From the NCBI RefSeq assembly GCF_000745015.1, contig NZ_JQNA01000002.1, positions 2,542,001 to 2,606,000 of the forward strand: a DNA stretch of 64,000 nt. Reading direction: 5' to 3'. This stretch comes from Burkholderia sp. 9120 (GTDB lineage: Bacteria > Pseudomonadota > Gammaproteobacteria > Burkholderiales > Burkholderiaceae). Shown here one piece after another: positions 1 to 64,000 of this stretch. The notes beneath the pieces were generated by a model, which worked only from the letters and a program-made list of their open reading frames with translations, did no database searches and was not told the DNA's origin. Numbering within the stretch: position 1 is the stretch's first letter; the number at the start of each line of letters is the position of its first letter. The position numbers and the translations under genes were made by a program.

Positions 1-1
1 C

Positions 2-400
2 CCCAAAGCCGCAAGGCTACTGAAAACGGATGAATTTTCATCCGTTTTTCGTTTGCGCCCGTGGCGCCGCACCGCGCACTTCGTGGTGTACGGCCGGCCC
101 ACCGGCAACGACGCACGTCTTGGCCTCGTAATCGGCAAGAAGTACGCGCCGCGCGCGGCCACGCGTAATCTGGTACGTCGAATCGCGCGTGAAGCCTTCC
201 GGCTGCGTCGCGCGGAATTCGGCGGTTGGGATGTGCTGCTGCGTTTGCACACGCGCTTCGACAAGAAAGCTTTGCCGAGCGCCTCGTCGCCGCCTTTGAG
301 GGCGTTGTGCCGCAGCGAAATCGAGGCGCTGCTCGACAAGGCAGCGCGCGAAATTGTCCGTCGTCAGGCGCCGCCCGCGGAAGCGCCCCAAACGGAATGA
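2..400 (+). CDS. rnpA: Ribonuclease P protein component, 5'-truncated by window edge
   Basis: RNase P protein subunit, which assists the catalytic RNA in 5' maturation of tRNA precursors. The frame is open from base 2, and the residues read there ([20 protein letters not shown]) are the typical N-terminal part of Burkholderia RnpA, so the start codon lies left of the window. A TTG at 53 would give a 115-residue product but would cut off this conserved N-terminus, so I reject it as the start. The basic signature continues with [22 protein letters not shown]. Its position directly before yidD and yidC is the usual rpmH-rnpA-yidD-yidC order. The protein is short and very Arg-rich, as expected for this family. 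Confidence 0.93.
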
Positions 401-505
401 CGCTCAAGTGACTGCCCGTTGCGCCGCTTTGCGGCTCCCGCAGCCCTGCTGCGCGGGCATCCACCCGGACCTCCACGTTGCGCGGCGCTGTTAGCCGCAC
501 CAGCC

Positions 506-736
506 ATGCAAACGGTACTCTTCGCTTTATTGCGTTTCTACAAGGTTGCCGTGAGCCCAATGCTCGGCAACCGGTGCCGTTTTTACCCTTCCTGCTCTGA
601 TTACGCGCGCGAAGCAATCCAGTATCATGGCGCCGCGCGCGGGACTTATCTCGCCGCCAGGCGTATTTGCCGTTGCCACCCGTTTTCCGCGGGCGGCATC
701 GATCTCGTCCCGCCTCCCACTTCTGAAAAGCGCTGA
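506..736 (+). CDS. yidD: Membrane protein insertion efficiency factor YidD
   Basis: Small (76 aa) YidD-family protein thought to help YidC-dependent insertion of inner-membrane proteins. The conserved core [20 protein letters not shown] is followed by SDYA and a C-terminal [10 protein letters not shown] segment; the cysteines are diagnostic. The frame stays open upstream to 419, but those residues are low-complexity Ala/Pro and family members begin at [13 protein letters not shown], so the ATG at 506 is chosen. It lies between rnpA and yidC, probably in one transcription unit. A short amphipathic or membrane-associated N-terminal helix is visible. Confidence 0.93.
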
Positions 737-766
737 CGCGCCGTTCCATCGACACTGAGACAACGC

Positions 767-2425
767 ATGGATATCAAACGCACCGTCCTATGGGTCATCT
801 TTTTCATGTCAGCGGTCATGCTGTTCGACAACTGGCAACGCGACCACGGACGCCCGTCGATGTTCTTCCCGAGCGCCACGCCGACGCACACCGTCGGTAG
901 CGCCGAACCGGGAACCACGACGCCGGGAACCCAGCCCGCCGATTTGCCGGCCACGAACGCAGCTGCTCCGGGCAACGCGCCGGCCGCCGCGCAATCGCAA
1001 CTGATCAAGTTCAGCACCGACGTCTATAACGGCGAGATCGACACCCGCGGCGGCACGCTGTCGAAGCTGTCGCTCGTGAAGCAAGGCGACGGCAAGACGC
1101 CGGACCTGGTGATCACGCTGTTCGACCGCACCGCGAACCATACGTATCTGGCGCGCACCGGTCTGCTCGGCGGCGATTTCCCGAACCACAACGACATCTA
1201 CACGCCGTTGCCGAACCAGCCGCACGATCTGACGGGCGACGAAAAATCGTTCCAGCTCAGCTTCGAATCGCCGGTGAAGGGTGGCGTGAAGGTCATCAAG
1301 ACCTACACGTTCACGCGTGGCAGCTATGTGATCGGCGTCGACACGAAGATCGAGAACGTCGGCACCGTGCCGGTGACGCCGTCGGTCTATATGGAACTGG
1401 TGCGTGACGATCAGCCGGTGGAAACGCCGCGCTTCTCGCACACGTTCATCGGGCCGGCTGTCTATACCGACCAGCATCACTTCCAGAAGATGACGTTCAG
1501 CGACATCGACAAGAACAAGGAAGACTTCGTCAATTCGGCCGACAACGGCTGGGTCGCGATGGTGCAGCATTACTTCGCGTCGGCGTGGATTCCGAAGCAG
1601 GGCGTGAAGCGCGACATCTACGTCGAGAAGATCGATCCGGCGTTGTATCGCGTCGGCGTGAAGCAACCGGTGGCGACGATTGCCCCGGGCCAAACGGTCG
1701 AGGTCTCCGCGCGCCTGTTCGCCGGTCCGGAAGAAGAGCGCATGCTCGAAGGCATCGCGCCGGGTCTGGAACTGGTGAAGGACTACGGCTGGGTCACGAT
1801 CATCGCGAAGCCGCTGTTCTGGCTGCTCGAGAAGATTCATAGCTATGTCGGCAACTGGGGCTGGTCGATCGTGCTGCTCACGCTGCTGATCAAGGCGGTG
1901 TTCTTCCCGCTCTCGGCCGCGAGCTACAAGTCGATGGCGCGCATGAAGGCGATCACGCCGCGTATGCAGGCGCTGCGCGAACGCTTCAAGGGCGATCCGC
2001 AGAAGATGAATTCCGCGCTGATGGAGTTGTACAAGACCGAGAAGGTCAATCCGTTCGGCGGCTGTCTGCCGGTCGTGATTCAGATTCCGGTGTTCATCTC
2101 GCTGTACTGGGTGCTGCTGTCGTCGGTGGAAATGCGCGGCGCGCCGTGGATTCTGTGGATTCACGATCTGTCGCAACAGGATCCGTTCTTCATCCTGCCG
2201 GTGCTGATGGCCGTCTCGATGTTCCTGCAGACACGTCTGAACCCGACGCCGCCGGACCCGGTTCAAGCCAAGATGATGATGTTCATGCCGATCGCGTTCT
2301 CGGTCATGTTCTTCTTCTTCCCGGCCGGTCTGGTGCTGTACTACGTCGTGAACAACGTGCTGTCGATCGCCCAGCAGTACTACATCACGCGGATGATGGG
2401 CAAGTCGAAGACGAAAGCGGCCTGA
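767..2425 (+). CDS. yidC: Membrane protein insertase YidC
   Basis: Inner-membrane insertase (552 aa), which works alone or with SecYEG to insert and fold membrane proteins. The first membrane helix (about residues 7-24) is followed by a low-complexity linker, a large periplasmic beta domain (about 70-340), and the conserved C-terminal five-helix core. That core starts around [19 protein letters not shown] and includes the [20 protein letters not shown] segment and the hydrophilic-groove arginine region. The C-terminus is basic (GKSKTKAA). Length is normal for a beta-proteobacterium. It is followed by a strong intrinsic terminator, so the rnpA-yidD-yidC unit ends here. Confidence 0.97.
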
Positions 2426-2532
2426 GATCGGGTCTGACGGCGAGCGCTAACGCGCTTGCCGTCCGCAAGACCGATTCACGCCGACGCCAGCTGATCGCGG
2501 TATTAAAACCGCAGCAGCGCGTAAAAAGAAAA

Positions 2533-2562
2533 GCCGCCCGGTGCAAACCGGGCGGCTTTTTT
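2533..2562 (+). terminator. Rho-independent terminator after yidC
   Basis: A perfect 9-bp stem (GCCGCCCGG / CCGGGCGGC) with a 6-nt loop is followed by six T residues. It lies 108 bases after the yidC stop and before the convergent HTH gene. Confidence 0.9.
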
Positions 2563-2602
2563 CATGGTCGGCGCGTCAACGTTCGGCCGGCAAACGCCGC
2601 GG

Positions 2603-3010
2603 TTATTCTCCCGCCGTATCCTCGCAGTAAAAACGCACGATCATCTCTTCCACGAGGAACCGGTCCTTCGGGGTAAGCGACTCGATCTTCGACGCCAGTT
2701 CGATCGTTTCGGGCGAAGGCGGATACTTTTCGCCCCGCGCGAGCGGCCTCGCATTCGCGCCCGGCGCCGGTCCGTAGTGAAGCCAATGCTCTTTCACATT
2801 CAGCCACTCGGCCAGCATGCGCAGCTTGTCCGGCTTCGGAATCGTCGCGCCCGACAGCCACTTGTGGGCGGCTTGCGTCGTCACCGGACGCTCCCCGTGA
2901 TAACGCAGATTAAACTGTTCGGCGAGCTTGGTCCCGCCGCGAATTTTCAGCGGTTCTAGCAGGTCACGCAGCCTCTTGGCAAAGGCCGCTTTCTCTTGTT
3001 TGGTCGGCAT
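2603..3010 (-). CDS. HTH DNA-binding protein, copy 1 of a tandem pair
   Basis: A 135-residue regulator-like protein starting MPTKQEKAAFAKRL. The N-terminal half resembles phage-repressor-type helix-turn-helix proteins: 'TTQAAHKWLSGATIPKPDKL' reads as the HTH and recognition helix, followed by LAEWLNVKEHWLHYG. The C-terminal half (about 95-130, TPKDRFLVEEMIVRFY) is helical and may mediate dimerisation. It is about 75% identical by eye to the gene at 3309-3743, including the start and the C-terminal motif. The upstream region carries copies of TTGAGATAAAT that could be autoregulatory operators (inference). I do not recognise a characterised homologue. Phage origin is possible but not shown. Confidence 0.8.
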   Translation of the reverse strand: MPTKQEKAAFAKRLRDLLEPLKIRGGTKLAEQFNLRYHGERPVTTQAAHKWLSGATIPKPDKLRMLAEWLNVKEHWLHYGPAPGANARPLARGEKYPPSPETIELASKIESLTPKDRFLVEEMIVRFYCEDTAGE

Positions 3011-3255
3011 GGGCCAGATTGTGCAATTCAGCGTCTAACCAGTTGACAACCATACGAGCTATGATTTAGCGTATTTGAGATAGATTTAGCTTGTATCCCG
3101 CTTCACGCAAGCCGTTTCGCAGAATTCAAATTTTTTGATTTTTCTTTGTATGGCGGGCGTGCCAGCGACATGACCATCTTAGAAAGCCTTAATTTGTCTC
3201 AACAATCGCGGTAACAATCCTAGCTTAGTTGAGATAAATCCGAATCGCTGGCAGA
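2627..3255 (-). repeat. Tandem duplication, unit 1 (HTH gene plus upstream region)
   Basis: This segment aligns by eye to about 3363-3988, with a displacement of about 733 bases. Besides the gene it includes matching non-coding blocks: the gattgtgcaattc stretch at the start codon, the GTTGACAAC box, the GCTT-CGCTTC-GCAA segment, and the ATTTCAAATTTTT-like A/T tract. Boundaries are approximate. Confidence 0.75.
3075..3239. promoter_or_regulatory. Putative operator repeats upstream of HTH copy 1
   Basis: TTGAGATAGAT at 3075-3085, an inverted near-copy (ATTTGTCTCAA) at 3192-3202, and TTGAGATAAAT at 3229-3239. Two of them are flanked by TAGCTT. The copies sit 65-230 bases upstream of the HTH start, and the same arrangement occurs upstream of the paralogue. 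A repressor-binding role is inferred. Confidence 0.45.
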
Positions 3256-3308
3256 AAGTGGTGCCCGAGGCGGGTCACAGCAATCGCACCCACACCCCGC
3301 AACACACG

Positions 3309-3743
3309 CTACGTCTCACCCTCCCCCGCCTTCATCTCTTCCACCGGTTCCACCTCTTCACCGTAAAACCGCACGATCATCTCCTCAACCAGAAAGCGGT
3401 CCTTCGGATTCAGCGCGCCGATCTTCGAAGCCAGTTCGATGATTTCAGGCGACGGCGGATACTTCTCCTCGCGAGCGAGCGGCTTCGCGGCCATGCCCGG
3501 CGACGGTCCATAGCGAAGCCAATGTTCGGTCACCAGCAGCCATTCGGCTAACGTGCGCAACTTGTCGGGCATCGGAATGGTGCTGCCCGAGTGCCACTTA
3601 TGCGCGGTTTGCGGTGTCACCGGTTCGCCGCGATAGTGTTTATTGAATTCCTTGGCGAGCTTCGTCCCACCGCGGATCTTGAGCGGTTCCAGCAGGCCCT
3701 TCAGTCTCTTGGCGAAGGCGGCTTTTTCTTGTTTGGTCGGCAT
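3309..3743 (-). CDS. HTH DNA-binding protein, copy 2 of a tandem pair
   Basis: A 144-residue paralogue of the preceding HTH gene, in the same orientation. It shares the N-terminal MPTKQEKAAFAKRLK, an HTH segment reading TPQTAHKWHSGSTIPMPDKL, and the C-terminal NPKDRFLVEEMIVRFYGEE. It carries an extra acidic tail (EPVEEMKAGEGET) absent from copy 1. Substitutions at the recognition helix (L to H, A to S, K to M) suggest the two may now prefer different DNA targets, or that one is drifting. The gene and its upstream region were duplicated together. The next gene to the right, mnmE, is divergent. Confidence 0.8.
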   Translation of the reverse strand: MPTKQEKAAFAKRLKGLLEPLKIRGGTKLAKEFNKHYRGEPVTPQTAHKWHSGSTIPMPDKLRTLAEWLLVTEHWLRYGPSPGMAAKPLAREEKYPPSPEIIELASKIGALNPKDRFLVEEMIVRFYGEEVEPVEEMKAGEGET

Positions 3744-3988
3744 GCGCCGGATTGTGCAATTCTACGTCCGGTCTGTTGACAACCCCGCGGGCTATGGGGT
3801 GGCGTAATTGAGATAAATTTAGCTTGTCTGCCGCTTCGTGCAACGCGTTCCGCCGATTTCAAATTTTTCGATCTTTTCCTTATTGGATGGCCTTCCAGGC
3901 GATTCGGCCGGCCTACGCGCTCCTAATTATTCTCGGAAACCACGACTACATTCCTAGCTTATTTAAGATAAATCCCAACTGGCGGGGT
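3363..3988 (-). repeat. Tandem duplication, unit 2 (HTH gene plus upstream region)
   Basis: Second copy of the roughly 625-base unit; compare 2627-3255. Paired landmarks keep a constant offset: start codon 3010/3743, first TTGAGATA motif 3075/3808, second 3229/3963. This indicates one segmental duplication with few later indels. Confidence 0.75.
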
Positions 3989-4137
3989 AAAGTGACCGAT
4001 GCGACGCGCCACCGTTGCTGGAAGCCGCCCGTCGCAAACCTTGGCAAACGCTCGCGTTACAATGCCTCGCGCCGCGTCGGCCCACTCGGCCCACACTACG
4101 CCGCGCCGCCCTTCCTCCGTTTTTTGCCAAGCACCCC
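3744..4137. other. Divergent intergenic region, HTH copy 2 / mnmE
   Basis: A 394-base non-coding stretch. The first ~245 bases are the duplicated upstream block with the TTGAGATAAAT motifs. The rest leads to mnmE and shows no clear terminator or conserved structure. Reading frames through it are shadows. Confidence 0.5.
3808..3973. promoter_or_regulatory. Putative operator repeats between HTH copy 2 and mnmE
   Basis: TTGAGATAAAT at 3808-3818, flanked by TAGCTT, and TTAAGATAAAT at 3963-3973, preceded by TAGCTT. The 155-base spacing equals that of the pair in front of HTH copy 1. They lie in the divergent region shared with mnmE, so they could also affect mnmE transcription (inference). Confidence 0.45.
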
Positions 4138-5532
4138 ATGCTCACCACCGATTCCGATCCCATCGTCGCCATTGCCACCGCACCCGGTCGAGGCGGCATC
4201 GGCGTCGTGCGGATTTCGTTCGGCCGTGCGGGCGAAGCGGCGGCTCAGCCGTTGATGCTGGCGCTCACCGGTCAGTCGCTAGCAGCGCGTCACGCGAGCT
4301 ACGTACCGTTTCTCGACGGCAGCGGCAACGTGCTCGACCGTGGCATCGCGCTGTACTTTCCGGCGCCGCATTCGTACACCGGCGAACACGTGCTCGAACT
4401 GCAAGGCCACGGCGGTCCGGTCGTCCTGCAACTCGTGCTGCAGCGCTGCGTCGACGCCGGCCGCGCGTTCGGCCTGCGTCTCGCGGAGCCGGGCGAATTC
4501 ACGCGCCGCGCCTTCCTCAACGACAAGCTGGACCTGGCGCAAGCCGAAGCCGTCGCCGATCTGATCGAGGCCAGCACCGAAGCCGCCGCGCGCTCGGCCG
4601 GCCGCTCGCTCGACGGCGCGTTTTCGCGCGACATTCACGCGCTGGTCGAAGACGTGATCACGCTGCGCATGCTGGTCGAAGCCACGCTCGACTTCCCGGA
4701 AGAGGAAATCGACTTTCTCGAAGCCGCCGACGCCCGCGGCAAGCTCACACGCATTCGCGAACGCCTCGCGCACGTGCTGAGCGAAGCGCGCCAAGGCGCG
4801 CTGCTGCGCGAGGGTTTGTCGGTGGTGCTCGCGGGGCAGCCGAACGTCGGCAAATCGTCGTTGCTGAACGCGCTGGCCGGCGCTGAATTGGCGATCGTCA
4901 CGCCGATCGCCGGCACGACGCGGGACAAGGTCGCGCAAACCATCCAGATCGAGGGCATACCGCTGCACGTGATCGACACGGCAGGCCTGCGCGACACCGA
5001 GGACGAAGTCGAAAAGATCGGCATTGCGCGCACCTGGAGTGAGATTGAACGCGCGGACGTGGTGTTGCATCTGCTGGATGCGCGCATCGGCATGACCGCC
5101 GAAGACGAAACGATCGCCGCCCGCTTCCCGGGCGGTGTGCCGGTGGTGCGCGTGCTGAACAAGACCGACCTGACCGGCCTCGCGCCAGCGACGCAAGCGC
5201 TCGATACCGACGCCGAGCTCAGCGAGGTGCGGCTATCGGCGAAACAGGGCGATGGCGTGGCGCTGCTGCGCGACGAGTTGCTGCGGATTGCCGGCTGGCA
5301 AGCGGGCGCGGAAAGCGTCTACCTGGCGCGCGAGCGGCATCTGATCGCACTGCGCGCCGCCGAGGAGCATCTCGCGACGGCGGCCGCGCACGCGGATCAG
5401 AACTCGCAGGCGCTGGATCTGTTTGCGGAAGAACTTCGGCTCGCCCAGGATCAACTGAACTCGATCACAGGCGAATTCAGCTCGGACGATCTGCTTGGGG
5501 TGATTTTCAGCAGGTTCTGTATTGGGAAGTAG
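4138..5532 (+). CDS. mnmE: tRNA modification GTPase MnmE (TrmE)
   Basis: GTPase that, with MnmG, installs cmnm5 on U34 of certain tRNAs. The 464-residue length is normal. The N-terminal folate-binding domain (about 1-120) begins [21 protein letters not shown] helical domain is interrupted by a G domain containing GQPNVGKSS (about 233), DTAGLRDT (about 279) and NKTD (about 340). The protein ends with the invariant FCIGK motif, whose cysteine is catalytic. The frame is open upstream to 4015 but homologues start at MLTTDSDPI, so the ATG at 4138 is used. The last 18 bases of the gene form a known type of integration target (see separate entry). Confidence 0.97.
5515..5532 (+). other. mnmE 3'-end attachment-like site (SGI1-type core)
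   Basis: The final 18 bases of mnmE read TTCTGTATTGGGAAGTAG. From memory, Salmonella genomic island 1 integrates at the mnmE (thdF/trmE) 3' end with a near-identical 18-bp core ending in TAA rather than TAG. The sequence encodes the conserved FCIGK tail, so conservation alone explains its presence. I see no second copy downstream, so no SGI1-type island is shown here. Confidence 0.5.
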
Positions 5533-5655
5533 CGAGTGCTCGGCTTGTTCGCTAGCTTGACAGAAAACCTCATCAAGAAAGGCTCGCTTGATCAGCCACC
5601 ACATTCCGATCGGCCGCCTTCAACCCACCGTTGTGATGCCAAAACACAGCCAATC

Positions 5656-5670
5656 TTTGGTACACAGACC
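5656..5670 (+). repeat. Direct repeat left of integrase remnant
   Basis: TTTGGTACACAGACC, repeated with a one-base insertion at 6968-6983 in the same orientation on the other side of the integrase gene. It also overlaps the presumed -35 region of the integrase promoter. It may be an attachment half-site or an integrase-binding arm (inference). Confidence 0.5.
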
Positions 5671-5686
5671 GGATAAGCGCTAAAAT
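5657..5686 (+). promoter_or_regulatory. Candidate sigma70 promoter of the integrase gene
   Basis: TTGGTA at 5657-5662 and TAAAAT at 5681-5686, spaced 18 bases, 31 bases before the integrase start codon. The -35 hexamer is inside the GGTACACA direct repeat, which would allow self-regulation by integrase binding. Confidence 0.4.
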
Positions 5687-5716
5687 CCCCGCTGGCCACG
5701 TACCCGCGATCCCAGC

Positions 5717-6901
5717 ATGCCCCGACTAGCCGTCCCGCTCACCGAAAGCCAGATTCGCGCGCTCGAACCGCGCGCCACCCGCTATTGCGTCGCGGACGGC
5801 AACGGCCTCGTCATCGAAGTCATGACGACCGGCACCAAGGTCTGGCGCTTCCGCTATTCGCTGAACGGTCGCCGCCAGCCGCTCGCCACGATCGGCGATT
5901 ATCGGATGATCTCGCTGCGGGTCGCGCGGGCCAAGGCGCAGAAGTATGCGGAGATGGTCGCGCAAGGCGTCTCGCCGGTCGCGACGGCGCGCCGGGACCG
6001 CGGCGCCGAGAGCAAAGCCGACGTGCTGCGCGAAGCCGCCGAGCTGTACCTTGCAACGGAAATGGCGGGCAAATCGGCCGAATACCGCCGCACCACCCGT
6101 CGCGCGCTCGATAAAGACGTGTTGCCGGCCATCGGCGGCATGGCGATCAAAGCGGTGACCGCAGACGACGTCGTCGCGATCTGCGAGCGCATCAAAAGCC
6201 GTGGCTCGCCGAAAATGGCGCTGCACACCCGCAACGTGATCAAGCGTCTCTATGCGTATCTGATCGCCCGCCAACTCGCCACCAGCAATCCGGCCGACGT
6301 CGTGCCGGCGCGCTCCATCGCCACGTTCGACAGCCGCACCCGCGTGCTCTCCGGCGACGAGATCGGCGTCATGCTGCGCGCTATCGACGCGTCGAGCATT
6401 CGCCGCCCATTGAAGCTCGCGCTGCATCTGCTAGTGCTGACGATGGTCCGCAAATCGGATCTGGTGGAATCGCGCTGGGACGAATTCGATCTGGACCACG
6501 CACGCTGGACGATACCCGCCGCACGTCTGAACAAAGAGCAGGATCAACGGGTGCCTCTGCCGCGTCAGGCCGTGTCGATGCTGCGCGAGCTTCAGCACGC
6601 CAGGGCAAGTGGAAGCTTCGTATTCCCGAGCGTCAGGGGCGGCGACAAGCCCATCGCCAAAAGCACGCTGAATCAGGCGGTCAAAGCGCTGGGGCTGGAG
6701 GTGGAGCATTTCGTCCTGCATGACTTCCGGCGCACGGCGGCCGCGCATTTGCGGAACCTGACGCAATCGACCGACGCGGCAGATGAAACCGCCGGTCAAG
6801 ACACGAACCAAAAAGACGCCGCGGAGCAGCGTGCACAGGGGCAGGGCTGGGCGGACTTCGTCGATTCGCAAATCGAGAGTGGGCGGAAAGCCGGGGGGTG
6901 A
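5717..6901 (+). CDS. P4-type tyrosine integrase, catalytic C-terminus missing (probably inactive)
   Basis: Tyrosine recombinase of the phage P4/DUF4102 type, 394 aa. The N-terminal domain (about 1-90) has LTESQIRALEPRATRYCVADGNGL and the WRFRYSLNGRR strand pair; a core-binding domain follows. The catalytic domain keeps the first arginine (TMVRKSDL, about residue 244) and the HxxR box (HDFRR, about 335-338). After AAAHLRN, however, the usual LNH box and the nucleophilic tyrosine segment are absent. The sequence passes straight into a Gln/Asp-rich stretch and then GWADFVDSQIESG, which resembles the normal extreme C-terminus. No tyrosine occurs in the last 55 residues, so an internal deletion is inferred. 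It directly follows mnmE, without recognisable island cargo. Confidence 0.85.
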   Translation: MPRLAVPLTESQIRALEPRATRYCVADGNGLVIEVMTTGTKVWRFRYSLNGRRQPLATIGDYRMISLRVARAKAQKYAEMVAQGVSPVATARRDRGAESKADVLREAAELYLATEMAGKSAEYRRTTRRALDKDVLPAIGGMAIKAVTADDVVAICERIKSRGSPKMALHTRNVIKRLYAYLIARQLATSNPADVVPARSIATFDSRTRVLSGDEIGVMLRAIDASSIRRPLKLALHLLVLTMVRKSDLVESRWDEFDLDHARWTIPAARLNKEQDQRVPLPRQAVSMLRELQHARASGSFVFPSVRGGDKPIAKSTLNQAVKALGLEVEHFVLHDFRRTAAAHLRNLTQSTDAADETAGQDTNQKDAAEQRAQGQGWADFVDSQIESGRKAGG

Positions 6902-6967
6902 GCCGCGTCTAGCGATCAACGCTTCCGGCTCGACACCGGCTTCGCGAAACCTCAACCAAGTCGTCTT

Positions 6968-6983
6968 TTTGGTACACAAGACC
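6968..6983 (+). repeat. Direct repeat right of integrase remnant
   Basis: TTTGGTACACAAGACC, the partner of 5656-5670, 67 bases after the integrase stop. The two copies define a 1.3-kb interval holding only the integrase, as would remain after loss of an element (inference). Confidence 0.5.
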
Positions 6984-7147
6984 TAAAACACCCGACTTAA
7001 ACCATTGTCAAAAAAAGAAATCACCTTCTTCGTCGCGTTTTAAAAGGTGAGAAGAATAGGACGCCTCCACGCACATCACGTCGCCCTTTTTTCCTGCGAT
7101 TCATCGCCTAAACTGAAAGTCCGACGCGACCCAATACGGGGGCTCCC

Positions 7148-7309
7148 ATGTCTGAATCGTTGTTGGCTTATTTGCTGGGACCCGTTGTCATGCTGCTGGT
7201 CGGCGTGGTTATCTGGGCAGCGTCCCACTATCACCACAAGACCAGGCCGCCAAAATTCGAGCGCTGGCTCGACACGCACTACGCGGAGTGGCTGCATCAC
7301 CGGCACTGA
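7148..7309 (+). CDS. Small single-pass membrane protein (53 aa)
   Basis: An ATG-initiated 53-codon frame not overlapped by any better candidate. Residues 5-25 (LLAYLLGPVVMLLVGVVIWA) are a clear membrane helix, followed by a basic/histidine-rich tail (SHYHHKTRPPKFERW ... WLHHRH). A strong intrinsic terminator follows 15 bases after the stop, supporting a real monocistronic gene. No family is recognised and no function can be assigned. Confidence 0.6.
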   Translation: MSESLLAYLLGPVVMLLVGVVIWAASHYHHKTRPPKFERWLDTHYAEWLHHRH

Positions 7310-7323
7310 GCGGCATATGAAAC

Positions 7324-7357
7324 AAAAAGCCGTCGCTTCAAAGGCGACGGCTTTTTT
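7324..7357. terminator. Bidirectional intrinsic terminator
   Basis: An 8-bp stem (GCCGTCGC / GCGACGGC) with a 7-nt loop, A-run before and six T residues after. It can serve both the 53-aa gene (+) and the convergent PXPV-type gene (-). Confidence 0.85.
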
Positions 7358-7392
7358 ATGTTCGTACAGCGCGCGCGAGGCGCGCCGGACGC

Positions 7393-7743
7393 TCACCAAC
7401 CCGGCTGAGGCTGCGGATATCCCGGATACCCGTATTGCGCTTGCGGAGGCGGCCCACCGCACGCGACATAGCCGCCGCTATACTGGTCATAGCAATATCC
7501 CGGCGGCGGACCCGCATACACGGGGGCCGGCTGATACGCCGGTTGCGCATAAACGGGCTGCGCATACACCGGTTGCTGGTAAGCCACTACCGGCGCCGGA
7601 TTCAGCGCCGAGGTCACCACCGCGCCCAGCAAGGCCCCGCCGATCAGCGCACCGACCACGTCGCCGCCATTGCCATGAGCCGAGGCTTGCCCCGCCATGC
7701 TCAGGCTCCCAATCATCACCAACGCCACTGCGATCTTTTTCAT
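7393..7743 (-). CDS. Exported Pro/Tyr/Gln-rich repeat protein (PXPV-like)
   Basis: A 116-residue exported protein. The ATG at 7743 gives a typical signal peptide (MKKIAVALVMIGSLSMAGQASA); the longer frame to 7935 would bury it. After a Gly-rich hydrophobic segment (GALIGGALLGAVVTSAL, like a glycine-zipper) comes a repeat region built on YQQPVYAQPVYAQPAYQPAPVY. The C-terminus is rich in Pro, Gly, Tyr and Gln and contains two cysteines. This composition matches small 'PXPV repeat' or glycine-zipper envelope proteins common in Burkholderiaceae. The role is unknown; an outer-membrane or periplasmic structural role is a guess. Confidence 0.75.
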   Translation of the reverse strand: MKKIAVALVMIGSLSMAGQASAHGNGGDVVGALIGGALLGAVVTSALNPAPVVAYQQPVYAQPVYAQPAYQPAPVYAGPPPGYCYDQYSGGYVACGGPPPQAQYGYPGYPQPQPGW

Positions 7744-8042
7744 GTTTGACTCCCGCCGTTGAGGCATGGAACGGATTGTGGAGGTCGCGGGCAGAAATAG
7801 ATGCTGCAAGTGGTAACTAGACATTACCCGTGTAACCGCCGCGCGCCGTGCGTCGCAAACCAGTTTCCCAGGGGTTCCACCGCTCAACGAGATCAGCCCC
7901 CCAATCCGCCGATCAATGTAAAATTCGCCGCACAAGCTGTCGGATCAATCCGGCAGCCCGCAAAGCTTTCCGATCCCTCGACCCGAGACATCCCACGTCG
8001 ACCAACCGGGTTCGAGACAAAGCCAAAGTAAGGGGCGTGCGC

Positions 8043-9668
8043 GTGAAACAATGGACCATCCGGCAACGGATTCTGTGCAGCTTCGGGATCGTGCTGATCG
8101 TGATGCTGACAATGGCGATCGTCACTTTCGAACAGCTCGGCGGCATCGACCGCAACGCCAGGAGCCAGCAGCAGGACTCCATGCCTGGCCTCTACTACGC
8201 CACCGCCATGCGCGCGGCGTGGTTCGAGAACTACTCCGTCACGCAGCGCCTTATCTATGTCGACGCGGACCCCGATTCCGTCAAGCGCGATAGCTTGCGT
8301 CTGCAGGAAACCCAGCAGACGCTGCAGAAGCTGCTCAACGACTACAGCGCGACCATCTTCCGCGACGTCGACCATGAGCTCTTCAACGATTTCCGCCAGC
8401 AGCAGGCGCAGTACGTGCCGATCCAGGCGTCGTTGCTGAACGTCCTGCCAGCGTCGAAAGACAACGCCGCGCGCATCTTCAACACGCAACTCACGCCGAT
8501 CTGGGAAACCGGTCGGCTGTCCGTGCGCAAGCTGGTCGAGAACAACAAGAGTTACGCCGACGCCTCCGCCGAAAGCATTCGCGGCTCGGTCGAAGCGACC
8601 CGCATCGTGCTGCTCGTGATGATGCTGCTCGCCGCGACTGTCGCCGTGCTGTCCGGCTACTGGCTGCTGCGCGCGGTCACGACGCCAATGGCCAAAGTGC
8701 TGCAGGTCGTCGACATCATGCGCACGGGCGATCTGACGCAACGCCTGCAACTGAACCGCGCGGACGAAATCGGCGCGCTCGAAACGGGCTTCAACCGCAT
8801 GACCGACGAAATCACCGCACTGGTCGGCCAGGCGCAGAAATCGGCGGTGCAGGTCACCACCTCGGTCACGGAAATCGCCGCGACCTCGCGCGAACAGCAG
8901 GCCACCGCGAACGAAACCGCCGCCACCACCACCGAGATCGGCGCAACCTCACGCGAGATTTTCGCGACGTCGCGCGATCTGCTGCGCACCATGAACGAAG
9001 TCTCCGAAGTAGCCGGCCAGTCGGCGGCACTCGCGGGCACCGGTCACGCCGGTCTCGCGCGCATGGAAGAAACCATGCGCCTCGTGATGGAAGCGGCCGG
9101 CTCGGTCAACGCGAAGCTCGCGATCCTCAACGAGAAGGCCAGCAACATCAACCAGGTCGTCGCCACCATCACCAAGGTCGCGGATCAGACCAACCTGCTC
9201 TCGCTGAACGCGGCGATCGAAGCGGAAAAAGCCGGCGAATACGGCCGCGGTTTCGCGGTCGTGGCCACCGAAATCCGCCGCCTCGCCGATCAGACCGCGG
9301 TCGCGACTTACGACATCGAACAGATGGTCAAGGAGATCCAGTCGGCCGTGGCCGCAGGCGTGATGGGCATGGACAAGTTCTCCGAAGAAGTCCGGCGCGG
9401 CATGCTCGACGTGCAGAACGTGGGCGGCCATCTCACGCAGATCATCCAGCAGGTGCAGCAACTCGCGCCGCGCTTCTCGATGGTCAACGAAGGCATGCAG
9501 ACCCAGGCGACCGGCGCCGAACAGATCACTCAGGCGTTGACGCAGCTTTCCGAGGCCGCGCAGCAAACGGCGGAATCGCTGCGCCAGTCGACCCAGGCGA
9601 TCGACGATCTGACGCACGTCGCCAACAGTCTGCGCACCGGCGTGTCGCGCTTCAAGGTCATGGCCTGA
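8043..9668 (+). CDS. wspA: Methyl-accepting chemotaxis protein WspA (surface-sensing receptor)
   Basis: Receptor of the Wsp pathway, which in Pseudomonas senses surface contact or envelope stress and drives c-di-GMP synthesis. The 541-aa product starts at GTG 8043, preceded by an AGTAAGGGG Shine-Dalgarno at 7-base spacing; a longer frame to 7848 is rejected. It has a membrane helix (about 11-30), a periplasmic four-helix-bundle domain, a second helix (about 188-212), a HAMP domain, and the signalling hairpin with NLLSLNAAIEAEKAGEYGRG and RRLADQTA (about 382-420). A second GTG at 8037 is in frame. It heads a seven-gene wsp cluster. Confidence 0.9.
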   Translation: MKQWTIRQRILCSFGIVLIVMLTMAIVTFEQLGGIDRNARSQQQDSMPGLYYATAMRAAWFENYSVTQRLIYVDADPDSVKRDSLRLQETQQTLQKLLNDYSATIFRDVDHELFNDFRQQQAQYVPIQASLLNVLPASKDNAARIFNTQLTPIWETGRLSVRKLVENNKSYADASAESIRGSVEATRIVLLVMMLLAATVAVLSGYWLLRAVTTPMAKVLQVVDIMRTGDLTQRLQLNRADEIGALETGFNRMTDEITALVGQAQKSAVQVTTSVTEIAATSREQQATANETAATTTEIGATSREIFATSRDLLRTMNEVSEVAGQSAALAGTGHAGLARMEETMRLVMEAAGSVNAKLAILNEKASNINQVVATITKVADQTNLLSLNAAIEAEKAGEYGRGFAVVATEIRRLADQTAVATYDIEQMVKEIQSAVAAGVMGMDKFSEEVRRGMLDVQNVGGHLTQIIQQVQQLAPRFSMVNEGMQTQATGAEQITQALTQLSEAAQQTAESLRQSTQAIDDLTHVANSLRTGVSRFKVMA

Positions 9669-9728
9669 CGCGCGGCAGCCCGCGCCACGAAGCCAGACAC
9701 CCTTCCCGTCCAGCCACCGCCCACGCCG

Positions 9729-10193
9729 ATGCTCTTCATCCTCTTCACGCTCGATAGCGAACGCTACGTGATCGACGCGACGCAGGTGGAGCGTCTGATG
9801 CCACTTACGCCGCAATCGCCGCCGAAGACGATCCCCGGCGCGCCGTCATGGGTAGCCGGCGTGCTGGACCACGAGGGCACGCCGCTGCCGCTGATCGATC
9901 TGCCGGCGCTCGCGCTCGGCCGCCCCGCCGCGCAACTCATGTCGACGCGCGTGGTGCTGGTGCGCTATCCGTACGCGGGCACCGTGCGCCTGCTTGCGTT
10001 GCTGCTCGAAGGCGCGACCCGCACCTTGCGTCTGGACGCCGACGCGTTTCACGACGCCGGCATCGACCTGCCGCACGCGCGCTATCTCGGCCCGGTCGCG
10101 AGCGAGGCCGGCGGTCTGGTGCAATGGATTCGCGTCGAACATCTGCTGCCCGACGACGTCAAGGCGCTGCTGTTTCCCGAGGCGCACGCATGA
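9729..10193 (+). CDS. wspB: CheW-like coupling protein WspB
   Basis: A 154-residue CheW-domain protein that couples the WspA receptor to the WspE kinase. It opens with LFILFTLDSERYVIDATQVE and carries the CheW-type GAPSWVAGVLDHEGTPLPLIDLPAL segment. Its stop overlaps the wspC start (ATGA at 10190-10193), indicating translational coupling. The order A-B-C-D-E-F-R identifies it as WspB rather than a flagellar CheW; no fla or che genes lie nearby. Confidence 0.88.
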   Translation: MLFILFTLDSERYVIDATQVERLMPLTPQSPPKTIPGAPSWVAGVLDHEGTPLPLIDLPALALGRPAAQLMSTRVVLVRYPYAGTVRLLALLLEGATRTLRLDADAFHDAGIDLPHARYLGPVASEAGGLVQWIRVEHLLPDDVKALLFPEAHA

Positions 10194-11668
10194 ACGCGCA
10201 TCACGACAACGCGCCGCTGTACCGACGCTTCGCGGAACTCCTGCACCGGGCCATGGGACTCGACGCGGCGTCGCTCGGCCATAGTGCGATCGAGCGCGCG
10301 GTCGACCAGCTCGCTGCGGCGTGGTACGCGGACGGTCACCCCGACGCCACGCTCGCCGACTACTGGAACGCGGCGCTCGCGTCGCCGGCCATCGTGCAGG
10401 CGCTGATCGAAACCGTGGTGGTGCCGGAGACCTGGTTCTATCGCGACGCCGACGCGTTCAAGGCACTCGCGCGGCTCGCGCACGAGCGCTTATACGAACG
10501 CGGCGCCGCGCTGCCGCTGCGCATTCTGAGCCTGCCGTGTTCAACCGGCGAAGAACCGTACACGATCGCGATGACGTTGCTCGACGCGGGCATCGACGCC
10601 GCGCAGTTACGTATCGACGCGATGGATATCAGCGAACGTTCGCTCGCCGTTGCGCAGCGTGCACACTACGGCCGCAATTCGTTTCGCGGCAACGCGTTTC
10701 CGTTTCGCGACGCGCACTTCACACGCACCGAAGACGGCTGGCGTCTCGCGCCGCGCATCGTCGATACGGTGCGATTCTCGCGCGCCAATCTGATGCAACT
10801 CGACGCCGCAGCGCTGGGCGTCTACGACTTCGTGTTCTGCCGCAACGTGCTGATCTACTTCGACCGTGACGCGCAGCAAACCGCGTTGCACGCGCTCAAT
10901 CAGGTGCTCGCCGAAAACGGCACGCTGTTCGTCGGTCCGGCGGAAACCGGGCTGCTGATGCGTTACGGCATGCAGTCCGCGAAGATTCCGCTCGCGTTCG
11001 CCTTCCATCGCGCGGCGCCGGGCGAAACGCAGTTGAACGGTTGGCATACCGCGCCGCTCGCCACCGCCGCCGCACTCGCCATGACGCACGCGCCGGTGCC
11101 CGCGCTCGCTCCCTTGCAAGTGTTCTCGGCGGAGCCGTTCGCGTGGCCCGATCCGGTTGCGCGCGCATCGATCAACGGGGCGGCACAGAGCGCACCGTTT
11201 AACGGCATCACTGCCGGGTCCACCACGCCGCTCAACGAGGCAATGCCGTCCGCGTCGCTTCATGCCGGATCGTTGCCAGCGCGACAATCGCCGATGACTT
11301 CGTCGCCAACGCACAACGTGCTGCCGCCCACCGTCACCGCGCCGACCAACGCCGCCCGCGACAGTCTGGACGCCGCGCACGCGCTCGCCGATGCCGGCCG
11401 TCTCGCGGAAGCCGCCACGGCGATCAACGTTTATCTGGAGCAACACGCGCCGCACGCCGACGCGTTTTATCTGCTCGGCGTATTGGCCGACGCCAACGGC
11501 GAAACAAACCTCGCGCGCGGCCACTATCGCAAGGCGCTCTATCTCGATCCGCAGCACACGGAAGCACTCGCCCATCTGGCGACATTGCTCGAACTCGAAG
11601 GCGACCGCAACGGTGCGCGTTTGCTGATGCAACGCGCGTCGCGCACACAGGGAGCGCCACGTGGCTGA
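10190..11668 (+). CDS. wspC: Chemoreceptor methyltransferase with TPR domain, WspC
   Basis: A CheR-type SAM-dependent methyltransferase (492 aa) expected to methylate glutamates of WspA. The N-terminal domain has VVPETWFYRD, then the SAM-binding region LPLRILSLPCSTGEEPYTIA and FVFCRNVLIYFD. A long Pro/Ala/Thr-rich linker (about 270-380) leads to C-terminal TPR repeats (ADAFYLLGVLADANGETNLA ... AHLATLLELEGD), the hallmark of WspC. The ATG at 10190 overlaps the wspB stop. The stop at 11666-11668 overlaps the wspD GTG start. Confidence 0.9.
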   Translation: MNAHHDNAPLYRRFAELLHRAMGLDAASLGHSAIERAVDQLAAAWYADGHPDATLADYWNAALASPAIVQALIETVVVPETWFYRDADAFKALARLAHERLYERGAALPLRILSLPCSTGEEPYTIAMTLLDAGIDAAQLRIDAMDISERSLAVAQRAHYGRNSFRGNAFPFRDAHFTRTEDGWRLAPRIVDTVRFSRANLMQLDAAALGVYDFVFCRNVLIYFDRDAQQTALHALNQVLAENGTLFVGPAETGLLMRYGMQSAKIPLAFAFHRAAPGETQLNGWHTAPLATAAALAMTHAPVPALAPLQVFSAEPFAWPDPVARASINGAAQSAPFNGITAGSTTPLNEAMPSASLHAGSLPARQSPMTSSPTHNVLPPTVTAPTNAARDSLDAAHALADAGRLAEAATAINVYLEQHAPHADAFYLLGVLADANGETNLARGHYRKALYLDPQHTEALAHLATLLELEGDRNGARLLMQRASRTQGAPRG

Positions 11669-12383
11669 TACGCAGACGATCGGCTTCGACGATTGCTGGA
11701 ACCGCATCGGCGTGCGCGGCGATTCGTCGTGCGAGCGTCTCGACGACTATGTGCGTTGCCTGAATTGCCCGGTGTTCGAGGCGGCCGCGGCCAGACTGCT
11801 GGAGCGGCCGATTCCGCGGGTGGATCTCGCGCTGCATGAAGCGCGCGTGCCGGCGCAGACACATCAAAAACGCGAAGGACAAAACGCGAGCGAATCCTTC
11901 CTCGTCTTTCGTATCGGTGACGAATGGCTGGCGCTGCCCACGCCGATCTTCAAGCGCATCGTGCAGACGCGGCCGATTCATACGTTGCCGCATCGGCAAC
12001 ATCGCGCGGTGCTGGGCGTGGTGAATGTGCAGGGCGAGTTGCTGGTGTGTTTGTCGCTCGCGCATCTGCTCGGTTTCGACGCCGGCGGCGTTGCGCAAGA
12101 CAAGCGCGATAAGCGCAACGACCGCAACAGTCGCGACGACCGCGCGCGGCACGAACTGCCGCGTCTGCTGGTGGTCACGCGCGGCGAAGAACACGCGGTG
12201 TTGCCGGTCGACCAGGTGGACGGCGTGCACCGGTTCGCGCTCGACAGTTTTTGCCCGCCGCCCGCCACGCTGTCGCAAGCGGCCGCCGCGCATACGCGCG
12301 CGGTCGCGCCGTGGCGCGGCATGAGCGTCGGTCTGCTCGACGCCGACGCGCTATTCGATACCTTGAACCGGAGTCTCGGATGA
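11661..12383 (+). CDS. wspD: CheW-like scaffold protein WspD
   Basis: A 240-residue protein with an N-terminal extension containing a small Cys/Asp region (DDCWNRIGVRGDSSCERLDD, VRCLNCPVF), then a CheW domain (about 75-235: ESFLVFRIGDEWLALPTPIF ... VVNVQGELLVCLSLAHLLG). This architecture fits WspD, the second coupling protein. The start is GTG at 11661, inside the 3' end of wspC. The end overlaps the wspE ATG (12380-12383, ATGA). An Arg/Asp-rich insert (QDKRDKRNDRNSRDDRARHE) interrupts the CheW fold in a loop. Confidence 0.88.
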   Translation: MADTQTIGFDDCWNRIGVRGDSSCERLDDYVRCLNCPVFEAAAARLLERPIPRVDLALHEARVPAQTHQKREGQNASESFLVFRIGDEWLALPTPIFKRIVQTRPIHTLPHRQHRAVLGVVNVQGELLVCLSLAHLLGFDAGGVAQDKRDKRNDRNSRDDRARHELPRLLVVTRGEEHAVLPVDQVDGVHRFALDSFCPPPATLSQAAAAHTRAVAPWRGMSVGLLDADALFDTLNRSLG

Positions 12384-14920
12384 CGGACGACCCGCGCCGC
12401 CCGTCGCTGATCGATCTTTTCCGCGAAGAAGCGCGGACCCAGGCACGCGTGCTGAACGACGGCCTGCTTGCGCTCGACCGTGCGCCGCGCGACGCCGCCG
12501 CGCTCGAAGCCTGCATGCGAGCCGCGCATTCGCTGAAGGGTGCAGCGCGGATTGTCGGCGTGCAGGTCGGCGTCGAACTCGCGCACGAGATGGAGGAGTG
12601 TTTCGTCGCGGCGCAGGAAGGGCGCGCATTGCTCGACGCGGTGTGGATCGACGAGTTGCTGCGCGGCGTGGATATCATCGCGCGCATTGGCAATGACGAG
12701 GATGAATCGGCCCGCGATGAGGTCGGCACCTGCGTGGCGGCATTGCATGCACGGATGGCGAGTGTGCTGCCGCATGGGGCAGCGACGCGGAGTGGGTTTG
12801 CGTTGGGTGCTGACTCGGCACTGACGTCGGCTTCCGGCTCCATGGCCGCTTACGGTTCTACGCCCGCTACGTCTGCCACTCCTTCCGCAGCCGCACCGAG
12901 CACAACGACGCCATCACCCGCCCCCGCCAACGCCCCCCCAGCATTCGACCCCGACGCCGCCTTCAACCTGCTAGCCGAAGCGCTGCGAGCTGAAGCGAAG
13001 TCGACTGCCTCCGCGCCTGCGCCTGCGAACGTCTCCACATCTGCGAGCGCACCCGCAGATCCCACAGCCGCCCCGCTGCTGCCATCAGCGCCCGCCTCGA
13101 TCATCGCCGGCAACGCAATTCCCGCGCAGCCCGCAGCGCCCTCGGCGAGCAACGCGAGCACCACCACCGAATCCGGCCGCATGCTGCGCGTACGCGCCGA
13201 CAACCTCGACCGTCTGCTGTCGCTGTCCGGCGAATCGCTGGTCGAATCGCGCTGGCTGAAACCCTTCGCGCAATCAATGCTGCGCATCAAGCGCGTCCAT
13301 CGCGACGGCACCCGCGCGCTCGATCAACTGCACGAAACGCTCGCCGACCTCAAGCTCGACCCACGCGCCCAGGCCGCGCTCGAAGAAGTGCGCCGTCTCA
13401 CCGCCGAATCGCAGCACCTGCTCGCCGAGCGTCTGGCCGATCTCGAAAGCTTCGACCGTCGCTCGACGCATTTGTCGCAGCAGCTCTACGACGCCGCGCT
13501 GCAATGCCGGATGCGTCCGTTCGGCGACGGCACCGGCGGACTCGCGCGGATGGTGCGCGATGTCGCGCGTTCGCTCGGCAAAAAGGTGCGCTGGCAACTA
13601 GTCGGCGAATCGACCCAGGTGGACCGCGACATTCTCGACCTGCTCGAAGCGCCGCTCGGCCACATGCTGCGCAACGCGCTCGACCACGGCATCGAAGCGC
13701 CCGCCGTGCGCCTCGCGCGCGGCAAGCCGGAAGAAGGCACGCTCACGCTCGACGCACGCCACACCGCCGGCGCGCTGCTCATCACAGTCTCCGACGACGG
13801 CGCGGGCATCGACCTCGACGCGTTGCGCGCGTCGATCGTGCGCAAGAAGCTGGCGAGCGACGAAACCGCCGCCCGTCTGTCCGAAGCCGAACTGCTCGAA
13901 TTCCTGCTGCTGCCCGGCTTTTCGCTGCGCGATCAGGTAACCGATCTCTCGGGCCGCGGCGTCGGACTCGACGCGGTGCACGACGTCGTCAAACGCGTGC
14001 GCGGCACGGTGCGCATCACCCATGAACCCGGCCTCGGCACGCGCGTGCAACTGCAATTGCCGCTCACGCTGTCGGTGATCCGCAGCCTGTTGATCGAAGT
14101 CGCAGGCGAGCCGTACGCGGTGCCGCTCGCGCACGTGAACCGCACGCTGAACGTGAGCCGCGCGGAGATCGAACTGCTCGAAGGCCATCAGCACATCGCC
14201 TTCGCCGGCCGGCGCATCGGCGTCGTCACCGCGCATCAGATTCTGGACACCGCCGCACCCGCCGATCAAAGCGACGCCGTCAGCATGATCGTGATCGGCG
14301 ACGGTCCGCACACGTACGGCGTGGTGGTCGACCGTTTTCTCGGCGAGCGGATGCTGGTGGTGCAGCCGCTCGACCCGCGTCTCGGCAAGGTCCGCAATAT
14401 CACCGCCGGCGCGTTGATGGAAAACGGCGACCCGGTGCTGATCGCCGACGTCGACGACTGGTTGCGTTCGGTCGAACGGCTCGTCGCGGGCGGCGATCTG
14501 AGGCACACGCAACACGGTGTCGCGCCGGCCGCACAGCGCACGACCCGCCGCGTGCTGGTGGTCGACGACTCGCTCACCGTGCGCGAACTCGAACGCAAGC
14601 TGCTGGCCACGCGCGGCTACGACGTGACGATCGCCGTCGACGGCATGGACGGCTGGAACGCCGTGCGCGGCGAACGCTTCGACCTCGTCATTACCGACAT
14701 CGACATGCCGCGCATGGACGGCATCGAACTGGTCACGCTGATCAAGCGCGATCCGCAGTTGCAGTCGCTGCCGGTGATGATCGTTTCGTATAAAGATCGC
14801 GAAGAAGACCGTCGCGCCGGCCTGAACGCCGGCGCCGACTACTATCTGGCGAAAGGCAGTTTTCACGACGAAGCACTACTCGATGCGGTGCGTGATCTGA
14901 TTGGCGAAGCTTACGGCTAA
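12380..14920 (+). CDS. wspE: Hybrid histidine kinase/response regulator WspE
   Basis: A CheA-type kinase fused to a receiver (846 aa), which phosphorylates WspR and WspF. The N-terminal Hpt domain carries RAAHSLKGAARIVG (His near residue 50). A long Ala/Ser/Thr/Pro linker (about 130-255) leads to dimerisation and HATPase domains (N-box HMLRNALDHGIE, then SDDGAGIDLDAL, GRGVGLD), a CheW-like domain, and a C-terminal receiver (VLVVDDSLTVRELERKLL, acceptor Asp in VITDIDMPRMDG near 773). The frame extends upstream to 12251 but the ATG at 12380 is coupled to the wspD stop. The long low-complexity linker is GC-driven and probably flexible. Confidence 0.92.
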   Translation: MTDDPRRPSLIDLFREEARTQARVLNDGLLALDRAPRDAAALEACMRAAHSLKGAARIVGVQVGVELAHEMEECFVAAQEGRALLDAVWIDELLRGVDIIARIGNDEDESARDEVGTCVAALHARMASVLPHGAATRSGFALGADSALTSASGSMAAYGSTPATSATPSAAAPSTTTPSPAPANAPPAFDPDAAFNLLAEALRAEAKSTASAPAPANVSTSASAPADPTAAPLLPSAPASIIAGNAIPAQPAAPSASNASTTTESGRMLRVRADNLDRLLSLSGESLVESRWLKPFAQSMLRIKRVHRDGTRALDQLHETLADLKLDPRAQAALEEVRRLTAESQHLLAERLADLESFDRRSTHLSQQLYDAALQCRMRPFGDGTGGLARMVRDVARSLGKKVRWQLVGESTQVDRDILDLLEAPLGHMLRNALDHGIEAPAVRLARGKPEEGTLTLDARHTAGALLITVSDDGAGIDLDALRASIVRKKLASDETAARLSEAELLEFLLLPGFSLRDQVTDLSGRGVGLDAVHDVVKRVRGTVRITHEPGLGTRVQLQLPLTLSVIRSLLIEVAGEPYAVPLAHVNRTLNVSRAEIELLEGHQHIAFAGRRIGVVTAHQILDTAAPADQSDAVSMIVIGDGPHTYGVVVDRFLGERMLVVQPLDPRLGKVRNITAGALMENGDPVLIADVDDWLRSVERLVAGGDLRHTQHGVAPAAQRTTRRVLVVDDSLTVRELERKLLATRGYDVTIAVDGMDGWNAVRGERFDLVITDIDMPRMDGIELVTLIKRDPQLQSLPVMIVSYKDREEDRRAGLNAGADYYLAKGSFHDEALLDAVRDLIGEAYG

Positions 14921-14937
14921 GCCCGGGGGTAAAACGG

Positions 14938-15951
14938 ATGAAAATCGGAATCGTCAACGACATGCCGCTCGCCATCGAGGCGCTGCGCCGCGCACTCGCG
15001 GCGCGCCACGACTACGACGTGCTATGGGTCGCGCAAGACGGACAGCAGGCGGTCGATTTCTGCACCGCGCAGCGGCCCGACATCGTGCTGATGGACCTGG
15101 TGATGCCGAACGTCGACGGCATCGAAGCTACGCGCCGCATCATGGCGCGTGCGCCGTGCGCGATCCTGATCGTGACCGTCGACGTCGGCGCGAACGCGTG
15201 GCGCGTCTATGAAGCGATGGGCGCGGGCGCCCTCGACGCCGTCGATACGCCGTCGCTGAGCGGGCCCGACGCGCACAAAAGCATCGCCACGCTGATCGCG
15301 AAAATCGACCGCATCGGCGCGCTGGTCAAGGAGCGCATCGCACCCGGCGCGGCAGCTGCCGGCACACCCGTCAGCGCGACGAACAGCGATACGCCGCTGG
15401 TGGCGATCGGCGCATCGGCGGGCGGTCCCGCCGCGCTCGCAACCTTGCTCGCCGGTCTGCCGAAAGATTTTCCGGCGGCGACCGTGATCGTGCAGCACGT
15501 TGACGCGGCGTTCGCGGCCGGCATGGCCGACTGGCTGAACCAGCAATCGGCGTTGCCGGTGCGGATCGCCCGCGAAGGCGACCGGCCGCAAGCGGGCCTC
15601 GTGCTGCTCGCCGCCACCGACGATCACCTGCACCTCAAGTTGCCGAACGTGCTCGGCTACACACGGGTGCCGGAAGAAACGCCGTACCGCCCGTCCGTCG
15701 ACGTGTTTTTTCACAGCGTGGTGGCACGCTGGCCGGCGCGCGCGGTCGGCGTGCTGCTGACCGGTATGGGTCGCGACGGCGCAATCGGTCTCAAGGCAAT
15801 GCGCACCAAGGGCTATCACACGATCGCGCAGGACGAGGCGACGTGCGCCGTGTACGGCATGCCGAAAGCGGCGGCCGCGCTCGACGCCGCCGTCAGGATT
15901 CTGCCTTTACCGAGGATTGCTACTGCACTCGCGGCTGCGATCAGCGCGTGA
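14938..15951 (+). CDS. wspF: Chemoreceptor methylesterase WspF (CheB family)
   Basis: A 337-aa response-regulator methylesterase that removes methyl groups from WspA; loss of WspF in Pseudomonas locks the pathway on. The receiver has DIVLMDLVMPNVDG (Asp near residue 53). The C-terminal CheB domain has the catalytic serine in IGASAGGPAALATL (about 160), histidine in VQHVDAAFAAG, and aspartate in TGMGRDGAIGL. It starts 17 bases after wspE and is complete, so the feedback branch looks intact. Confidence 0.92.
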   Translation: MKIGIVNDMPLAIEALRRALAARHDYDVLWVAQDGQQAVDFCTAQRPDIVLMDLVMPNVDGIEATRRIMARAPCAILIVTVDVGANAWRVYEAMGAGALDAVDTPSLSGPDAHKSIATLIAKIDRIGALVKERIAPGAAAAGTPVSATNSDTPLVAIGASAGGPAALATLLAGLPKDFPAATVIVQHVDAAFAAGMADWLNQQSALPVRIAREGDRPQAGLVLLAATDDHLHLKLPNVLGYTRVPEETPYRPSVDVFFHSVVARWPARAVGVLLTGMGRDGAIGLKAMRTKGYHTIAQDEATCAVYGMPKAAAALDAAVRILPLPRIATALAAAISA

Positions 15952-16023
15952 TTGGCGCACACTGTCCGCGCGACCGCATCTGAGCACGTTTCGATTCACT
16001 GACATTCATTCTGGCTGAACATC

Positions 16024-17142
16024 ATGGACACTCCTAAACCGCATCGGAACGCCGCCGCGCAGGACCTCGCAGAAGACGACGCGAACGCGCAGGCGCAAGC
16101 GTTGGAAGCGGAGGACGCCCCCAATCTCGCCGTTGACGACGCGTTGGCCCGCATCCTCGGTAATCCGCCGGCTGCCGAATGCCCGATCATGGTGTTGCTG
16201 GTCGACGACCAGGCGATCATCGCCGAAGCGATCCGGCTGGCGCTGGCCGGCGAGTCGAGCGTCGATTTCCATTACTGCGCGTCGCCCGAAGAGGCGGTGC
16301 GCTGCGCCGACGAAACGCGCGCCACCGTGATCCTGCAAGACCTGGTGATGCCGGGCACCGACGGCCTCACGCTGGTGCGTCAGTACCGCCAGAATCCGGC
16401 CACGCGCGACATTCCGATCATCATGCTGTCGACCAAGGAAGAGCCGCTGGTGAAAAGCGCGGCATTCGCTGCCGGCGCCAACGACTATCTGGTGAAGCTG
16501 CCGGACCGCATCGAGTTGATCGCGCGGATTCGTTATCACTCGCGCTCGTATCTGAACCTGCTGCAACGCGACGAGGCGTATCAGGCGCTGCGTCAGTCGC
16601 AACAGCAGTTGCTCGCGACCAATCTGGAGTTGCAGCGGCTCACGCATTCGGACGGGTTGACGGGGCTGTCGAATCGCCGCTACCTCGATCAGTATCTGGC
16701 CGCCGAATGGCGCCGCGCCATGCGCGATAAAACCGGCCTCGGCTTTCTGATGATCGATGTGGATAACTTCAAGGCCTACAACGACACCTACGGCCACGTG
16801 GCTGGCGACGAAGTGCTGAAGCGCGTCGCGCAAACCGTCGAAGCCTGCCTGGGACGCTCGCCGGATCTCGCAGCGCGCTTCGGCGGCGAAGAGTTCGCGG
16901 TGGTGCTGCCGGGCACGTCGTCGGGCGGCTTGCGGCTGCTTGCCGAGAAGATCCGCATCGCGATCGAAGGGCTCATGATTCCGCATGCGGGCTCCGCGAG
17001 CGGCGTGGTGACGATCAGCATCGGCGCGGCGACGCTGGTGCCGTCAGCGGCCGAGCCGGTGACCAAGCTGATCGAAGCCGCCGACATCGGCCTGTATCGC
17101 GCCAAGCGGGACGGGAAAAATCAGGTCGCGGTGAGCGACTGA
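16024..17142 (+). CDS. wspR: Diguanylate cyclase response regulator WspR
   Basis: The output of the cluster: a receiver-GGDEF protein of 372 aa that makes c-di-GMP when phosphorylated. After a ~50-residue acidic extension, the receiver has MVLLVDDQAIIAEAIRLAL and the acceptor Asp in ILQDLVMPGTDG (about 106). A helical stalk follows. The GGDEF domain has an intact active site GGEEF (about 287-291) and an upstream I-site RSPD (about 278-281) five residues before it, so product inhibition is expected. It ends only four bases from the convergent aceE-like gene. Confidence 0.92.
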   Translation: MDTPKPHRNAAAQDLAEDDANAQAQALEAEDAPNLAVDDALARILGNPPAAECPIMVLLVDDQAIIAEAIRLALAGESSVDFHYCASPEEAVRCADETRATVILQDLVMPGTDGLTLVRQYRQNPATRDIPIIMLSTKEEPLVKSAAFAAGANDYLVKLPDRIELIARIRYHSRSYLNLLQRDEAYQALRQSQQQLLATNLELQRLTHSDGLTGLSNRRYLDQYLAAEWRRAMRDKTGLGFLMIDVDNFKAYNDTYGHVAGDEVLKRVAQTVEACLGRSPDLAARFGGEEFAVVLPGTSSGGLRLLAEKIRIAIEGLMIPHAGSASGVVTISIGAATLVPSAAEPVTKLIEAADIGLYRAKRDGKNQVAVSD

Positions 17143-17146
17143 TCGT

Positions 17147-19900
17147 TCAGCGTTGCCAGGACGCGGCGCCGGGCGCTGCGTCACCCCGATAGCGGGCGCG
17201 CACTTCGGCGAGTACCGTGGCCTCGATGGCGCCCTCGTCCACCAGCGCCTTCAGTGCAGCGATCACGATGGAGCGGCGGTCCACTTCGAAGAATTCGCGC
17301 AGCGCCTGGCGCGTATCGCTGCGGCCGAAACCATCGGTGCCGAGCGTCACGTAGCGGCGCGGCACGTAGGCGCGAATCAGTTCGGGCACCGCGCGCACGT
17401 AGTCCGTTGCGGCGATGATCGGACCTTGCGATGCGGCGAGCGCTTGCGTGACGTAGGGCGTGTCTGCATCGGTATCGGTGCCGTTGCCGAGACGCGCAAG
17501 CCGCTCCGCCGCCATCCCGTCGCGCTGCAACTCGGTGAAGCTCGTCACGCTCCACACGGCGGCGTCGATCTGCCAGTCGTCCTTCAACATCTGCTGCGCC
17601 GCGATCACTTCGCCGAGAATCGCGCCCGCGCCGAGTAACTGCACCCTGGCGTTCGCGGCACTGTCCTGCTGAGCGCCCAGCGCGTAGATGCCCTTCAGAA
17701 TCCCTTCCCTCAGCGTCGTCCAATCGCTATCCGGCACCGAAGGCTGCGGGTAGTTTTCGTTCATCACAGTGACGTAATAGAACACGTCGCGCTGTGCCTC
17801 GACCATCTCGCGCATGCCCTCGTCGACGATCGCGGCAAGCTCGTACGCGAACGCCGGATCGTACGCGCGGCAATTCGGAATCGTCGATGCCGCCAGATGA
17901 CTCGACCCGTCCTGATGCTGCAAACCTTCGCCGCCGAGCGTCGTCTTGCCCGAGGTCGCGCCGATCAGAAAACCTCTCGCGCGTTGATCGGCCGCCGCCC
18001 AGATCAGATCGCCGATGCGCTGGAAACCGAACATCGAGTAGTAGATGTAGAACGGCAGCATCGGCAGATCGTGCACGCTGTACGACGTCGCCGCCGCGAC
18101 CCACGACGACACCGCGCCCGCCTCCGAAATGCCTTCCTCGAGAATCTGGCCTTGCGTGTCCTCGCGGTAGTACAGCATCGAGCCGAGGTCTTCCGGCTCG
18201 TACAACTGCCCGAGCGGCGAATAGATGCCGACCTGCCGGAACATGTTCGCCATGCCGAAGGTGCGCGCCTCGTCGGCGACGATGGGCACGACGCGCTGGC
18301 CGACTTCCTTGTCCTTCAGCAGCGCGGTCAGCATGCGCACCAGCGCCATGGTCGTGGACATCTCGCGGCCGTTCGACTCCAGCGCGAATTGCCCCCAAGA
18401 GGACACCGGCGGGACGATCAGCCCCGTCGATGCGACTCTCCGCCTTCTGGGCAGATAGCCTCCAAGAGCCGCCCGGCGAGCATGCAGGTACTGCATTTCC
18501 GGGCTGTCCGCTGCGGGTTGGTAAAACTTCACCTGTTCGACGTCGTGGTCCGTCAGCGGCAGGCGGAAACGGTCGCGAAACGCCTTCAGGTCATCGAAAT
18601 CGAGTTTCTTCTGTTGATGCGTGGTCATGCGGCCCTGCCCCGCGGTGCCCATGCCGAAGCCCTTCATCGTCTTCGCGAGGATCACCGTCGGCTGGCCTTG
18701 ATGGGCCAACGCCTTCGCGTAGGCCGCGTGCAGTTTGCGCACGTCGTGACCGCCGCGTCGTAAACGGTCGATATCGTCGTCGCTCAATTGCGCGGCGAGC
18801 GCGGCCAACTCCGGGTTCTGGCCGAAGAAGCGCTCGCGGTTGTACGCGCCGTCGTTCGCCGAGAAGGTCTGGAACTGACCGTCGACGGTTTGCGCGAACG
18901 CGCGCAGCAAGGCGCCGGTGCGGTCGCGCGAGAACAATGCGTCCCAGTCCGAGCCCCACAGCACCTTGATCACGTTCCAGCCGGCGCCGATGAAATGCGC
19001 CTCCAGTTCGTCGACGATGCGGCCGTTGCTGCGCACCGGGCCGTCGAGACGCTGCAGGTTGCAGTTGATCACGAACACCAGATTGTCGAGCCCCTCACGC
19101 GCGGCGAGCGAGAGCGCGCCGGTCGATTCGGGCTCGTCCATCTCGCCATCACCGAAGAAGCCCCACACCTTGCGGCCTTCGGTTTGTGCGAGGCCGCGGT
19201 TGGCCAGGTAGCGCATGAAGCGCGCCTGGTAAATCGCGTTGATCGGGCCGATGCCCATCGAGCCGGTCGGGAACTGCCAGAAGTCCGGCATCAGCCACGG
19301 ATGCGGATACGAACACAAACCCGGGCCGCCGATCTCGCGCCGGTAATGCTGCAGGTTCTCCTCGGACAGGAAGCCTTCGAGGTAAGCCCGCGCATACACG
19401 CCCGGCGACGAATGCGGCTGGAAGTACACGAGGTCGCCAGTGCCCGCCTCTCCGCCCGGCGCCGCCGCGCGGAAAAAATGGTTGAAGCCGACTTCGAACA
19501 GATCCGCCGCCGACGCATAACTCGCGATATGACCGCCGAGTTCGCCGTAGGCCTTGTTCGCGCGCACCACCATGGCGAGTGCGTTCCAGCGCAAGGCGGC
19601 GGCGAGCCGTTCCTCGAGTTCGAGGTTGCCCGGATAGCGCGGCTGCTGCTCAACCGGGATCGTGTTCTGGTACGGCGTGACGTTGGTGCGTGCCGATTCG
19701 ACACCGAGCGACAGCGCGTGGCTCGCCAGCTTGTCGAACAGGAACTGCGCGCGGTCGCGACCGACGTGTTCGACCACCGCATCGAGCGCGTCGAGCCATT
19801 CGGCGGTTTCCTGCGGATCGTCGTCCGCCTGCTCCGCGCCGCCGACTTGCTGCACATTCAACGCCCGCACCTGCTCATTACCGTTGGACAAATCCGTCAT
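17147..19900 (-). CDS. Homodimeric 2-oxoacid dehydrogenase E1, AceE-like (MdeB-type)
   Basis: A ThDP-dependent E1 subunit (917 aa) of the AceE family, which decarboxylates pyruvate or a related 2-oxoacid. The ThDP/Mg motif is visible as VWGFFGDGEMDEPES ... VFVINCNLQRLDGPV. The region GMGTAGQGRMTTHQQKK and the C-terminal GTDGFGRSDTRQAL are typical. No aceF or lpdA lies beside it, whereas housekeeping aceE normally heads that operon. A divergent Lrp-type regulator lies across a 153-base gap. In Pseudomonas putida an E1 homologue (MdeB) with an Lrp regulator (MdeR) handles 2-oxobutyrate from methionine; that is the best contextual model here, though no mdeA is present. The start ATG has GGAG upstream. 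Confidence 0.85.
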   Translation of the reverse strand: MTDLSNGNEQVRALNVQQVGGAEQADDDPQETAEWLDALDAVVEHVGRDRAQFLFDKLASHALSLGVESARTNVTPYQNTIPVEQQPRYPGNLELEERLAAALRWNALAMVVRANKAYGELGGHIASYASAADLFEVGFNHFFRAAAPGGEAGTGDLVYFQPHSSPGVYARAYLEGFLSEENLQHYRREIGGPGLCSYPHPWLMPDFWQFPTGSMGIGPINAIYQARFMRYLANRGLAQTEGRKVWGFFGDGEMDEPESTGALSLAAREGLDNLVFVINCNLQRLDGPVRSNGRIVDELEAHFIGAGWNVIKVLWGSDWDALFSRDRTGALLRAFAQTVDGQFQTFSANDGAYNRERFFGQNPELAALAAQLSDDDIDRLRRGGHDVRKLHAAYAKALAHQGQPTVILAKTMKGFGMGTAGQGRMTTHQQKKLDFDDLKAFRDRFRLPLTDHDVEQVKFYQPAADSPEMQYLHARRAALGGYLPRRRRVASTGLIVPPVSSWGQFALESNGREMSTTMALVRMLTALLKDKEVGQRVVPIVADEARTFGMANMFRQVGIYSPLGQLYEPEDLGSMLYYREDTQGQILEEGISEAGAVSSWVAAATSYSVHDLPMLPFYIYYSMFGFQRIGDLIWAAADQRARGFLIGATSGKTTLGGEGLQHQDGSSHLAASTIPNCRAYDPAFAYELAAIVDEGMREMVEAQRDVFYYVTVMNENYPQPSVPDSDWTTLREGILKGIYALGAQQDSAANARVQLLGAGAILGEVIAAQQMLKDDWQIDAAVWSVTSFTELQRDGMAAERLARLGNGTDTDADTPYVTQALAASQGPIIAATDYVRAVPELIRAYVPRRYVTLGTDGFGRSDTRQALREFFEVDRRSIVIAALKALVDEGAIEATVLAEVRARYRGDAAPGAASWQR

Positions 19901-20053
19901 GGCACCACTCCCGCAATCGACGCGTTCGGCTCAAGATCGAGTGAGTCAATGGTAACCATGAGGTCGCAAAATGAGCGTCTGAATTGCTTGTGATCGTCCG
20001 CTGCGATAGGCTATTTATTCCGAAATTCGCCGCCCACACGGAATATTTCATCT

Positions 20054-20581
20054 ATGACGACGCCACCCCGCCGGCTAGACCGTATCGACATCGGCATCCT
20101 GAGCCAGTTGCAGCAGAACGCGCGCATCACCAATGCGGATCTGGCGCGCTCGGTGAATCTGTCGCCGACGCCGTGCTTCAACCGCGTACGCGCGCTCGAA
20201 AAGCTGGGCCTGTTCAAGCAGCAGGTCACGCTGCTCAATCCGGAACGGCTCGGGCTGCGCATCAACGTGTTTATTCAGGTGAGTCTGGAAAAGCAGGTGG
20301 AAGACGCGCTGCAGCGTTTCGAGCAGGCGATTTCGGAGCGGCCCGAGGTGATGGAGTGTTATCTGATGACGGGCGACGCCGATTATCTGTTGCGCGTCGT
20401 GATGCCGGATATGCAGACGCTCGAGCGCTTCATCGTCGATCATTTGACGAAGATTCCGGGTATTTCCAATATCCGTTCGAGTTTTGCGCTCAAGCAGGTG
20501 CGCTATAAGACGGCGTTGCCGTTGCCGTCGTCGGGATTGACGCTGGTCGATCCCGACGACGTGGCGACGGATTGGCGCTAG
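20054..20581 (+). CDS. Lrp/AsnC family transcriptional regulator
   Basis: A 175-aa Lrp-type regulator. The N-terminal winged helix ([40 protein letters not shown]) is followed by a RAM effector domain (about 70-155, including [20 protein letters not shown]). Divergent transcription from the AceE-like gene suggests it controls that gene in response to an amino acid or 2-oxoacid (inference; analogous to MdeR). The N-terminus is standard, with ATG at 20054. It converges with the SDR gene 23 bases downstream. Confidence 0.9.
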
Positions 20582-20604
20582 GGCGCCGCGCCGTACAGCC
20601 TTCT

Positions 20605-21417
20605 TCAAGCCGCCTTGGCGCTCGCGTAACGAGCGGCCGGCAGCTTGTGCGACAGATTCGGCTGCAAATGCTGGCGCGCGGTGTTGAAACGCTCCCAATC
20701 CGCGGCGTCCGGCAACGACGGAATCGTCACGAGTTCGCCCTGGTCCAGACCGGCGAGCGCCGCGTCCACCATGTCTTCGGCGGTCATGACGATCTGCGCG
20801 GGCAAATGCTCGACCGCGAGTCCGGCACGGTCCCAGAACGCCGTGCTGGTCGCGCCCGGCAACACCGCCTGCAACTGCACGCCCTTGTCGCCCACTTCGT
20901 GCTGCAGCGACTGCGTCAGATTCAGGACATAGGCCTTGGTACCGCTATACGTGCCGTTCAACATCTCCGGCGACAACGCCACGACCGACGACACATTGAT
21001 CAGAATCCCTTTGCCGCGCGCGACGAAACCCGGCACGGCCGCCGCCGTCAACCGCGTGAGCGCGGTCACGTTCAGCTCGATCATCTGCTCGAGCGAGTCG
21101 ACATCGGAATCGATCAGCGACGCCGTCGCGCCGACGCCCGCGTTGTTGACCAGCATCGTGATGTTCTGGTCCACGCGCAACCGGTCTTCGATGCGGCGCG
21201 TATCGGCCTTCACGGTCAGATCCGCGCCGATGGTCTCGACGCTGCGACCGGTGGCCTGCTTCAGACGGTCGGCCAAACCGTTCAACCGGGTGACATCCCG
21301 TGCGACGAGGATCAGGTCGTAGCCGCGCCGTGCGAGGCGATCCGCATACACCGCGCCGATGCCCGACGATGCGCCTGTAACCAATGCTGTTCCTTTGTTG
21401 CCTGCTTGCGTTGCCAT
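20605..21417 (-). CDS. Short-chain dehydrogenase/reductase
   Basis: A 270-aa classical SDR that oxidises or reduces an unknown alcohol/ketone with NAD(P). It has the Rossmann motif TALVTGASSGIGAVYADRLA (about 10-29), NNAG (about 91), the catalytic serine in NVSSV, and YSGTK (Tyr and Lys). The frame is open to 21567, but those 50 extra residues are basic low-complexity, so the ATG at 21417 is chosen. It is divergent from the GlxA-type regulator across 182 bases and is its likely target. The substrate cannot be told from sequence. Confidence 0.9.
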   Translation of the reverse strand: MATQAGNKGTALVTGASSGIGAVYADRLARRGYDLILVARDVTRLNGLADRLKQATGRSVETIGADLTVKADTRRIEDRLRVDQNITMLVNNAGVGATASLIDSDVDSLEQMIELNVTALTRLTAAAVPGFVARGKGILINVSSVVALSPEMLNGTYSGTKAYVLNLTQSLQHEVGDKGVQLQAVLPGATSTAFWDRAGLAVEHLPAQIVMTAEDMVDAALAGLDQGELVTIPSLPDAADWERFNTARQHLQPNLSHKLPAARYASAKAA

Positions 21418-21599
21418 TTGAAGCGCTCCTCGCGGGCGTGGCGCTTTGCGCCTGTGCCCTGTCAGATTCAGATGAAGGGAAAAACCGGAAACCGCCGCTG
21501 CCGTGCCGTTTTCATCGCGCACTGCAGGTTGACGAGGCAAGTCTAGACGCGTAGTCTTTCGTCTCAAATGTCGTAATTACCTCGTTTTAGGACATCGCA

Positions 21600-22535
21600 A
21601 TGAGACACGTCGGCGTGGTGGTTTTTCCGGGCTTCCAGATCCTCGATATGGTCGCGATCTCGGTGTTCGAACTGGCTAACCTGGTGGCTGGGCAGCCCGA
21701 ATATCAGGTCGAGGTGATTTCCGAACTCGGCGGCACGGTGCGCAGCTCGTCCGGCGTCGAGGTCGTCTCGCGACCATTCGGCGATCCCACCTACGACACG
21801 GTGGTCGTGACAGGCGCCATGGAGATCGCGCCGTCGTCGCCCGGCATGCTGGCGTTTCTGAACGACGCGCTCGCTGCGTCGCGCCGCACCACCAGCATCT
21901 GCACCGGCGCCTTCGTGCTGGCGGAAGCCGGGATTCTCGACGGCCGCCATGCCACCACGCACTGGGCCTATGCGGGCGAGCTGCAACGGCGCTTTCCCGG
22001 CGCGCGGGTCGACGACGACCGCATTTTTATCGTCGACGGCTCCGTGTGGACGTCCGCCGGCATGACGGCGTGCATCGATCTTTGTCTGGCGCTGGTTGAA
22101 AACGATCTTGGCACGGCGGTGTCGCGCGCGATCGCCAGGAAGCTCGTGGTGTATCACCGGCGCACCGGCGGCCAGTCGCAGTTTTCGGCCATGCTCGATC
22201 TCGAGCCGAAATCCGATCGCATCCAGAGCGCGCTGTCGTATGCCAAGAACCATCTGCGCGAGCCGTTGACGGTCGAACAACTCGCCGACGTCGCGCATCT
22301 GAGCCCGCGGCAATTCAGCCGCGCGTTTCGCGACGAAACCCGTCAATCGCCCGCCAAAGCGATTGAAGCGTTGCGTGTGGAGGCCGCGCGCGCCATGCTG
22401 GAGGCCGGCCGCCATTCAATGGAAGCCGTCGCCGTCGACACCGGTTTCGTCGACACCGAACGAATGCGGCGCGCCTTTCTGCGGGCGTATGGCCAACCAC
22501 CGCAGGCAATCAAGCGCGCGGCCCGCGCGCTGTAA
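21600..22535 (+). CDS. GlxA-family (DJ-1/PfpI plus AraC) transcriptional regulator
   Basis: A 311-aa regulator with an N-terminal class I glutamine-amidotransferase-like (DJ-1/PfpI) domain (about 1-170), containing SICTGAFVLAEAGILDGRHA with the nucleophile-position Cys. The C-terminal AraC double HTH (about 215-308) reads LTVEQLADVAHLSPRQFSRA and ends with RRAFLRAYGQPPQAIKR. Such proteins act as activators; the amidotransferase-like domain usually senses a ligand rather than catalysing. It is divergent from the SDR. TAGGA before the ATG serves as ribosome-binding site. Confidence 0.9.
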   Translation: MRHVGVVVFPGFQILDMVAISVFELANLVAGQPEYQVEVISELGGTVRSSSGVEVVSRPFGDPTYDTVVVTGAMEIAPSSPGMLAFLNDALAASRRTTSICTGAFVLAEAGILDGRHATTHWAYAGELQRRFPGARVDDDRIFIVDGSVWTSAGMTACIDLCLALVENDLGTAVSRAIARKLVVYHRRTGGQSQFSAMLDLEPKSDRIQSALSYAKNHLREPLTVEQLADVAHLSPRQFSRAFRDETRQSPAKAIEALRVEAARAMLEAGRHSMEAVAVDTGFVDTERMRRAFLRAYGQPPQAIKRAARAL

Positions 22536-22607
22536 CAGTCGAGGCGGACAATAGAGGCGAATGCGGCATCCCTCGAACTGTCCCTGCAACCCAGGAAAGG
22601 AAGCGTG

Positions 22608-23033
22608 ATGAACTACGACAACAGCAATCCCTTCGCGAGGATTCTGCGTGGCGAACTACCCTGCATCAAAGTCGCGGAAACCAGTACGGCGCTGGCCTTC
22701 ATGGATCTGATGCCGCAAGCGGACGGCCATTTGCTGGTGGTGCCGAAAGAGGCGGTCGTGGAGATTTTCGAGCTGTCGGATGCGTCGACGGTGGCCTGCA
22801 TGCGCATGACGCAGAAGCTGGCAATCGCCGTGCGCGCGGCCTTGCGGCCCGACGGCGTGTTTATCGGCCAGTTCAATGGCGAGGCGGCCGGTCAAACGGT
22901 GCCGCATGTGCACTTTCACGTGATTCCGCGCTGGGACGGCCAGCCGCTGCGCATGCACGCGCGCGAGGTCGCCGACGCGGATACGCTCGAAGCCCTCGCC
23001 CAACGGATTCGCGCTCATTGGCGTGCCGATTGA
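22608..23033 (+). CDS. HIT family protein
   Basis: A histidine-triad nucleotide-binding protein (141 aa) of the HinT/Fhit-like superfamily, likely a nucleoside phosphoramidase or dinucleotide hydrolase. The HIT motif is HVHFHVIPRW. The N-terminus NPFARILRGELPCIKVAETS and DGHLLVVPKEAV are standard. A GTG at 22605 is also in frame, but AGGAAAGGA at 22593-22601 is better spaced (six bases) for the ATG at 22608. Neighbours give no pathway hint. Confidence 0.9.
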   Translation: MNYDNSNPFARILRGELPCIKVAETSTALAFMDLMPQADGHLLVVPKEAVVEIFELSDASTVACMRMTQKLAIAVRAALRPDGVFIGQFNGEAAGQTVPHVHFHVIPRWDGQPLRMHAREVADADTLEALAQRIRAHWRAD

Positions 23034-23094
23034 GGCGGCCTGAAGCATCGCTCGAAGCTGAACGCCGCGTATTGCGCCGTAATAACTGTAAAAG

Positions 23095-23207
23095 CCGGTG
23101 AAACCAGCGGCGCGCGTTCACAAGTTAGACTTATCTCTGCCTTGTGTACCCGCAAGGCATTGAGTGTGGATCTCTTTTTCAGCCTGCCCGAAACGGCAGG
23201 CTTTTTT
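23095..23207 (+). ncRNA. Candidate small RNA or long 3' UTR after the HIT gene
   Basis: A small hairpin (GCCTTG / CAAGGC, 23139-23158) is followed by a pyrimidine run and a strong intrinsic terminator, 150 bases after the HIT stop. The distance and stacked hairpins fit either a processed 3' UTR or an independent small RNA. I could not settle on a promoter; the 5' boundary is a guess. Confidence 0.3.
23182..23207 (+). terminator. Intrinsic terminator downstream of HIT gene
   Basis: Stem GCCTGCC / GGCAGGC, loop CGAAAC, then six T residues. Confidence 0.85.
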
Positions 23208-23260
23208 ATTGGCGGCACGTATTTGCACGCGCCGTGCTGCCGGTCTCGGGCGCCCTGCAT

Positions 23261-23284
23261 AAAAAAACCCGCGCGCGGCGGGTT
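23261..23284 (-). terminator. Intrinsic terminator of the small exported protein gene
   Basis: On the minus strand AACCCGCCGCGCGCGGGTT is followed by a T run; it lies ten bases after the stop of the gene at 23294-23509. Confidence 0.8.
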
Positions 23285-23293
23285 CGTGATGCA

Positions 23294-23509
23294 TCAACGG
23301 TGATACGGCGCCGGGCCATGATGCGGCGGCGGCCGACGATGATGGGGGTAATGATGCGGCGGCGGCACGCGACGGCAGCGCTTCACCAGCCGACCATGCA
23401 CCCACACGCGTTTGCACACCACCCGGGAATGGGAATGCGCCTCGGCAGCCGCCGGCACGAAGGCCGCGGCGGTGGCCGCCAGCAGCATCAAAGACATCAG
23501 TTTGCGCAC
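23294..23509 (-). CDS. Small exported His/Pro/Arg-rich protein
   Basis: A 71-aa protein with a clear signal peptide (MRKLMSLMLLAATAAAFVPA, cut after AEA). The mature part has two cysteines (VVCKRVWVHGRLVKRC) and a C-terminal tail alternating Pro, His and Arg (PPPHHYPHHRRPPPHHGPAP). The histidine density suggests possible metal or acid responsiveness, but no family is recognised. It is followed at once by its own terminator, so it is probably expressed monocistronically. Confidence 0.7.
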   Translation of the reverse strand: MRKLMSLMLLAATAAAFVPAAAEAHSHSRVVCKRVWVHGRLVKRCRRVPPPHHYPHHRRPPPHHGPAPYHR

Positions 23510-23606
23510 AACACCTCCTGTTCAACGGGCCGTCATTCTAAAACGGCACCGTCGATTCGTGCTGTGCAGCACCCAGGAGGATCAGCGGCCAGTCAAAGCC
23601 CGCGCA

Positions 23607-23786
23607 TTAAAGCCGATGCCGCGTGCGGCGCAACGGATGCCGCCAGTCGATGCGCCGCGGTTTAACGTGCGCGGGTCGCATCTCGTGCAGATGGCGGTGT
23701 TCTTGCCACAATTCGTCGGAGAAAAGAAACGCGACGATAAGCAGCGGAATCACCAGAAAAACGCCCAGAATCAAGTGCTCGATCAC
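23607..23786 (-). CDS. Small membrane protein (59 aa)
   Basis: A GTG at 23786 with a well-placed GGAGG seven bases upstream starts a 59-residue protein. A membrane helix (VIEHLILGVFLVIPLLIVAF) is followed by a basic, His/Arg-rich cytoplasmic tail. The frame is open to 23909, but the residues before the GTG look non-coding. No homologue is recognised. The good ribosome-binding site is the main argument for reality. Confidence 0.5.
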   Translation of the reverse strand: MIEHLILGVFLVIPLLIVAFLFSDELWQEHRHLHEMRPAHVKPRRIDWRHPLRRTRHRL

Positions 23787-24063
23787 GGTGGCCTCCGATC
23801 GCAGGAGCAAGATTTCATTGTAGAGCACCGCATGTGCCCGAACGGTGTCGCGCCACGCATAAACACGCGGCAGGCCACCTGCGACAACGCGACGCCCCGC
23901 CCGCGCCAAACCCGCGCGCCGCCTCGGTTCGCCGCGTGGATAGGTCGCACCGCGCTGGCACGCTTTACGAACTCCCGGCTACGCGCCCTGACTAACTAGC
24001 GCGCGCTTGATGCGCCGTCACCGGCCTCGCGCGCCTAGACCAATAATTCTCAAGGGGAATCTC

Positions 24064-24606
24064 ATGACCACCGAACGCAGCAACGACCTCACCTTGCGCC
24101 CACTCGAGCGCACCGATCTGCGCTTTGTGCACGAAGTCAACAACAACGCGAAGATCATGCGTTACTGGTTCGAGGAGCCGTACGAAACCTTCTCCGAACT
24201 GACCCAACTGTACGACCAGCACGTGCACGATCTGCGCGAGCGCCGCTTCGTCGCGATCGACAACGAAGGGCAGACCGTCGGCGTCGTCGAGTTGATCGAA
24301 CTGGACTATATTCACCGGCGCGGCGAGTTCCAGATCATCATCGCGCCTCACGCTCAGGGCCGCGGCTACGCGACCGTCGCGACTCAACTCGCGATCGACT
24401 ATGCGTTTTCGGTGCTGAATCTGCGCAAGGTCTACCTGATTGTGGACAAGTCGAATACCGCGGCAATCCACGTCTACGAGAAGTGCGGCTTCCGCCACGA
24501 GGCCGAGTTGATCGAGGAGTTTTTCGGCAACGGCAGCTATCACAACGCGTTGCGCATGTGCCTGTTCCAGGCGCAGTTCTTCGCGTCGAAGCAGCGCGAA
24601 AAGTGA
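24064..24606 (+). CDS. speG: Spermidine N1-acetyltransferase
   Basis: A GNAT acetyltransferase (180 aa) closely resembling SpeG, which acetylates spermidine/spermine to relieve polyamine toxicity. The start is placed at ATG 24064 ([20 protein letters not shown]); an upstream ATG at 24007 would add 19 non-homologous residues. SpeG landmarks are [17 protein letters not shown], the acetyl-CoA loop [20 protein letters not shown], and [17 protein letters not shown]. There are no polyamine genes beside it. A long AT-richer intergenic region follows. Confidence 0.93.
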
Positions 24607-25051
24607 GCGCGCGAGGGTTGCCGGATGTCGCTGACGCGCACCGGCGACTCAGCCTGGCATTGTTTATCTTCTGCACGTACACCGTTATTTCGCGATTTTT
24701 CATTGATCGTCTGAATGACTTTGTGTGCAATGCACCAAGTGCGCGAATTAAATGTAGTAAATCGCTTAATTGGTGCTACTCGTTTACGCCGATACGCGCC
24801 GCAAAGCTTTACTGGTTAAAGCGGCGTGCCCTGCTTGCCTGTCAGTTATCCACCGCCATTCCAATCATTTAAGCGGCTGCTCAATGTTTAAGCAGCCATG
24901 GCGCATGGTGCGACAATTCGCCACTGTTGCGACCGCACACAAGATGTGCTTGTTGTTCTTCGCCATTCTCCTAAAGTGCAAGTTGCGGGTGGGACGTTAA
25001 AGTTAAATACATAGCTAACCAGAGTATTCCCGGCCCGCACCGGAGGAAAAT
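24607..25051. other. AT-richer intergenic region with inverted repeats
   Basis: 445 bases between speG and the next gene, visibly lower in GC than the surroundings. It contains a GCACCAA ... TTGGTGC inverted repeat around 24730-24776 and a perfect GGCTGCT / AGCAGCC hairpin at 24875-24897. No convincing reading frame or terminator was seen. It may hold the promoter of the 112-aa exported protein or an unrecognised regulatory RNA. Confidence 0.4.
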
Positions 25052-25390
25052 ATGAAAACGCGAATCGCCCTTGTTTTCGCCATTGCGGGATTGGCTGCCG
25101 CGACTGTTCAGGCGCAAGACGTCATGATCAAGCCGCAGCAAACCATTCAGTTCAAAGCCAATGCGTACGGCTGTCTGTCGAAAGATAAACTCGACGCCGC
25201 CGATGTGCATGCCCAGGCCGGCGAACAGCAGAAAATGCAGGAATTCTTCTCCGGATATCAATGCGTTTCGACGCCGGAAAATTCGAGCTTCCGCGTGGTG
25301 CGCGTAGTCGGCCACGACGTCGAGTTCGTGAATTCCGGCAATAGCGATACGGAAGGCCTCTGGGCAAACGATCGCTTTATCAAACAATAA
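25052..25390 (+). CDS. Hypothetical exported protein (112 aa)
   Basis: ATG preceded by CGGAGGAAAAT (strong ribosome-binding site). The signal peptide MKTRIALVFAIAGLAAATVQ is cut after AQA. The mature protein has two cysteines (YGCLSKDKL and GYQCVSTPE) about 37 residues apart, likely a disulphide, and a C-terminal strand-rich part (SSFRVVRVVGHDVEFVN). It resembles small uncharacterised periplasmic proteins of Burkholderiaceae. The role is unknown. It is isolated, flanked by an AT-rich leader and a terminator. Confidence 0.75.
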   Translation: MKTRIALVFAIAGLAAATVQAQDVMIKPQQTIQFKANAYGCLSKDKLDAADVHAQAGEQQKMQEFFSGYQCVSTPENSSFRVVRVVGHDVEFVNSGNSDTEGLWANDRFIKQ

Positions 25391-25506
25391 ACTGAAAATA
25401 AGCTGAACGCCGTCATTCCGGCATCACGCCGGAATGAGTTGTTGTGTCGGACAATTAGATTCTCTGACTGTTAAAAGCCGGAGGCGGTGGACCTGTGAGT
25501 AATAGA

Positions 25507-25541
25507 TCGGCCGGGCATTATGTGCCCGGCCGATTTTATTT
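25507..25541 (+). terminator. Intrinsic terminator after the 112-aa exported protein gene
   Basis: An 11-bp stem TCGGCCGGGCA / TGCCCGGCCGA with a 5-nt loop, followed by TTTTATTTT. Confidence 0.85.
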
Positions 25542-25599
25542 TGTGCGTGGCGTTTTTTACGGGTTAACGCTTTGACGCCGAACTGAAGCGGACGCGGAC

Positions 25600-25634
25600 A
25601 AAAAAGCCGATGCGGCCTATCGGCCCACATCGGC
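25600..25634 (-). terminator. Intrinsic terminator of the ara operon
   Basis: On the minus strand a GCCGATG...CATCGGC stem with an inner GG-CC extension ends in six T residues, 70 bases after the dehydratase stop. Confidence 0.75.
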
Positions 25635-25704
25635 AGTACGCCTTCTCGCAAAGCGCAGGTTCAATCAATCCATTCTTGAGTCAACGCGTCATTCAGCGCA
25701 GCGA

Positions 25705-27438
25705 TCAATGCGAATCGCGCGGCACCGCCGCGCCGCTCGAGCCGACGAGGAAGTCCAGGTCCGCGCCCTGATCCGCTTGCAAGACATGCTCGACATACAG
25801 CTTGTAGTAGCCGCGTTTGGGTGGCTCCGGCGGCTGCCATGCGGCGCGCCGGCGGGCGAGTTCGTCGTCGGAGACGTCCAGGTGCAGACGGCGTGCTTCG
25901 ACGTCCAGTTCGATCATGTCGCCGGTTTGCACGAACGCGAGCGGGCCGCCCGCGGCCGCTTCCGGCGACACGTGCAGCACCACCGCGCCGTAGGCCGTGC
26001 CGCTCATGCGGCCGTCGGAAATCCGCACCATGTCCGTGATGCCTTTTTGCAGCACCTTTTTCGGCAGCGGCATGTTGCCGACTTCCGCGAAACCCGGATA
26101 GCCCTTCGGGCCCGCGCCCTTGAGCACCATGATGCAATGCTCGTCGATATCGAGCGACTCGTCGTCGATCTTCGCGTGCAGTTCCTCGATGTTCTCGAAT
26201 ACGACCGCGCGGCCGCGATGCTTGAGCAACTCCGCCGTCGCCGCCGAAGGCTTGATCACCGCGCCATTCGGCGCGAGGTTGCCCTTGAGCACGGCGATGC
26301 CCGCCTTCGGCTTGAACGGCTCGGCGAACGTGGTGATGACTTTCTCGTCGTGATTCGGCGCGTTGCGCACGTTGTCCCAGATCGTTTTACCGTTGACAGT
26401 CAGCGCTTCGCGATGCAACAGGCCTTGTTCGCCCATTTGCTTCAACACCGCCGGCAAACCGCCAGCGTAGTAAAAATCCTCCATCAGATATTCACCCGAC
26501 GGTTGCAGATTCACCAGACACGGCACGTTCGAACCCAGCTCCCAATCCTCCAGCGACAACTCCACGCCAATCCGCTTGGCCAGCGCGATCAGATGCACGA
26601 CGGCATTGGTCGAGCCGCCGATCGCCGCGTTCGTGCGAATCGCGTTTTCGAACGCCTGGCGTGTGAGGATCTTGTCCATGGTCAAATCCTCGCGGACCAT
26701 GTCGACAATCCGCCGGCCCGCCAGATGCGCGAGCACCTGACGGCGCGCGTCGACGGCGGGAATCGCCGCGTTGTGCGGCAAGCCCATGCCGAGCGATTCG
26801 ACCATCGACGCCATCGTCGACGCCGTGCCCATCGTCATGCAGTGACCACGCGAGCGGTTCATGCACGACTCGGCTTCGGTGAATTCTTCCTGCGTCATCG
26901 AGCCGGCGCGTACTTCCTCCGACATCTGCCAGACGCCCGTGCCCGAACCGATATGCTTGCCGCGAAACCGGCCGTTGAGCATCGGCCCACCGGACACCGC
27001 CAGCGCCGGCAGATTGCACGACGCGGCGCCCATCAGCAGAGCGGGCGTGGTCTTATCGCAGCCGACCAGCAGAATCACGCCGTCCATCGGATTGCCGCGA
27101 ATCGACTCCTCGACGTCCATTGAAGCGAGGTTGCGAAACAGCATCGCCGTGGGCCGCAAATTGGTCTCGCCGAGCGACATCACTGGAAACTCGAGCGGCA
27201 GGCCGCCCGCTTCGTGCACGCCTTTTTTCACGTACTCCGCGAGCTCGCGAAAGTGCGCGTTGCACGGCGTCAGTTCGGACCACGTGTTGCAGATGCCGAT
27301 CACCGGACGCCCGTCGAACTCGTCGTGCGGAATGCCCTGGTTTTTCATCCACGAGCGATGCAGAAAACCATCGCGGTCCTTGAGGCCGAACCACGCCTGG
27401 CTGCGCAGCGGCTTTTTAGTCTGGTTCGAATCAGCCAT
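25705..27438 (-). CDS. IlvD/Edd-family sugar-acid dehydratase, probable L-arabonate dehydratase
   Basis: A 577-aa Fe-S dehydratase of the IlvD/Edd superfamily. Cluster and Mg ligands appear in GICNTWSELTPCNAH, GCDKTTPALLMGAASCN and NRSRGHCMTMGTAS; the C-terminal part has RISDGRMSGTAYGAVVLHVS. Such enzymes include dihydroxy-acid dehydratase and pentonate dehydratases. The EESIRGNPMDGVILLVGCD region and its location at the end of an araFGH transport operon favour L-arabonate dehydratase of the non-phosphorylative pathway (inference from context). ATG 27438 has AGGAGA upstream; an alternative ATG six codons earlier is less likely. Confidence 0.88.
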   Translation of the reverse strand: MADSNQTKKPLRSQAWFGLKDRDGFLHRSWMKNQGIPHDEFDGRPVIGICNTWSELTPCNAHFRELAEYVKKGVHEAGGLPLEFPVMSLGETNLRPTAMLFRNLASMDVEESIRGNPMDGVILLVGCDKTTPALLMGAASCNLPALAVSGGPMLNGRFRGKHIGSGTGVWQMSEEVRAGSMTQEEFTEAESCMNRSRGHCMTMGTASTMASMVESLGMGLPHNAAIPAVDARRQVLAHLAGRRIVDMVREDLTMDKILTRQAFENAIRTNAAIGGSTNAVVHLIALAKRIGVELSLEDWELGSNVPCLVNLQPSGEYLMEDFYYAGGLPAVLKQMGEQGLLHREALTVNGKTIWDNVRNAPNHDEKVITTFAEPFKPKAGIAVLKGNLAPNGAVIKPSAATAELLKHRGRAVVFENIEELHAKIDDESLDIDEHCIMVLKGAGPKGYPGFAEVGNMPLPKKVLQKGITDMVRISDGRMSGTAYGAVVLHVSPEAAAGGPLAFVQTGDMIELDVEARRLHLDVSDDELARRRAAWQPPEPPKRGYYKLYVEHVLQADQGADLDFLVGSSGAAVPRDSH

Positions 27439-27477
27439 GAAATCTCCTGTTGGCAAAGAGGGGGAGCAGGGCGTGCG

Positions 27478-28482
27478 TCAGTGCACGCGCTTGCTGCGGC
27501 GGAACTGATCGAACAGCACCGCGAGCAGCAGAATCCCGCCGCGAATCAGGTACTGATAAAAGGTCGGCACGTTCATCAGGCTCATGGCGTCCTGCACCGA
27601 ACCCATGATCAGCACGCCGACCAGCACACCGGAAATCGTCGCGACGCCGCCCGTCAGCGACACGCCGCCGAGCACGCAGGCGGAAATCACACCCAGTTCG
27701 AGCCCGACCGAAGTTTTCGGATCGCCCAGACTCATGCGCGACGCCAGCATCACGCCCGCAAAACCCGTCACGAGGCCTTGCAATACGAACACTGTGATCT
27801 TGATCCGCGTGACCGGCAAGCCCGCCAGCAAGGCCGCCTCGCTATTGCCGCCGACCGCCAGCACGTTCTTGCCGAATACGGTTTTCTTCAGCAAAAATCC
27901 GAACAGGACGAAGCCGACGATGTTGCTCCAGATCGGGTACGAAATACCGAGGAACGCACCGCCGCCCAGGTCGAAGAAACGTTCTTCGGAGATCATCACC
28001 GCGTCGCCGTTCGAGGTGATGTAGGCGAGGCCGCGCACGACTTCCATCATCGCAAGCGTGACGATCAGCGAGTTGATCTTGAAGCGCGCGACCAGCACGC
28101 CGTTCACCAGCCCGACCGCGCCACCCGCGAGCACGCCGGCCGCAATGCCGAGCGTCACGCTATGCGTCGCGGTGATCAGCGTGGACGCCACCACGCCCGC
28201 GAACGCGACGATCGACGCCACCGACAGATCCACTTCGCCGAGCGCGAGCACGAACATCATCGTTACGGAGATCGAGCCGATCAGCGTGACCGAGAGCAGC
28301 AGGCCCTGAATGTTTCGCGAGCTCAGAAAATCCGGCACCGTGAACGACAGCACCGCGAACAGAATCACGAACACCATCACGATGCCGGACTTGTTGATCA
28401 GATCCCAGGTGCGCGCGGCGCGCGCGCTGAGACCTGAGGCGACGACGGGGGCGGTCGAGGTGTCGGTTGAAGGTGTCTGCAT
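27478..28482 (-). CDS. araH: L-arabinose ABC transporter permease AraH
   Basis: A 334-aa permease of the RbsC/AraH family with about eight to ten membrane helices (for example SGIVMVFVILFAVLSFTVPD, GVVASTLITATHSVTLGIAA). The EAA-like loop is in the middle of the protein. It forms the membrane channel for the AraF-captured sugar, powered by AraG. It sits between araG and the dehydratase in one minus-strand operon, separated from the dehydratase by 39 bases. Confidence 0.9.
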   Translation of the reverse strand: MQTPSTDTSTAPVVASGLSARAARTWDLINKSGIVMVFVILFAVLSFTVPDFLSSRNIQGLLLSVTLIGSISVTMMFVLALGEVDLSVASIVAFAGVVASTLITATHSVTLGIAAGVLAGGAVGLVNGVLVARFKINSLIVTLAMMEVVRGLAYITSNGDAVMISEERFFDLGGGAFLGISYPIWSNIVGFVLFGFLLKKTVFGKNVLAVGGNSEAALLAGLPVTRIKITVFVLQGLVTGFAGVMLASRMSLGDPKTSVGLELGVISACVLGGVSLTGGVATISGVLVGVLIMGSVQDAMSLMNVPTFYQYLIRGGILLLAVLFDQFRRSKRVH

Positions 28483-28552
28483 GATGTGTGTTCCGTTTCA
28501 ATGGCGCGATGCGCCTGCTTTGTTTCGCCGGGTGCGGTGCGGCCGGTTGCCG

Positions 28553-30121
28553 TTAGCGCGGCAACGCGAGCTTGATCAATGCGTCCGGCGTGGCCTGCGC
28601 CTTCGGCAGATCGCCGACAATGCGGCCTTCCTTCATCACGATCACGCGATCCGCCACGCCGATCACTTCGGCGAGATCGCTCGACACGACGATCACCGTG
28701 CGGCCCGCTTCGGCGAGTCCATACAGCAAGCCGTAGATTTCACTGCGCGCGCCGACGTCGATACCGCGTGTGGGTTCGTCCATCAGAAACACGTCGATCT
28801 CTTCGGCAAGCCAGCGCGACAGAATCACCTTCTGCTGATTGCCGCCGGACAGCGTGCCGATCGGCGTGTCGCCGTTACGCGTCTTGATCGCGAGCTTGCC
28901 GATGAAGGTTTTTGCGGTCTGCGCTTCCTTGCGGCCGTTGAGCACGTTGAAGCGGCTGAAGTGACGGCGGCAACTGATGTTGAGGTTGTCCGACACCGAC
29001 GCGATCGAAACGATGCCTTCCTGCTTGCGGTCTTCCGGACACAGCGCGACACCGGCGCGCACTGCGTCGCGTGGTGTGGCGAAGCGCACCGCTTTTCCCT
29101 TGAGCGTGATGTCGCCGGCTGTCGGTTTGACCGCGCCGTAGATCAGCTTCATCAACTCGGAACGTCCCGCGCCGACCAGGCCGAAAAAGCCGACGATTTC
29201 ACCGCGGCGCGCGGAGAACGAAGCCGGCTCACGCAGGCCGCGTCCCATCAATCCTTTGACGTCGAGTTGCACGTCGCCGAGTTCGCGTGAGCGGTAGCCG
29301 TACACGTCGGCAATCGAGCGGCCCACCATGCAACTGATCAGACGATCGCGATCGAGTCCTTCGCCGGCGTCGAACGTATCGATGCGGCGTCCGTCGCGGA
29401 ACACCGTCACGCGATCGCATAGCTCGTAGACTTCGTCCATGCGATGCGTGACGTAGATAATCGCGCGGCCTTCGGCCTTCAATGCGCGAATGATCCGGAA
29501 CAGTTGCGTGGTTTCGCGCGAAGACAGCGAACTGGTCGGCTCGTCGAACGCGATCACGCGCGCGTCGCGCATCAACGCCTTGCCGATTTCGATCATTTGC
29601 CGCTGGCCGATCGAGAGATTCTTCACCTGTTGCGACGGATCGATCTTCTCGCCGAGCCGTTCGAGTTCATGCACCGCGCGCGCCACCAGCGCCTTTTCGT
29701 CGAGCACGCCGAAACGGTTAGGCAGTGCGCCGAGCATCAGGTTTTCCGCGACCGTCAACTCCGGCACCAGATGCAGTTCCTGATAGATGATCGCGACGCC
29801 CGCCGCGATCGCCGCTTTCGTCGTGGTGAATTGCTGCTCGACGCCGTCGAGCGACAACGTGCCCGCAGCGGGTTGATTCACACCGGAGAGCACCTTGAGC
29901 AGCGTCGATTTGCCGGCGCCGTTTTCGCCCATCAAGCCATGCACTTCGCCGCGTCGTACTTCGAGCGAAACCTGGTCGAGTGCGAGCACGCCGGGAAAGC
30001 GCACGGTGATGCCGTCGAGTCGCAGATAAGGACGCGACGACGCAAATGCCGTTGCGGGCGAGGGCGCTTGCGTCGGCAGCGCCGTCTCGCCAAGGTGAGA
30101 CTCACTGGGTGAAGCCGTCAT
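28553..30121 (-). CDS. araG: L-arabinose ABC transporter ATP-binding protein AraG
   Basis: A duplicated sugar-importer ATPase (522 aa) of the AraG/RbsA/MglA family. The first cassette has Walker [17 protein letters not shown] and signature [15 protein letters not shown]. The second has a degenerate A motif ([16 protein letters not shown]) and signature [14 protein letters not shown], with the Walker B aspartate in [20 protein letters not shown]. The frame extends to 30157, but the ATG at 30121, with GAGGTT upstream, begins a normal-length protein with a short N-terminal extension. Second in the operon after araF. Confidence 0.92.
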
Positions 30122-30223
30122 CGAAAACCTCGAAACCTCGAACTGATAGACAACCAACCGGTGCAGGCCGCGCTCGCGTGAATCCGCAAGAGACGGCCCG
30201 CCGCGTGCGAACGCGAATCCCGC

Positions 30224-31228
30224 TTAAATGCCGAGTTCTTTACGCACGTCCTGCCAGTTGCCGCGCACCATCAGCTTGCCGGTGGTCTGCGTATCGGCGG
30301 GCGGCTGCTTGCCGTCCTTGATCCACTCGACGAGGTTCTCCGTGCTCTCCTTGCCGTGCATCGTCGAGCTCACGGCGATCGTGCCGTAGAAGCCCGTCGG
30401 TTCTTTCTTCTGGAATTCGGCGAACGCTTCGCCCGCGCCGTTGATGCCGACGCCGATCACATCCGCCGCCGGAATATGCAACTGCTCGGTCGCGCGCACG
30501 CCGCCCAGCACGCTCTCCTCGTTGAGCGCGAAGATCACCCACTTCTTGATGGTCGGATGCTGCGCCAGCACCGGCGACGAAGCGTTGAAACCGCCTTCGT
30601 CATCGGTCGTTTTCTGCGGGGCGTCGAAGATGTTTTCCTTCTTGAAGCCGCCGGCCAGCAGCGATTGCGTCGCGCCATCGGTGCGCAGCTTCGCGGTCGG
30701 CAGTTCGTAGTTCGTGATGCGCAGCGCGCCGACTTCTTCGGGTTTCCAGCCACGGCGTTTCATTTCGTCGCTGATCGCCTGACCGACCTGATTGCCGATC
30801 TTGAGCGCGGACATGCCCAGATGCGGCACGTTCGGCAACGGCTTGCCGGTGGAGTCGACGAGTTGATCGTCGACGGTGACGAACTTCATGTTGTAGCGCT
30901 TCGCGCGGGCCTGAATCGCAGGGCCAAGGCGCACGTCGGGTGCGCAGATCACGAAGCCGCTCGCGCCTTGCGCACCGAGGTTGTCGATCGCGGCGAGCAC
31001 TTTTTCGCCGTCGGGCGTGCCGATGTTGACCACCGAGAAGCCGTCTTTCTGACCGAGTGCGGAGGCCGCTTTCTGCTCGTTGATGAACCACGCCTGTTCC
31101 GGCATCTTCACGAGGAAGCCGACCTTGAGCGGCTGGTCCGCGTGCGCGGAAAACTGGGCGGCGAAGGGCGCGGCGAGCGCGGCGGCGGCGAGCGCGGATA
31201 GCGTCAAACGACGAAGCTTGCGGGTCAT
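30224..31228 (-). CDS. araF: L-arabinose-binding periplasmic protein AraF
   Basis: A 334-aa periplasmic sugar-binding protein. The ATG at 31228 gives a signal peptide (MTRKLRRLTLSALAAAALAA, cut near SAHA); the longer frame is rejected. The mature protein tracks E. coli AraF: LKVGFLVKMPEQAWF, TPDGEKVLAAIDNLGAQGAS, GFVICAPDVRLG, ALNEESVLGGVRATEQ, GIGVGINGAGEA-like and GFYGT. This alignment from memory is the basis for naming the system an arabinose rather than a ribose or galactose transporter. First gene of the operon, divergent from the LysR regulator. Confidence 0.9.
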   Translation of the reverse strand: MTRKLRRLTLSALAAAALAAPFAAQFSAHADQPLKVGFLVKMPEQAWFINEQKAASALGQKDGFSVVNIGTPDGEKVLAAIDNLGAQGASGFVICAPDVRLGPAIQARAKRYNMKFVTVDDQLVDSTGKPLPNVPHLGMSALKIGNQVGQAISDEMKRRGWKPEEVGALRITNYELPTAKLRTDGATQSLLAGGFKKENIFDAPQKTTDDEGGFNASSPVLAQHPTIKKWVIFALNEESVLGGVRATEQLHIPAADVIGVGINGAGEAFAEFQKKEPTGFYGTIAVSSTMHGKESTENLVEWIKDGKQPPADTQTTGKLMVRGNWQDVRKELGI

Positions 31229-31360
31229 GGTTGTCTCCTGAAGTTGTAGTGCTGCGTTGATTTGATTTATGGGCAGCGGGGCGAAGCGGAACGGCTCAGA
31301 AAGTCCACGAATGGTATGAGCGGCTCCGATAACTTTCCAATCCCTTTTTAGGCCAACCCG

Positions 31361-31376
31361 ATACCAATTCCGGTAT
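31361..31376. promoter_or_regulatory. Putative LysR (GbpR) operator between araF and its regulator
   Basis: Perfect palindrome ATACC-AATTCC-GGTAT, with a further TGGTAT half-site at 31312-31317. Its place in the divergent gap and its T-N-A character fit a LysR-type recognition site. Assigned by position only. Confidence 0.5.
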
Positions 31377-31466
31377 GGCATCATGAAGCCTTGCTCGGCG
31401 CTCACGAGCCGGCGAACAGCGTTGAGCCGTTTTGTGCCAATCGTCGGGAAGTCTGGGAGACAAGCC

Positions 31467-32444
31467 ATGACGCGTAACTACTCGAACTGGTTCGTCCGCG
31501 CGCGCCTGAAGACGCGGCAATTGCAGTTGCTCGCGGCTATGGAAGAGGAGGGCAACGTCCGGCGAGCCGCCGACATGCTCGGCATGACCCAGCCGGCGGC
31601 GTCGCGTTTGCTGAAGGAGTTGGAGGACATGCTGGAGGTCAGCCTGTTCGACCGCACGCCGCACGGCATGCGCGCCACGCTGTATGGCGAAGTGATGATT
31701 CGCCACGCACGCATGGTGCTGTCGAATCTGAGCCACGCGCACGACGAGATTTCGGCGTTGCGCGCCGGTCTGGCGGGGCAGGTGCGGATCGGCGTGATCG
31801 CGGCGGCCGCCGCGACGATGGTGCCGCGCGCGATCTCCCGCGTGAAAGAGCGCTATCCGCAGTTGCAGATCTGGGCCGAAGTGGAAACCTCGGATGTCAT
31901 GCTGCCGCGGCTCGCCGAAGGTGAGCTGGACATCATGATTGGCCGCGTTCTGGAGCGGCAGAACCAGTTCAAGGCGGAAGTCAGCTACGAACCGCTCGCC
32001 GACGAACCGCTGTGCGTGGTCGCACGCCCCGGGCATCCTCTCGAAAATGAGACAGGTTTGACACTACGGGGAATCGTCAACGCAAGCTGGGTTTTGCATC
32101 CGCCGGGCAGCGTGTTGCGTCATCGCTTTGATCTGATGTTTTCGCACATTGGACTGAATCCGCCGCAAAACGTCGTGAATACGAACAATTTTCTGGCGAT
32201 TTCGAGCTTACTGTTGCAAAGCGACATGTTGGCGGTTTTACCGGAAGAAGTGGCGCGTCAGTACCAACAGTACGGTGTCCTGAAGCGTATACCGATCGAT
32301 TTACCGTACAGGATGGATACATTCGGTATCATCACGCGCCAGTCGCATCTCCTTTCTCCCGCGGCCTGTGTCGTGCTCGACGCCTTACGGGACGCGGCCG
32401 GCGAGGTCTACGGCACGGCTTTCGAGCCGGGTGTGGCGCGATAA
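31467..32444 (+). CDS. LysR-type regulator, GbpR-like
   Basis: A 325-aa LysR regulator: N-terminal HTH (LQLLAAMEEEGNVRRAADML, TQPAASRLLKELEDMLEVSL), then an inducer-binding domain of two Rossmann-like lobes. It resembles the GbpR group that regulates sugar-binding-protein genes for arabinose, galactose or fucose in alpha- and beta-proteobacteria. The ATG at 31467 is preceded by GGGAGA at good spacing; upstream in-frame residues look non-coding. It is divergent from araF, whose operon it probably controls. Confidence 0.88.
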   Translation: MTRNYSNWFVRARLKTRQLQLLAAMEEEGNVRRAADMLGMTQPAASRLLKELEDMLEVSLFDRTPHGMRATLYGEVMIRHARMVLSNLSHAHDEISALRAGLAGQVRIGVIAAAAATMVPRAISRVKERYPQLQIWAEVETSDVMLPRLAEGELDIMIGRVLERQNQFKAEVSYEPLADEPLCVVARPGHPLENETGLTLRGIVNASWVLHPPGSVLRHRFDLMFSHIGLNPPQNVVNTNNFLAISSLLLQSDMLAVLPEEVARQYQQYGVLKRIPIDLPYRMDTFGIITRQSHLLSPAACVVLDALRDAAGEVYGTAFEPGVAR

Positions 32445-32586
32445 ATGCTTCTCCCGTGGTATCAGAAGCCGGCCGACGGCGCGGGAGGACCATACGATGT
32501 ACAACAAACACGGAAAACGGCAACGCGCCGTCGACGATTCTTTTTCTGTTCGCTCCGGTGGAGCGAGCGCCTGGTTTAGCAACGGC

Positions 32587-33141
32587 ATGGCTCTTAAATC
32601 GACGATTTACAAGGCGGAACTGCAGATCGCCAACATGGACCGGCACTATTACGCCGACCATGCGCTGACGATCGCCCGCCATCCCTCGGAAACCGACGAT
32701 CGGATGATGGTCCGCGTCGCCGCGTTCGCGCTATTCGCGCAGGAACGCCTCGAATTCTGCAAAGGTTTGTCCGATGTGGATGAACCGGATCTGTGGCAGA
32801 AGGACCTGACTGGCCAGATCGAAACCTGGATCGAAGTCGGTCAGCCGGACGAACGGCGCATTGCCAAGGCAAGCGGTCGCTCGAACGAGGTGATCGTGAT
32901 CGCCTACGGCGGCCGCACGTCGGACATCTGGTGGCAAGGCGTGCGTAGCAAGGTGGAACGCATGCGCAACGTGACGGTGTGGTCGCTCGGCGAAGATATC
33001 GCCACGGCGCTCGGCTCGCTCGCCGCGCGGACCATGCGGCTGCAATGCACGGTGCAGGACGGCGAAGCCTGGCTCGGCAGCGCCGACGCCGATGCGGTGA
33101 AAATCGACTGGACGGTGTTGAAAGAGCCCGCCAACGCTTGA
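32587..33141 (+). CDS. yaeQ: YaeQ family protein
   Basis: YaeQ-like protein of 184 aa, clearly related to E. coli YaeQ: MALKSTIYKAELQIANMDRH, TIARHPSETDDRMMVRV, DLTGQIETWIEVGQPDERRI, GRTSDIWWQGV, TMRLQCTVQDG. The fold is nuclease-like, but no activity is established. The family start is ATG 32587, which has no obvious Shine-Dalgarno. A better GGGAGGA lies in front of an in-frame ATG at 32497, giving a 30-residue extension (MYNKHGKRQR...). The actual start therefore remains open. Confidence 0.88.
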   Translation: MALKSTIYKAELQIANMDRHYYADHALTIARHPSETDDRMMVRVAAFALFAQERLEFCKGLSDVDEPDLWQKDLTGQIETWIEVGQPDERRIAKASGRSNEVIVIAYGGRTSDIWWQGVRSKVERMRNVTVWSLGEDIATALGSLAARTMRLQCTVQDGEAWLGSADADAVKIDWTVLKEPANA

Positions 33142-33171
33142 TGTCGGCCTGACGCCGGCGGCGCCTGACGC

Positions 33172-33597
33172 TCAGAGCGACGTCATGCGCGCCGCTTCAG
33201 GCGGGCCTTTGAGTTCGACCATATTGCCTTCCGGGTCGAACAGATACAGCGACGGCCCAAAGCCGTCCGCGCCGTAGCGCAGTCCCAGTTCGCCCAGCCG
33301 GACGCCGTGCCCCGTGAGATGCGCCTTGAGCGCGTCGGCGTCGAACGGATCGACGCGCAGACACAGATGATCCATATTCCGCCCGGTGCCCGGCACGCCG
33401 TTTTCGGGGTGATCGAGCCGCGCGCCGACCTGCAACAGGTCGATCAGTGAATGCCCCGCGCGCAACTGCGTCAGACCCAGATCCCGCTGTTCCTTTTCGA
33501 GGCTGCAACCGAGCACGTCGCAGTAAAAGCGCGCCATCGATTGGGCGTCGGCCGCGCGAATGACGACGTGGTCGATCTCGCGAATGTGGATTTTCAT
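33172..33597 (-). CDS. VOC family (glyoxalase/dioxygenase-fold) protein
   Basis: A 141-aa vicinal-oxygen-chelate protein made of two beta-alpha-beta-beta-beta units. Putative metal ligands: IDHVVIRAAD (His), NMDHLCLRV (His) and MVELKGPPEA (Glu). ATG at 33597; an upstream in-frame extension is low-complexity. The specific reaction (lactoylglutathione lyase, dioxygenase or resistance protein) cannot be decided. Oriented toward the convergent yaeQ. Confidence 0.85.
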   Translation of the reverse strand: MKIHIREIDHVVIRAADAQSMARFYCDVLGCSLEKEQRDLGLTQLRAGHSLIDLLQVGARLDHPENGVPGTGRNMDHLCLRVDPFDADALKAHLTGHGVRLGELGLRYGADGFGPSLYLFDPEGNMVELKGPPEAARMTSL

Positions 33598-33716
33598 GTC
33601 GAACGCCCCTTGGCAGGTTCGCGGAACGGAGGAATCGCCAGTGTAGAAGAAAGGGCGCGGCCGCGAGCGGAGCGCGTGAAGCCCGCCTGAGGGGCCGGAT
33701 CGGGAAACGATGGACG

Positions 33717-33746
33717 AAAAAAAGCCCGCTCTATGTGGAGCGGGCT
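33717..33746 (-). terminator. Intrinsic terminator of the candidate small RNA
   Basis: A 9-bp perfect stem, 6-nt loop CACATA, then seven T residues on the minus strand. No protein-coding gene on that strand lies directly upstream, which is why a small RNA was sought. Confidence 0.85.
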
Positions 33747-33779
33747 GAATCCATATCAGGAGGAGACATGGAGGAGACA
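33717..33779 (-). ncRNA. Candidate 63-nt small RNA with two anti-Shine-Dalgarno motifs
   Basis: A minus-strand transcript predicted from about 33779 to 33717. Its 5' part carries CUCCUCC twice (complements of 33770-33776 and 33759-33765), fully complementary to GGAGGAG ribosome-binding sequences. Its 3' part is a perfect 9-bp terminator hairpin (AGCCCGCTC / GAGCGGGCT) with seven U residues. A well-formed sigma70-like promoter stands immediately upstream. C-rich CUCCUCC-type small RNAs that block translation initiation are known in other proteobacteria (for example the CuckooRNA group); membership here is inference. No Hfq site was checked beyond the U-rich tail. Confidence 0.65.
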
Positions 33780-33785
33780 AGAACT

Positions 33786-33814
33786 AATATACACACAGGG
33801 TTGGTGCGACGCAA
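33786..33814 (-). promoter_or_regulatory. Promoter of the candidate small RNA
   Basis: On the minus strand TTGCGT (33809-33814) and TATATT (33786-33791) are separated by exactly 17 bases. The expected transcription start falls near 33779, just before the first CUCCUCC motif. Confidence 0.6.
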
Positions 33815-33991
33815 TAACTTTTTAAGGGAAAACCCGATATTGAGCCAAATTGTCGCAGTTTTCGGCAAAACGACCGTCCGGCGGGCGTTTCGGCCCACGG
33901 TGAAGCGCAATGACAGAGCAAGAACCGGGGCGTAGTGTGGGGGCAGGCAGCCTACATTGCTGAGCATCGACATCGCCCATTCGGAACCCTC

Positions 33992-35185
33992 ATGACCCGC
34001 AATCCTATCGAGCACGCATCCGGCCCCGTGAGCTGGACTTCCGACGACGACCGCTGGGACGCCGTCACTCGCCGCGAGCCGCAGGCCGACGGCGCGTTCT
34101 TCTACGCCGTCAAAACCACTGGCGTGTTCTGCCGCCCGTCGTGCGCGTCGCGCCAGCCGCGTCGCGAGAATGTGGCGTTTTTCACCGATGCCGCGGCCGC
34201 GCGCGCTGCGGGCTTTCGCGATTGCAAGCGCTGCCAGCCCGGCGGTCTGCCGCGCGAACTGGCCATCGTCAATCGTGCCTGCGCCGCGCTGGATGCCGAC
34301 CCGCAGCAGCGTCTCACGCTCGCGCAACTGAGCGACGCCGTGCACGTCAGCCCGTTTCACCTTCAGCGTCTGTTCAAGCGGGTGGTGGGCGTGTCGCCGC
34401 GTCAGTATCAGGCGGCGCAGCGCGGCGCGGCATTGCGCGATGCACTGCAAAGCGGCTCGGACGTCACGCGCGCCACGCTCGACGCCGGCTTCGGCTCGCC
34501 GTCGCGCATGTATGACAGCGCGTCGGCCGAGTTGGGCATGGCGCCGTCCGCGTATCGCCGCAAGGGCGCGGGGCTCACCGTGCGTTACGCGTGCGCGCCG
34601 ACATCGCTCGGTGTCGTGCTGGTCGCCGCGACGGACAAAGGCATCTGCAAGATCGGTTTCGGCGACGACGAAGCCATGCTCGCCGACGACCTGCGCGGCG
34701 AATTCGCCAACGCCGATCTGCTGCAAGACGCAGACCGGCTCGCACCGTTCATCGCACAGATCGACGCGTATTTGCGCGGCAGCCGTCAGGACTTCGATCT
34801 ACCGCTGGATATCGCCGCGACCGCGTTCCGGCAGCGCGTCTGGGATGCGCTGCGGCGCATTCCGTACGGCGAGACGCGTAGCTATTCGGACATCGCCGAA
34901 GCGGTCGGCTCGCCGCGTGCCGTGCGCGCGGTGGCGAGTGCGTGCGCGACGAATCCGGTCGCACTGGCGATTCCTTGTCATCGCGTGGTGCAGAAGGGTG
35001 GGGCGCTGGCAGGTTATCGCTGGGGTCTGCCGCGCAAGGCGGCGTTGCTCGATAATGAAGCGCAGCATGCCGGCCATGTTTCGTCCAATTCACGCCTGCG
35101 CCAGCAAGGCACCGCTGACGACGCAAGCGCAAGCGCCGGCGCCGGTGTCAAACCCACCCATACCAAACTGGATCACGTCGCGTGA
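33992..35185 (+). CDS. ada: Bifunctional Ada: DNA repair methyltransferase and transcriptional regulator
   Basis: Full-length Ada (397 aa). The N-terminal domain with the phosphotriester-accepting cysteine and zinc ligands reads GVFCRPSCASRQPRRENVAF ... RDCKRCQPGG. An AraC-type HTH (LTLAQLSDAVHVSPFHLQRL) follows, then the C-terminal O6-methylguanine methyltransferase with the acceptor in IPCHRVVQKGGALAGYRWG (Cys near 329). ATG at 33992; the longer frame to 33935 is rejected. A variable tail follows the catalytic domain. It is coupled to the glycosylase gene (GTGA overlap at 35182-35185), giving a compact alkylation-repair operon. Confidence 0.93.
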   Translation: MTRNPIEHASGPVSWTSDDDRWDAVTRREPQADGAFFYAVKTTGVFCRPSCASRQPRRENVAFFTDAAAARAAGFRDCKRCQPGGLPRELAIVNRACAALDADPQQRLTLAQLSDAVHVSPFHLQRLFKRVVGVSPRQYQAAQRGAALRDALQSGSDVTRATLDAGFGSPSRMYDSASAELGMAPSAYRRKGAGLTVRYACAPTSLGVVLVAATDKGICKIGFGDDEAMLADDLRGEFANADLLQDADRLAPFIAQIDAYLRGSRQDFDLPLDIAATAFRQRVWDALRRIPYGETRSYSDIAEAVGSPRAVRAVASACATNPVALAIPCHRVVQKGGALAGYRWGLPRKAALLDNEAQHAGHVSSNSRLRQQGTADDASASAGAGVKPTHTKLDHVA

Positions 35186-36099
35186 GTACGCTTGAAGACG
35201 TAGCAACTCTCGAACTACCGTTCAAACCTCCCTTCGACTGGCCGCGTCTGCTGCGATTTTTCGGCGGACGCGCGACGCCCGGCGTCGAAGCCGTCGAAGA
35301 CGGCGCGTATCGCCGCGCGATCGATTGGGCCGGCGACAGCGGCACGCTCAGCGTGCGGCTGCATCCACGCAAACGCTGTCTGGTTGCGACGATCGACGGA
35401 CCGGCAAGCCGTCACGCCGATGCGCTCGCCGCGCCGATCGCGAAGATGTTCGATCTACGCGCCGAGCCGAAAAAAATCGCCGCCGAGCTCGCCGCGGACC
35501 CGTGGCTCGCGCCCTTGGTCGAAGCCGTGCCCGGTCTGCGCGTGCCCGGTGCGTGGTCGGGTTTCGAGCTGGTGGTGCGCGCGATCGTCGGCCAGCAGGT
35601 GAGTGTGAAGGCGGCGACCACGATCATCGGCCGGTTGGTGCAACGTGCCGGCGAGCGCATTGAAGGGCATCCGCATGAGAACACCGCGTGGCGTTTTCCG
35701 ACGCCTGCCGCGTTGGCCGCGGTGGATCTCGCGCAGATCGGCATGCCGGGTAAACGCGTAGCCGCGTTGCAGGGTTTCGCGCACGCGGTCGCCACCGGCG
35801 AAGTACCCGTCGACAGCACAACCGCCGACAGCGCCACGTTACGCGCCGCGTTGCTCGCAAGGCCCGGCATCGGACCGTGGACGGTTGAATACGTCGCGAT
35901 GCGCGTATGGCGCGACGCCGATGCGTGGCCCGCGTCGGACCTCGTGCTGATGCAAGCGATCACCGCGCGCGATCCCTCGCTCGTACGGCCCACGCAGCAG
36001 CGTGCGCGTACCGACGCATGGCGGCCCTGGCGCGCCTACGCGGCCATGCATCTGTGGAATGAGATTGCGGATCGGGCGGGCGGAGCACGCGGCGGTTGA
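35182..36099 (+). CDS. alkA: DNA-3-methyladenine glycosylase II (AlkA-type)
   Basis: A 305-aa HhH-GPD glycosylase that removes alkylated bases. Visible motifs: GAWSGFELVVRAIVGQQVSV (helical core), the helix-hairpin-helix LLARPGIGPWTVEYVAMRV (about 226-244) and the catalytic aspartate in WPASDLVLMQ (about 253). GTG start overlapping the ada stop. The N-terminal AlkA beta domain (about 10-100) is present, so this is AlkA rather than a minimal glycosylase. Presumably Ada-regulated. Confidence 0.92.
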   Translation: MSTLEDVATLELPFKPPFDWPRLLRFFGGRATPGVEAVEDGAYRRAIDWAGDSGTLSVRLHPRKRCLVATIDGPASRHADALAAPIAKMFDLRAEPKKIAAELAADPWLAPLVEAVPGLRVPGAWSGFELVVRAIVGQQVSVKAATTIIGRLVQRAGERIEGHPHENTAWRFPTPAALAAVDLAQIGMPGKRVAALQGFAHAVATGEVPVDSTTADSATLRAALLARPGIGPWTVEYVAMRVWRDADAWPASDLVLMQAITARDPSLVRPTQQRARTDAWRPWRAYAAMHLWNEIADRAGGARGG

Positions 36100-36278
36100 C
36101 GGCGCGAGCGGGGAGATTCAGGCGCTGAAAACGCCCGCCTAAGCGGCCTCAAGCAGCCGTTCTGGCGAGATGTTAAAGTGCCCGCTACTGAAAATTCCGC
36201 CGAACGTTGTCGACCGCGCCGTGCTGCCAGCGAGCAGCGCAGCGGCACATGGCGGCCGACAACGCCCGACTCGCCTCA

Positions 36279-37895
36279 ATGCCAAACACCACACCTTCCC
36301 GCACGACCGACGCGTTCTCGCACCGCCTGTCCGTGTTGACCTCAGGCCCGCAGCGCGACGCGCTGTTGCGCGGCTTGCGCGGCATCGAAAAGGAAAGCCT
36401 GCGCGTCACGCACGAGGGCCAACTCACGTTGACGCCGCATCCGCGTACGCTGGGTTCGGCGCTCACGCATCCGTCGCTCACTACTGACTATTCCGAAGCG
36501 CTGATCGAACTGATCACGCCGGCTGAGCACGACGTCGCGCTGACGCTCGGGAAGCTCGATACGCTGCACCGTTTCGTCTACGCAGAACTCGACGGCGAGA
36601 TCCTGTGGAACAACTCGATGCCGGGCCTGCTGCCCGACACCGACGAAGGCATTCCGATCGCGCGTTACGGCAACTCGAACATCGGCAAATTGAAGTACGT
36701 TTACCGCATTGGTCTCGCGCTGCGTTACGGCCGCACGATGCAGTGTATTGCGGGCATCCACTACAACTATTCGCTGAACGAAGAAGTCTGGCGAGTGCTG
36801 CATGCCGATCAGCAATCCACCGCGAACGCCGTCGACTATCAGTCCGAGCGCTATCTCGCGCTGATCCGCAATTTCCGCCGCACCAACTGGCTGCTGATGT
36901 ATCTGTTCGGCGCGTCGCCGGCGCTGGATCGGCGCTTCCTGCGCGATCGACAACACACGCTCGACAGCTTCGACGCCGACACGTTGTACCGTCCATACGC
37001 GACCAGCCTGCGCATGAGCGACCTCGGCTATTCGAACACCACGGCGCAGGCCGAGTTGCATGCCGACTACGACACGCTGCCGGGCTATCTCGACGCGCTT
37101 GCAAAAGCCGTGAGCCAGCCGTACCCCGCGTACGAGGCAATCGGCACGCAACGCAACGGCGAGTGGGTGCAGATCAACACCAACGTGCTGCAGATCGAAA
37201 ACGAGTTCTACTCGACAATCCGTCCGAAGCGCGTCACGTATCCGGGCGAGCGTCCGCTGCATGCGTTGGCCGCGCGCGGCGTGCAATACGTCGAAGTGCG
37301 CTGCATGGACATCGATCCGTTCGAGCCGACTGGTATTTCGCTCGAGACGTCGCGTTTTCTCGACGCCTACCTGCTGGTTTGCGCGCTCGACGACAGCGCG
37401 TTGCTGCCGCCGGACGCCTACGCGGAAGCGAACCAGAACTTCGGCCGCGTGACGATGGAAGGCCGCAAGCCCGGCCTCGAACTGACGCGCGACGGTCAGC
37501 CGGTCGCCATGCTCGACTGGGCCAACGAGTTGATGCTCAAGATCGACGCCGCAGCAGCAACGCTCGACGCTTTGCACGGCGGCGACGCGCATGCACGCTC
37601 AGTGGCAGTGCAGCGCGCGAAGCTCACGGATGCGTCGCTGACGCCGTCGGCACGCGTGCTGCAAACCATGCGCGACAAGCAGCAGAGCTTCCTCGCGTTC
37701 GGTCTCGAACAGAGCGAAGCGCACGCTGCGCATTTCCGCGCGCGTCCGCTGGATGCCGAGGAAACGAAGGTGTTCACCGACCTCGCTGCGCAGTCGCTCG
37801 CGGAGCAAACCCAGCTCGAACAGGAAGAAGTCGGTTCGTTCGATGCATTCGTCGCGGCTTATCGGGCCTACACGTTGAATCGCTTCAGCGTCTAA
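36279..37895 (+). CDS. gshA: Glutamate-cysteine ligase
   Basis: First step of glutathione synthesis: ATP-dependent gamma-glutamylcysteine formation. 538 aa, class I (E. coli type). Landmarks: GIEKESLRVTHEGQLT, TTDYSEALIELITPAEHD, WNNSMPGLLPDTDEGIPIAR, MQCIAGIHYNYSLNE, QINTNVLQIENEFYSTIRPK, VEVRCMDIDPFEP. Upstream ATGs (36249, 36207) are in frame but without homology or ribosome-binding site; 36279 fits family length. A terminator follows. A second, unrelated ligase of the YbdK type begins near the right end of the window. Confidence 0.93.
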   Translation: MPNTTPSRTTDAFSHRLSVLTSGPQRDALLRGLRGIEKESLRVTHEGQLTLTPHPRTLGSALTHPSLTTDYSEALIELITPAEHDVALTLGKLDTLHRFVYAELDGEILWNNSMPGLLPDTDEGIPIARYGNSNIGKLKYVYRIGLALRYGRTMQCIAGIHYNYSLNEEVWRVLHADQQSTANAVDYQSERYLALIRNFRRTNWLLMYLFGASPALDRRFLRDRQHTLDSFDADTLYRPYATSLRMSDLGYSNTTAQAELHADYDTLPGYLDALAKAVSQPYPAYEAIGTQRNGEWVQINTNVLQIENEFYSTIRPKRVTYPGERPLHALAARGVQYVEVRCMDIDPFEPTGISLETSRFLDAYLLVCALDDSALLPPDAYAEANQNFGRVTMEGRKPGLELTRDGQPVAMLDWANELMLKIDAAAATLDALHGGDAHARSVAVQRAKLTDASLTPSARVLQTMRDKQQSFLAFGLEQSEAHAAHFRARPLDAEETKVFTDLAAQSLAEQTQLEQEEVGSFDAFVAAYRAYTLNRFSV

Positions 37896-37922
37896 GCGGC
37901 GAGCACGCCAGCGCGTACGACG

Positions 37923-37951
37923 AAAAGCGGCCCACGTGGCCGCTTTTTCTT
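37923..37951 (+). terminator. Intrinsic terminator after gshA
   Basis: A 10-bp stem AAAAGCGGCC / GGCCGCTTTT with loop CACGT, then T residues; nearly symmetric. Confidence 0.85.
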
Positions 37952-38109
37952 TGTGCGCAGGTAACGTCTACGTCAAAAGCGGTCGAGCGCCGCGCGATAT
38001 CGGCAAATTCTCCGCACGCTCTGACGATTCTCTGATGCAGATGAAACACCGCATCGACAGGACGGTCCAAACTTGCATGACGCACTCCAGCGAGGGAGGA
38101 ATCAACGTG

Positions 38110-38598
38110 ATGAAAAAAGGTCTGTTGGCTGTGTTGTGCGCAGCGGCGGCGGGGTGTTCGACACAAGGGCAGGTCAACCCGGACGTGATGCAGATCGCGA
38201 CAACGCCGTTGACGTGCACGAGCAAAGCTCAGTGCGACGTCTGGTGGCAACGCGCGCAAACGTGGGTGTCGGGTCACTCGAAGTACAAGATCGAATCCGC
38301 CACCGACACCTTGATTCAAACCGCCGGCCCCGACGGCGGCAAACGGGCGCTGGCGTATCAGATCACGCGCACCGCGAACCCCGACGGCACCGCGACGATC
38401 GGCTTCGCCGCGCATTGCGATGGCGCGATGGGTTGCAAGCCGAATCCGTGGGAAGCGGGCGCCGACTTCAAGGAGTACGTGCGCGGGGTCGCGAACGGTA
38501 CGCCGCAGAGTGGGGACGGTGTGAAACCGGCGGCGCATCCGGATGTTTCGCAGAGTCAGTCGATCCCGTCGACGAATGGCGAAGCATTGACGCAGTGA
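38110..38598 (+). CDS. Putative lipoprotein
   Basis: A 162-aa lipoprotein: MKKGLLAVLCAAAAGCSTQ has a lipobox-like AAGC with Cys at residue 16. The mature part contains two cysteine pairs (LTCTSKAQCDVWW, AHCDGAMGC) and an EYVRGV segment. A GGGAGGA site precedes both GTG 38107 and ATG 38110. The frame extends to 37936, but only the later start places the signal peptide at the N-terminus. No function recognised. Confidence 0.75.
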   Translation: MKKGLLAVLCAAAAGCSTQGQVNPDVMQIATTPLTCTSKAQCDVWWQRAQTWVSGHSKYKIESATDTLIQTAGPDGGKRALAYQITRTANPDGTATIGFAAHCDGAMGCKPNPWEAGADFKEYVRGVANGTPQSGDGVKPAAHPDVSQSQSIPSTNGEALTQ

Positions 38599-38638
38599 AG
38601 AGCGGTTTCGGCCTTAGCGGAAGCTGGAGCCGAAGCCA

Positions 38639-38699
38639 AAAACGAAAACGCGCGACTAGGAGCTTGGACAAACTCCGCTTCGTCGCGCGTCTTCGTTTT
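38639..38699. terminator. Long hairpin between convergent genes, probable bidirectional terminator
   Basis: AAAACGAAAACGCGCGAC pairs with GTCGCGCGTCTTCGTTTT across a 25-base inner region that itself can pair (GGAG / CTCC). The T-rich arm ends support termination for both the lipoprotein and the efflux-pump operon. Confidence 0.65.
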
Positions 38700-38715
38700 A
38701 ACGTGAAGGCCTGGC

Positions 38716-40278
38716 TTAATGGCCCAACGAAGGTCCAGCACCCTTGCGCGGCCTGGTGAACCAAACCAGCACCGCCAGCGCGAGAAAAGCCGCACAGGAA
38801 ATCCGGAAGAAATCGTTCGTGGCCATCATATAAGCCTGCGCGGTGACCACCTGATTCAACTGCGCGGTGATGCTATCGCCCGTCAAACCAATGCTGGCCA
38901 ACGCATTGGTATACGCATTCGTATTGTCCGCATAGACGTTGACCGAATCGGTCAGCATCGCGTGATGGCGGATCATGTCGTTTTCCCAATACGTCGTACT
39001 GATCGCCGTGCCGATCGCGCCCGACAAAGTCCGGAAAAAGTTCGACAGACCGGACGCACTCGCGAGCCGCTCATCCGACACGCTCGACAGCGTAATCGTC
39101 GTCATCGGCACGAAGAAGCACGCCACGCCGATGCCTTGCACAATCCGCGGCCAGATCACATGATTGAACGGGACGTCGAGCGTAAAGGTCGAGTTCCAGA
39201 TCGAGACGAACGCAAACACGATGAACGCGAAACTCGCCACCACGCGCAGATTCAGGCGGTGCATGTTCCGGCCGATCATCGGCGATAAAAACAGTGCGAG
39301 CAGACCGACCGGCGCGGTGGCGAGCCCGGCGAGCCCGGCCGTGTAGCCCATCACCGTCTGAAGCCACAGCGGGAAAATCACCACCGAGCCGAAGAAGGCC
39401 ATGAAGCCGAATGAAATGATCACCACGCCGAGCGCGAAATTGCGATCCTTGAACAGCGAGAGATCGACGACCGGCTCTTTCTCCGTCGTCTCCCACACCA
39501 GCATGAAGGCGAGCGACACCACCGCGATGATCGCCAGCGTCACGATGAACGTGGAGTTGAACCAGTCGCGGTCCTTGCCGAGGTCGAGCACCATCTGCAG
39601 GCACGACACGCCGATCACCAGCAACGCGAGCCCGACCGCGTCGATACGCTGTTTGGTGATCTTCGTTTCGCGGCCACGCAACAGCAGGTACGCGCACACC
39701 GCCGAGAACAAACCGATCGGCACGTTGATGTAGAAGATCCACGGCCACGTGTAGTTGTCGGTGATATAGCCGCCCATCACGGGGCCGAAGATCGGCGCGC
39801 AGATCACGGTCATCGCCCATAGGCCGAGCGCGAGGCCGCGCTTTTCCGGTGGATACGAGCGCATCAGAATGGTCTGCGAAAGCGGCACCATCGGTCCGGA
39901 CACGAGCCCTTGCAGCAACCGGAACGCGATCAGCGACTCGAAGTTATGCGCGAAGCCGCACAGCGCCGAGGCGATTGTGAACAGCAGCACGGACAGCGTG
40001 AAAAGCCGCACTTCGCCCACGCGCCGCGCGAGCCAGCCGGTCAGCGGCACCGCAATCGCCGAAGCAACCGAATACGACGAAATCACCCAGGTGCCCTGGC
40101 TGGTCGCCACGCCAAGGCTGCCGGAAATGGTCGGCACCGCGACGTTCGCAATCGATGTGTCGAGCACTTCCATAAACGTGCCGAGCGCAAGGCCGACGGT
40201 GAGCAGGGCCAGCGTGCCGCCTTTGAGCTGCGCGGGTTCGGCGGCGGGTAGGGCGGCGGCGGGAGCCGTAGCGCTCAT
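38716..40278 (-). CDS. DHA2-family MFS efflux transporter (EmrB/QacA type)
   Basis: A 520-aa proton-driven drug exporter with about 14 membrane helices. It has the DHA2 signature LDTSIANVAVPTISGSLGVA (TM1) and the motif A loop GWLARRVGEVRLF. Partner EmrA (HlyD-type adaptor) is not next to it; MarR is. ATG 40278 preceded by AGGAGAAG. Probably co-transcribed from the marR promoter. Substrate unknown. Confidence 0.9.
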   Translation of the reverse strand: MSATAPAAALPAAEPAQLKGGTLALLTVGLALGTFMEVLDTSIANVAVPTISGSLGVATSQGTWVISSYSVASAIAVPLTGWLARRVGEVRLFTLSVLLFTIASALCGFAHNFESLIAFRLLQGLVSGPMVPLSQTILMRSYPPEKRGLALGLWAMTVICAPIFGPVMGGYITDNYTWPWIFYINVPIGLFSAVCAYLLLRGRETKITKQRIDAVGLALLVIGVSCLQMVLDLGKDRDWFNSTFIVTLAIIAVVSLAFMLVWETTEKEPVVDLSLFKDRNFALGVVIISFGFMAFFGSVVIFPLWLQTVMGYTAGLAGLATAPVGLLALFLSPMIGRNMHRLNLRVVASFAFIVFAFVSIWNSTFTLDVPFNHVIWPRIVQGIGVACFFVPMTTITLSSVSDERLASASGLSNFFRTLSGAIGTAISTTYWENDMIRHHAMLTDSVNVYADNTNAYTNALASIGLTGDSITAQLNQVVTAQAYMMATNDFFRISCAAFLALAVLVWFTRPRKGAGPSLGH

Positions 40279-40413
40279 AGGTTCTTCTCCTCAGCCGGGA
40301 AAGCTTGTCGCGGCAGCTTTATCGCACCCATCAACCGGTGTGCTTATATGCCGGATCACTCTCTGCCCAGACAGATATCCTCAGACTTCGACGCCCTCAA
40401 AAGCGCCGTGTGA

Positions 40414-40956
40414 TTAGGGTTCGCCGCGCTCCGGCGACGATGCTTCGGGTGCTGCCTGCTGCGATTCATCGTGCGCGCCTAACCCGCAGCCCGCGCTGAT
40501 GCCCTCGCTGATACCGTTCGCGATAAAGCGCGCGAGCAGGTCGATCAACGTGGTCAGGTCGGCGGTGGAAAAGCCGCGCAACTGCTCGTTCAGCACTTCC
40601 GCGCCGAGCCCCGGCAACTGCCGCGCAGCTTCGTGGCCTTGCGGCGTCAGCTCCAGTTTCACCATGCGGCGATCGGCTTCGCTGCGCGTGCGCACGATAA
40701 AGCCTTTCTTTTCAAGGCGATCGAGCAGGCGCGTCATGGATCCGCTGTCGTAAGACATGGCGCGCGACAACTCGAATGGCGTATTCGCCCGCCCCGACGA
40801 CAACATCAGCACCACGCCGATCTGCTGCGCGGTCAGCCCCAGCGGCTTGACGGCACGGTCGGTTCGCTCGACCAGCACATTCCGCGCTTTCGACAGGTAA
40901 TAGCCAAGACTCGATTCGAGGTGAATCTCGTCCGCCTTGTAGGGACCGTCAGTCAT
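40414..40956 (-). CDS. MarR family transcriptional regulator
   Basis: A 180-aa MarR regulator: winged-helix region ...GVVLMLSSGRANTPFELSRA, wing DRLEKKGFIVRTRSEADRRM, followed by a long C-terminal dimerisation helix and a disordered tail (ESQQAAPEASSPERGEP). It lies 135 bases upstream of the DHA2 pump in the same orientation, the standard layout for a self-repressed marR-efflux operon. A promoter/operator region is listed separately. Confidence 0.9.
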   Translation of the reverse strand: MTDGPYKADEIHLESSLGYYLSKARNVLVERTDRAVKPLGLTAQQIGVVLMLSSGRANTPFELSRAMSYDSGSMTRLLDRLEKKGFIVRTRSEADRRMVKLELTPQGHEAARQLPGLGAEVLNEQLRGFSTADLTTLIDLLARFIANGISEGISAGCGLGAHDESQQAAPEASSPERGEP

Positions 40957-41074
40957 TGTGTTTTCGGGACATCATCAAGCAGATCGAATCTTAGCTGCCT
41001 AAGCAGACAAGTCAAATCTGATTTCGCGTAGGGCAAACCGTCAAAAAACAACGGTATGGTTTCGCCCGGAGCAA

Positions 41075-41118
41075 AGTATCTTGAAATTTAATTGCATAGT
41101 CAATATTATTATAGGCAA
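41075..41118 (-). promoter_or_regulatory. Candidate marR promoter with overlapping inverted repeat
   Basis: On the minus strand TTGACT (41098-41103) and GATACT (41075-41080) are 17 bases apart. Immediately upstream an imperfect inverted repeat (TTGCATA...TATAGGCAA on the plus strand, about 41092-41118) overlaps the -35 region, as expected of a MarR-type operator. Confidence 0.45.
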
Positions 41119-41208
41119 CGAGTTACGCGCGATCCGCGCCACCCGAGACCATGTTCTGACCGATTGTCTGCACGCCGCAAACGCGTCGTGCGAAAAAGGA
41201 TTTCCCCC

Positions 41209-41607
41209 ATGCTGTACCTCAAAAACACGCTTGGCGGCTTGAGCCGCTCCCTGACCGATTCCGCGCTGAACAGCTTTCAAGGCCCGCACCGCTGGTGGAA
41301 ACTGGCGCTATTCGCGGTGTTGTTCGTGCTGCCCGGCGGGTCGGTGGGCGTGGCGGTATTGGCGTGGGTCGAGCATCGGCGGGCACGCAAAAGCGGCAAG
41401 GTGGCGGCGGTGAAGCTGCTCGGCGCGCCGGCCTCGTCGGCGAGTGTTGCTCATGCCGGGCATTCCGCCGGCGCCCCGGGCTCGGCGCTTCAACCGGGCA
41501 ATCTGGTGGCTGCCGCCGGTCCGTGCCTCGCGCGCGGCGACGCGCCGTGCCGCGCGGCCGCCGGCAAACAGGCCCGCCAAACCAAGTCGACGGAATCGCG
41601 CGTTTGA
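41209..41607 (+). CDS. Hypothetical membrane protein (132 aa)
   Basis: ATG 41209 with AAAAAGGA eight bases before it. One membrane helix (LALFAVLFVLPGGSVGVAVLAW, about 31-52), then a short basic segment (VEHRRARKSGK) and a long Ala/Gly/Pro-rich tail. No family recognised. It may be a small inner-membrane protein divergent from marR. The C-terminal composition is GC-driven, so the true stop region deserves caution. Confidence 0.5.
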   Translation: MLYLKNTLGGLSRSLTDSALNSFQGPHRWWKLALFAVLFVLPGGSVGVAVLAWVEHRRARKSGKVAAVKLLGAPASSASVAHAGHSAGAPGSALQPGNLVAAAGPCLARGDAPCRAAAGKQARQTKSTESRV

Positions 41608-41796
41608 CGCGCGGCCAGTAACAGCACGTAACCATCGCGACACCCTCAGTAACACACCTGCGCTCTTCCCCGCATTACCCTTTCAGTTTCCCGCGCTCAG
41701 GCGGGCTCATACGCTAACATTCCGGCAGACCATGATCTCGCCCGGCCAGTGGTGCCGCCGTTGCCGGCGCCGCGGCGTCCTGAAGGAATCAATTGC

Positions 41797-43374
41797 ATGC
41801 AGTCTGATCGAATCTCGCGCGCGCGGACGTTTGCGCCTCGCGCCCTGACCATCGCGGTAGCCGCTGCCCTCGCCAGCCTGCTCACCGCTTGCGTGGTCGG
41901 CCCCGACTACCGGCGGCCGGCGGCGGAAATTCCCGCTTCGTACAAGGAAGCAGCGCCCGGCTGGAAAATCGCGGAACCCGCTGATCAGCAGGATCGTGGC
42001 GCCTGGTGGACCATTTATCAGGACCCGCAACTCAACGCGCTCGAAGACAAGCTGAACGTCGCGAACCAGACCGTCGCCCAATACGCCGCCGCTTACCGGC
42101 AGGCGCGCGCGCTGGTCGGCCAGGCGAGGGCAGCGTATTTCCCGACTATCGGTGCATCGGCGGGCGCAACGCGCTCGGGCAACGGCTCGTCGTCGAGCGG
42201 CAATTCGACGACGGCAACGAGCCGCTCGGGCGTCAACAACAGCTTCAACGCGCAACTCCAGGCGAGCTGGGAGCCGGATCTGTGGGGTTCGGTGACTCGC
42301 TCGGTGAATTCGCAGAAAGCCGGTCAGCAAGGCGCCGCCGCGGACCTCGCGAACGCGCGGCTGTCCGCCCAGGCCACGCTCGCGCAAACGTACTTCTCGC
42401 TGCGCGCGCTCGACTCCAGCCAGAAGCTGCTCGACGATACCGTCGCGGCCTATCAGCGCTCGCTGCAACTCACGCAGAATCAATACGCGGCCGGTGTCGC
42501 GGCGCGCTCCGACGTGATTCAGGCGCAAACGCAATTGCAATCGGCGCAGGCCGCCGCGATCGACAACGGCGTGCAACGCGCTCAAGACGAGCATGCAATC
42601 GCCGTGCTGGTCGGCGAACCGGCCTCGACCTTCGCGATTGCGGCATCGCCGCTGACCGCCACGCCGCCTGCCGTACCCGAGCAGATGCCGTCGGCGCTGC
42701 TCGAGCGGCGGCCGGACATTGCGTCGGCGGAACGCAAGGCCGCGGCGGCGAACGAACAGATCGGCGTCGCGATCGCCGCGTTCTTCCCGACCTTGACGCT
42801 GTCGGCCACGGGCGGCTACGAAAATTCGGTGTTCTCGCAATTGCTGACCATGCCGTCGCGTTTCTGGACGGTCGGCCCGCAACTCGCCGCGACGCTGTTC
42901 GACGCAGGTCTGCGCCAGGCGAAAACCGAAGCCGCGCGCGCGGCTTACGACCAGGACGTCGCGAGCTACCGTCAAACGGTGCTGGCCGCGTTCCAGGATG
43001 TCGAGGACAACCTCGCGTCGCAGCGCATTCTCGAACAGGAAATCGTCGTGCAGCAGCAAGCGGTGGATTCGGCGCGTCAGGCGCTCGCCATCGTCACGAA
43101 TGAGTACAAGGCGGGCACGGTCGCTTACGTCAACGTACTGACCGCGCAAACTACCGCGTTCACGGCGGAGCAGAAGCTCGAAACCATCGCCGGACAGCGG
43201 ATGGTGTCGTCGGTTGGTCTGGTGAAGGCGCTGGGCGGCGGCTGGGACATCGCGCAGATGAACCGCGAAACGGGCGATGTCGCGGCACCCGCGCCGTTGC
43301 CGGCATCGTCGGCCATGCCGGTTGCACAGAGCGGCGCGACGCCGCCGGAGATGCCGGCGTCGCAGAACAAATAG
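41797..43374 (+). CDS. Outer-membrane efflux lipoprotein (NodT/OprM family)
   Basis: A 525-aa TolC-like outer-membrane factor. Lipoprotein signal peptide ending LLTAC (Cys near 32), followed by VVGPDYRRPAAEIPASYKEA, typical of the NodT/OprM group. The repeated helical hairpin regions (AQAALA-type coiled coils) extend to about 480. AAGGA nine bases before the ATG at 41797. It could serve the DHA2 pump 1.5 kb away or another RND/MFS system; no periplasmic adaptor is in the window. Confidence 0.88.
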   Translation: MQSDRISRARTFAPRALTIAVAAALASLLTACVVGPDYRRPAAEIPASYKEAAPGWKIAEPADQQDRGAWWTIYQDPQLNALEDKLNVANQTVAQYAAAYRQARALVGQARAAYFPTIGASAGATRSGNGSSSSGNSTTATSRSGVNNSFNAQLQASWEPDLWGSVTRSVNSQKAGQQGAAADLANARLSAQATLAQTYFSLRALDSSQKLLDDTVAAYQRSLQLTQNQYAAGVAARSDVIQAQTQLQSAQAAAIDNGVQRAQDEHAIAVLVGEPASTFAIAASPLTATPPAVPEQMPSALLERRPDIASAERKAAAANEQIGVAIAAFFPTLTLSATGGYENSVFSQLLTMPSRFWTVGPQLAATLFDAGLRQAKTEAARAAYDQDVASYRQTVLAAFQDVEDNLASQRILEQEIVVQQQAVDSARQALAIVTNEYKAGTVAYVNVLTAQTTAFTAEQKLETIAGQRMVSSVGLVKALGGGWDIAQMNRETGDVAAPAPLPASSAMPVAQSGATPPEMPASQNK

Positions 43375-43393
43375 GCGCAATGACGGATGAAGT

Positions 43394-43431
43394 AAAAAGG
43401 CCTGGCCGCGAAATGCGTCCAGGCCTTTTTT
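43394..43431. terminator. Bidirectional intrinsic terminator
   Basis: A 12-bp stem AAAAAGGCCTGG / CCAGGCCTTTTT with a 13-nt loop, between nodT-like (+) and gspN (-). Confidence 0.85.
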
Positions 43432-43524
43432 ATCGGTGCGAGTAATGCAGCGAGTCTGTGCGCAAAAACAAAGCGCGTTCGCTAAGCGCCCGCCAGCCGC
43501 CCGCTTACCCGTCCGACATGCCAA

Positions 43525-44304
43525 TCAATGCGCAAACGTCAGCGCCACCGTATCCGGACCGCTCGGCCGTCCCAGTAGATTCAGCAGTCCCGCGAGGTTA
43601 TCGCGCGCTTCGGGCGCGGCGCTCGCCGTGCCATGAAACTCCGTCGAAGCCGCCGACACCGTGCCGTTCCCCGACAGCATCAACGGCCCCTTGATGGTCG
43701 TCAGATCGAGCGTCGACGACGCGCCCTGCGCCTGAAACACCACCCGGTACGACCCCAGCGGCCTGACCAGCGAAACGCGCGAACTGGCGTCGGTGAGCAT
43801 GATCGTCATCTGACCGAACGCTTCGTGATTGAAGCGACGCCAGTCAGACCACGACAGTTGCACATCGCCCTGCAAATCGAGCGTATTGAACGGCGCGCCC
43901 AAACCGCTCAGCAACGAAGCCGGCACGGCGATCGTGCCGGGCGTCACCGTGGCGGTGCGCAGCGTGGCGTCGACGGTGATCGGCTCCGGCATCGCCTCGC
44001 TGTGCCGCATGGTCATCCGCACACGGCCGGTGAAGAGCGGCCAGAACGCCGTCTGCCATTCGATCCGTCCGGGCAGCAGCGTCGCCGCGCTCGTATCGGC
44101 GCCGGCGGCCAGCATCAGCGTGGCCGAACCGTGCCACAGCGAGCCCGCCGGGTTGACGAGATTGACGTGACCGCCGGTCTGTCTGGCGAATTGCGGGGTG
44201 ATCCAGGCGGCCGGCAACAGCGTGAGCATCACAGCTGCGGCCGACAACACCGCAACCACGAGCCAGGGTAGCGCGACGCGTAGGCGCCGCATCCAGTAAG
44301 TCAT
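43525..44304 (-). CDS. gspN: Type II secretion system protein GspN
   Basis: A 259-aa inner-membrane-anchored accessory protein of the T2SS. N-terminal helix (LPWLVVAVLSAAAVMLTLLP), then a beta-rich periplasmic domain with the GspN-typical TGGHVNLVNPAGSLWHGSAT. Last gene of the gspG-N operon, just after gspM. GspN is dispensable in several species. The terminator lies 94 bases past its stop. Confidence 0.88.
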   Translation of the reverse strand: MTYWMRRLRVALPWLVVAVLSAAAVMLTLLPAAWITPQFARQTGGHVNLVNPAGSLWHGSATLMLAAGADTSAATLLPGRIEWQTAFWPLFTGRVRMTMRHSEAMPEPITVDATLRTATVTPGTIAVPASLLSGLGAPFNTLDLQGDVQLSWSDWRRFNHEAFGQMTIMLTDASSRVSLVRPLGSYRVVFQAQGASSTLDLTTIKGPLMLSGNGTVSAASTEFHGTASAAPEARDNLAGLLNLLGRPSGPDTVALTFAH

Positions 44305-44332
44305 GCGAGAAAATCCTGTGACGACGCCGCGA

Positions 44333-44836
44333 TCATTTCGCGGTGGACGGCTGCAACGACGCCGTCAGATCCACCTGGCCATCGTCCTTCAACGCGGTCA
44401 CGTGCGCTTCGGCGACTTGCACCTTGAACTGCTTGCGCGCGTCGTCGACCCAGCTCGTCCACGCCGGAAACGACGCGTTCTTCATCTGGATCTGCACGGC
44501 ATTGCCGATCACCTGCACCTGCGTCGCGGCAAGACCGTGATCGGTGAGCGACGCGGCGAGCGCATCCTTCAACGCGGCGCCGGTCGGCGCGACGCCTTGC
44601 GCGGCCGCCGACAACGTACGCGCTTCGTTCGACTGCGCGGTCATCGAAGCGAGTTGCCGTTGCAGGCTCGGCAGCGATTCCTTCAGATGCGCGCGGCCCT
44701 CCTGCGCCGGCGCCCACAGCACCGACCACGCGATCACCACCGCGAGGACACCGCTGCCCCACGCGAGGATGGTTTTTTCGCGCTCGGAGCGCTGGTCCCA
44801 GAATCCGGCCCATGTTTGAGCGAGTTCAGCTTTCAT
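44333..44836 (-). CDS. gspM: Type II secretion system protein GspM
   Basis: A 167-aa inner-membrane platform component that works with GspL. Short cytoplasmic N-terminus, a membrane helix (ILAWGSGVLAVVIAWSVLWA, about 27-46), then a helical stem and ferredoxin-like domain. ATG 44836 overlaps the gspL stop (ATGA, 44833-44836); the seven upstream in-frame residues are not needed. Confidence 0.9.
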   Translation of the reverse strand: MKAELAQTWAGFWDQRSEREKTILAWGSGVLAVVIAWSVLWAPAQEGRAHLKESLPSLQRQLASMTAQSNEARTLSAAAQGVAPTGAALKDALAASLTDHGLAATQVQVIGNAVQIQMKNASFPAWTSWVDDARKQFKVQVAEAHVTALKDDGQVDLTASLQPSTAK

Positions 44837-46242
44837 TGTCCGTTCCTGATGGTCCACTTGCCGGTGTTGCTGTCGATCTCGCCAGTCAGGCCGTTGCGCG
44901 CGAGGCGCTTGGCGAAGTCCGGATCGAGTTTCACCTCGGGTTTGAAGGTCACGTCGAGGCGACGGTCGTGATAATCGAGCGCGGCGATGCCGTTGACCGG
45001 CACCGGCGCCAGCGAGCGCGCGAGGCCGTCGGCGAGCGACAGGAAGTCGTCCGGCGACAGCTCACCCGCCGCCACGCGCAGTTGCTGCAATTGGCGCGAC
45101 ATCTGATCGGGCGCGTCGAGCACGACGGTCGTCTTCGGGAAGGTGTTGAGCAGCAGCTCAGTCATCTGCGTGTTGATCGCGTCGCGTTGATGCGCGAGCA
45201 TCAGCCACTGCACGTTCATGCCGACAATCGCCACGACCAGCGCGCCGACGCCGAGCAACACCGGCAAACGCAGACGGCGCAGCGTCGCGCGGTCGAGCCG
45301 CCACGGCTGCGACGCGAACTCGAACTGGCACAGGTCGAAGCGGCATTCCAGCGCGCGCCGCGCCAGTTGCTCGAACGGCAGCGGACTCGCTCCGTGGATG
45401 TGCGCAGCCAACCGCGCCGGGCTTTTTGCAGCGAGGCTGGGCTCATTGCCCGGCAGTTCGGTCAGCATGTACAGCGAGACGGGCGCCGCACCCGCGAGCG
45501 CGGCGAGTGTCGCGTTGACGGCGGTGGCCGGCACCGCCAGCCCTTCGCCTTGTACGCCGCGAGCAATGGCCAGTTCGACGCGCGGCACGCCGCTGTCGAC
45601 CACGCTTTCGAGCAGCAGCGCGGGCGCGGTCTGGACCACCGCGCCGAGCACCGTCGCCACCATCGGCATGACGGACGCCACGCCGGGCGCGACCACCGGC
45701 GCGACGCCCGGCAGCGACGTCGCCACCTGAGCAGCGCCGCCCACGCCGGGTTCACCTGCGCTGACCAGTTCGGCGACTTCAGCGGGCACATCGGGCGAGA
45801 CGGCTTGCGGCAGGCAGCGCGTGACCGGCACGGCGCGCAGGCTGCGGTGTCCGGCGGCCGAGAAGGCTTCGCAGATAAAGCGGAACCAGCCACGGTCGAT
45901 GATCGCGAGCATCTGCTTACCGCCCGCGAGCGGTTTCGGGTCGACGGCGATGTGACAGGTTTGCGGGTCCTGGATCAGTTGATCCTCGACGATATTCGGC
46001 AGGGCCTGACGCAGCTTCGGACCGCGCAGCGGCGGCAGCGTGGTCGGCATCATCAGCAGATCGCGGGCGGCGACCATCAGCACCGTCGACGACGCGCGCG
46101 GCAGCAGCGCGAGCGACGAGCGTCCGGCGCGCTGGGTGCGGCCTGACTTGTCGAGCAGCACGAACGGCAGCTCCGGCAGTTGCCATTCCTGCGATGGCAC
46201 CGCCGGATCACGCGGCGGGAGTAGGACGATCAGCGTGCTCAA
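44833..46242 (-). CDS. gspL: Type II secretion system protein GspL
   Basis: A 469-aa platform protein linking the GspE ATPase to the pseudopilus. N-terminal cytoplasmic actin-like domain (LPNIVEDQLIQDPQTCHIAV), a membrane helix (PVLLGVGALVVAIVGMNVQW, about 318-338), periplasmic ferredoxin-like end. It starts with TTG at 46242, with AGAGAG upstream. A Val/Ala/Pro-rich insertion (about 165-235, with repeated GVAPVVAPGVAS-like stretches) separates subdomains. Confidence 0.9.
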   Translation of the reverse strand: MSTLIVLLPPRDPAVPSQEWQLPELPFVLLDKSGRTQRAGRSSLALLPRASSTVLMVAARDLLMMPTTLPPLRGPKLRQALPNIVEDQLIQDPQTCHIAVDPKPLAGGKQMLAIIDRGWFRFICEAFSAAGHRSLRAVPVTRCLPQAVSPDVPAEVAELVSAGEPGVGGAAQVATSLPGVAPVVAPGVASVMPMVATVLGAVVQTAPALLLESVVDSGVPRVELAIARGVQGEGLAVPATAVNATLAALAGAAPVSLYMLTELPGNEPSLAAKSPARLAAHIHGASPLPFEQLARRALECRFDLCQFEFASQPWRLDRATLRRLRLPVLLGVGALVVAIVGMNVQWLMLAHQRDAINTQMTELLLNTFPKTTVVLDAPDQMSRQLQQLRVAAGELSPDDFLSLADGLARSLAPVPVNGIAALDYHDRRLDVTFKPEVKLDPDFAKRLARNGLTGEIDSNTGKWTIRNGQ

Positions 46243-46270
46243 AGGCCACTCTCTCTGGGAAAGGCGTTAT

Positions 46271-48025
46271 TCATAGTTGGTCTTGTACTCGCACGATACG
46301 CGTAGTGTGAGTCAATGGATCGCGATAGACGAGGGTGGTGCGATCGACTTCCGCGCGTTCATGCTGCACGCGGCCGTGGATCAGGAAATAGCTGGTGTTG
46401 ACGTCGAGCTGATTCGGGTCGATTGAGGCTTGCTGGGCGCCGGCGCCTTGCAGCGCGAGCATCACGTCGCTGGCGTTATGGAAGAACACGGTTTGCCGAC
46501 GTGCGACGAATGCTTGCGCGGACGACAGGCTCATGCCCGGCACGATGGCCGCGACCACTTCCGCCGAGGCGGTGTTCATGTTGACCGCCGAGACGGTGGG
46601 CAGCACGGTGACGAACGGGCGCAGGCGCGCGACGGTTTCCGGCGTGTAGCCGGGGATATCGAGCAGCGAGTCGACGCTGGTTAATTGCAGCGGGGCTTGC
46701 GCGGAGTTGTCGTTGCTGTCTTCCATGCCGGGTTTATCGGTGAACGTACCGCCGGTGGCGCCGCCTTGCGGCGTTGGGGTCGGTGCTGTGCCGTTGGTCG
46801 ACGTGATCGTCTGGAAGCGGGTCGCCGATTGGCCCAGGCTTGCGCGGACTTGCAGGGCGGTTGCTTTGGCTAGCTGGCCGCTTATGCCTAGCGAGACCAA
46901 TAGGCGCTGGTAGGAGGCGATTTGCTCCACGTTCAGTTGCATGACGCCTGGGGCCGGGCTTGAGACCAGGTTTCGCAGATTGAACTTGGATTGGGCGTCT
47001 TCTATCGAGCCTGACAGGTAGGTTTCGGCGCCCTGGGCGGAGCGGGCTTCGCCGATCTGGCCTAAGAAATCCGATAGGCGCGTTTTGGCGATGGGGACGC
47101 CCCATAGGCCGCCCAGGTACGTTATGCCCGCTGAGGTGTCGCCTTCCGAGCGCAGGATCAGGCGTGTCCAGTCCAGCGCGCCTCGCGAGACCCATTGGGC
47201 CTGGGACAGCAGGCGCTGGTTTTCTATCCGGCGGATTTGGACTTGCTGGCGCCAGAGCATGCCGGAGACCAGGATCGCTGATAGCGCGACTACCAGCAGA
47301 GCGCTGATTATGGCTACGCCGGTTTCTTGGTTTTTTCTGGTTAGGCTTGTGGTCTTGTTGTTGGCCTTTCCTTGTTTTCGCGGTGGTCTATTGGCGTTCC
47401 CCCTGTGCGGGGGGGCACCTACTTTTCTTTGCCTGCCGCAAAGAAAAGTAGGCAAAAGAAAGCGGCTCACACCGCTAACTCTTAAGTGGGCCCCGTGGTC
47501 CACCACCGGCAGTGGTGCATCTGGAATCCGTGCCCCCGCACACTCCGCGCTTGTGACAAAGCCGTCATTCGTCCCGTCTTGCACTGCGTGCTCGTCGGAA
47601 CGGCTAACCAGGAACCCCCTCGGGTTTGTTGGCGTGTTAGGGGGGCCGTCGGCTTCGCCTTGGCGTGGAGCGAAAGCACCCCGCTGGTTTTCGAAGCTGG
47701 CGGTCGGCGCGCGTAGCGGCGCCGGAGCTGATGATGGCTTTGTCACGAGCGCGGAGTGTGCGGGGGCACGGATTCCAGATGAGCCAATGGCGTGGCTGCG
47801 CGAGGGACCCGCTTCAGAATTAGCGGTGTGAGCCGCTTTCTTTTGCCTACTTTTCTTTGCGGCAAGCAAAGAAAAGTAGGTGCCCCCCCGCACAGGGGGA
47901 ACGCCAATAGACCACCGCGAAAACAAGGAAAGGCCAACACAATCAGAACAACGACAAAAACAAAACCCCCGTCCAGAAGAACGAAAACCCGAAGAGCGTC
48001 GCGGAGACAAAAAACAGAACCTCAT
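46271..48025 (-). CDS. gspK: Type II secretion system pseudopilin GspK, 5' end rearranged by a repeat insertion
   Basis: The conserved GspK body runs from about 47344 to 46271: prepilin-like TGVAIISALLVVALSAILVS, then the large domain with helix-hairpin-helix parts (DIPGYTPETVARLRPFVTVL, NMNTASAEVVAAIVPG). At the place where a native start would give the usual short leader (the codon before TRKNQETG, 47342-47344) the triplet is CTA; no ATG, GTG or TTG lies between the repeat and the cleavage site. The frame stays open across the 579-bp repeat back to ATG 48025, one base after the gspJ stop with GGAG ahead, so that start is given. It would put 236 residues before the cleavage site. GTG 47470 or TTG 47455 inside the repeat are alternatives. 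Function is uncertain. Confidence 0.7.
   Translation of the reverse strand: MRFCFLSPRRSSGFRSSGRGFCFCRCSDCVGLSLFSRWSIGVPPVRGGTYFSLLAAKKSRQKKAAHTANSEAGPSRSHAIGSSGIRAPAHSALVTKPSSAPAPLRAPTASFENQRGAFAPRQGEADGPPNTPTNPRGFLVSRSDEHAVQDGTNDGFVTSAECAGARIPDAPLPVVDHGAHLRVSGVSRFLLPTFLCGRQRKVGAPPHRGNANRPPRKQGKANNKTTSLTRKNQETGVAIISALLVVALSAILVSGMLWRQQVQIRRIENQRLLSQAQWVSRGALDWTRLILRSEGDTSAGITYLGGLWGVPIAKTRLSDFLGQIGEARSAQGAETYLSGSIEDAQSKFNLRNLVSSPAPGVMQLNVEQIASYQRLLVSLGISGQLAKATALQVRASLGQSATRFQTITSTNGTAPTPTPQGGATGGTFTDKPGMEDSNDNSAQAPLQLTSVDSLLDIPGYTPETVARLRPFVTVLPTVSAVNMNTASAEVVAAIVPGMSLSSAQAFVARRQTVFFHNASDVMLALQGAGAQQASIDPNQLDVNTSYFLIHGRVQHERAEVDRTTLVYRDPLTHTTRIVRVQDQL
47360..47938. repeat. 579-bp near-palindromic repeat element between gspJ and gspK
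   Basis: Outer inverted repeats of 119 bp (47360-47478 and 47820-47938) match with one mismatch. An inner pair of 51 bp (47518-47568 and 47731-47781) has about two. Each outer arm itself folds (CCTACTTTTCTTTGC / GCAAAGAAAAGTAGG). The ~160-bp centre is unique here. No transposase or clear target duplication; the T/G-rich flanks on both sides also look mutually inverted, so the true ends may be wider. I associate this sequence type with dispersed Paraburkholderia repeats (from memory). A MITE-like origin is inferred. Confidence 0.85.
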
Positions 48026-48026
48026 T

Positions 48027-48704
48027 TCATTCTCCGACGAGAAAAACGCGCGTCACTGGCCGCGCCAGCGAAGTAGCCCCAATACTGACCTCAAGCCCGG
48101 TAACCGACCGCGGCAGCGGCGCACTCCCCAACTGGGGAACCTTCAAATTGTTATCCGCCTCGGTAATCGCATTCTGCACATCGCCCATCTGGGTAGTCCA
48201 GCCAACCTTAGGCACATACAACCGCGCATTGATCGCCCCAACCCCACCCATCAAAGGCACAGCACTCCACCCATCGCCTTCACCACCGCGCAACGCGCGC
48301 CGCAAATCCCCAGCATTCCCCAACGGCGGCGACGCATACCGAATCACGCGTCCATTGGAAATCCGATACCGCACCACCTGCAACCGCGGCGCCGTCCCGG
48401 GCAACATCAACTGCCGCACAACCTGCAATACATTGCCCGACACCGACACCGCCGCCTGACCCGCTTCGTCGTCCGACGCGGCCTGACGCACGTCGATCCG
48501 CATCTGATCGAACAGCTGCGCAAACACGCGCTCGTCTTCCATCGCGTTCGTAATGGTCTGCCGGCCACGAATGATCTGGTCAAGCCCGCGCCACGACAGC
48601 ACGGCAATCACCGCCAGGATCGCAATCGCGACCATCAGCTCGATCAGCGTGAAGCCACGCCCGCCCGATCGGCGGCGGCGCTCAGAGCGAACGGTTCGTT
48701 TCAT
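48027..48704 (-). CDS. gspJ: Type II secretion minor pseudopilin GspJ
   Basis: A 225-aa pseudopilin. Basic leader then the cleavage site RGFTLIELMVAIAILAVIAV with Glu+5; C-terminal domain with RYRISNGRVIRYASPPLG typical of GspJ. It forms the tip complex with GspI, K and H. It overlaps gspI by 23 bases at its 5' end. Its 3' neighbour is the repeat-disrupted gspK junction. Confidence 0.92.
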   Translation of the reverse strand: MKRTVRSERRRRSGGRGFTLIELMVAIAILAVIAVLSWRGLDQIIRGRQTITNAMEDERVFAQLFDQMRIDVRQAASDDEAGQAAVSVSGNVLQVVRQLMLPGTAPRLQVVRYRISNGRVIRYASPPLGNAGDLRRALRGGEGDGWSAVPLMGGVGAINARLYVPKVGWTTQMGDVQNAITEADNNLKVPQLGSAPLPRSVTGLEVSIGATSLARPVTRVFLVGE

Positions 48705-49077
48705 TCGCGACCACCGTCACCATCTGGGCAAGATTGCCTCTACCGCCAGGCGTCGTCACCATCACTTCCACCCGACGAAACACCGGGTTCGGCGTCGCCG
48801 TCACACGCTCAGTACAGATCAACTGCAAATTACCCTGCGAACAATCGAAACTCGTCGAACCGACATTCGGCCAGCCATGCGTCAAATGCAATTGCGCCAA
48901 CGTGTTGTCCGCGCTCCAGCCAGCCAGCAAACGCTTGTGCAAATCGGCCTCGCCAGTCGCCAGACTGCCCACGGCGCGCAACGACGCGGCCAATGCCACC
49001 GCGATGATCGCCAGCGCCACCAGCACCTCGATCATCGTAAAACCGCGCTGCGCGCGGTCGACCTTCTCGTGAGCCAT
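48682..49077 (-). CDS. gspI: Type II secretion minor pseudopilin GspI
   Basis: A 131-aa pseudopilin with leader MAHEKVDRAQRG and helix FTMIEVLVALAIIAVALAAS (Glu+5). A cysteine pair occurs in the C-terminal domain (FDCSQGNLQLICTE). ATG 49077; an earlier in-frame ATG (MRRCRSRM) adds eight residues and is less likely. Overlaps gspJ. Confidence 0.9.
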   Translation of the reverse strand: MAHEKVDRAQRGFTMIEVLVALAIIAVALAASLRAVGSLATGEADLHKRLLAGWSADNTLAQLHLTHGWPNVGSTSFDCSQGNLQLICTERVTATPNPVFRRVEVMVTTPGGRGNLAQMVTVVANETNRSL

Positions 49078-49099
49078 CCTGCTCCTGCAACGACGCATC

Positions 49100-49579
49100 T
49101 CAGTGCACCTCGTAGCGGCCATTGCCGGTGCCGACGATCGTCGCGCGCCCCGCCGCCGAAAACAGCGTGATCTGCACAGGCACGTCGATCGCCTCGGTGC
49201 CGAACACCACCCGGCTCGGTTGCGTATCCGAACCGGGATAGTTGATCGACACACCCGTCACGCCGCCTTCCCAACGGCGCGGTCCAAGCAGATCGTCGCG
49301 CAGCGGACGCCAGCCGTCTTCGGTGCGCAGATCGAAACGGAAACCGCCGTCCACCGGCTGCCATGCAACCGGTCGTGCGCGCACCTGCGCTTCATCGCCG
49401 GCCGACTCGAACAGCAGCGCGAGACGTTGCGCTTCCTCGTTCAGATCGGTGCGCGGATTGCGCGTGATCGTCAGCGCGGTCAACGACACCAGCAAGCCCG
49501 CGATCACCAGCACCACCAGCATTTCCAGCAGCGTAAAACCCGCGGTGCGGCGGCGGCCGTTCGGCAGTGGACCTCGCAT
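49100..49579 (-). CDS. gspH: Type II secretion minor pseudopilin GspH
   Basis: A 159-aa pseudopilin: leader ending RRTAG, helix FTLLEMLVVLVIAGLLVSLT, then LNEEAQRLALLFESAGDEAQ and WQPVDGGFRF as in GspH/FimT proteins. Placed between gspG and gspI as in most T2SS operons. Confidence 0.92.
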   Translation of the reverse strand: MRGPLPNGRRRTAGFTLLEMLVVLVIAGLLVSLTALTITRNPRTDLNEEAQRLALLFESAGDEAQVRARPVAWQPVDGGFRFDLRTEDGWRPLRDDLLGPRRWEGGVTGVSINYPGSDTQPSRVVFGTEAIDVPVQITLFSAAGRATIVGTGNGRYEVH

Positions 49580-49603
49580 GAAAATCTTCTCTACGCCGAC
49601 GGA

Positions 49604-50068
49604 TTACTGCCACGACCCGACGTCGGCATCATTGCCTTCGCCGCCTGGCTTGCCGTCCGCGCCATAGCTGAACACGTCGATCTCGCCATGCACGCCCGGA
49701 TTCAGATACTGATAGGCATTGCCCCACGGATCGTTCGGCAGACGTTCAAGATAACCACCGTCCTTCCAGTTGTTCGGCACCGGGTCCGTGCTCGGCTTTT
49801 CGATCAGCGCGCGCAGACCTTGCTCCTGGGTCGGATAACGGCCGTTGTCGAGGCGGTAAAGCTTCATGGCCTGCATCACGGTGCCGATGTCCTGCTTCGC
49901 GGCAACACGCCGCGCTTCATCCGGACGACTCATGATCTTCGGTACGATCAATGCCGCCAGAATGCCCAGAATCGCGATCACGACCATGATTTCAATCAGC
50001 GTGAATCCACGTTGACGACGGCTGCGCGAACCCGCGATTTCAGTACGGCGAGTGGTCGACAGTTGCAT
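49604..50068 (-). CDS. gspG: Type II secretion major pseudopilin GspG
   Basis: A 154-aa major subunit of the pseudopilus. Leader ending SRRQRG, helix FTLIEIMVVIAILGILAALI, then DIGTVMQAMKLYRLDNGRYP, PWGNAYQYLNPG and the C-terminal calcium-binding-type region DVFSYGADGKPGGEGNDADV. First gene of the gspG-N operon; divergent from gspC. Confidence 0.95.
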   Translation of the reverse strand: MQLSTTRRTEIAGSRSRRQRGFTLIEIMVVIAILGILAALIVPKIMSRPDEARRVAAKQDIGTVMQAMKLYRLDNGRYPTQEQGLRALIEKPSTDPVPNNWKDGGYLERLPNDPWGNAYQYLNPGVHGEIDVFSYGADGKPGGEGNDADVGSWQ

Positions 50069-50240
50069 AGCTTGCTACCTCTTATCAGGTGGAATTTTTT
50101 GACGGGGCGGGATCCGCGTGTCAGCAATCAGGCTGCCATTGAACACGCCCGGCCGGTCATTTTAATGTTACGCAGTTGAAGGGTTGTCAGAAAACACCGA
50201 GACACTTTCCACCAACGCAATTTTCACAATAGTCCGTACA

Positions 50241-50663
50241 ATGATGCGCATGAACGCTATCCAAATCCGCCTTCTGTCGCTCGCACTGTTCGCCGTGTTT
50301 TGCGCGACGGTGACCTACTGGGTCATCACGCTCAGCACGTTGTCCGGTGCGCCGTTGCCCGCTGCCGCCGCGCACGCGCAGGTCTCGACCGACCAGGCCG
50401 CCACACTGTTCGGCGGACAGCTCACGCGCAACGCCAATCAGGACGTGCATCTGTTCGGCATCCTCGCTTTGACGGAAGGCGCCGCGGCCATCGTCAGCGT
50501 CGGCGGCGAACCGCCGCACGCGGTGTCGCTCGGTAGCACGCTGATGCAAGGTGCCACGCTCGGCGAAGTCCGTGCCCGCTCGATCATCATCAACCGCAAT
50601 GGCGCGCATTCCGAAGTATTTCTGCCGGCCAATCCTGCAGGTCCCACGATCTACGTGCGCTGA
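50241..50663 (+). CDS. gspC: Type II secretion protein GspC (short form, no PDZ)
   Basis: 140 aa from ATG 50241 (ATGs at 50244 and 50250 are alternatives; no clear ribosome-binding site). Membrane helix (LSLALFAVFCATVTYWVITL) followed by the homology-region domain (LFGGQLTRNANQDVHLFGIL ... VSLGSTLMQGATLGEVRARS) that contacts the secretin. The usual C-terminal PDZ or coiled-coil domain is absent, which also seems the case in other Burkholderia (recollection). It is the only gsp gene on the plus strand here, lying between gspG and gspF. Confidence 0.88.
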   Translation: MMRMNAIQIRLLSLALFAVFCATVTYWVITLSTLSGAPLPAAAAHAQVSTDQAATLFGGQLTRNANQDVHLFGILALTEGAAAIVSVGGEPPHAVSLGSTLMQGATLGEVRARSIIINRNGAHSEVFLPANPAGPTIYVR

Positions 50664-50814
50664 AGCGAAACGCATCAAATTGCCGCTTCGTTTCAGTTGA
50701 CGCTTCATCTGATCGCGCGGCCGCCGCAACGGTGGCCGCCGTGCTGAGCTCTACAGCGAGGCCGCGAGCCCCGTCACGCAACCTCCGCCGCTGCGCAATC
50801 CAGACTCCCCAGCC

Positions 50815-52032
50815 TTACTGCACCAGGTTGTTCAACTCGATGATCGGCAGCATCACCGCCAGCACGATCACCAGCACCACGCCCCCCATCGCCAGAATCA
50901 GCAACGGTTCGAGCAGGCTCGTCAGGAACATCGTGCGACGCTCCAGTTCGCTCGCTTCGCCTTCGGCCGCGCGGTCGAGCATGGTCGTCACGTCGCCGGT
51001 TGCTTCGCCCGAACGGATCAGGTGAACCAGCACCGGCGGAAACGTCTTCGTATTGCCGAGCGCGCGCGACAGCGACGTGCCTTCGCGCACCCGCACGATC
51101 GCATCGTCGATGTTCTCGCGCATCGCGTTGTTGCTGAGCGTTTCGGCCGCCGCTTGCAGCGCGCGCAGAATCGGCACGCCCGCCGCGGTCAGAATGCCTA
51201 GCGTGCTGGCAAAGCGCACGGTGTTATAGCCGCGCACGAGTTTGCCGAGCAGCGGCGCGGTCAACAGCCAGCGGTCGAATGCGAGACGCGGGCCGGGCTG
51301 CCTCAAAATCGAGCGCACCAGATACGCGAGCACCAACACGCCGATCAGCATCGCCCACCACCAGTGCCGCACGAACCCGGACAACGCCATCATCATGATG
51401 GTGAGAATCGGCAGTTGTTGTTTGGTGCTGGCGAACACGTTCACCACCTGCGGCACCACGTAGCTCAACAGAAACGTGACGATGCCGAACGCGATAATCG
51501 TGACGATGCCCGGATAGGTGAACGCGAGCACGATCTTCTGCTTGAGCGAGTTGCGTTGCTCGATGTAGTCGGCGAGCCGCGACAGCACGAGACCGAGCTT
51601 GCCGGTGTGTTCACCCGCCGCGACCAGCGCGCGATAAATCTCAGGAAAGTCTTTCGGATGCTGCGTCAGCGCATTGGCGAGCGAATGGCCGCCGAGCACT
51701 TCCGCGCGAATCGACGCCATCAGCTCGCGAATGTAGTCGCGCTCCGATTGCTCGGTCAGCACGGCAAGCGCTTCGTCGAGCGGCAGCCCGGCAATCAGCA
51801 GACTCGCGAGTTGCCGCGTGAGGATTGCCTGTTCGCGCTGCGACAAACGCCGGCCGAGCGACAGCCGTTGATTGCGTTCGCCACGCGTGCGCGACGCCGC
51901 CGGTTCGACGACGAGCGGCGTCAGTCCCTGCGAGCGCAGATTGGTTCGCGCGCCGCGCGCGCTGTCGGCGTCGAGCACGCCTTTTTGCGCCTTGCCCGCC
52001 GCGTCGATTGCTTCGAAACGAAATGCCGGCAT
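50815..52032 (-). CDS. gspF: Type II secretion inner-membrane protein GspF
   Basis: A 405-aa polytopic platform protein: RFEAIDAAGKAQKGVLDADS, two repeated GspF domains, with RQLASLLIAGLPLDEALAVL and the helices IVTIIAFGIVTFLLSYVVPQ and PLLILAMGGVVLVIVLAVML. Four bases after gspE, last of the gspD-E-F unit. Confidence 0.95.
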   Translation of the reverse strand: MPAFRFEAIDAAGKAQKGVLDADSARGARTNLRSQGLTPLVVEPAASRTRGERNQRLSLGRRLSQREQAILTRQLASLLIAGLPLDEALAVLTEQSERDYIRELMASIRAEVLGGHSLANALTQHPKDFPEIYRALVAAGEHTGKLGLVLSRLADYIEQRNSLKQKIVLAFTYPGIVTIIAFGIVTFLLSYVVPQVVNVFASTKQQLPILTIMMMALSGFVRHWWWAMLIGVLVLAYLVRSILRQPGPRLAFDRWLLTAPLLGKLVRGYNTVRFASTLGILTAAGVPILRALQAAAETLSNNAMRENIDDAIVRVREGTSLSRALGNTKTFPPVLVHLIRSGEATGDVTTMLDRAAEGEASELERRTMFLTSLLEPLLILAMGGVVLVIVLAVMLPIIELNNLVQ

Positions 52033-52036
52033 GCGC

Positions 52037-53587
52037 TTACGCTCCGCCCGTTACGCGGATCACTTCTTCGAGTGACGTCAGCCCCGATTCGAGCCAACGG
52101 TCCGCGTCCTCGCGCAGCGTACGCATACCTTGCGCGCGGCCTGCCGTGAGAATTTCCGAATCGGCCGCGTTGCGGTGAACCAGCGAGCGGATCCCGTCGT
52201 CGATCAGCAGCAGTTCGTACACGCCGCGCCGTCCCGCATAACCGGACTGCCCGCACTTGTCGCAACCCACCGGATGCCAGCGCACGCTGCCGTCTTCTTC
52301 GGTACGCTCTTCGCGGCACACCGGACACAGGCGCCGCACCAGTCGCTGTGCCAGCACGCCGAGCAGCGACGACGCCAGCAGATACGGTTCGACACCCATG
52401 TCGGTCAAACGCGTTACGGCAGATGCCGCGTCGTTCGTGTGCAAGGTGGCGAGCACCAGGTGGCCCGTCAACGAGGCCTGCACCGCGATCTGCGCGGTTT
52501 CGAGGTCGCGGATTTCACCGATCATGATGACGTCCGGGTCCTGCCGCAGAATCGAGCGCAGCGCTCGTGCGAAGGTCATGCCGATCCGCTCGTTGACCTG
52601 CGTCTGGCCGATGCCGGACAGGTCGTATTCGATCGGGTCTTCGACCGTCATGATGTTGGTGGTCGCCGTTTCGAGCCGCGACATCGCTGCATACAGCGTG
52701 GTCGTCTTACCCGAACCGGTCGGGCCGGTCACCAGCACGATGCCGTGCGGCTTGCCGATCAGCTTGTCGAATTTGACCAGCGTGTCACGGCCCATGCCGA
52801 GCGCTTCGAGGTTCAGGCGCGACGCGTCTTTTTCCAGCAGACGCAGCACCGCGCGTTCGCCGTGACCTGTCGGCAACGTCGAGACCCGCACGTCGACCGG
52901 ACGACCGCCGACGCGCAGCGTGATCCGGCCATCTTGCGGCAGACGCTTTTCGGCGATATCGAGCTGCGCCATGATCTTGATCCGCGAGATCAGCGCGCCG
53001 TGCAGCGCTTTCTTCGGCCGCACGACGTCGCGCAGCGTGCCGTCCACCCGAAAGCGCACCACCGACGAAGTCTCGAACGGCTCGATGTGAATATCCGATG
53101 CCTGTTCACGCGCCGCTTGCGTCAGCAGCGCGTTGATCATGCGGATGATCGGCGCGTCGTCTTCCGATTCGAGCAGATCCTCGACCTCGGGAATGTCTTG
53201 CATCAGGCGCGACAGATCGACTTCGCCTTCCACTTCGCCGACCACTTGCGCAGCGCTGCCGTCCTGGCGCGCATACGCCTGGTTGATCGCCTGCGCGAGT
53301 TCATCGGCGGACAAACGCACGACCGAGACCGCGCCGAAGTTGCGTGTCACTTCGGCGAGCGCGGCTTCGCTGGTGCGTTCGCTGATCCAGACTTCGAGGC
53401 TGTCGGGATGCTGGTGCGCCACCAGAATCTGGCCGCTGCGCGCGAAGCCGTACGGCACGAGGCGTGCGGCGAGCGGCGAGGGCGCGCCGCGTTCGACGGG
53501 TTCAGCCGCGCCACCGCCCGGCATCGCCGACGCTTGAGTCGACGCAGCAGTACGCGACGCTGACGGCGGCGTGGACGGCGTGCTCAC
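52037..53587 (-). CDS. gspE: Type II secretion ATPase GspE
   Basis: A 516-aa assembly ATPase. N-terminal GspL-binding region, then Walker A TGPTGSGKTTTLYAAM, Asp box, Walker B region ILRQDPDVIMIGEIRDLETA, His box, and a tetracysteine zinc site (CPVCREER ... CDKCGQ). Starts GTG 53587 overlapping the gspD stop (GTGA). A ~25-residue Ala/Thr/Ser tail-like N-terminus (TPPSASRTAASTQAS) precedes the conserved part. Confidence 0.95.
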   Translation of the reverse strand: MSTPSTPPSASRTAASTQASAMPGGGAAEPVERGAPSPLAARLVPYGFARSGQILVAHQHPDSLEVWISERTSEAALAEVTRNFGAVSVVRLSADELAQAINQAYARQDGSAAQVVGEVEGEVDLSRLMQDIPEVEDLLESEDDAPIIRMINALLTQAAREQASDIHIEPFETSSVVRFRVDGTLRDVVRPKKALHGALISRIKIMAQLDIAEKRLPQDGRITLRVGGRPVDVRVSTLPTGHGERAVLRLLEKDASRLNLEALGMGRDTLVKFDKLIGKPHGIVLVTGPTGSGKTTTLYAAMSRLETATTNIMTVEDPIEYDLSGIGQTQVNERIGMTFARALRSILRQDPDVIMIGEIRDLETAQIAVQASLTGHLVLATLHTNDAASAVTRLTDMGVEPYLLASSLLGVLAQRLVRRLCPVCREERTEEDGSVRWHPVGCDKCGQSGYAGRRGVYELLLIDDGIRSLVHRNAADSEILTAGRAQGMRTLREDADRWLESGLTSLEEVIRVTGGA

Positions 53588-55965
53588 GGCTGCACTCCAG
53601 GCGCTGCGGTCGACGGCGTCGGGCTGCTTTGCACCGCGCCGTTGTTCGACGGCACCGGGTTGGTCTGCACCGCACCACCATTCGCCGGCGGGGGCAGATT
53701 GAGCGGCGGACGCGTCATCTGCTGGCGACGCATCTGGTCGAGATCGAACAGATTCATGGCCGGCGCCACACCCTGACTCGGGCCGAGCGGCATCGGCGGC
53801 ATGACCGGATCGTCGTTGTCCTTGATCAGCCGGTTATCCGACTTGTATGCGCCTTGCACACCCTGGATGTAGTCGTAACGGTTCGACGTCACGGCCTGCG
53901 CGGTGCTGCGATCGTTGATGATCACGGGGCGCAGGAACACCATCAGGTTGGTCTTGTTGCGGGTCTTCTGCTCCGAACGGAACAGCTGGCCGATCCACGG
54001 AATATCGCCGAGCAGCGGCACCTTGCTGTTGCTGACCTGGTAGTTGTCCTGCATCAAGCCGCCGAGCACGATGATCTCGCCGTTGTCGGCGAGCACCGTC
54101 GACTGGATCGAACGCTTGGTGAATTCCGGGCCGGCCGGATTGGTCGTGACGTTGGTCGTGCCGTTCACGATCGCCGAGTCTTCGGTGTAGAGCTGCAGCT
54201 TGAGAATGCCGCCGTCGGTAATCTGCGGCTTGACGTGCAGCGTCAGGCCCACGTCGACACGGTCGTAGGTATTGAACGCCGAGCTCGCCGTGGAACTCGT
54301 GAGGTTCGAATACGAACCGGTCTGGATCGGCACGTTCGTCCCGACGACGATCTTCGCTTCTTCGTTGTCGAGCGTAATCAGGTTAGGCGTGGACAACACG
54401 TTCGCGTCGGCGGTCTGCGACAGCGCCTGCAGCAGCGCTCCCAATCCCTGCACACCGAAAATGTTGCGGATCCAACCAACGTTGAGGCCCTGCTGAAGCC
54501 CGCCCTGGCTTGCGAGCGCGCCAGCGAGTCCGCCGGTCCCCGCGGTCGCTGCGGCCACCGCCGCGGCCCCCGTCAGGTTGACGATGCTGTTGCCGGTGCC
54601 GCCCGTCGTCAGGTTCGTGCCCGCATAGATCGAACTGTTCGCCACTTGCCACTGAATACCGAGATTCGCGTTCGTGTTCGAGTTGAGCTCGACGATCAGC
54701 GCTTCGATATAAACCTGCGCGCGCCGTGCATCGAGCTGGTCGATCACCGCACGCAGATTGCGGTACACCGGCTCGGCTGCCGTGATGATCAGCGAGTTCG
54801 ATGCAGCGTCGGCCTGAATCATGCCGCCGGGCTGATTGTCGTCGCCCTTGTCCTTGTCGCCGCCGAGCAGGCCGGCAGCACCGGCGCCGCCGTTCGAGCC
54901 ATAACCGCCCGAACCGCCGCCGCCCAACGACGACGAACCGAGCGAGCCACCGCCGCCGAGTCCGCCCGAGGGCAACGGCGGCGTACCGGAGCCGCCCGTC
55001 GAATTGTTGCCTAAGCCACCGCCACCGCCGCCACTGCCGTTCTGGTTGAACGAATTGGCTTCGTTCGAACTGGCCGACGAGCCCGTGTCACCCTTGCCGA
55101 GCATACCGCGCAAGGTCTTCGCGAGCTTGGTCGCGTCCGCGTTGCGCAGCGGCACGACGTGGATGTTGCCGGGCATCGAGGTCGGTGCGTCGAGTTCTTT
55201 CGCCAGCGTCTTCGCGGCCGCGAGACGCGCGCCGTTCGACGCGCGGATTAGCAGCGAGTTGGTGCGCGGGTCGGCGGTAATTTGCACCTTCAGCGTCGCA
55301 TCAGTACTGCCGATCGCGCCGGGGTCGAGCATCTTGGTCAATTGCTGCGCGATGTCGAGCGCGTTCGCGTTCTTCAGCGGCACGACCGACACCGACTGGC
55401 CCGCCGCCGTATCCACCCCCGCGATGATCTGCGCGATGCGGCGTACGTTGTCGGCGTAGTCGGTGACGACGATCGTATTGTTGGCCGGGTAAGCGGCCAC
55501 GGTGTTGTTCGGCGAGATCAGCGGACGCAGCACCGGCAGCAGGTTGTTGGCCGATTCGTTCTTCAGCACGAACACCTGCGTGATCACCTGATCGCCCCGC
55601 GCGACCGGCGTATTGCCGACGTAGGTCGGCACGCCTTGCAGCTTGGCGTCGGCCTCCGGTACGACCTTCAGTACGCCGTGGTCCTGGACCAGGGCGAAGC
55701 CCTGCATACGCAAAGCGGATTGCAAGGTCTTCAGTGCCTGATCTTCAGGCACTGCATTTTCCGACACCAGGTTCAACTGCCCCTTCACACGCGGGTCGAC
55801 GATGATCGTTTTACCGGTGGCCGCGCCGATCGCCTTGGCCACCTGGTCGATGTCAGCGTTCACGAAGTTCAGTGTCACCTGTGCCTGTGCTGTCTGCGCG
55901 GTGATCAAGCCAGCCACCAGCAGCGCCGTTGCGACGCGACGCAAAGCCATACGATTTATTCTCAT
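53584..55965 (-). CDS. gspD: Type II secretion secretin GspD
   Basis: A 793-aa outer-membrane secretin. ATG 55965 places a signal peptide at the N-terminus (MRINRMALRRVATALLVAGL, cut near AQA); the frame to 56022 adds 19 unlikely residues. N0-N3 domains, then the secretin domain (VPLLGDIPWIGQLFRSEQK near 670-690). Between N2 and N3 there is a Gly/Ser-rich insertion of about 90 residues (about 305-400, with GSGGGGGGLG and GGGGSGGYGS), longer than usual in my recollection. Confidence 0.93.
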   Translation of the reverse strand: MRINRMALRRVATALLVAGLITAQTAQAQVTLNFVNADIDQVAKAIGAATGKTIIVDPRVKGQLNLVSENAVPEDQALKTLQSALRMQGFALVQDHGVLKVVPEADAKLQGVPTYVGNTPVARGDQVITQVFVLKNESANNLLPVLRPLISPNNTVAAYPANNTIVVTDYADNVRRIAQIIAGVDTAAGQSVSVVPLKNANALDIAQQLTKMLDPGAIGSTDATLKVQITADPRTNSLLIRASNGARLAAAKTLAKELDAPTSMPGNIHVVPLRNADATKLAKTLRGMLGKGDTGSSASSNEANSFNQNGSGGGGGGLGNNSTGGSGTPPLPSGGLGGGGSLGSSSLGGGGSGGYGSNGGAGAAGLLGGDKDKGDDNQPGGMIQADAASNSLIITAAEPVYRNLRAVIDQLDARRAQVYIEALIVELNSNTNANLGIQWQVANSSIYAGTNLTTGGTGNSIVNLTGAAAVAAATAGTGGLAGALASQGGLQQGLNVGWIRNIFGVQGLGALLQALSQTADANVLSTPNLITLDNEEAKIVVGTNVPIQTGSYSNLTSSTASSAFNTYDRVDVGLTLHVKPQITDGGILKLQLYTEDSAIVNGTTNVTTNPAGPEFTKRSIQSTVLADNGEIIVLGGLMQDNYQVSNSKVPLLGDIPWIGQLFRSEQKTRNKTNLMVFLRPVIINDRSTAQAVTSNRYDYIQGVQGAYKSDNRLIKDNDDPVMPPMPLGPSQGVAPAMNLFDLDQMRRQQMTRPPLNLPPPANGGAVQTNPVPSNNGAVQSSPTPSTAAPGVQP

Positions 55966-56463
55966 GGAATGTGGTTTCGATGCCGGCAGCCAAAACTGCC
56001 GACGGTCACGCCGTGCGGACATGGGAACAGGCCGCCGCCCTATCGGTCTGCCAGGCCGCCTTGCGAACAGACTTGGCCCGCTTCGTCGGCCACCCTATGT
56101 CCGAAAAAAATGAACAGTAACAGTTTTTCATGTCGGATTTGTCACAAAACGAACGGCGCCGTGCGAATACTCTAAAGACCGTTTGTTGCCGTCAATCAAA
56201 TGAAAGCTCGTGCGAGGTTGGGCGCGAATGACGCAGCGCCTTGTTTCCACATGCTTATGTCTGTTAGCTAACTTGACGCGAGTCTGCCTGTCGGTATGAT
56301 ACGAGCCGTTCGAGTCAGCGGTTGCGGCTTGCCGACGCGGGTTTTCCCCGATGCCGGACAAACGCCCGGCCAGTGCGGCTCGACGGCTGCAAGCGGCTGA
56401 AGTATGGCCGACGAACCGCCTTACCAAACCTTACCCTTGCGCTTTACTTAGTCGTCTTGACCG
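55966..56463. other. Intergenic region gspD / lytic transglycosylase
   Basis: 498 bases upstream of two divergent genes. It holds one good sigma70-type promoter toward the transglycosylase (separate entry) and no reading frame I trust. No terminator or conserved RNA was recognised. The gspD promoter could not be located. Confidence 0.5.
56273..56300 (+). promoter_or_regulatory. Promoter upstream of the lytic transglycosylase
   Basis: TTGACG (56273-56278) and TATGAT (56295-56300), 16-base spacing. It implies a leader of roughly 155 bases before the ATG. Confidence 0.55.
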
Positions 56464-56910
56464 ATGAAACGAACCTTCGTCACTGTCGTCGCAGGACTTG
56501 CCGTGCTGGTTGCAGCAGGGCAGGCGCGCGCCGATTGTTTCGACGAAGCGGCGAAGTATCAGAAAGTCAACCCGTTGATTCTGCGCGCCATTGCTTGGCA
56601 GGAGTCTCACAATCGGCCCGATGCCCAGCATAAGAACGCCAACGGCTCGATCGACTACGGCGTTATGCAGATCAACTCGATTCATCTGCCGGTGCTCGCG
56701 CAATACGGCATCTCGCAAGGCACGCTGATGGAGCCGTGCAAGAACGTCTACATCGCGGCGTGGCATCTGCGCCGTCAGATGAACAAGTACGGCAATACCT
56801 GGCAGGCAATCGGCGCATACCACTCGGAAACGCCGGCGCTGCGCGATAAGTATGCGATGCAGATCGCCACGATCCTGCGCAAGTGGAATCTGATGCCGGC
56901 CGCACGTTAA
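56464..56910 (+). CDS. Exported lytic transglycosylase (SLT domain)
   Basis: A 148-aa peptidoglycan lyase that cleaves the MurNAc-GlcNAc bond. Signal peptide MKRTFVTVVAGLAVLVAAGQ cut after ARA. The catalytic glutamate lies in AIAWQESHNRPDAQHKN, followed by SIDYGVMQINS and AWHLRRQMNKYGNTWQAIGA, typical of small IpgF/VirB1-like LTs. Two cysteines (DCFDEAAK and EPCKNV) may pair. Position next to the T2SS suggests a role in wall passage, but this is inference. Confidence 0.9.
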   Translation: MKRTFVTVVAGLAVLVAAGQARADCFDEAAKYQKVNPLILRAIAWQESHNRPDAQHKNANGSIDYGVMQINSIHLPVLAQYGISQGTLMEPCKNVYIAAWHLRRQMNKYGNTWQAIGAYHSETPALRDKYAMQIATILRKWNLMPAAR

Positions 56911-57196
56911 GCGAGCGTGTCGGTTTTATTCGCTTTGGATCGTTACTCTTATATATAGACGATCTTTCGTCTGGCCGTTCGGTCATACGCTCCAACGTCG
57001 ACTTAAGCACCAACTTCAGCCTCTGCGTCATTTCAGCCGTGTGCCGATCCGGCTCGCCAGGAGGGCTTCGCCCGTTTTGATGCACAATGCGGCTTCGTGC
57101 TGCCGTCGCGATGCGACCGCCAACGCGGTCATGGGTCACGCGGTCCTGCGACCCACGCCCGGCACGCCTTCCAATCCTCTTGTTTCCCGTACTGCG

Positions 57197-58540
57197 ATGA
57201 ACCAGCCGCTTTTGCCCGTCACCGTGCTCTCCGGTTTTCTGGGCGCCGGCAAGACCACGCTCCTGAATCACATTCTCGCGAATCGCGCCGGCTTGCGCGT
57301 CGCCGTGATCGTCAACGATCTGGCCGCCGTCAATATCGATGCCACCCTCGTGCGCGACGCCGCGGCGCTCTCGCATGTCGAGGAGCAACTGGTCGAACTG
57401 TCGAACGGCTGCATCTGCTGCACGCTGCGCGACGACCTGCTGAAAGAGATCAAGCGCCTTGCCGGCGAACAGCGTTTCGACGCGATCCTGATCGAATCGA
57501 CCGGCGTAGCCGAGCCCATGCCGATCGCCGAGACCTTTACCTTCGTCGACGACGACGGCGCGTCGCTCTCCGACGTCGCGCGGCTCGATACGATGGTGAC
57601 CGTGGTCGACGCGTTCAACTTCCTGCGCGACTACGGTTCCGCCGACGCGCTCGCTGAGCGCGGCATTGCCGCGACCGAAGAAGACGATCGCACGCTGGTC
57701 GAGTTGCTGATCGAGCAGATCGAGTTCTGCGACGTGCTGGTCGTGAACAAGGCCGACCTCGTCAGCGCCGACGAGCTCACGCGTTTGCAACGCATCCTCG
57801 CCCGCATCAACCCGCGCGCGGTGCAGGTGGTCAGCCGTTTCGGCGAAGTGCCGCTCGCGGAGGTGCTGAACACCGGCCGCTTCGATTTCGACGAAGCGTC
57901 GAGCGCGCCGGGCTGGCTGGCGTCGCTGAATCATGAACATGATCACGAGCACGGTCATGCGCATCACGGTGAAGCGGACGAATTCGGCATTGGCAATTTC
58001 ATTTACCGGGCGCGTCGGCCGTTTTATCCGGAACGTCTGTGGGCGCTGCTGCATCAGGAGTGGAAGGGCGTTCTGCGCAGCAAAGGCTTCTTCTGGCTGG
58101 CCACGCGTAACGATATCGCCGGTTCGCTGTCGCAGGCCGGCGGCGCTTGCCGGCATGGTCCGGCGGGCATGTGGTGGGCTGCGCAGGACCGCAGCGAATG
58201 GCCGGACGGTGACGACGAGCTGGCGGCTGAAATCGCCGCCGACTGGCATGGCGATCCGGACGATATGAGCATCGGCGACCGTCGCCAGGAACTGGTGATG
58301 ATCGGCGTCGGTATCGAACCGGCGGTGTGGAAGGCGAAGTTCGACGCCTGCCTGCTGACCGATGACGAATACGCGTTGGGACCGCAAGCGTGGCAGCAGT
58401 TCACGGATCCGTTCCCGGCATGGGACTTCGACGAAGATGATCATGATCACGATCATCATGGCCACGGGCATGATCACGGTCACGACCACCACGACCATGA
58501 TCATGACGGTCACGGCGAAATCATCCACCGCCACGACTAG
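57197..58540 (+). CDS. COG0523/CobW-family GTPase with His-rich metal-binding regions
   Basis: A G3E GTPase (447 aa), metallochaperone-type. G1 LSGFLGAGKTTLLNHILAN (about 12-30); the family CxCC motif in GCICCTLRDDL (about 71); G4 VVNKADL. Two histidine clusters, one about 240-255 (NHEHDHEHGHAHHGEADE) and a C-terminal tail (DHDHDHHGHGHDHGHDHH region), should bind Zn, Ni or Co. The upstream in-frame extension to 57041 is low quality; the ATG at 57197 fits the family. No Zur box was recognised, so metal specificity is open. Confidence 0.92.
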   Translation: MNQPLLPVTVLSGFLGAGKTTLLNHILANRAGLRVAVIVNDLAAVNIDATLVRDAAALSHVEEQLVELSNGCICCTLRDDLLKEIKRLAGEQRFDAILIESTGVAEPMPIAETFTFVDDDGASLSDVARLDTMVTVVDAFNFLRDYGSADALAERGIAATEEDDRTLVELLIEQIEFCDVLVVNKADLVSADELTRLQRILARINPRAVQVVSRFGEVPLAEVLNTGRFDFDEASSAPGWLASLNHEHDHEHGHAHHGEADEFGIGNFIYRARRPFYPERLWALLHQEWKGVLRSKGFFWLATRNDIAGSLSQAGGACRHGPAGMWWAAQDRSEWPDGDDELAAEIAADWHGDPDDMSIGDRRQELVMIGVGIEPAVWKAKFDACLLTDDEYALGPQAWQQFTDPFPAWDFDEDDHDHDHHGHGHDHGHDHHDHDHDGHGEIIHRHD

Positions 58541-58620
58541 CCAGACTTGACTGACCGCGCCTGAAGGTTGAACCGCGACACACGTCGCCGTTCAACCCGC
58601 TGCTGCAAAACCAGCAGACG

Positions 58621-58644
58621 AAAAAAAACCCGCCGTTGGCGGGT
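58621..58644 (-). terminator. Intrinsic terminator of the HU gene
   Basis: On the minus strand ACCCGCC-AAC-GGCGGGT followed by seven or more T residues, 25 bases past the HU stop. Confidence 0.85.
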
Positions 58645-58668
58645 GTCAACTGCCGGGCAGTAATCTGC

Positions 58669-58947
58669 TTAGCGCTTGTTGACTGCGTCCTTGAACGCCT
58701 TACCAGCCGTGAACTTGACGGTCTTGGCGGCCGGGATCTTGATAGTCTCGCCGGTCTTGGGGTTACGACCCGTACGTGCTGCGCGCTTGCCCGAACCGAA
58801 GCTACCGAAGCCGATCAACTGGACCGCGTCGCCCTTCGACACAGACTTCTTGATCACTTCAAGCAACGTGTCCAGCGTTTCACCGGTTTGAGCCTTGCTG
58901 GCGCCCGTCTGTCCTGCGACGGCGTCGATCAGTTCCTGTTTGTTCAT
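58669..58947 (-). CDS. DNA-binding protein HU
   Basis: A 92-aa nucleoid protein of the HU/IHF family: [20 protein letters not shown], core [20 protein letters not shown], and the beta-arm [26 protein letters not shown] with the DNA-intercalating Pro (IPA). It lacks IHF-specific features, so I call HU; which paralogue (hupA/hupB) is undecided. Monocistronic, with its own promoter and terminator. Confidence 0.95.
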
Positions 58948-59360
58948 TAAGGTTCCTTTCTGAGTTTAGGTTGACACGAACAGCGCGAACGCGCCGATTA
59001 TACGTGCGCGGGCCGCGCCGTCGAGCAGCTGCGGCTCCGGATCCCCTCCGGACCTGAACGCCCGGCAGATGACTGCCTGGCGGCCGTGCCGCCGCTCCCT
59101 TCGCGGCGCTTGCTATGATAGCGCAGCGCAAACCCAATCAGGATAAGGGTTTCGAAGATTTACGCGGTTCCGGGGCCGATATCGCAAGGAAACCGCAATT
59201 TTTGCTGTCGGCGCCTCCCGCGGATGGCTGAAACCCAGTATGGACGGGGCTTGGCGTTGGATTTTGCCAACGTTCGGCGCGTCTTTTTCGCCGTCCGGCG
59301 AGCGGCCCGCGCGGACGGTAACGTTCGACCCGCTCTTGCGAGCCTCCAATTCCGTCCGGC
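58948..59360. other. Divergent intergenic region HU / mnmC
   Basis: 413 bases. The HU promoter is near its left end. A TATGAT at about 59115 could be an mnmC -10. An AAACCC ... GGGTTT inverted repeat (about 59128-59150) lies in the resulting leader. Nothing coding is seen; apparent short frames are GC-driven shadows. Confidence 0.4.
58997..59024 (-). promoter_or_regulatory. Promoter of the HU gene
   Basis: On the minus strand TATAAT (58997-59002) with TCGACG (59019-59024) 16 bases upstream. The -10 is perfect, the -35 weak. It gives a leader of about 40-50 bases. Confidence 0.5.
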
Positions 59361-61379
59361 ATGACCGATCCGCTGATCCCCGCTGTCGTCGCTTTTCGCG
59401 ATAACGGCTCGCTTTATTCGCCGCTTTATAACGACATTTATCACAGTGTCGTCGGCGGTCTCGAACAATCTCAATACGTTTTTCTGCGCGGTAATGCGTT
59501 GCCGGAACGATGGCAAAAACGCCGCGTTTTCACCGTGCTCGAAACCGGTTTCGGCATGGGCATCAACTTTCTGATGACGTGGGCCGCGTGGCGCGCCGAT
59601 CCGGCGCGCTGCGAGCGGCTGCATTTCGTGTCGACCGAGAAGCATCCGTTCCTTCTGGACGATTTGCGCACCGTCTACGCCAAAACCATTTCCGACCCGA
59701 CCATTAGCGCGCTGGCGGAAACGCTGGCCGACGCCTGGCCGATGCTGGTTCCGGGCACGCATCGGCTCGAATTCGACGAGGGCCGCGTCGTGCTCACGCT
59801 GGTATTCGGCGACGCGCTCGAGAGCTTGCCGGCGTTGAGGCTACGCGCCGACGCGTTCTATCTCGACGGTTTCGCGCCGGCCAAGAACCCCGAACTCTGG
59901 ACCCCGGCGATCTTCAAGTCGCTCGCGCGCCTGGCGGGCGAGGGCGCGACCTTCGCCACTTACAGCAGCGCCGGCGACATCAAACGCGCGTTGACGCAAT
60001 GCGGCTTCGAGTACCGCAAAGTGGACGGCTTCGGCTGGAAACGGGCGATGCTGGTCGGCCATTTCGCGCCGCGCTGGCGCGTGCGGCGTTATGAACCGCC
60101 AGCGCCGCTTGCGGTGGAAGAACGGCACGCGGTGGTGATCGGCGCGGGGCTCGCGGGCTGCGCGGTGATCGAGCGGCTCGCGGCGCGCGGCTGGCGCGTG
60201 ACGTCGCTGGAGCGGCATGCGTCGGTGGCCCAAGACGCGTCGGGCAATCCCGCCGGCGTGTTCCATCCCATGATTTCCCGCGACGACAGCGTCGCGTCGC
60301 GCGTGACGCGCGCGGGCTTTCTATACACGCTCAGGCGCTGGGCCGCGCTGGAACGGCTCGGCCATCAACCGTTGCGCGGCGCGCGAGGCCTGTTGCAAAT
60401 CGCCGCGGACGACGACGAAGCCCGCTCGATCGGCGACGCGATCGCCGCGTTCGGCTATCCGTCCGAGTACGTCACGCCCGTGTCGGCGCAAGACGCGCAA
60501 AAACTCGCCGGCATGCCGCTCGCGCGGGGCGGCTGGTTCTTTCCACACGGCGGCTGGATCGATCCGGCTTCGCTGTGCGCCGCACAATGCGCCGCGGCGG
60601 GCAACTTGCTTGAACGTCGCTTTGGCGTGGACGTCGCGCGAATCGAGTGGGATGGCGACCAATGGACCGTGTTCGACACGTCGGGGCAAGCGGTGGCACG
60701 CGCGCCGGTGGTGATCGTCGCCAGTGCGCACGATGCCGCGCGCATCGCCGGTTTGCGGCATGCGCCGACGCGCAGCATCCGCGGCCAATTGACCTTGCTG
60801 CCAGCCGGCGCGGTCGCGCCGCTGGCGCTGCCGGTGATCGGTGAAGGCTACGCGGTGCCGCTCGTCGACGGCGTCACGCTGACCGGCGCGACCTACGAAC
60901 TGGACGATCCCGACACATCGCTGCGCGCGGACGGCCATCTGGAAAACCTCGAGCGCGTCGCGCAGATGCTGCCGGCGTTCTCGGGCGTTGCGTCGGCGAC
61001 AGCGACGGCTCAAGCCTCACAAGCTGCTCAAGCCGGCCGAGCCGGACAGATGCCGTCGGCCGCGTTGGCCGGCCGCGTCGCCTTCCGCTGCGTCACCAGC
61101 GACCGCATGCCGATGATCGGCCAACTCGCCGACGAAACCCTCGCCACACGCGACGCCCAACGTCTGCGTGGCGCCTGGCCGCTCGACCTGCCGCGCACGG
61201 ACGGCTTGTACGGCGCCTTCGCCTACGGTTCCCGCGGCCTGGTGTGGGCGGCGCTCGGCGCGGAACTGATCGCGTCGCAGCTCGAAGGCGAGCCGTGGCC
61301 AATCGAACGGGATCTGGCAGAGGACATCGATCCGGCTCGCTTCCTCCTGCGAGCATTGCGTCAGGGCACCGTGAGTTAA
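59361..61379 (+). CDS. mnmC: tRNA 5-methylaminomethyl-2-thiouridine biosynthesis bifunctional protein MnmC
   Basis: A fusion enzyme (672 aa) that finishes mnm5s2U34. The N-terminal methyltransferase (MnmC2, DUF752; about 1-240) has VLETGFGMGINFLMTW and FYLDGFAPAKNPELW. The C-terminal FAD-dependent demodifier (MnmC1) has the GxGxxG motif VVIGAGLAGCAVIERLA (about 258) and the conserved SRDDSVASRVTRAGFLY-like region. Functional partner of MnmE, whose gene is 54 kb away. A small Ala-rich insertion (about 545-570, SQAAQAGRAG) sits in the second half. Confidence 0.95.
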   Translation: MTDPLIPAVVAFRDNGSLYSPLYNDIYHSVVGGLEQSQYVFLRGNALPERWQKRRVFTVLETGFGMGINFLMTWAAWRADPARCERLHFVSTEKHPFLLDDLRTVYAKTISDPTISALAETLADAWPMLVPGTHRLEFDEGRVVLTLVFGDALESLPALRLRADAFYLDGFAPAKNPELWTPAIFKSLARLAGEGATFATYSSAGDIKRALTQCGFEYRKVDGFGWKRAMLVGHFAPRWRVRRYEPPAPLAVEERHAVVIGAGLAGCAVIERLAARGWRVTSLERHASVAQDASGNPAGVFHPMISRDDSVASRVTRAGFLYTLRRWAALERLGHQPLRGARGLLQIAADDDEARSIGDAIAAFGYPSEYVTPVSAQDAQKLAGMPLARGGWFFPHGGWIDPASLCAAQCAAAGNLLERRFGVDVARIEWDGDQWTVFDTSGQAVARAPVVIVASAHDAARIAGLRHAPTRSIRGQLTLLPAGAVAPLALPVIGEGYAVPLVDGVTLTGATYELDDPDTSLRADGHLENLERVAQMLPAFSGVASATATAQASQAAQAGRAGQMPSAALAGRVAFRCVTSDRMPMIGQLADETLATRDAQRLRGAWPLDLPRTDGLYGAFAYGSRGLVWAALGAELIASQLEGEPWPIERDLAEDIDPARFLLRALRQGTVS

Positions 61380-62246
61380 CCGCGCGTCGAGCCGTGTGAA
61401 CCGTGTTAACCCCGGTGGATAACTTATCCACCACACCCTGTGGATAAGCTTGCCGTTAACCGGCGAAACTCATGTGGAACCGTTGTGGACGTAAACGGGG
61501 TAACTTTGCCGCCGCCGGAAATCGCCAAAAGTTACCCCTGTATACCCGCCGCTCCCGCACAAGCTGTGCATCCGGTTATGCCGTCGGCAAGCTGATGATT
61601 CATTTCGGTAAACAGGAGTTATCCACAGAAACCGAGGCAGCTTGTTAACTGTTACTACGTATACATACGGTAAACCTGTAAACAGAAAGACCGAGGCGAG
61701 CTGGAAAGCGGTCGTCATCGGAAAGCCCGGCCAACCGCCCTCCAAACCGCCCCAAAATTTCCGGTTAACCTTCCCGAAAAACACATCTAGCTCCGTCAAA
61801 CTGAACGTCCAGACGACCCAAGCTCATCTCAAAACGGTCGCTTTTTCCTCATGCTGCGAAGATAACGTACGTTTTTACCGTTTTGCCTGCATGTTCGCGC
61901 CTTTTCGGTCAACTCTGAAAAAGCTATGGCACAATCGCCGTTCTTTTCCGCGTCGTGCTTCGCCTCTAGCGGCACACGCAACAACGGAACGGTGCCGCTC
62001 AATCAGAATCTGATTCAAAGTCGCCGGCGTTCTTTCACCGTGCCGTGCCGGTTGCTACGGCCGCACTCAGGAATGCGCCGGGCTCCCAGCGGCTGCGGTG
62101 CATTCAGATCATCCGATCGTTGAAAAACTCGCAACGCGGGTCACGCGAAGCGGTCGCGACTGTGAGCGCTTCATGCGCTCGCCCGCTCGCCGGTGTTCGC
62201 GCCGGTTCGTGTCGCCTGCCGTTGCTGCCAAGGAGAACCCATCACG
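61380..62246. other. Long intergenic region after mnmC
   Basis: 867 bases without a credible gene. The first 250 bases hold four DnaA-box-like 9-mers, separately listed, and many GTTAAC/GGTAAAC motifs. The middle is A/T-richer than the flanks. The final 200 bases show CG-rich leader character before the antiporter. Reading frames across it lack ribosome-binding sites and homology. Confidence 0.6.
61414..61627. promoter_or_regulatory. Cluster of four DnaA-box-like 9-mers
   Basis: TGTGGATAA at 61439-61447 and TTATCCACA at 61619-61627 are perfect matches to the consensus. GGTGGATAA at 61414-61422 and TTATCCACC at 61424-61432 have one mismatch each, back to back. Possible roles: DnaA titration, local transcription control, or an alternative origin (inference). 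Confidence 0.55.
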
Positions 62247-63452
62247 ATGAAGTCGGCGTTTTCATTCTTTCCGGCCTGGCCTCTCGCACCCGACGCCATT
62301 TTTTGGGCGGGTCTCGCCTTGCTTGCCGCCGGCCTGTGCGGTGAACTGTGTTATCGCGCGTGGCGTCTGCCGCGCATTTCCGGCTATGCGGTGATTGGTC
62401 TCGTCGCCGGCGCGGCCGGTTCGGGCGTGATCGATGCCGATTCCGCCAGCGCCGCGCGACCTTTGCTCGACGTCGCGCTCGGTTTGCTGTTGTTCGAACT
62501 CGGTAGCCGGCTCGATTTGCGCTGGATTCGCCGCAACCCTTGGCTGATCCTGTCGAGCGTGGCGGAAGCGACGCTGACGTTCGCGTTGGTGTTGCCGGTT
62601 TTGCTGTTGCTGAACGTACCGGTGATCGTGGCGACGGTGCTCGCCGCGATTGCGATGGCCACCTCGCCCGCGATGGTGATCCAGCTCAAAACGGAATTGC
62701 GCGCGGAAGGCCAGGTCACGCAACGCATGCTGACCTTGACCGCGTTGAACAGCATGTACGCCGTGGTGATCGAAAAGCTGGTGTCGAGCTGGTTGCATCA
62801 GGAGGCTTACGGCAATGTTTTCGCCACCATCCTGCAACCGCTGTATCTGCTGGTCGGCTCGCTCGTGCTCGCCTATCTGCTCGCGCGGACCTGCACGTTC
62901 TTTTATCGCCGTCTGAACATGCAGGACGAGCATTCGTTTGTCGCGCTGTTCGGCCTCGTGTTGCTGGCGATCGCGGTCGCGCATCTGTTCAAGCTCTCGA
63001 CGATTCTGGCGCTGCTCGCGGCCGGCATCATCGTGAAAAATCATGAGGCGCGTCCGCAATTGTGGCCGGAGCATTTCGGTACCGCCGGCTGGTTGCTGAC
63101 CGTGATTCTGTTCGTGCTGACGCTGACTTCGTTCGAATGGAAAGATATCGCGCTCGGCGGCGTGGCGGCATTGGGCCTGATCGTTGCGCGTCTCGTAGCA
63201 AAACTGGTCGGTGTGCTGGCTTTCGCGAAACCGAGCGGCTTGAACTGGAAGCAGGGCATAGCGCTCGGTTTATCGTTATCGCCCATGTCGGCGCTCGCGT
63301 ACCTGCTGGTTGACGATACGTACAACCTGTATCCGAACTTCGATCCGCAACTGCGCGCGATCGTCATGTGTTCGATTTTCGTGCTGCAGATTCTCGGGCC
63401 GTGGCTCGTTTATCGCAGTCTCGCGATGGTGGCCGAGCGGCGCGAAGCGTAA
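62247..63452 (+). CDS. CPA2-family cation/proton antiporter (KefB-like)
   Basis: A 401-aa integral membrane protein with about 11-12 helices, of the Na+/H+ exchanger (PF00999) type. Features: GLVAGAAGSGVIDADSA, LLLFELGSRLDLRWIRRN, AAIAMATSPAMVIQLKTELR with the ion-site region, IIVKNHEARP. It lacks the C-terminal TrkA-N domain of full KefB. ATG 62247 with AAGGAG about 12 bases upstream; the frame start at 62193 is less likely. Ion specificity is unknown. Confidence 0.88.
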   Translation: MKSAFSFFPAWPLAPDAIFWAGLALLAAGLCGELCYRAWRLPRISGYAVIGLVAGAAGSGVIDADSASAARPLLDVALGLLLFELGSRLDLRWIRRNPWLILSSVAEATLTFALVLPVLLLLNVPVIVATVLAAIAMATSPAMVIQLKTELRAEGQVTQRMLTLTALNSMYAVVIEKLVSSWLHQEAYGNVFATILQPLYLLVGSLVLAYLLARTCTFFYRRLNMQDEHSFVALFGLVLLAIAVAHLFKLSTILALLAAGIIVKNHEARPQLWPEHFGTAGWLLTVILFVLTLTSFEWKDIALGGVAALGLIVARLVAKLVGVLAFAKPSGLNWKQGIALGLSLSPMSALAYLLVDDTYNLYPNFDPQLRAIVMCSIFVLQILGPWLVYRSLAMVAERREA

Positions 63453-63564
63453 GCGCTCGGCGCTGCTCGATGTTTCATCCGCCTGATTCGACTTACTCGA
63501 GTTATTCGATTCAAAAACGGCCGGGCAGGCGACAACTTCCCGGCCGACTGACACAGGGGACGCT

Positions 63565-64000
63565 ATGTCACTCGAACCCTTCATCGATTCGAAACCGTTT
63601 ACCTTCGGTGTCGAACTCGAGATGCAGATCGTCAACACGCACGACTATGATCTGACCAAAGCCGGCTCGGATCTGCTGCGCCTCATCAAGGATGAAAAAA
63701 TTCCCGGCAACATCACGCCGGAAATTACCGAAAGCATGATCGAGCTGTCGACCGGCATCTGCACGACGCACGAGCAGGCCGTCACCGATTTGCGCAAGAT
63801 TCGCGACACGCTGGTTTCCGCGGCGGATCATCTGAACGTCGGTTTGTGCGGCGGCGGCACGCACGCGTTCCAGCAATGGAGCGAACGGCAGATCGTCGAT
63901 ACGCCGCGCTTTCAGTACCTGTCCGAGTTGTACGGCTATCTGGCCAAGCAATTCACGGTGTTCGGCCAGCACGTGCATATCGGCTGTCCTGATCCGAACA
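63565..64000 (+). CDS. YbdK-type carboxylate-amine ligase, 3'-truncated by window edge
   Basis: The N-terminal 145 residues of a glutamate-cysteine-ligase type 2 family (YbdK) protein: [87 protein letters not shown]. Open to the last base. ATG preceded by CAGGGGAC. YbdK has weak gamma-glutamylcysteine ligase activity in E. coli; the physiological role is unsettled. It is distinct in family from gshA at 36 kb. Confidence 0.9.

Follow-up and report, generated by a model that had tools for sequence, protein, structure and literature searches.

A dispersed palindromic repeat traversed in frame within the predicted cleaved leader of GspK, with a reading frame apparently held open by selection in many Paraburkholderia

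Where translation of gspK begins is the question raised by the type II secretion cluster of Burkholderia sp. 9120, in which a large palindromic element lies between gspJ and the mature part of gspK. The window, a stretch of 64,000 nucleotides (contig NZ_JQNA01000002.1, positions 2,542,001 to 2,606,000), contains recognisable gspD, E, F, C, G, H, I, J, K, L, M, and N, with gspJ identified by its N-methylation motif and its position in the cluster. An earlier note, based on the letters alone, described an in-frame palindromic element at this site, and this element is real. The length of 579 bp and the 119-bp inverted ends given there need revision, as the present edges (47359–47939) give 581 bp and outer arms of 136 nt. 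The structure goes beyond chance: its transcript strand folds at −489 kcal/mol, compared with −260 ± 7 kcal/mol for 20 shuffles (z −33), it recurs in 45 loci, and its 235-bp arm has 61 matches in the genome, some of which are sub-repeats of the inner arm. This copy number bears out the description of the element as a dispersed repeat.

The other readings of the local sequence in that note also stand. Beginning at ATG 48025, the gspK frame crosses the element without a stop and continues into GspK, forming an ORF of 584 aa (46271–48025, minus strand) whose start codon (48025–48023) lies one base past the gspJ stop (48029–48027) with GGAG ahead of it, and the codon preceding TRKNQETG is CTA. Residues 235–578 of this ORF match the NCBIfam model T2SS_GspK (NF037980). 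The junction has the form of a type III signal peptide, with Gly236 followed by VAIISALLVVAL at a hydropathy of 2.63, and cleavage by the prepilin peptidase is predicted after Gly236 on the cytoplasmic face. No internal in-frame ATG is present in the leader of the window. The AlphaFold model of the ORF has a mean pLDDT of 36 and is low also in the conserved GspK domain, and so it says nothing about disorder. The features are listed in Table 1.

Table 1. Coordinates of the gspJ–gspK features in the window and of the recurrent ORF in long versions of the element.
Feature	Position	Strand	Basis or remark
Dispersed palindromic element, traversed in the gspK frame	47359..47939	-	Arm structure, genome copies, cross-locus survey
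Outer arm 1, 136 nt	47804..47939		96% complementary to outer arm 2
Outer arm 2, 136 nt	47359..47494		
Inner arm 1, 62 nt	47731..47792		90% complementary to inner arm 2
Inner arm 2, 62 nt	47507..47568		
gspJ, 225 aa	48027..48704	-	N_methyl PF07963; name J from cluster position
GGAG, putative Shine-Dalgarno of gspK, within the gspJ end	48032..48035	-	Sequence reading; relatives compared
Whole pre-GspK leader, 236 codons, ATG 48025 to cleavage glycine (GGC 47320-47318)	47318..48025	-	NF037980 model begins at residue 235
Native 5' part of leader, MRFCFLSPRRSS...	47940..48025	-	Homologous to MKFSFLSFRR... of element-free relatives
In-frame internal GTG, rival start	47468..47470	-	Equivalent to the NCBI start of P. 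bryophila P0008
Leader 3' remnant (...TRKNQETG) up to the cleavage site	47318..47358	-	
Mature GspK	46271..47317	-	T2SSK PF03934 and T2SSK_1st PF21687
Recurrent ~150-aa ORF	L114 2163-2612	-	
Recurrent ~150-aa ORF	L118 2162-2608	+	
Recurrent ~150-aa ORF	L121 1968-2417	-	
Recurrent ~150-aa ORF	L122 2626-3072	-	
Recurrent ~150-aa ORF	L134 2384-2833	+	
Recurrent ~150-aa ORF	L142 2235-2684	+	
Recurrent ~150-aa ORF	L143 2162-2611	-	
Recurrent ~150-aa ORF, broken, two frames	L119 2812-3262	+	

Related loci place the native start of gspK beside the gspJ stop. Among 210 relatives found, 80 were kept, and L047 and L049 were left out for having no gspJ in the stretch; the 81 rows read are made up of these relatives, L081 (G022), L082 (the window again), and the window itself. 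The element is absent from 53 of the 81 rows, and this alignment, which the earlier note had proposed as a check, defines the empty site. An ATG is found within −4 to +2 nt of the gspJ stop in 48 of the 53 element-free rows. For example, the empty site of L005 reads MKFSFLSFRRVGVCSFGANKKSQKTQNG followed by VAIIS, and MRFCFLSPRRSS of the window is the counterpart of MKFSFLSFRR in L005. Given such native starts in the empty sites, the element was inserted inside the leader and TRKNQETG is the leader tail. The comparison with these element-free relatives led to rejection of the idea that the element sits at the expected gspK start codon, with a native Met lost before TRKNQETG. GGAG or GGGG occurs at the same spot in most relatives, with or without the element. 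The leaders of the 53 element-free rows vary from 11 to 71 codons; this wide variation without the element (e.g., L031 and L045) suggests that the site tolerates insertions in general.

The open frame is a property of nearly all occupied loci. In the first sample, 28 rows (27 distinct) have the element, and the gspK frame is free of stops in 26 (25 distinct), with the other two frames open in none. GspK was found in 143 of 144 genomes of the same genus, and a second sample was taken of 80 regions from 79 genomes, of which 78 were readable, 48 being exact repeats of earlier loci and 30 new. The element occupies 18 of these 30, with 17 of the 18 strictly open. The choice of this sample leaned to high scores and, lower in the list, to long open frames, and the remaining 60 listed genomes were therefore added (54 readable, 15 repeats, and 39 new loci). 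No occupied locus, whether open or broken, is present among these 39; the six unread regions extend 248–271 bases past gspJ, of which about 200 are gspK, leaving no room for the element. The weak-match genomes G075 and G127 and second gspK copies, except one (G102), were left out of the survey.

Together, the survey gives 45 distinct occupied gspJ–gspK loci, which are related and not 45 independent cases. In 42 of them, the gspK frame has no stop at all between the gspJ stop and the cleavage glycine, and 43 are open when counted from the first start codon, the difference being L217, whose sole stop precedes its GTG start. Over 11441 codons of the 45 loci, the gspK frame has 9 stops and the other two frames have 389 and 367. 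In 36 of the 45, the gspJ stop is followed within 6 nt by an ATG as the first start codon, and the leaders span 67–360 codons with a median of 247. Two loci break the gspK frame, L036 with five stops and L048 with three. Both probably start inside the element, where possible start codons are an ATG 157 codons before the cleavage site in L036 and one 65 codons before it in L048. In addition, the protein record P0003, which is outside the 45, is out of frame past the element. Since these three leave the frame, some species must be able to start gspK internally.

Copies of the element elsewhere are closed. Among 21 compact copies outside gspK in five genomes, none of the 126 frames is open, and the lengths modulo 3 are spread 7/7/7. 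The gspK copies (524–989 bp in 24 loci) have a length of 2 mod 3 in 22 of 24, with L041 and L056 at 0. The gaps between gspK copies (nine pairs) are multiples of three in 21 of 27 cases, and those between three pairs of non-gspK copies, one of which is just 74% identical, in 3 of 13. For the nine gspK pairs, the neutral expectation is 22.6 stops; zero were seen by construction, as the pairs were drawn from open loci. The 22.6 figure is used here only to show that there was ample opportunity for stops to arise, and 43 of 45 is the fair count.

The peptide encoded by the leader is much freer than the frame. Differences between leaders fall 253/260/296 by codon position (p 0.14; 11 pairs, two loci used twice). 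For the same 11 pairs, dN/dS is 0.50–0.88 in the leader and 0.03–0.21 in mature GspK. Purifying selection on the mature protein is strong, and neither a non-standard start nor poor GspK expression, both raised in the earlier note, needs to be invoked. No conserved peptide was found in the leader, as M1 alone is nearly invariant before Gly236 among 18 aligned sequences. These comparisons indicate that selection keeps the reading frame and not the peptide, with the leader amino acids almost unconstrained, a pattern that would be expected of a long leader that is translated and then cut off by the prepilin peptidase. In the 24 loci measured, the leaders are 209–362 residues long and carry a net charge of +19 to +48. 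A 19-residue stretch above a Kyte-Doolittle hydropathy of 1.6 is present in 11 of these 24 leaders (up to 2.51 in L067; the maximum in the window is 0.87), and such stretches might compete as a membrane segment.

In a search of 40 genomes, the element was present in 21, namely that of the window and 20 of the 23 further genomes of its genus; all 16 genomes of other genera lacked it. Its unit is the 235-bp arm, paired to about 560–750 bp in compact copies, and the arm matches in the stretches read are mostly arm(+)...arm(−) pairs. The records list no annotated features around the plasmid copies. Terminal inverted repeats, many copies, and the lack of an open frame in the 21 compact copies are traits of MITEs; no target-site duplication was clear by eye in the flanks of the element, and no transposase was recognised in its long versions. 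The Rfam family MIR918, an miRNA family of algal origin, was rejected as an identification, since its match (47424–47874 of the window; 114 bits, E 1.5e-21) consists almost wholly of matched pairings rather than matched letters in the alignment, with a score less than half the gathering threshold. This match on a bacterial palindrome is a warning about long-hairpin models. With a 235-bp arm as its unit, the element also falls outside REP/BIME, which are defined as palindromes of 20–40 bp in the relevant section of PMC3733652. Both outer arm tips match Rfam RF02421 (Bp1_684) at 27.8 and 27.6 bits, which is below the gathering threshold of 44 and concerns the outer arm ends only. RF02421 corresponds to Bp1_Cand684_SIPHT, described in the pertinent part of PMC3521395 as an RT-PCR-tested Burkholderia sRNA candidate.

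Long versions of the element were observed as well. A recurrent ORF of about 150 aa (MSKSPKSSRT...DAIQYEKLALSAFRLIERQ) lies between or beside the arms in 8 of 13 stretches tested. This ORF matches no Pfam family and has 163 homologues; the named ones among the 120 listed are nearly all hypothetical proteins of Paraburkholderia/Burkholderia, with one "phasin". This ORF may represent the parental form of the compact element, or else a cargo that it regularly carries. A response regulator lies between the arms of a long version in L115 (2408–3085, plus strand), and a TPR/glycosyltransferase-like protein in L132 (1756–3420, minus strand). Furthermore, part of the inner arm (query 126–235) occurs in tandem units with a spacing of about 137 bp inside long versions (L119 1829–2211 and L122 3583–3963).

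At gspK, the arms of the element evolve together, because two-sided changes exceed those in shuffles: both sides have changed in 33 of 189 pairs among 13 gspK copies, compared with 20.1 ± 2.1 after shuffling, and none of 500 shuffles is as high. Moreover, the palindrome reaches past the repeat into the leader in 13 of the 44 gspK loci examined, with no more than 2 of 200 shuffles doing as well, and in L016 it includes native leader codons. These patterns suggest arm-to-arm correction and outward growth of the palindrome, as if the hairpin had copied its neighbour. In the leaders of L016 and L007, the palindrome runs into host codons, with 35 and 48 aligned bases between the flanks. As a separate observation, 12 of 14 loci from the set of 24 have the arms listed first beginning in codon-to-codon antisense register.

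The element is found between gspJ and gspK in several lineages. On the tree of mature gspK (80 rows), its distribution needs four changes, of which at least three are forced by well-supported branches; the gspJ tree (110 rows, not including the last 39 loci) also needs four, with at least two forced. L005 has no element although it lies inside an occupied clade, and TTGGCGCCAA stands at the point where the arm tips would join. The N-terminus of L005 is also found in P0003, which retains the element. This pattern suggests that the element was lost in frame in L005.

Taken together, an in-frame palindromic insertion in the cleaved GspK leader, held open by selection in many Paraburkholderia, is well supported by these comparisons of sequences, and translation of the element probably yields a very long leader that is discarded. 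Thus, the 200-plus-residue leader that the earlier note offered as one alternative has gained strong comparative support. Under this explanation, to which we give a probability of roughly 0.8 as a whole, a copy of a high-copy Paraburkholderia palindromic element would have entered the gspK leader just behind the native start at the gspJ end. Ribosomes finishing gspJ would initiate at ATG 48025 and traverse both arms of the palindrome, so that pre-GspK would carry roughly 236 leader residues. This leader has a basic character, and 13 of 24 loci, including the window, have no membrane-like hydropathy stretch; the leader would remain in the cytoplasm as the GspK helix enters the membrane, and cleavage after Gly236 would yield a normal mature GspK. 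A stop or a frameshift would sever gspK from its only well-placed start, any internal start being buried in the hairpin. The insertion would simply be tolerated, with no task for the leader itself. The extremely stable RNA hairpin is a real obstacle for ribosomes.

Annotations of GspK starts in Paraburkholderia records conflict, and they bear on where else translation could begin. A database search with the leader found 13 proteins, 11 with GspK Pfam domains and two in unnamed ENA records (P0003 and P0009), and no other genes with this leader within the size range searched. Four JGI records have full-length leaders (598–625 aa; P0001 with 625, P0002 with 604, P0010, and P0012), whereas four NCBI records start inside the element (397–471 aa; P0004, P0005 with 420, P0006 with 427, and P0008 with 397). 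A start inside the repeat, another alternative in the earlier note, thus finds a precedent in P0005, P0006, and P0008, the last from P. bryophila and beginning at the equivalent of GTG 47470, and such a start would be needed in L036 and L048 with their stops in the upstream frame. GspK would then begin at this GTG or another internal codon with a leader of about 45–120 aa, the upstream part being untranslated or a separate leader peptide. However, this leaves unexplained why the part of the frame lying over 100 codons upstream of the cleavage site (3951 codons in 24 loci chosen as open, without L027, L036, and L048) has no stops compared with 90 and 113 in the other two frames, and why the element length is fixed modulo 3. 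Moreover, the window offers no internal ATG, its internal GTG is within a hairpin arm, and JGI annotates the full length. We judge an internal start improbable. It is very improbable that the element brought its own ORF and that gspK simply received it in the right frame: long open frames are common in high-G+C DNA, but the compact copies elsewhere are closed even when their length is 2 mod 3, as in seven of them. An assembly or annotation artefact, or a decayed gspK, is scarcely credible. Repeats are prone to collapse and the annotated starts disagree, but the window's genome consists of two contigs, the sister genome G022 and several with contigs longer than 4 million bases have the same structure, and the purifying selection on mature GspK argues against decay.

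A function for the long translated leader would add to the preferred explanation of an insertion read through from ATG 48025. GspK, as the tip subunit of the pseudopilus, would have to be scarce, and the hairpin or the basic leader could throttle or time its synthesis. The palindrome is kept in addition to the frame, as the excess of two-sided changes indicates, and the element is found at this site in several lineages. However, the copies elsewhere are also arm pairs, so that correction between arms could account for the pairing with no need for a role in gspK; the length varies widely, the peptide is not conserved, and L005 has no element inside an occupied clade. Such a function is possible but rather unlikely. 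It is likewise only a tentative proposal that the palindrome has been domesticated for translational control, in which ribosomes coupled to gspJ would have to unwind a hairpin exceeding 130 bp, which would set a low GspK stoichiometry, with selection or arm-to-arm template correction keeping palindrome and frame while the palindrome grows outward into native leader codons.

Read as a leader insertion, the gspK locus is a natural experiment in which a large repeat enters a conserved gene harmlessly; as the insert lies in a discarded portion of the protein, selection would act on nothing but the frame. Leaders of 200–360 residues may be tolerated both by the prepilin peptidase and by the route of membrane insertion, and the locus raises the question of whether ribosomes traverse near-perfect RNA hairpins of more than 130 bp. 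It is also a place to watch the growth, shrinkage, and loss of a palindrome in frame.

Among the papers listed, the titles and the opening lines of the abstracts gave no pointer to this element or to any repeat in a gspK leader. In-frame palindromic repeats are already known from Rickettsia, and it is the size, the site, and the frame-only selection that look new here. The Rickettsia palindromic elements (RPEs) were reportedly described by Ogata et al. in 2000. According to the relevant part of PMC10969869, RPEs are dispersed palindromic repeats that lie in frame in protein genes and are apparently translated; they are about 150 bp long, occur in many unrelated genes, and have a conserved peptide ORF. 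The gspK element is likewise a dispersed palindrome in frame in a protein gene, stop-free in 43 of 45 loci. Unlike RPEs, it measures 0.5–1 kb, is found in one gene in many species as an insert in a cleaved leader, and has no open frame in the 21 other compact copies tested. A second parallel is the enterobacterial RU-2 (ERIC-type) repeat, which forms residues 1–30 of the predicted signal peptide in YPO1552, a putative exported protein, as stated in the corresponding passage of PMC2759123. In both cases, the N-terminus and a portion of a signal sequence come from the repeat; however, the gspK element contributes about 190 residues rather than 30, lies in the type III leader of a conserved machine, and comes with evidence of frame selection across species. 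Prepilin leaders are described in the part of PMC10191384 on this subject as variable in length, cytoplasmic, and removed by the prepilin peptidase. The gspK leaders resemble such type III signal peptides in being basic, variable in length, and ending in Gly before a hydrophobic helix, but they are mostly 200–360 residues long and mostly derived from the repeat, whereas that part of PMC10191384 mentions long leaders but gives no lengths of this order.
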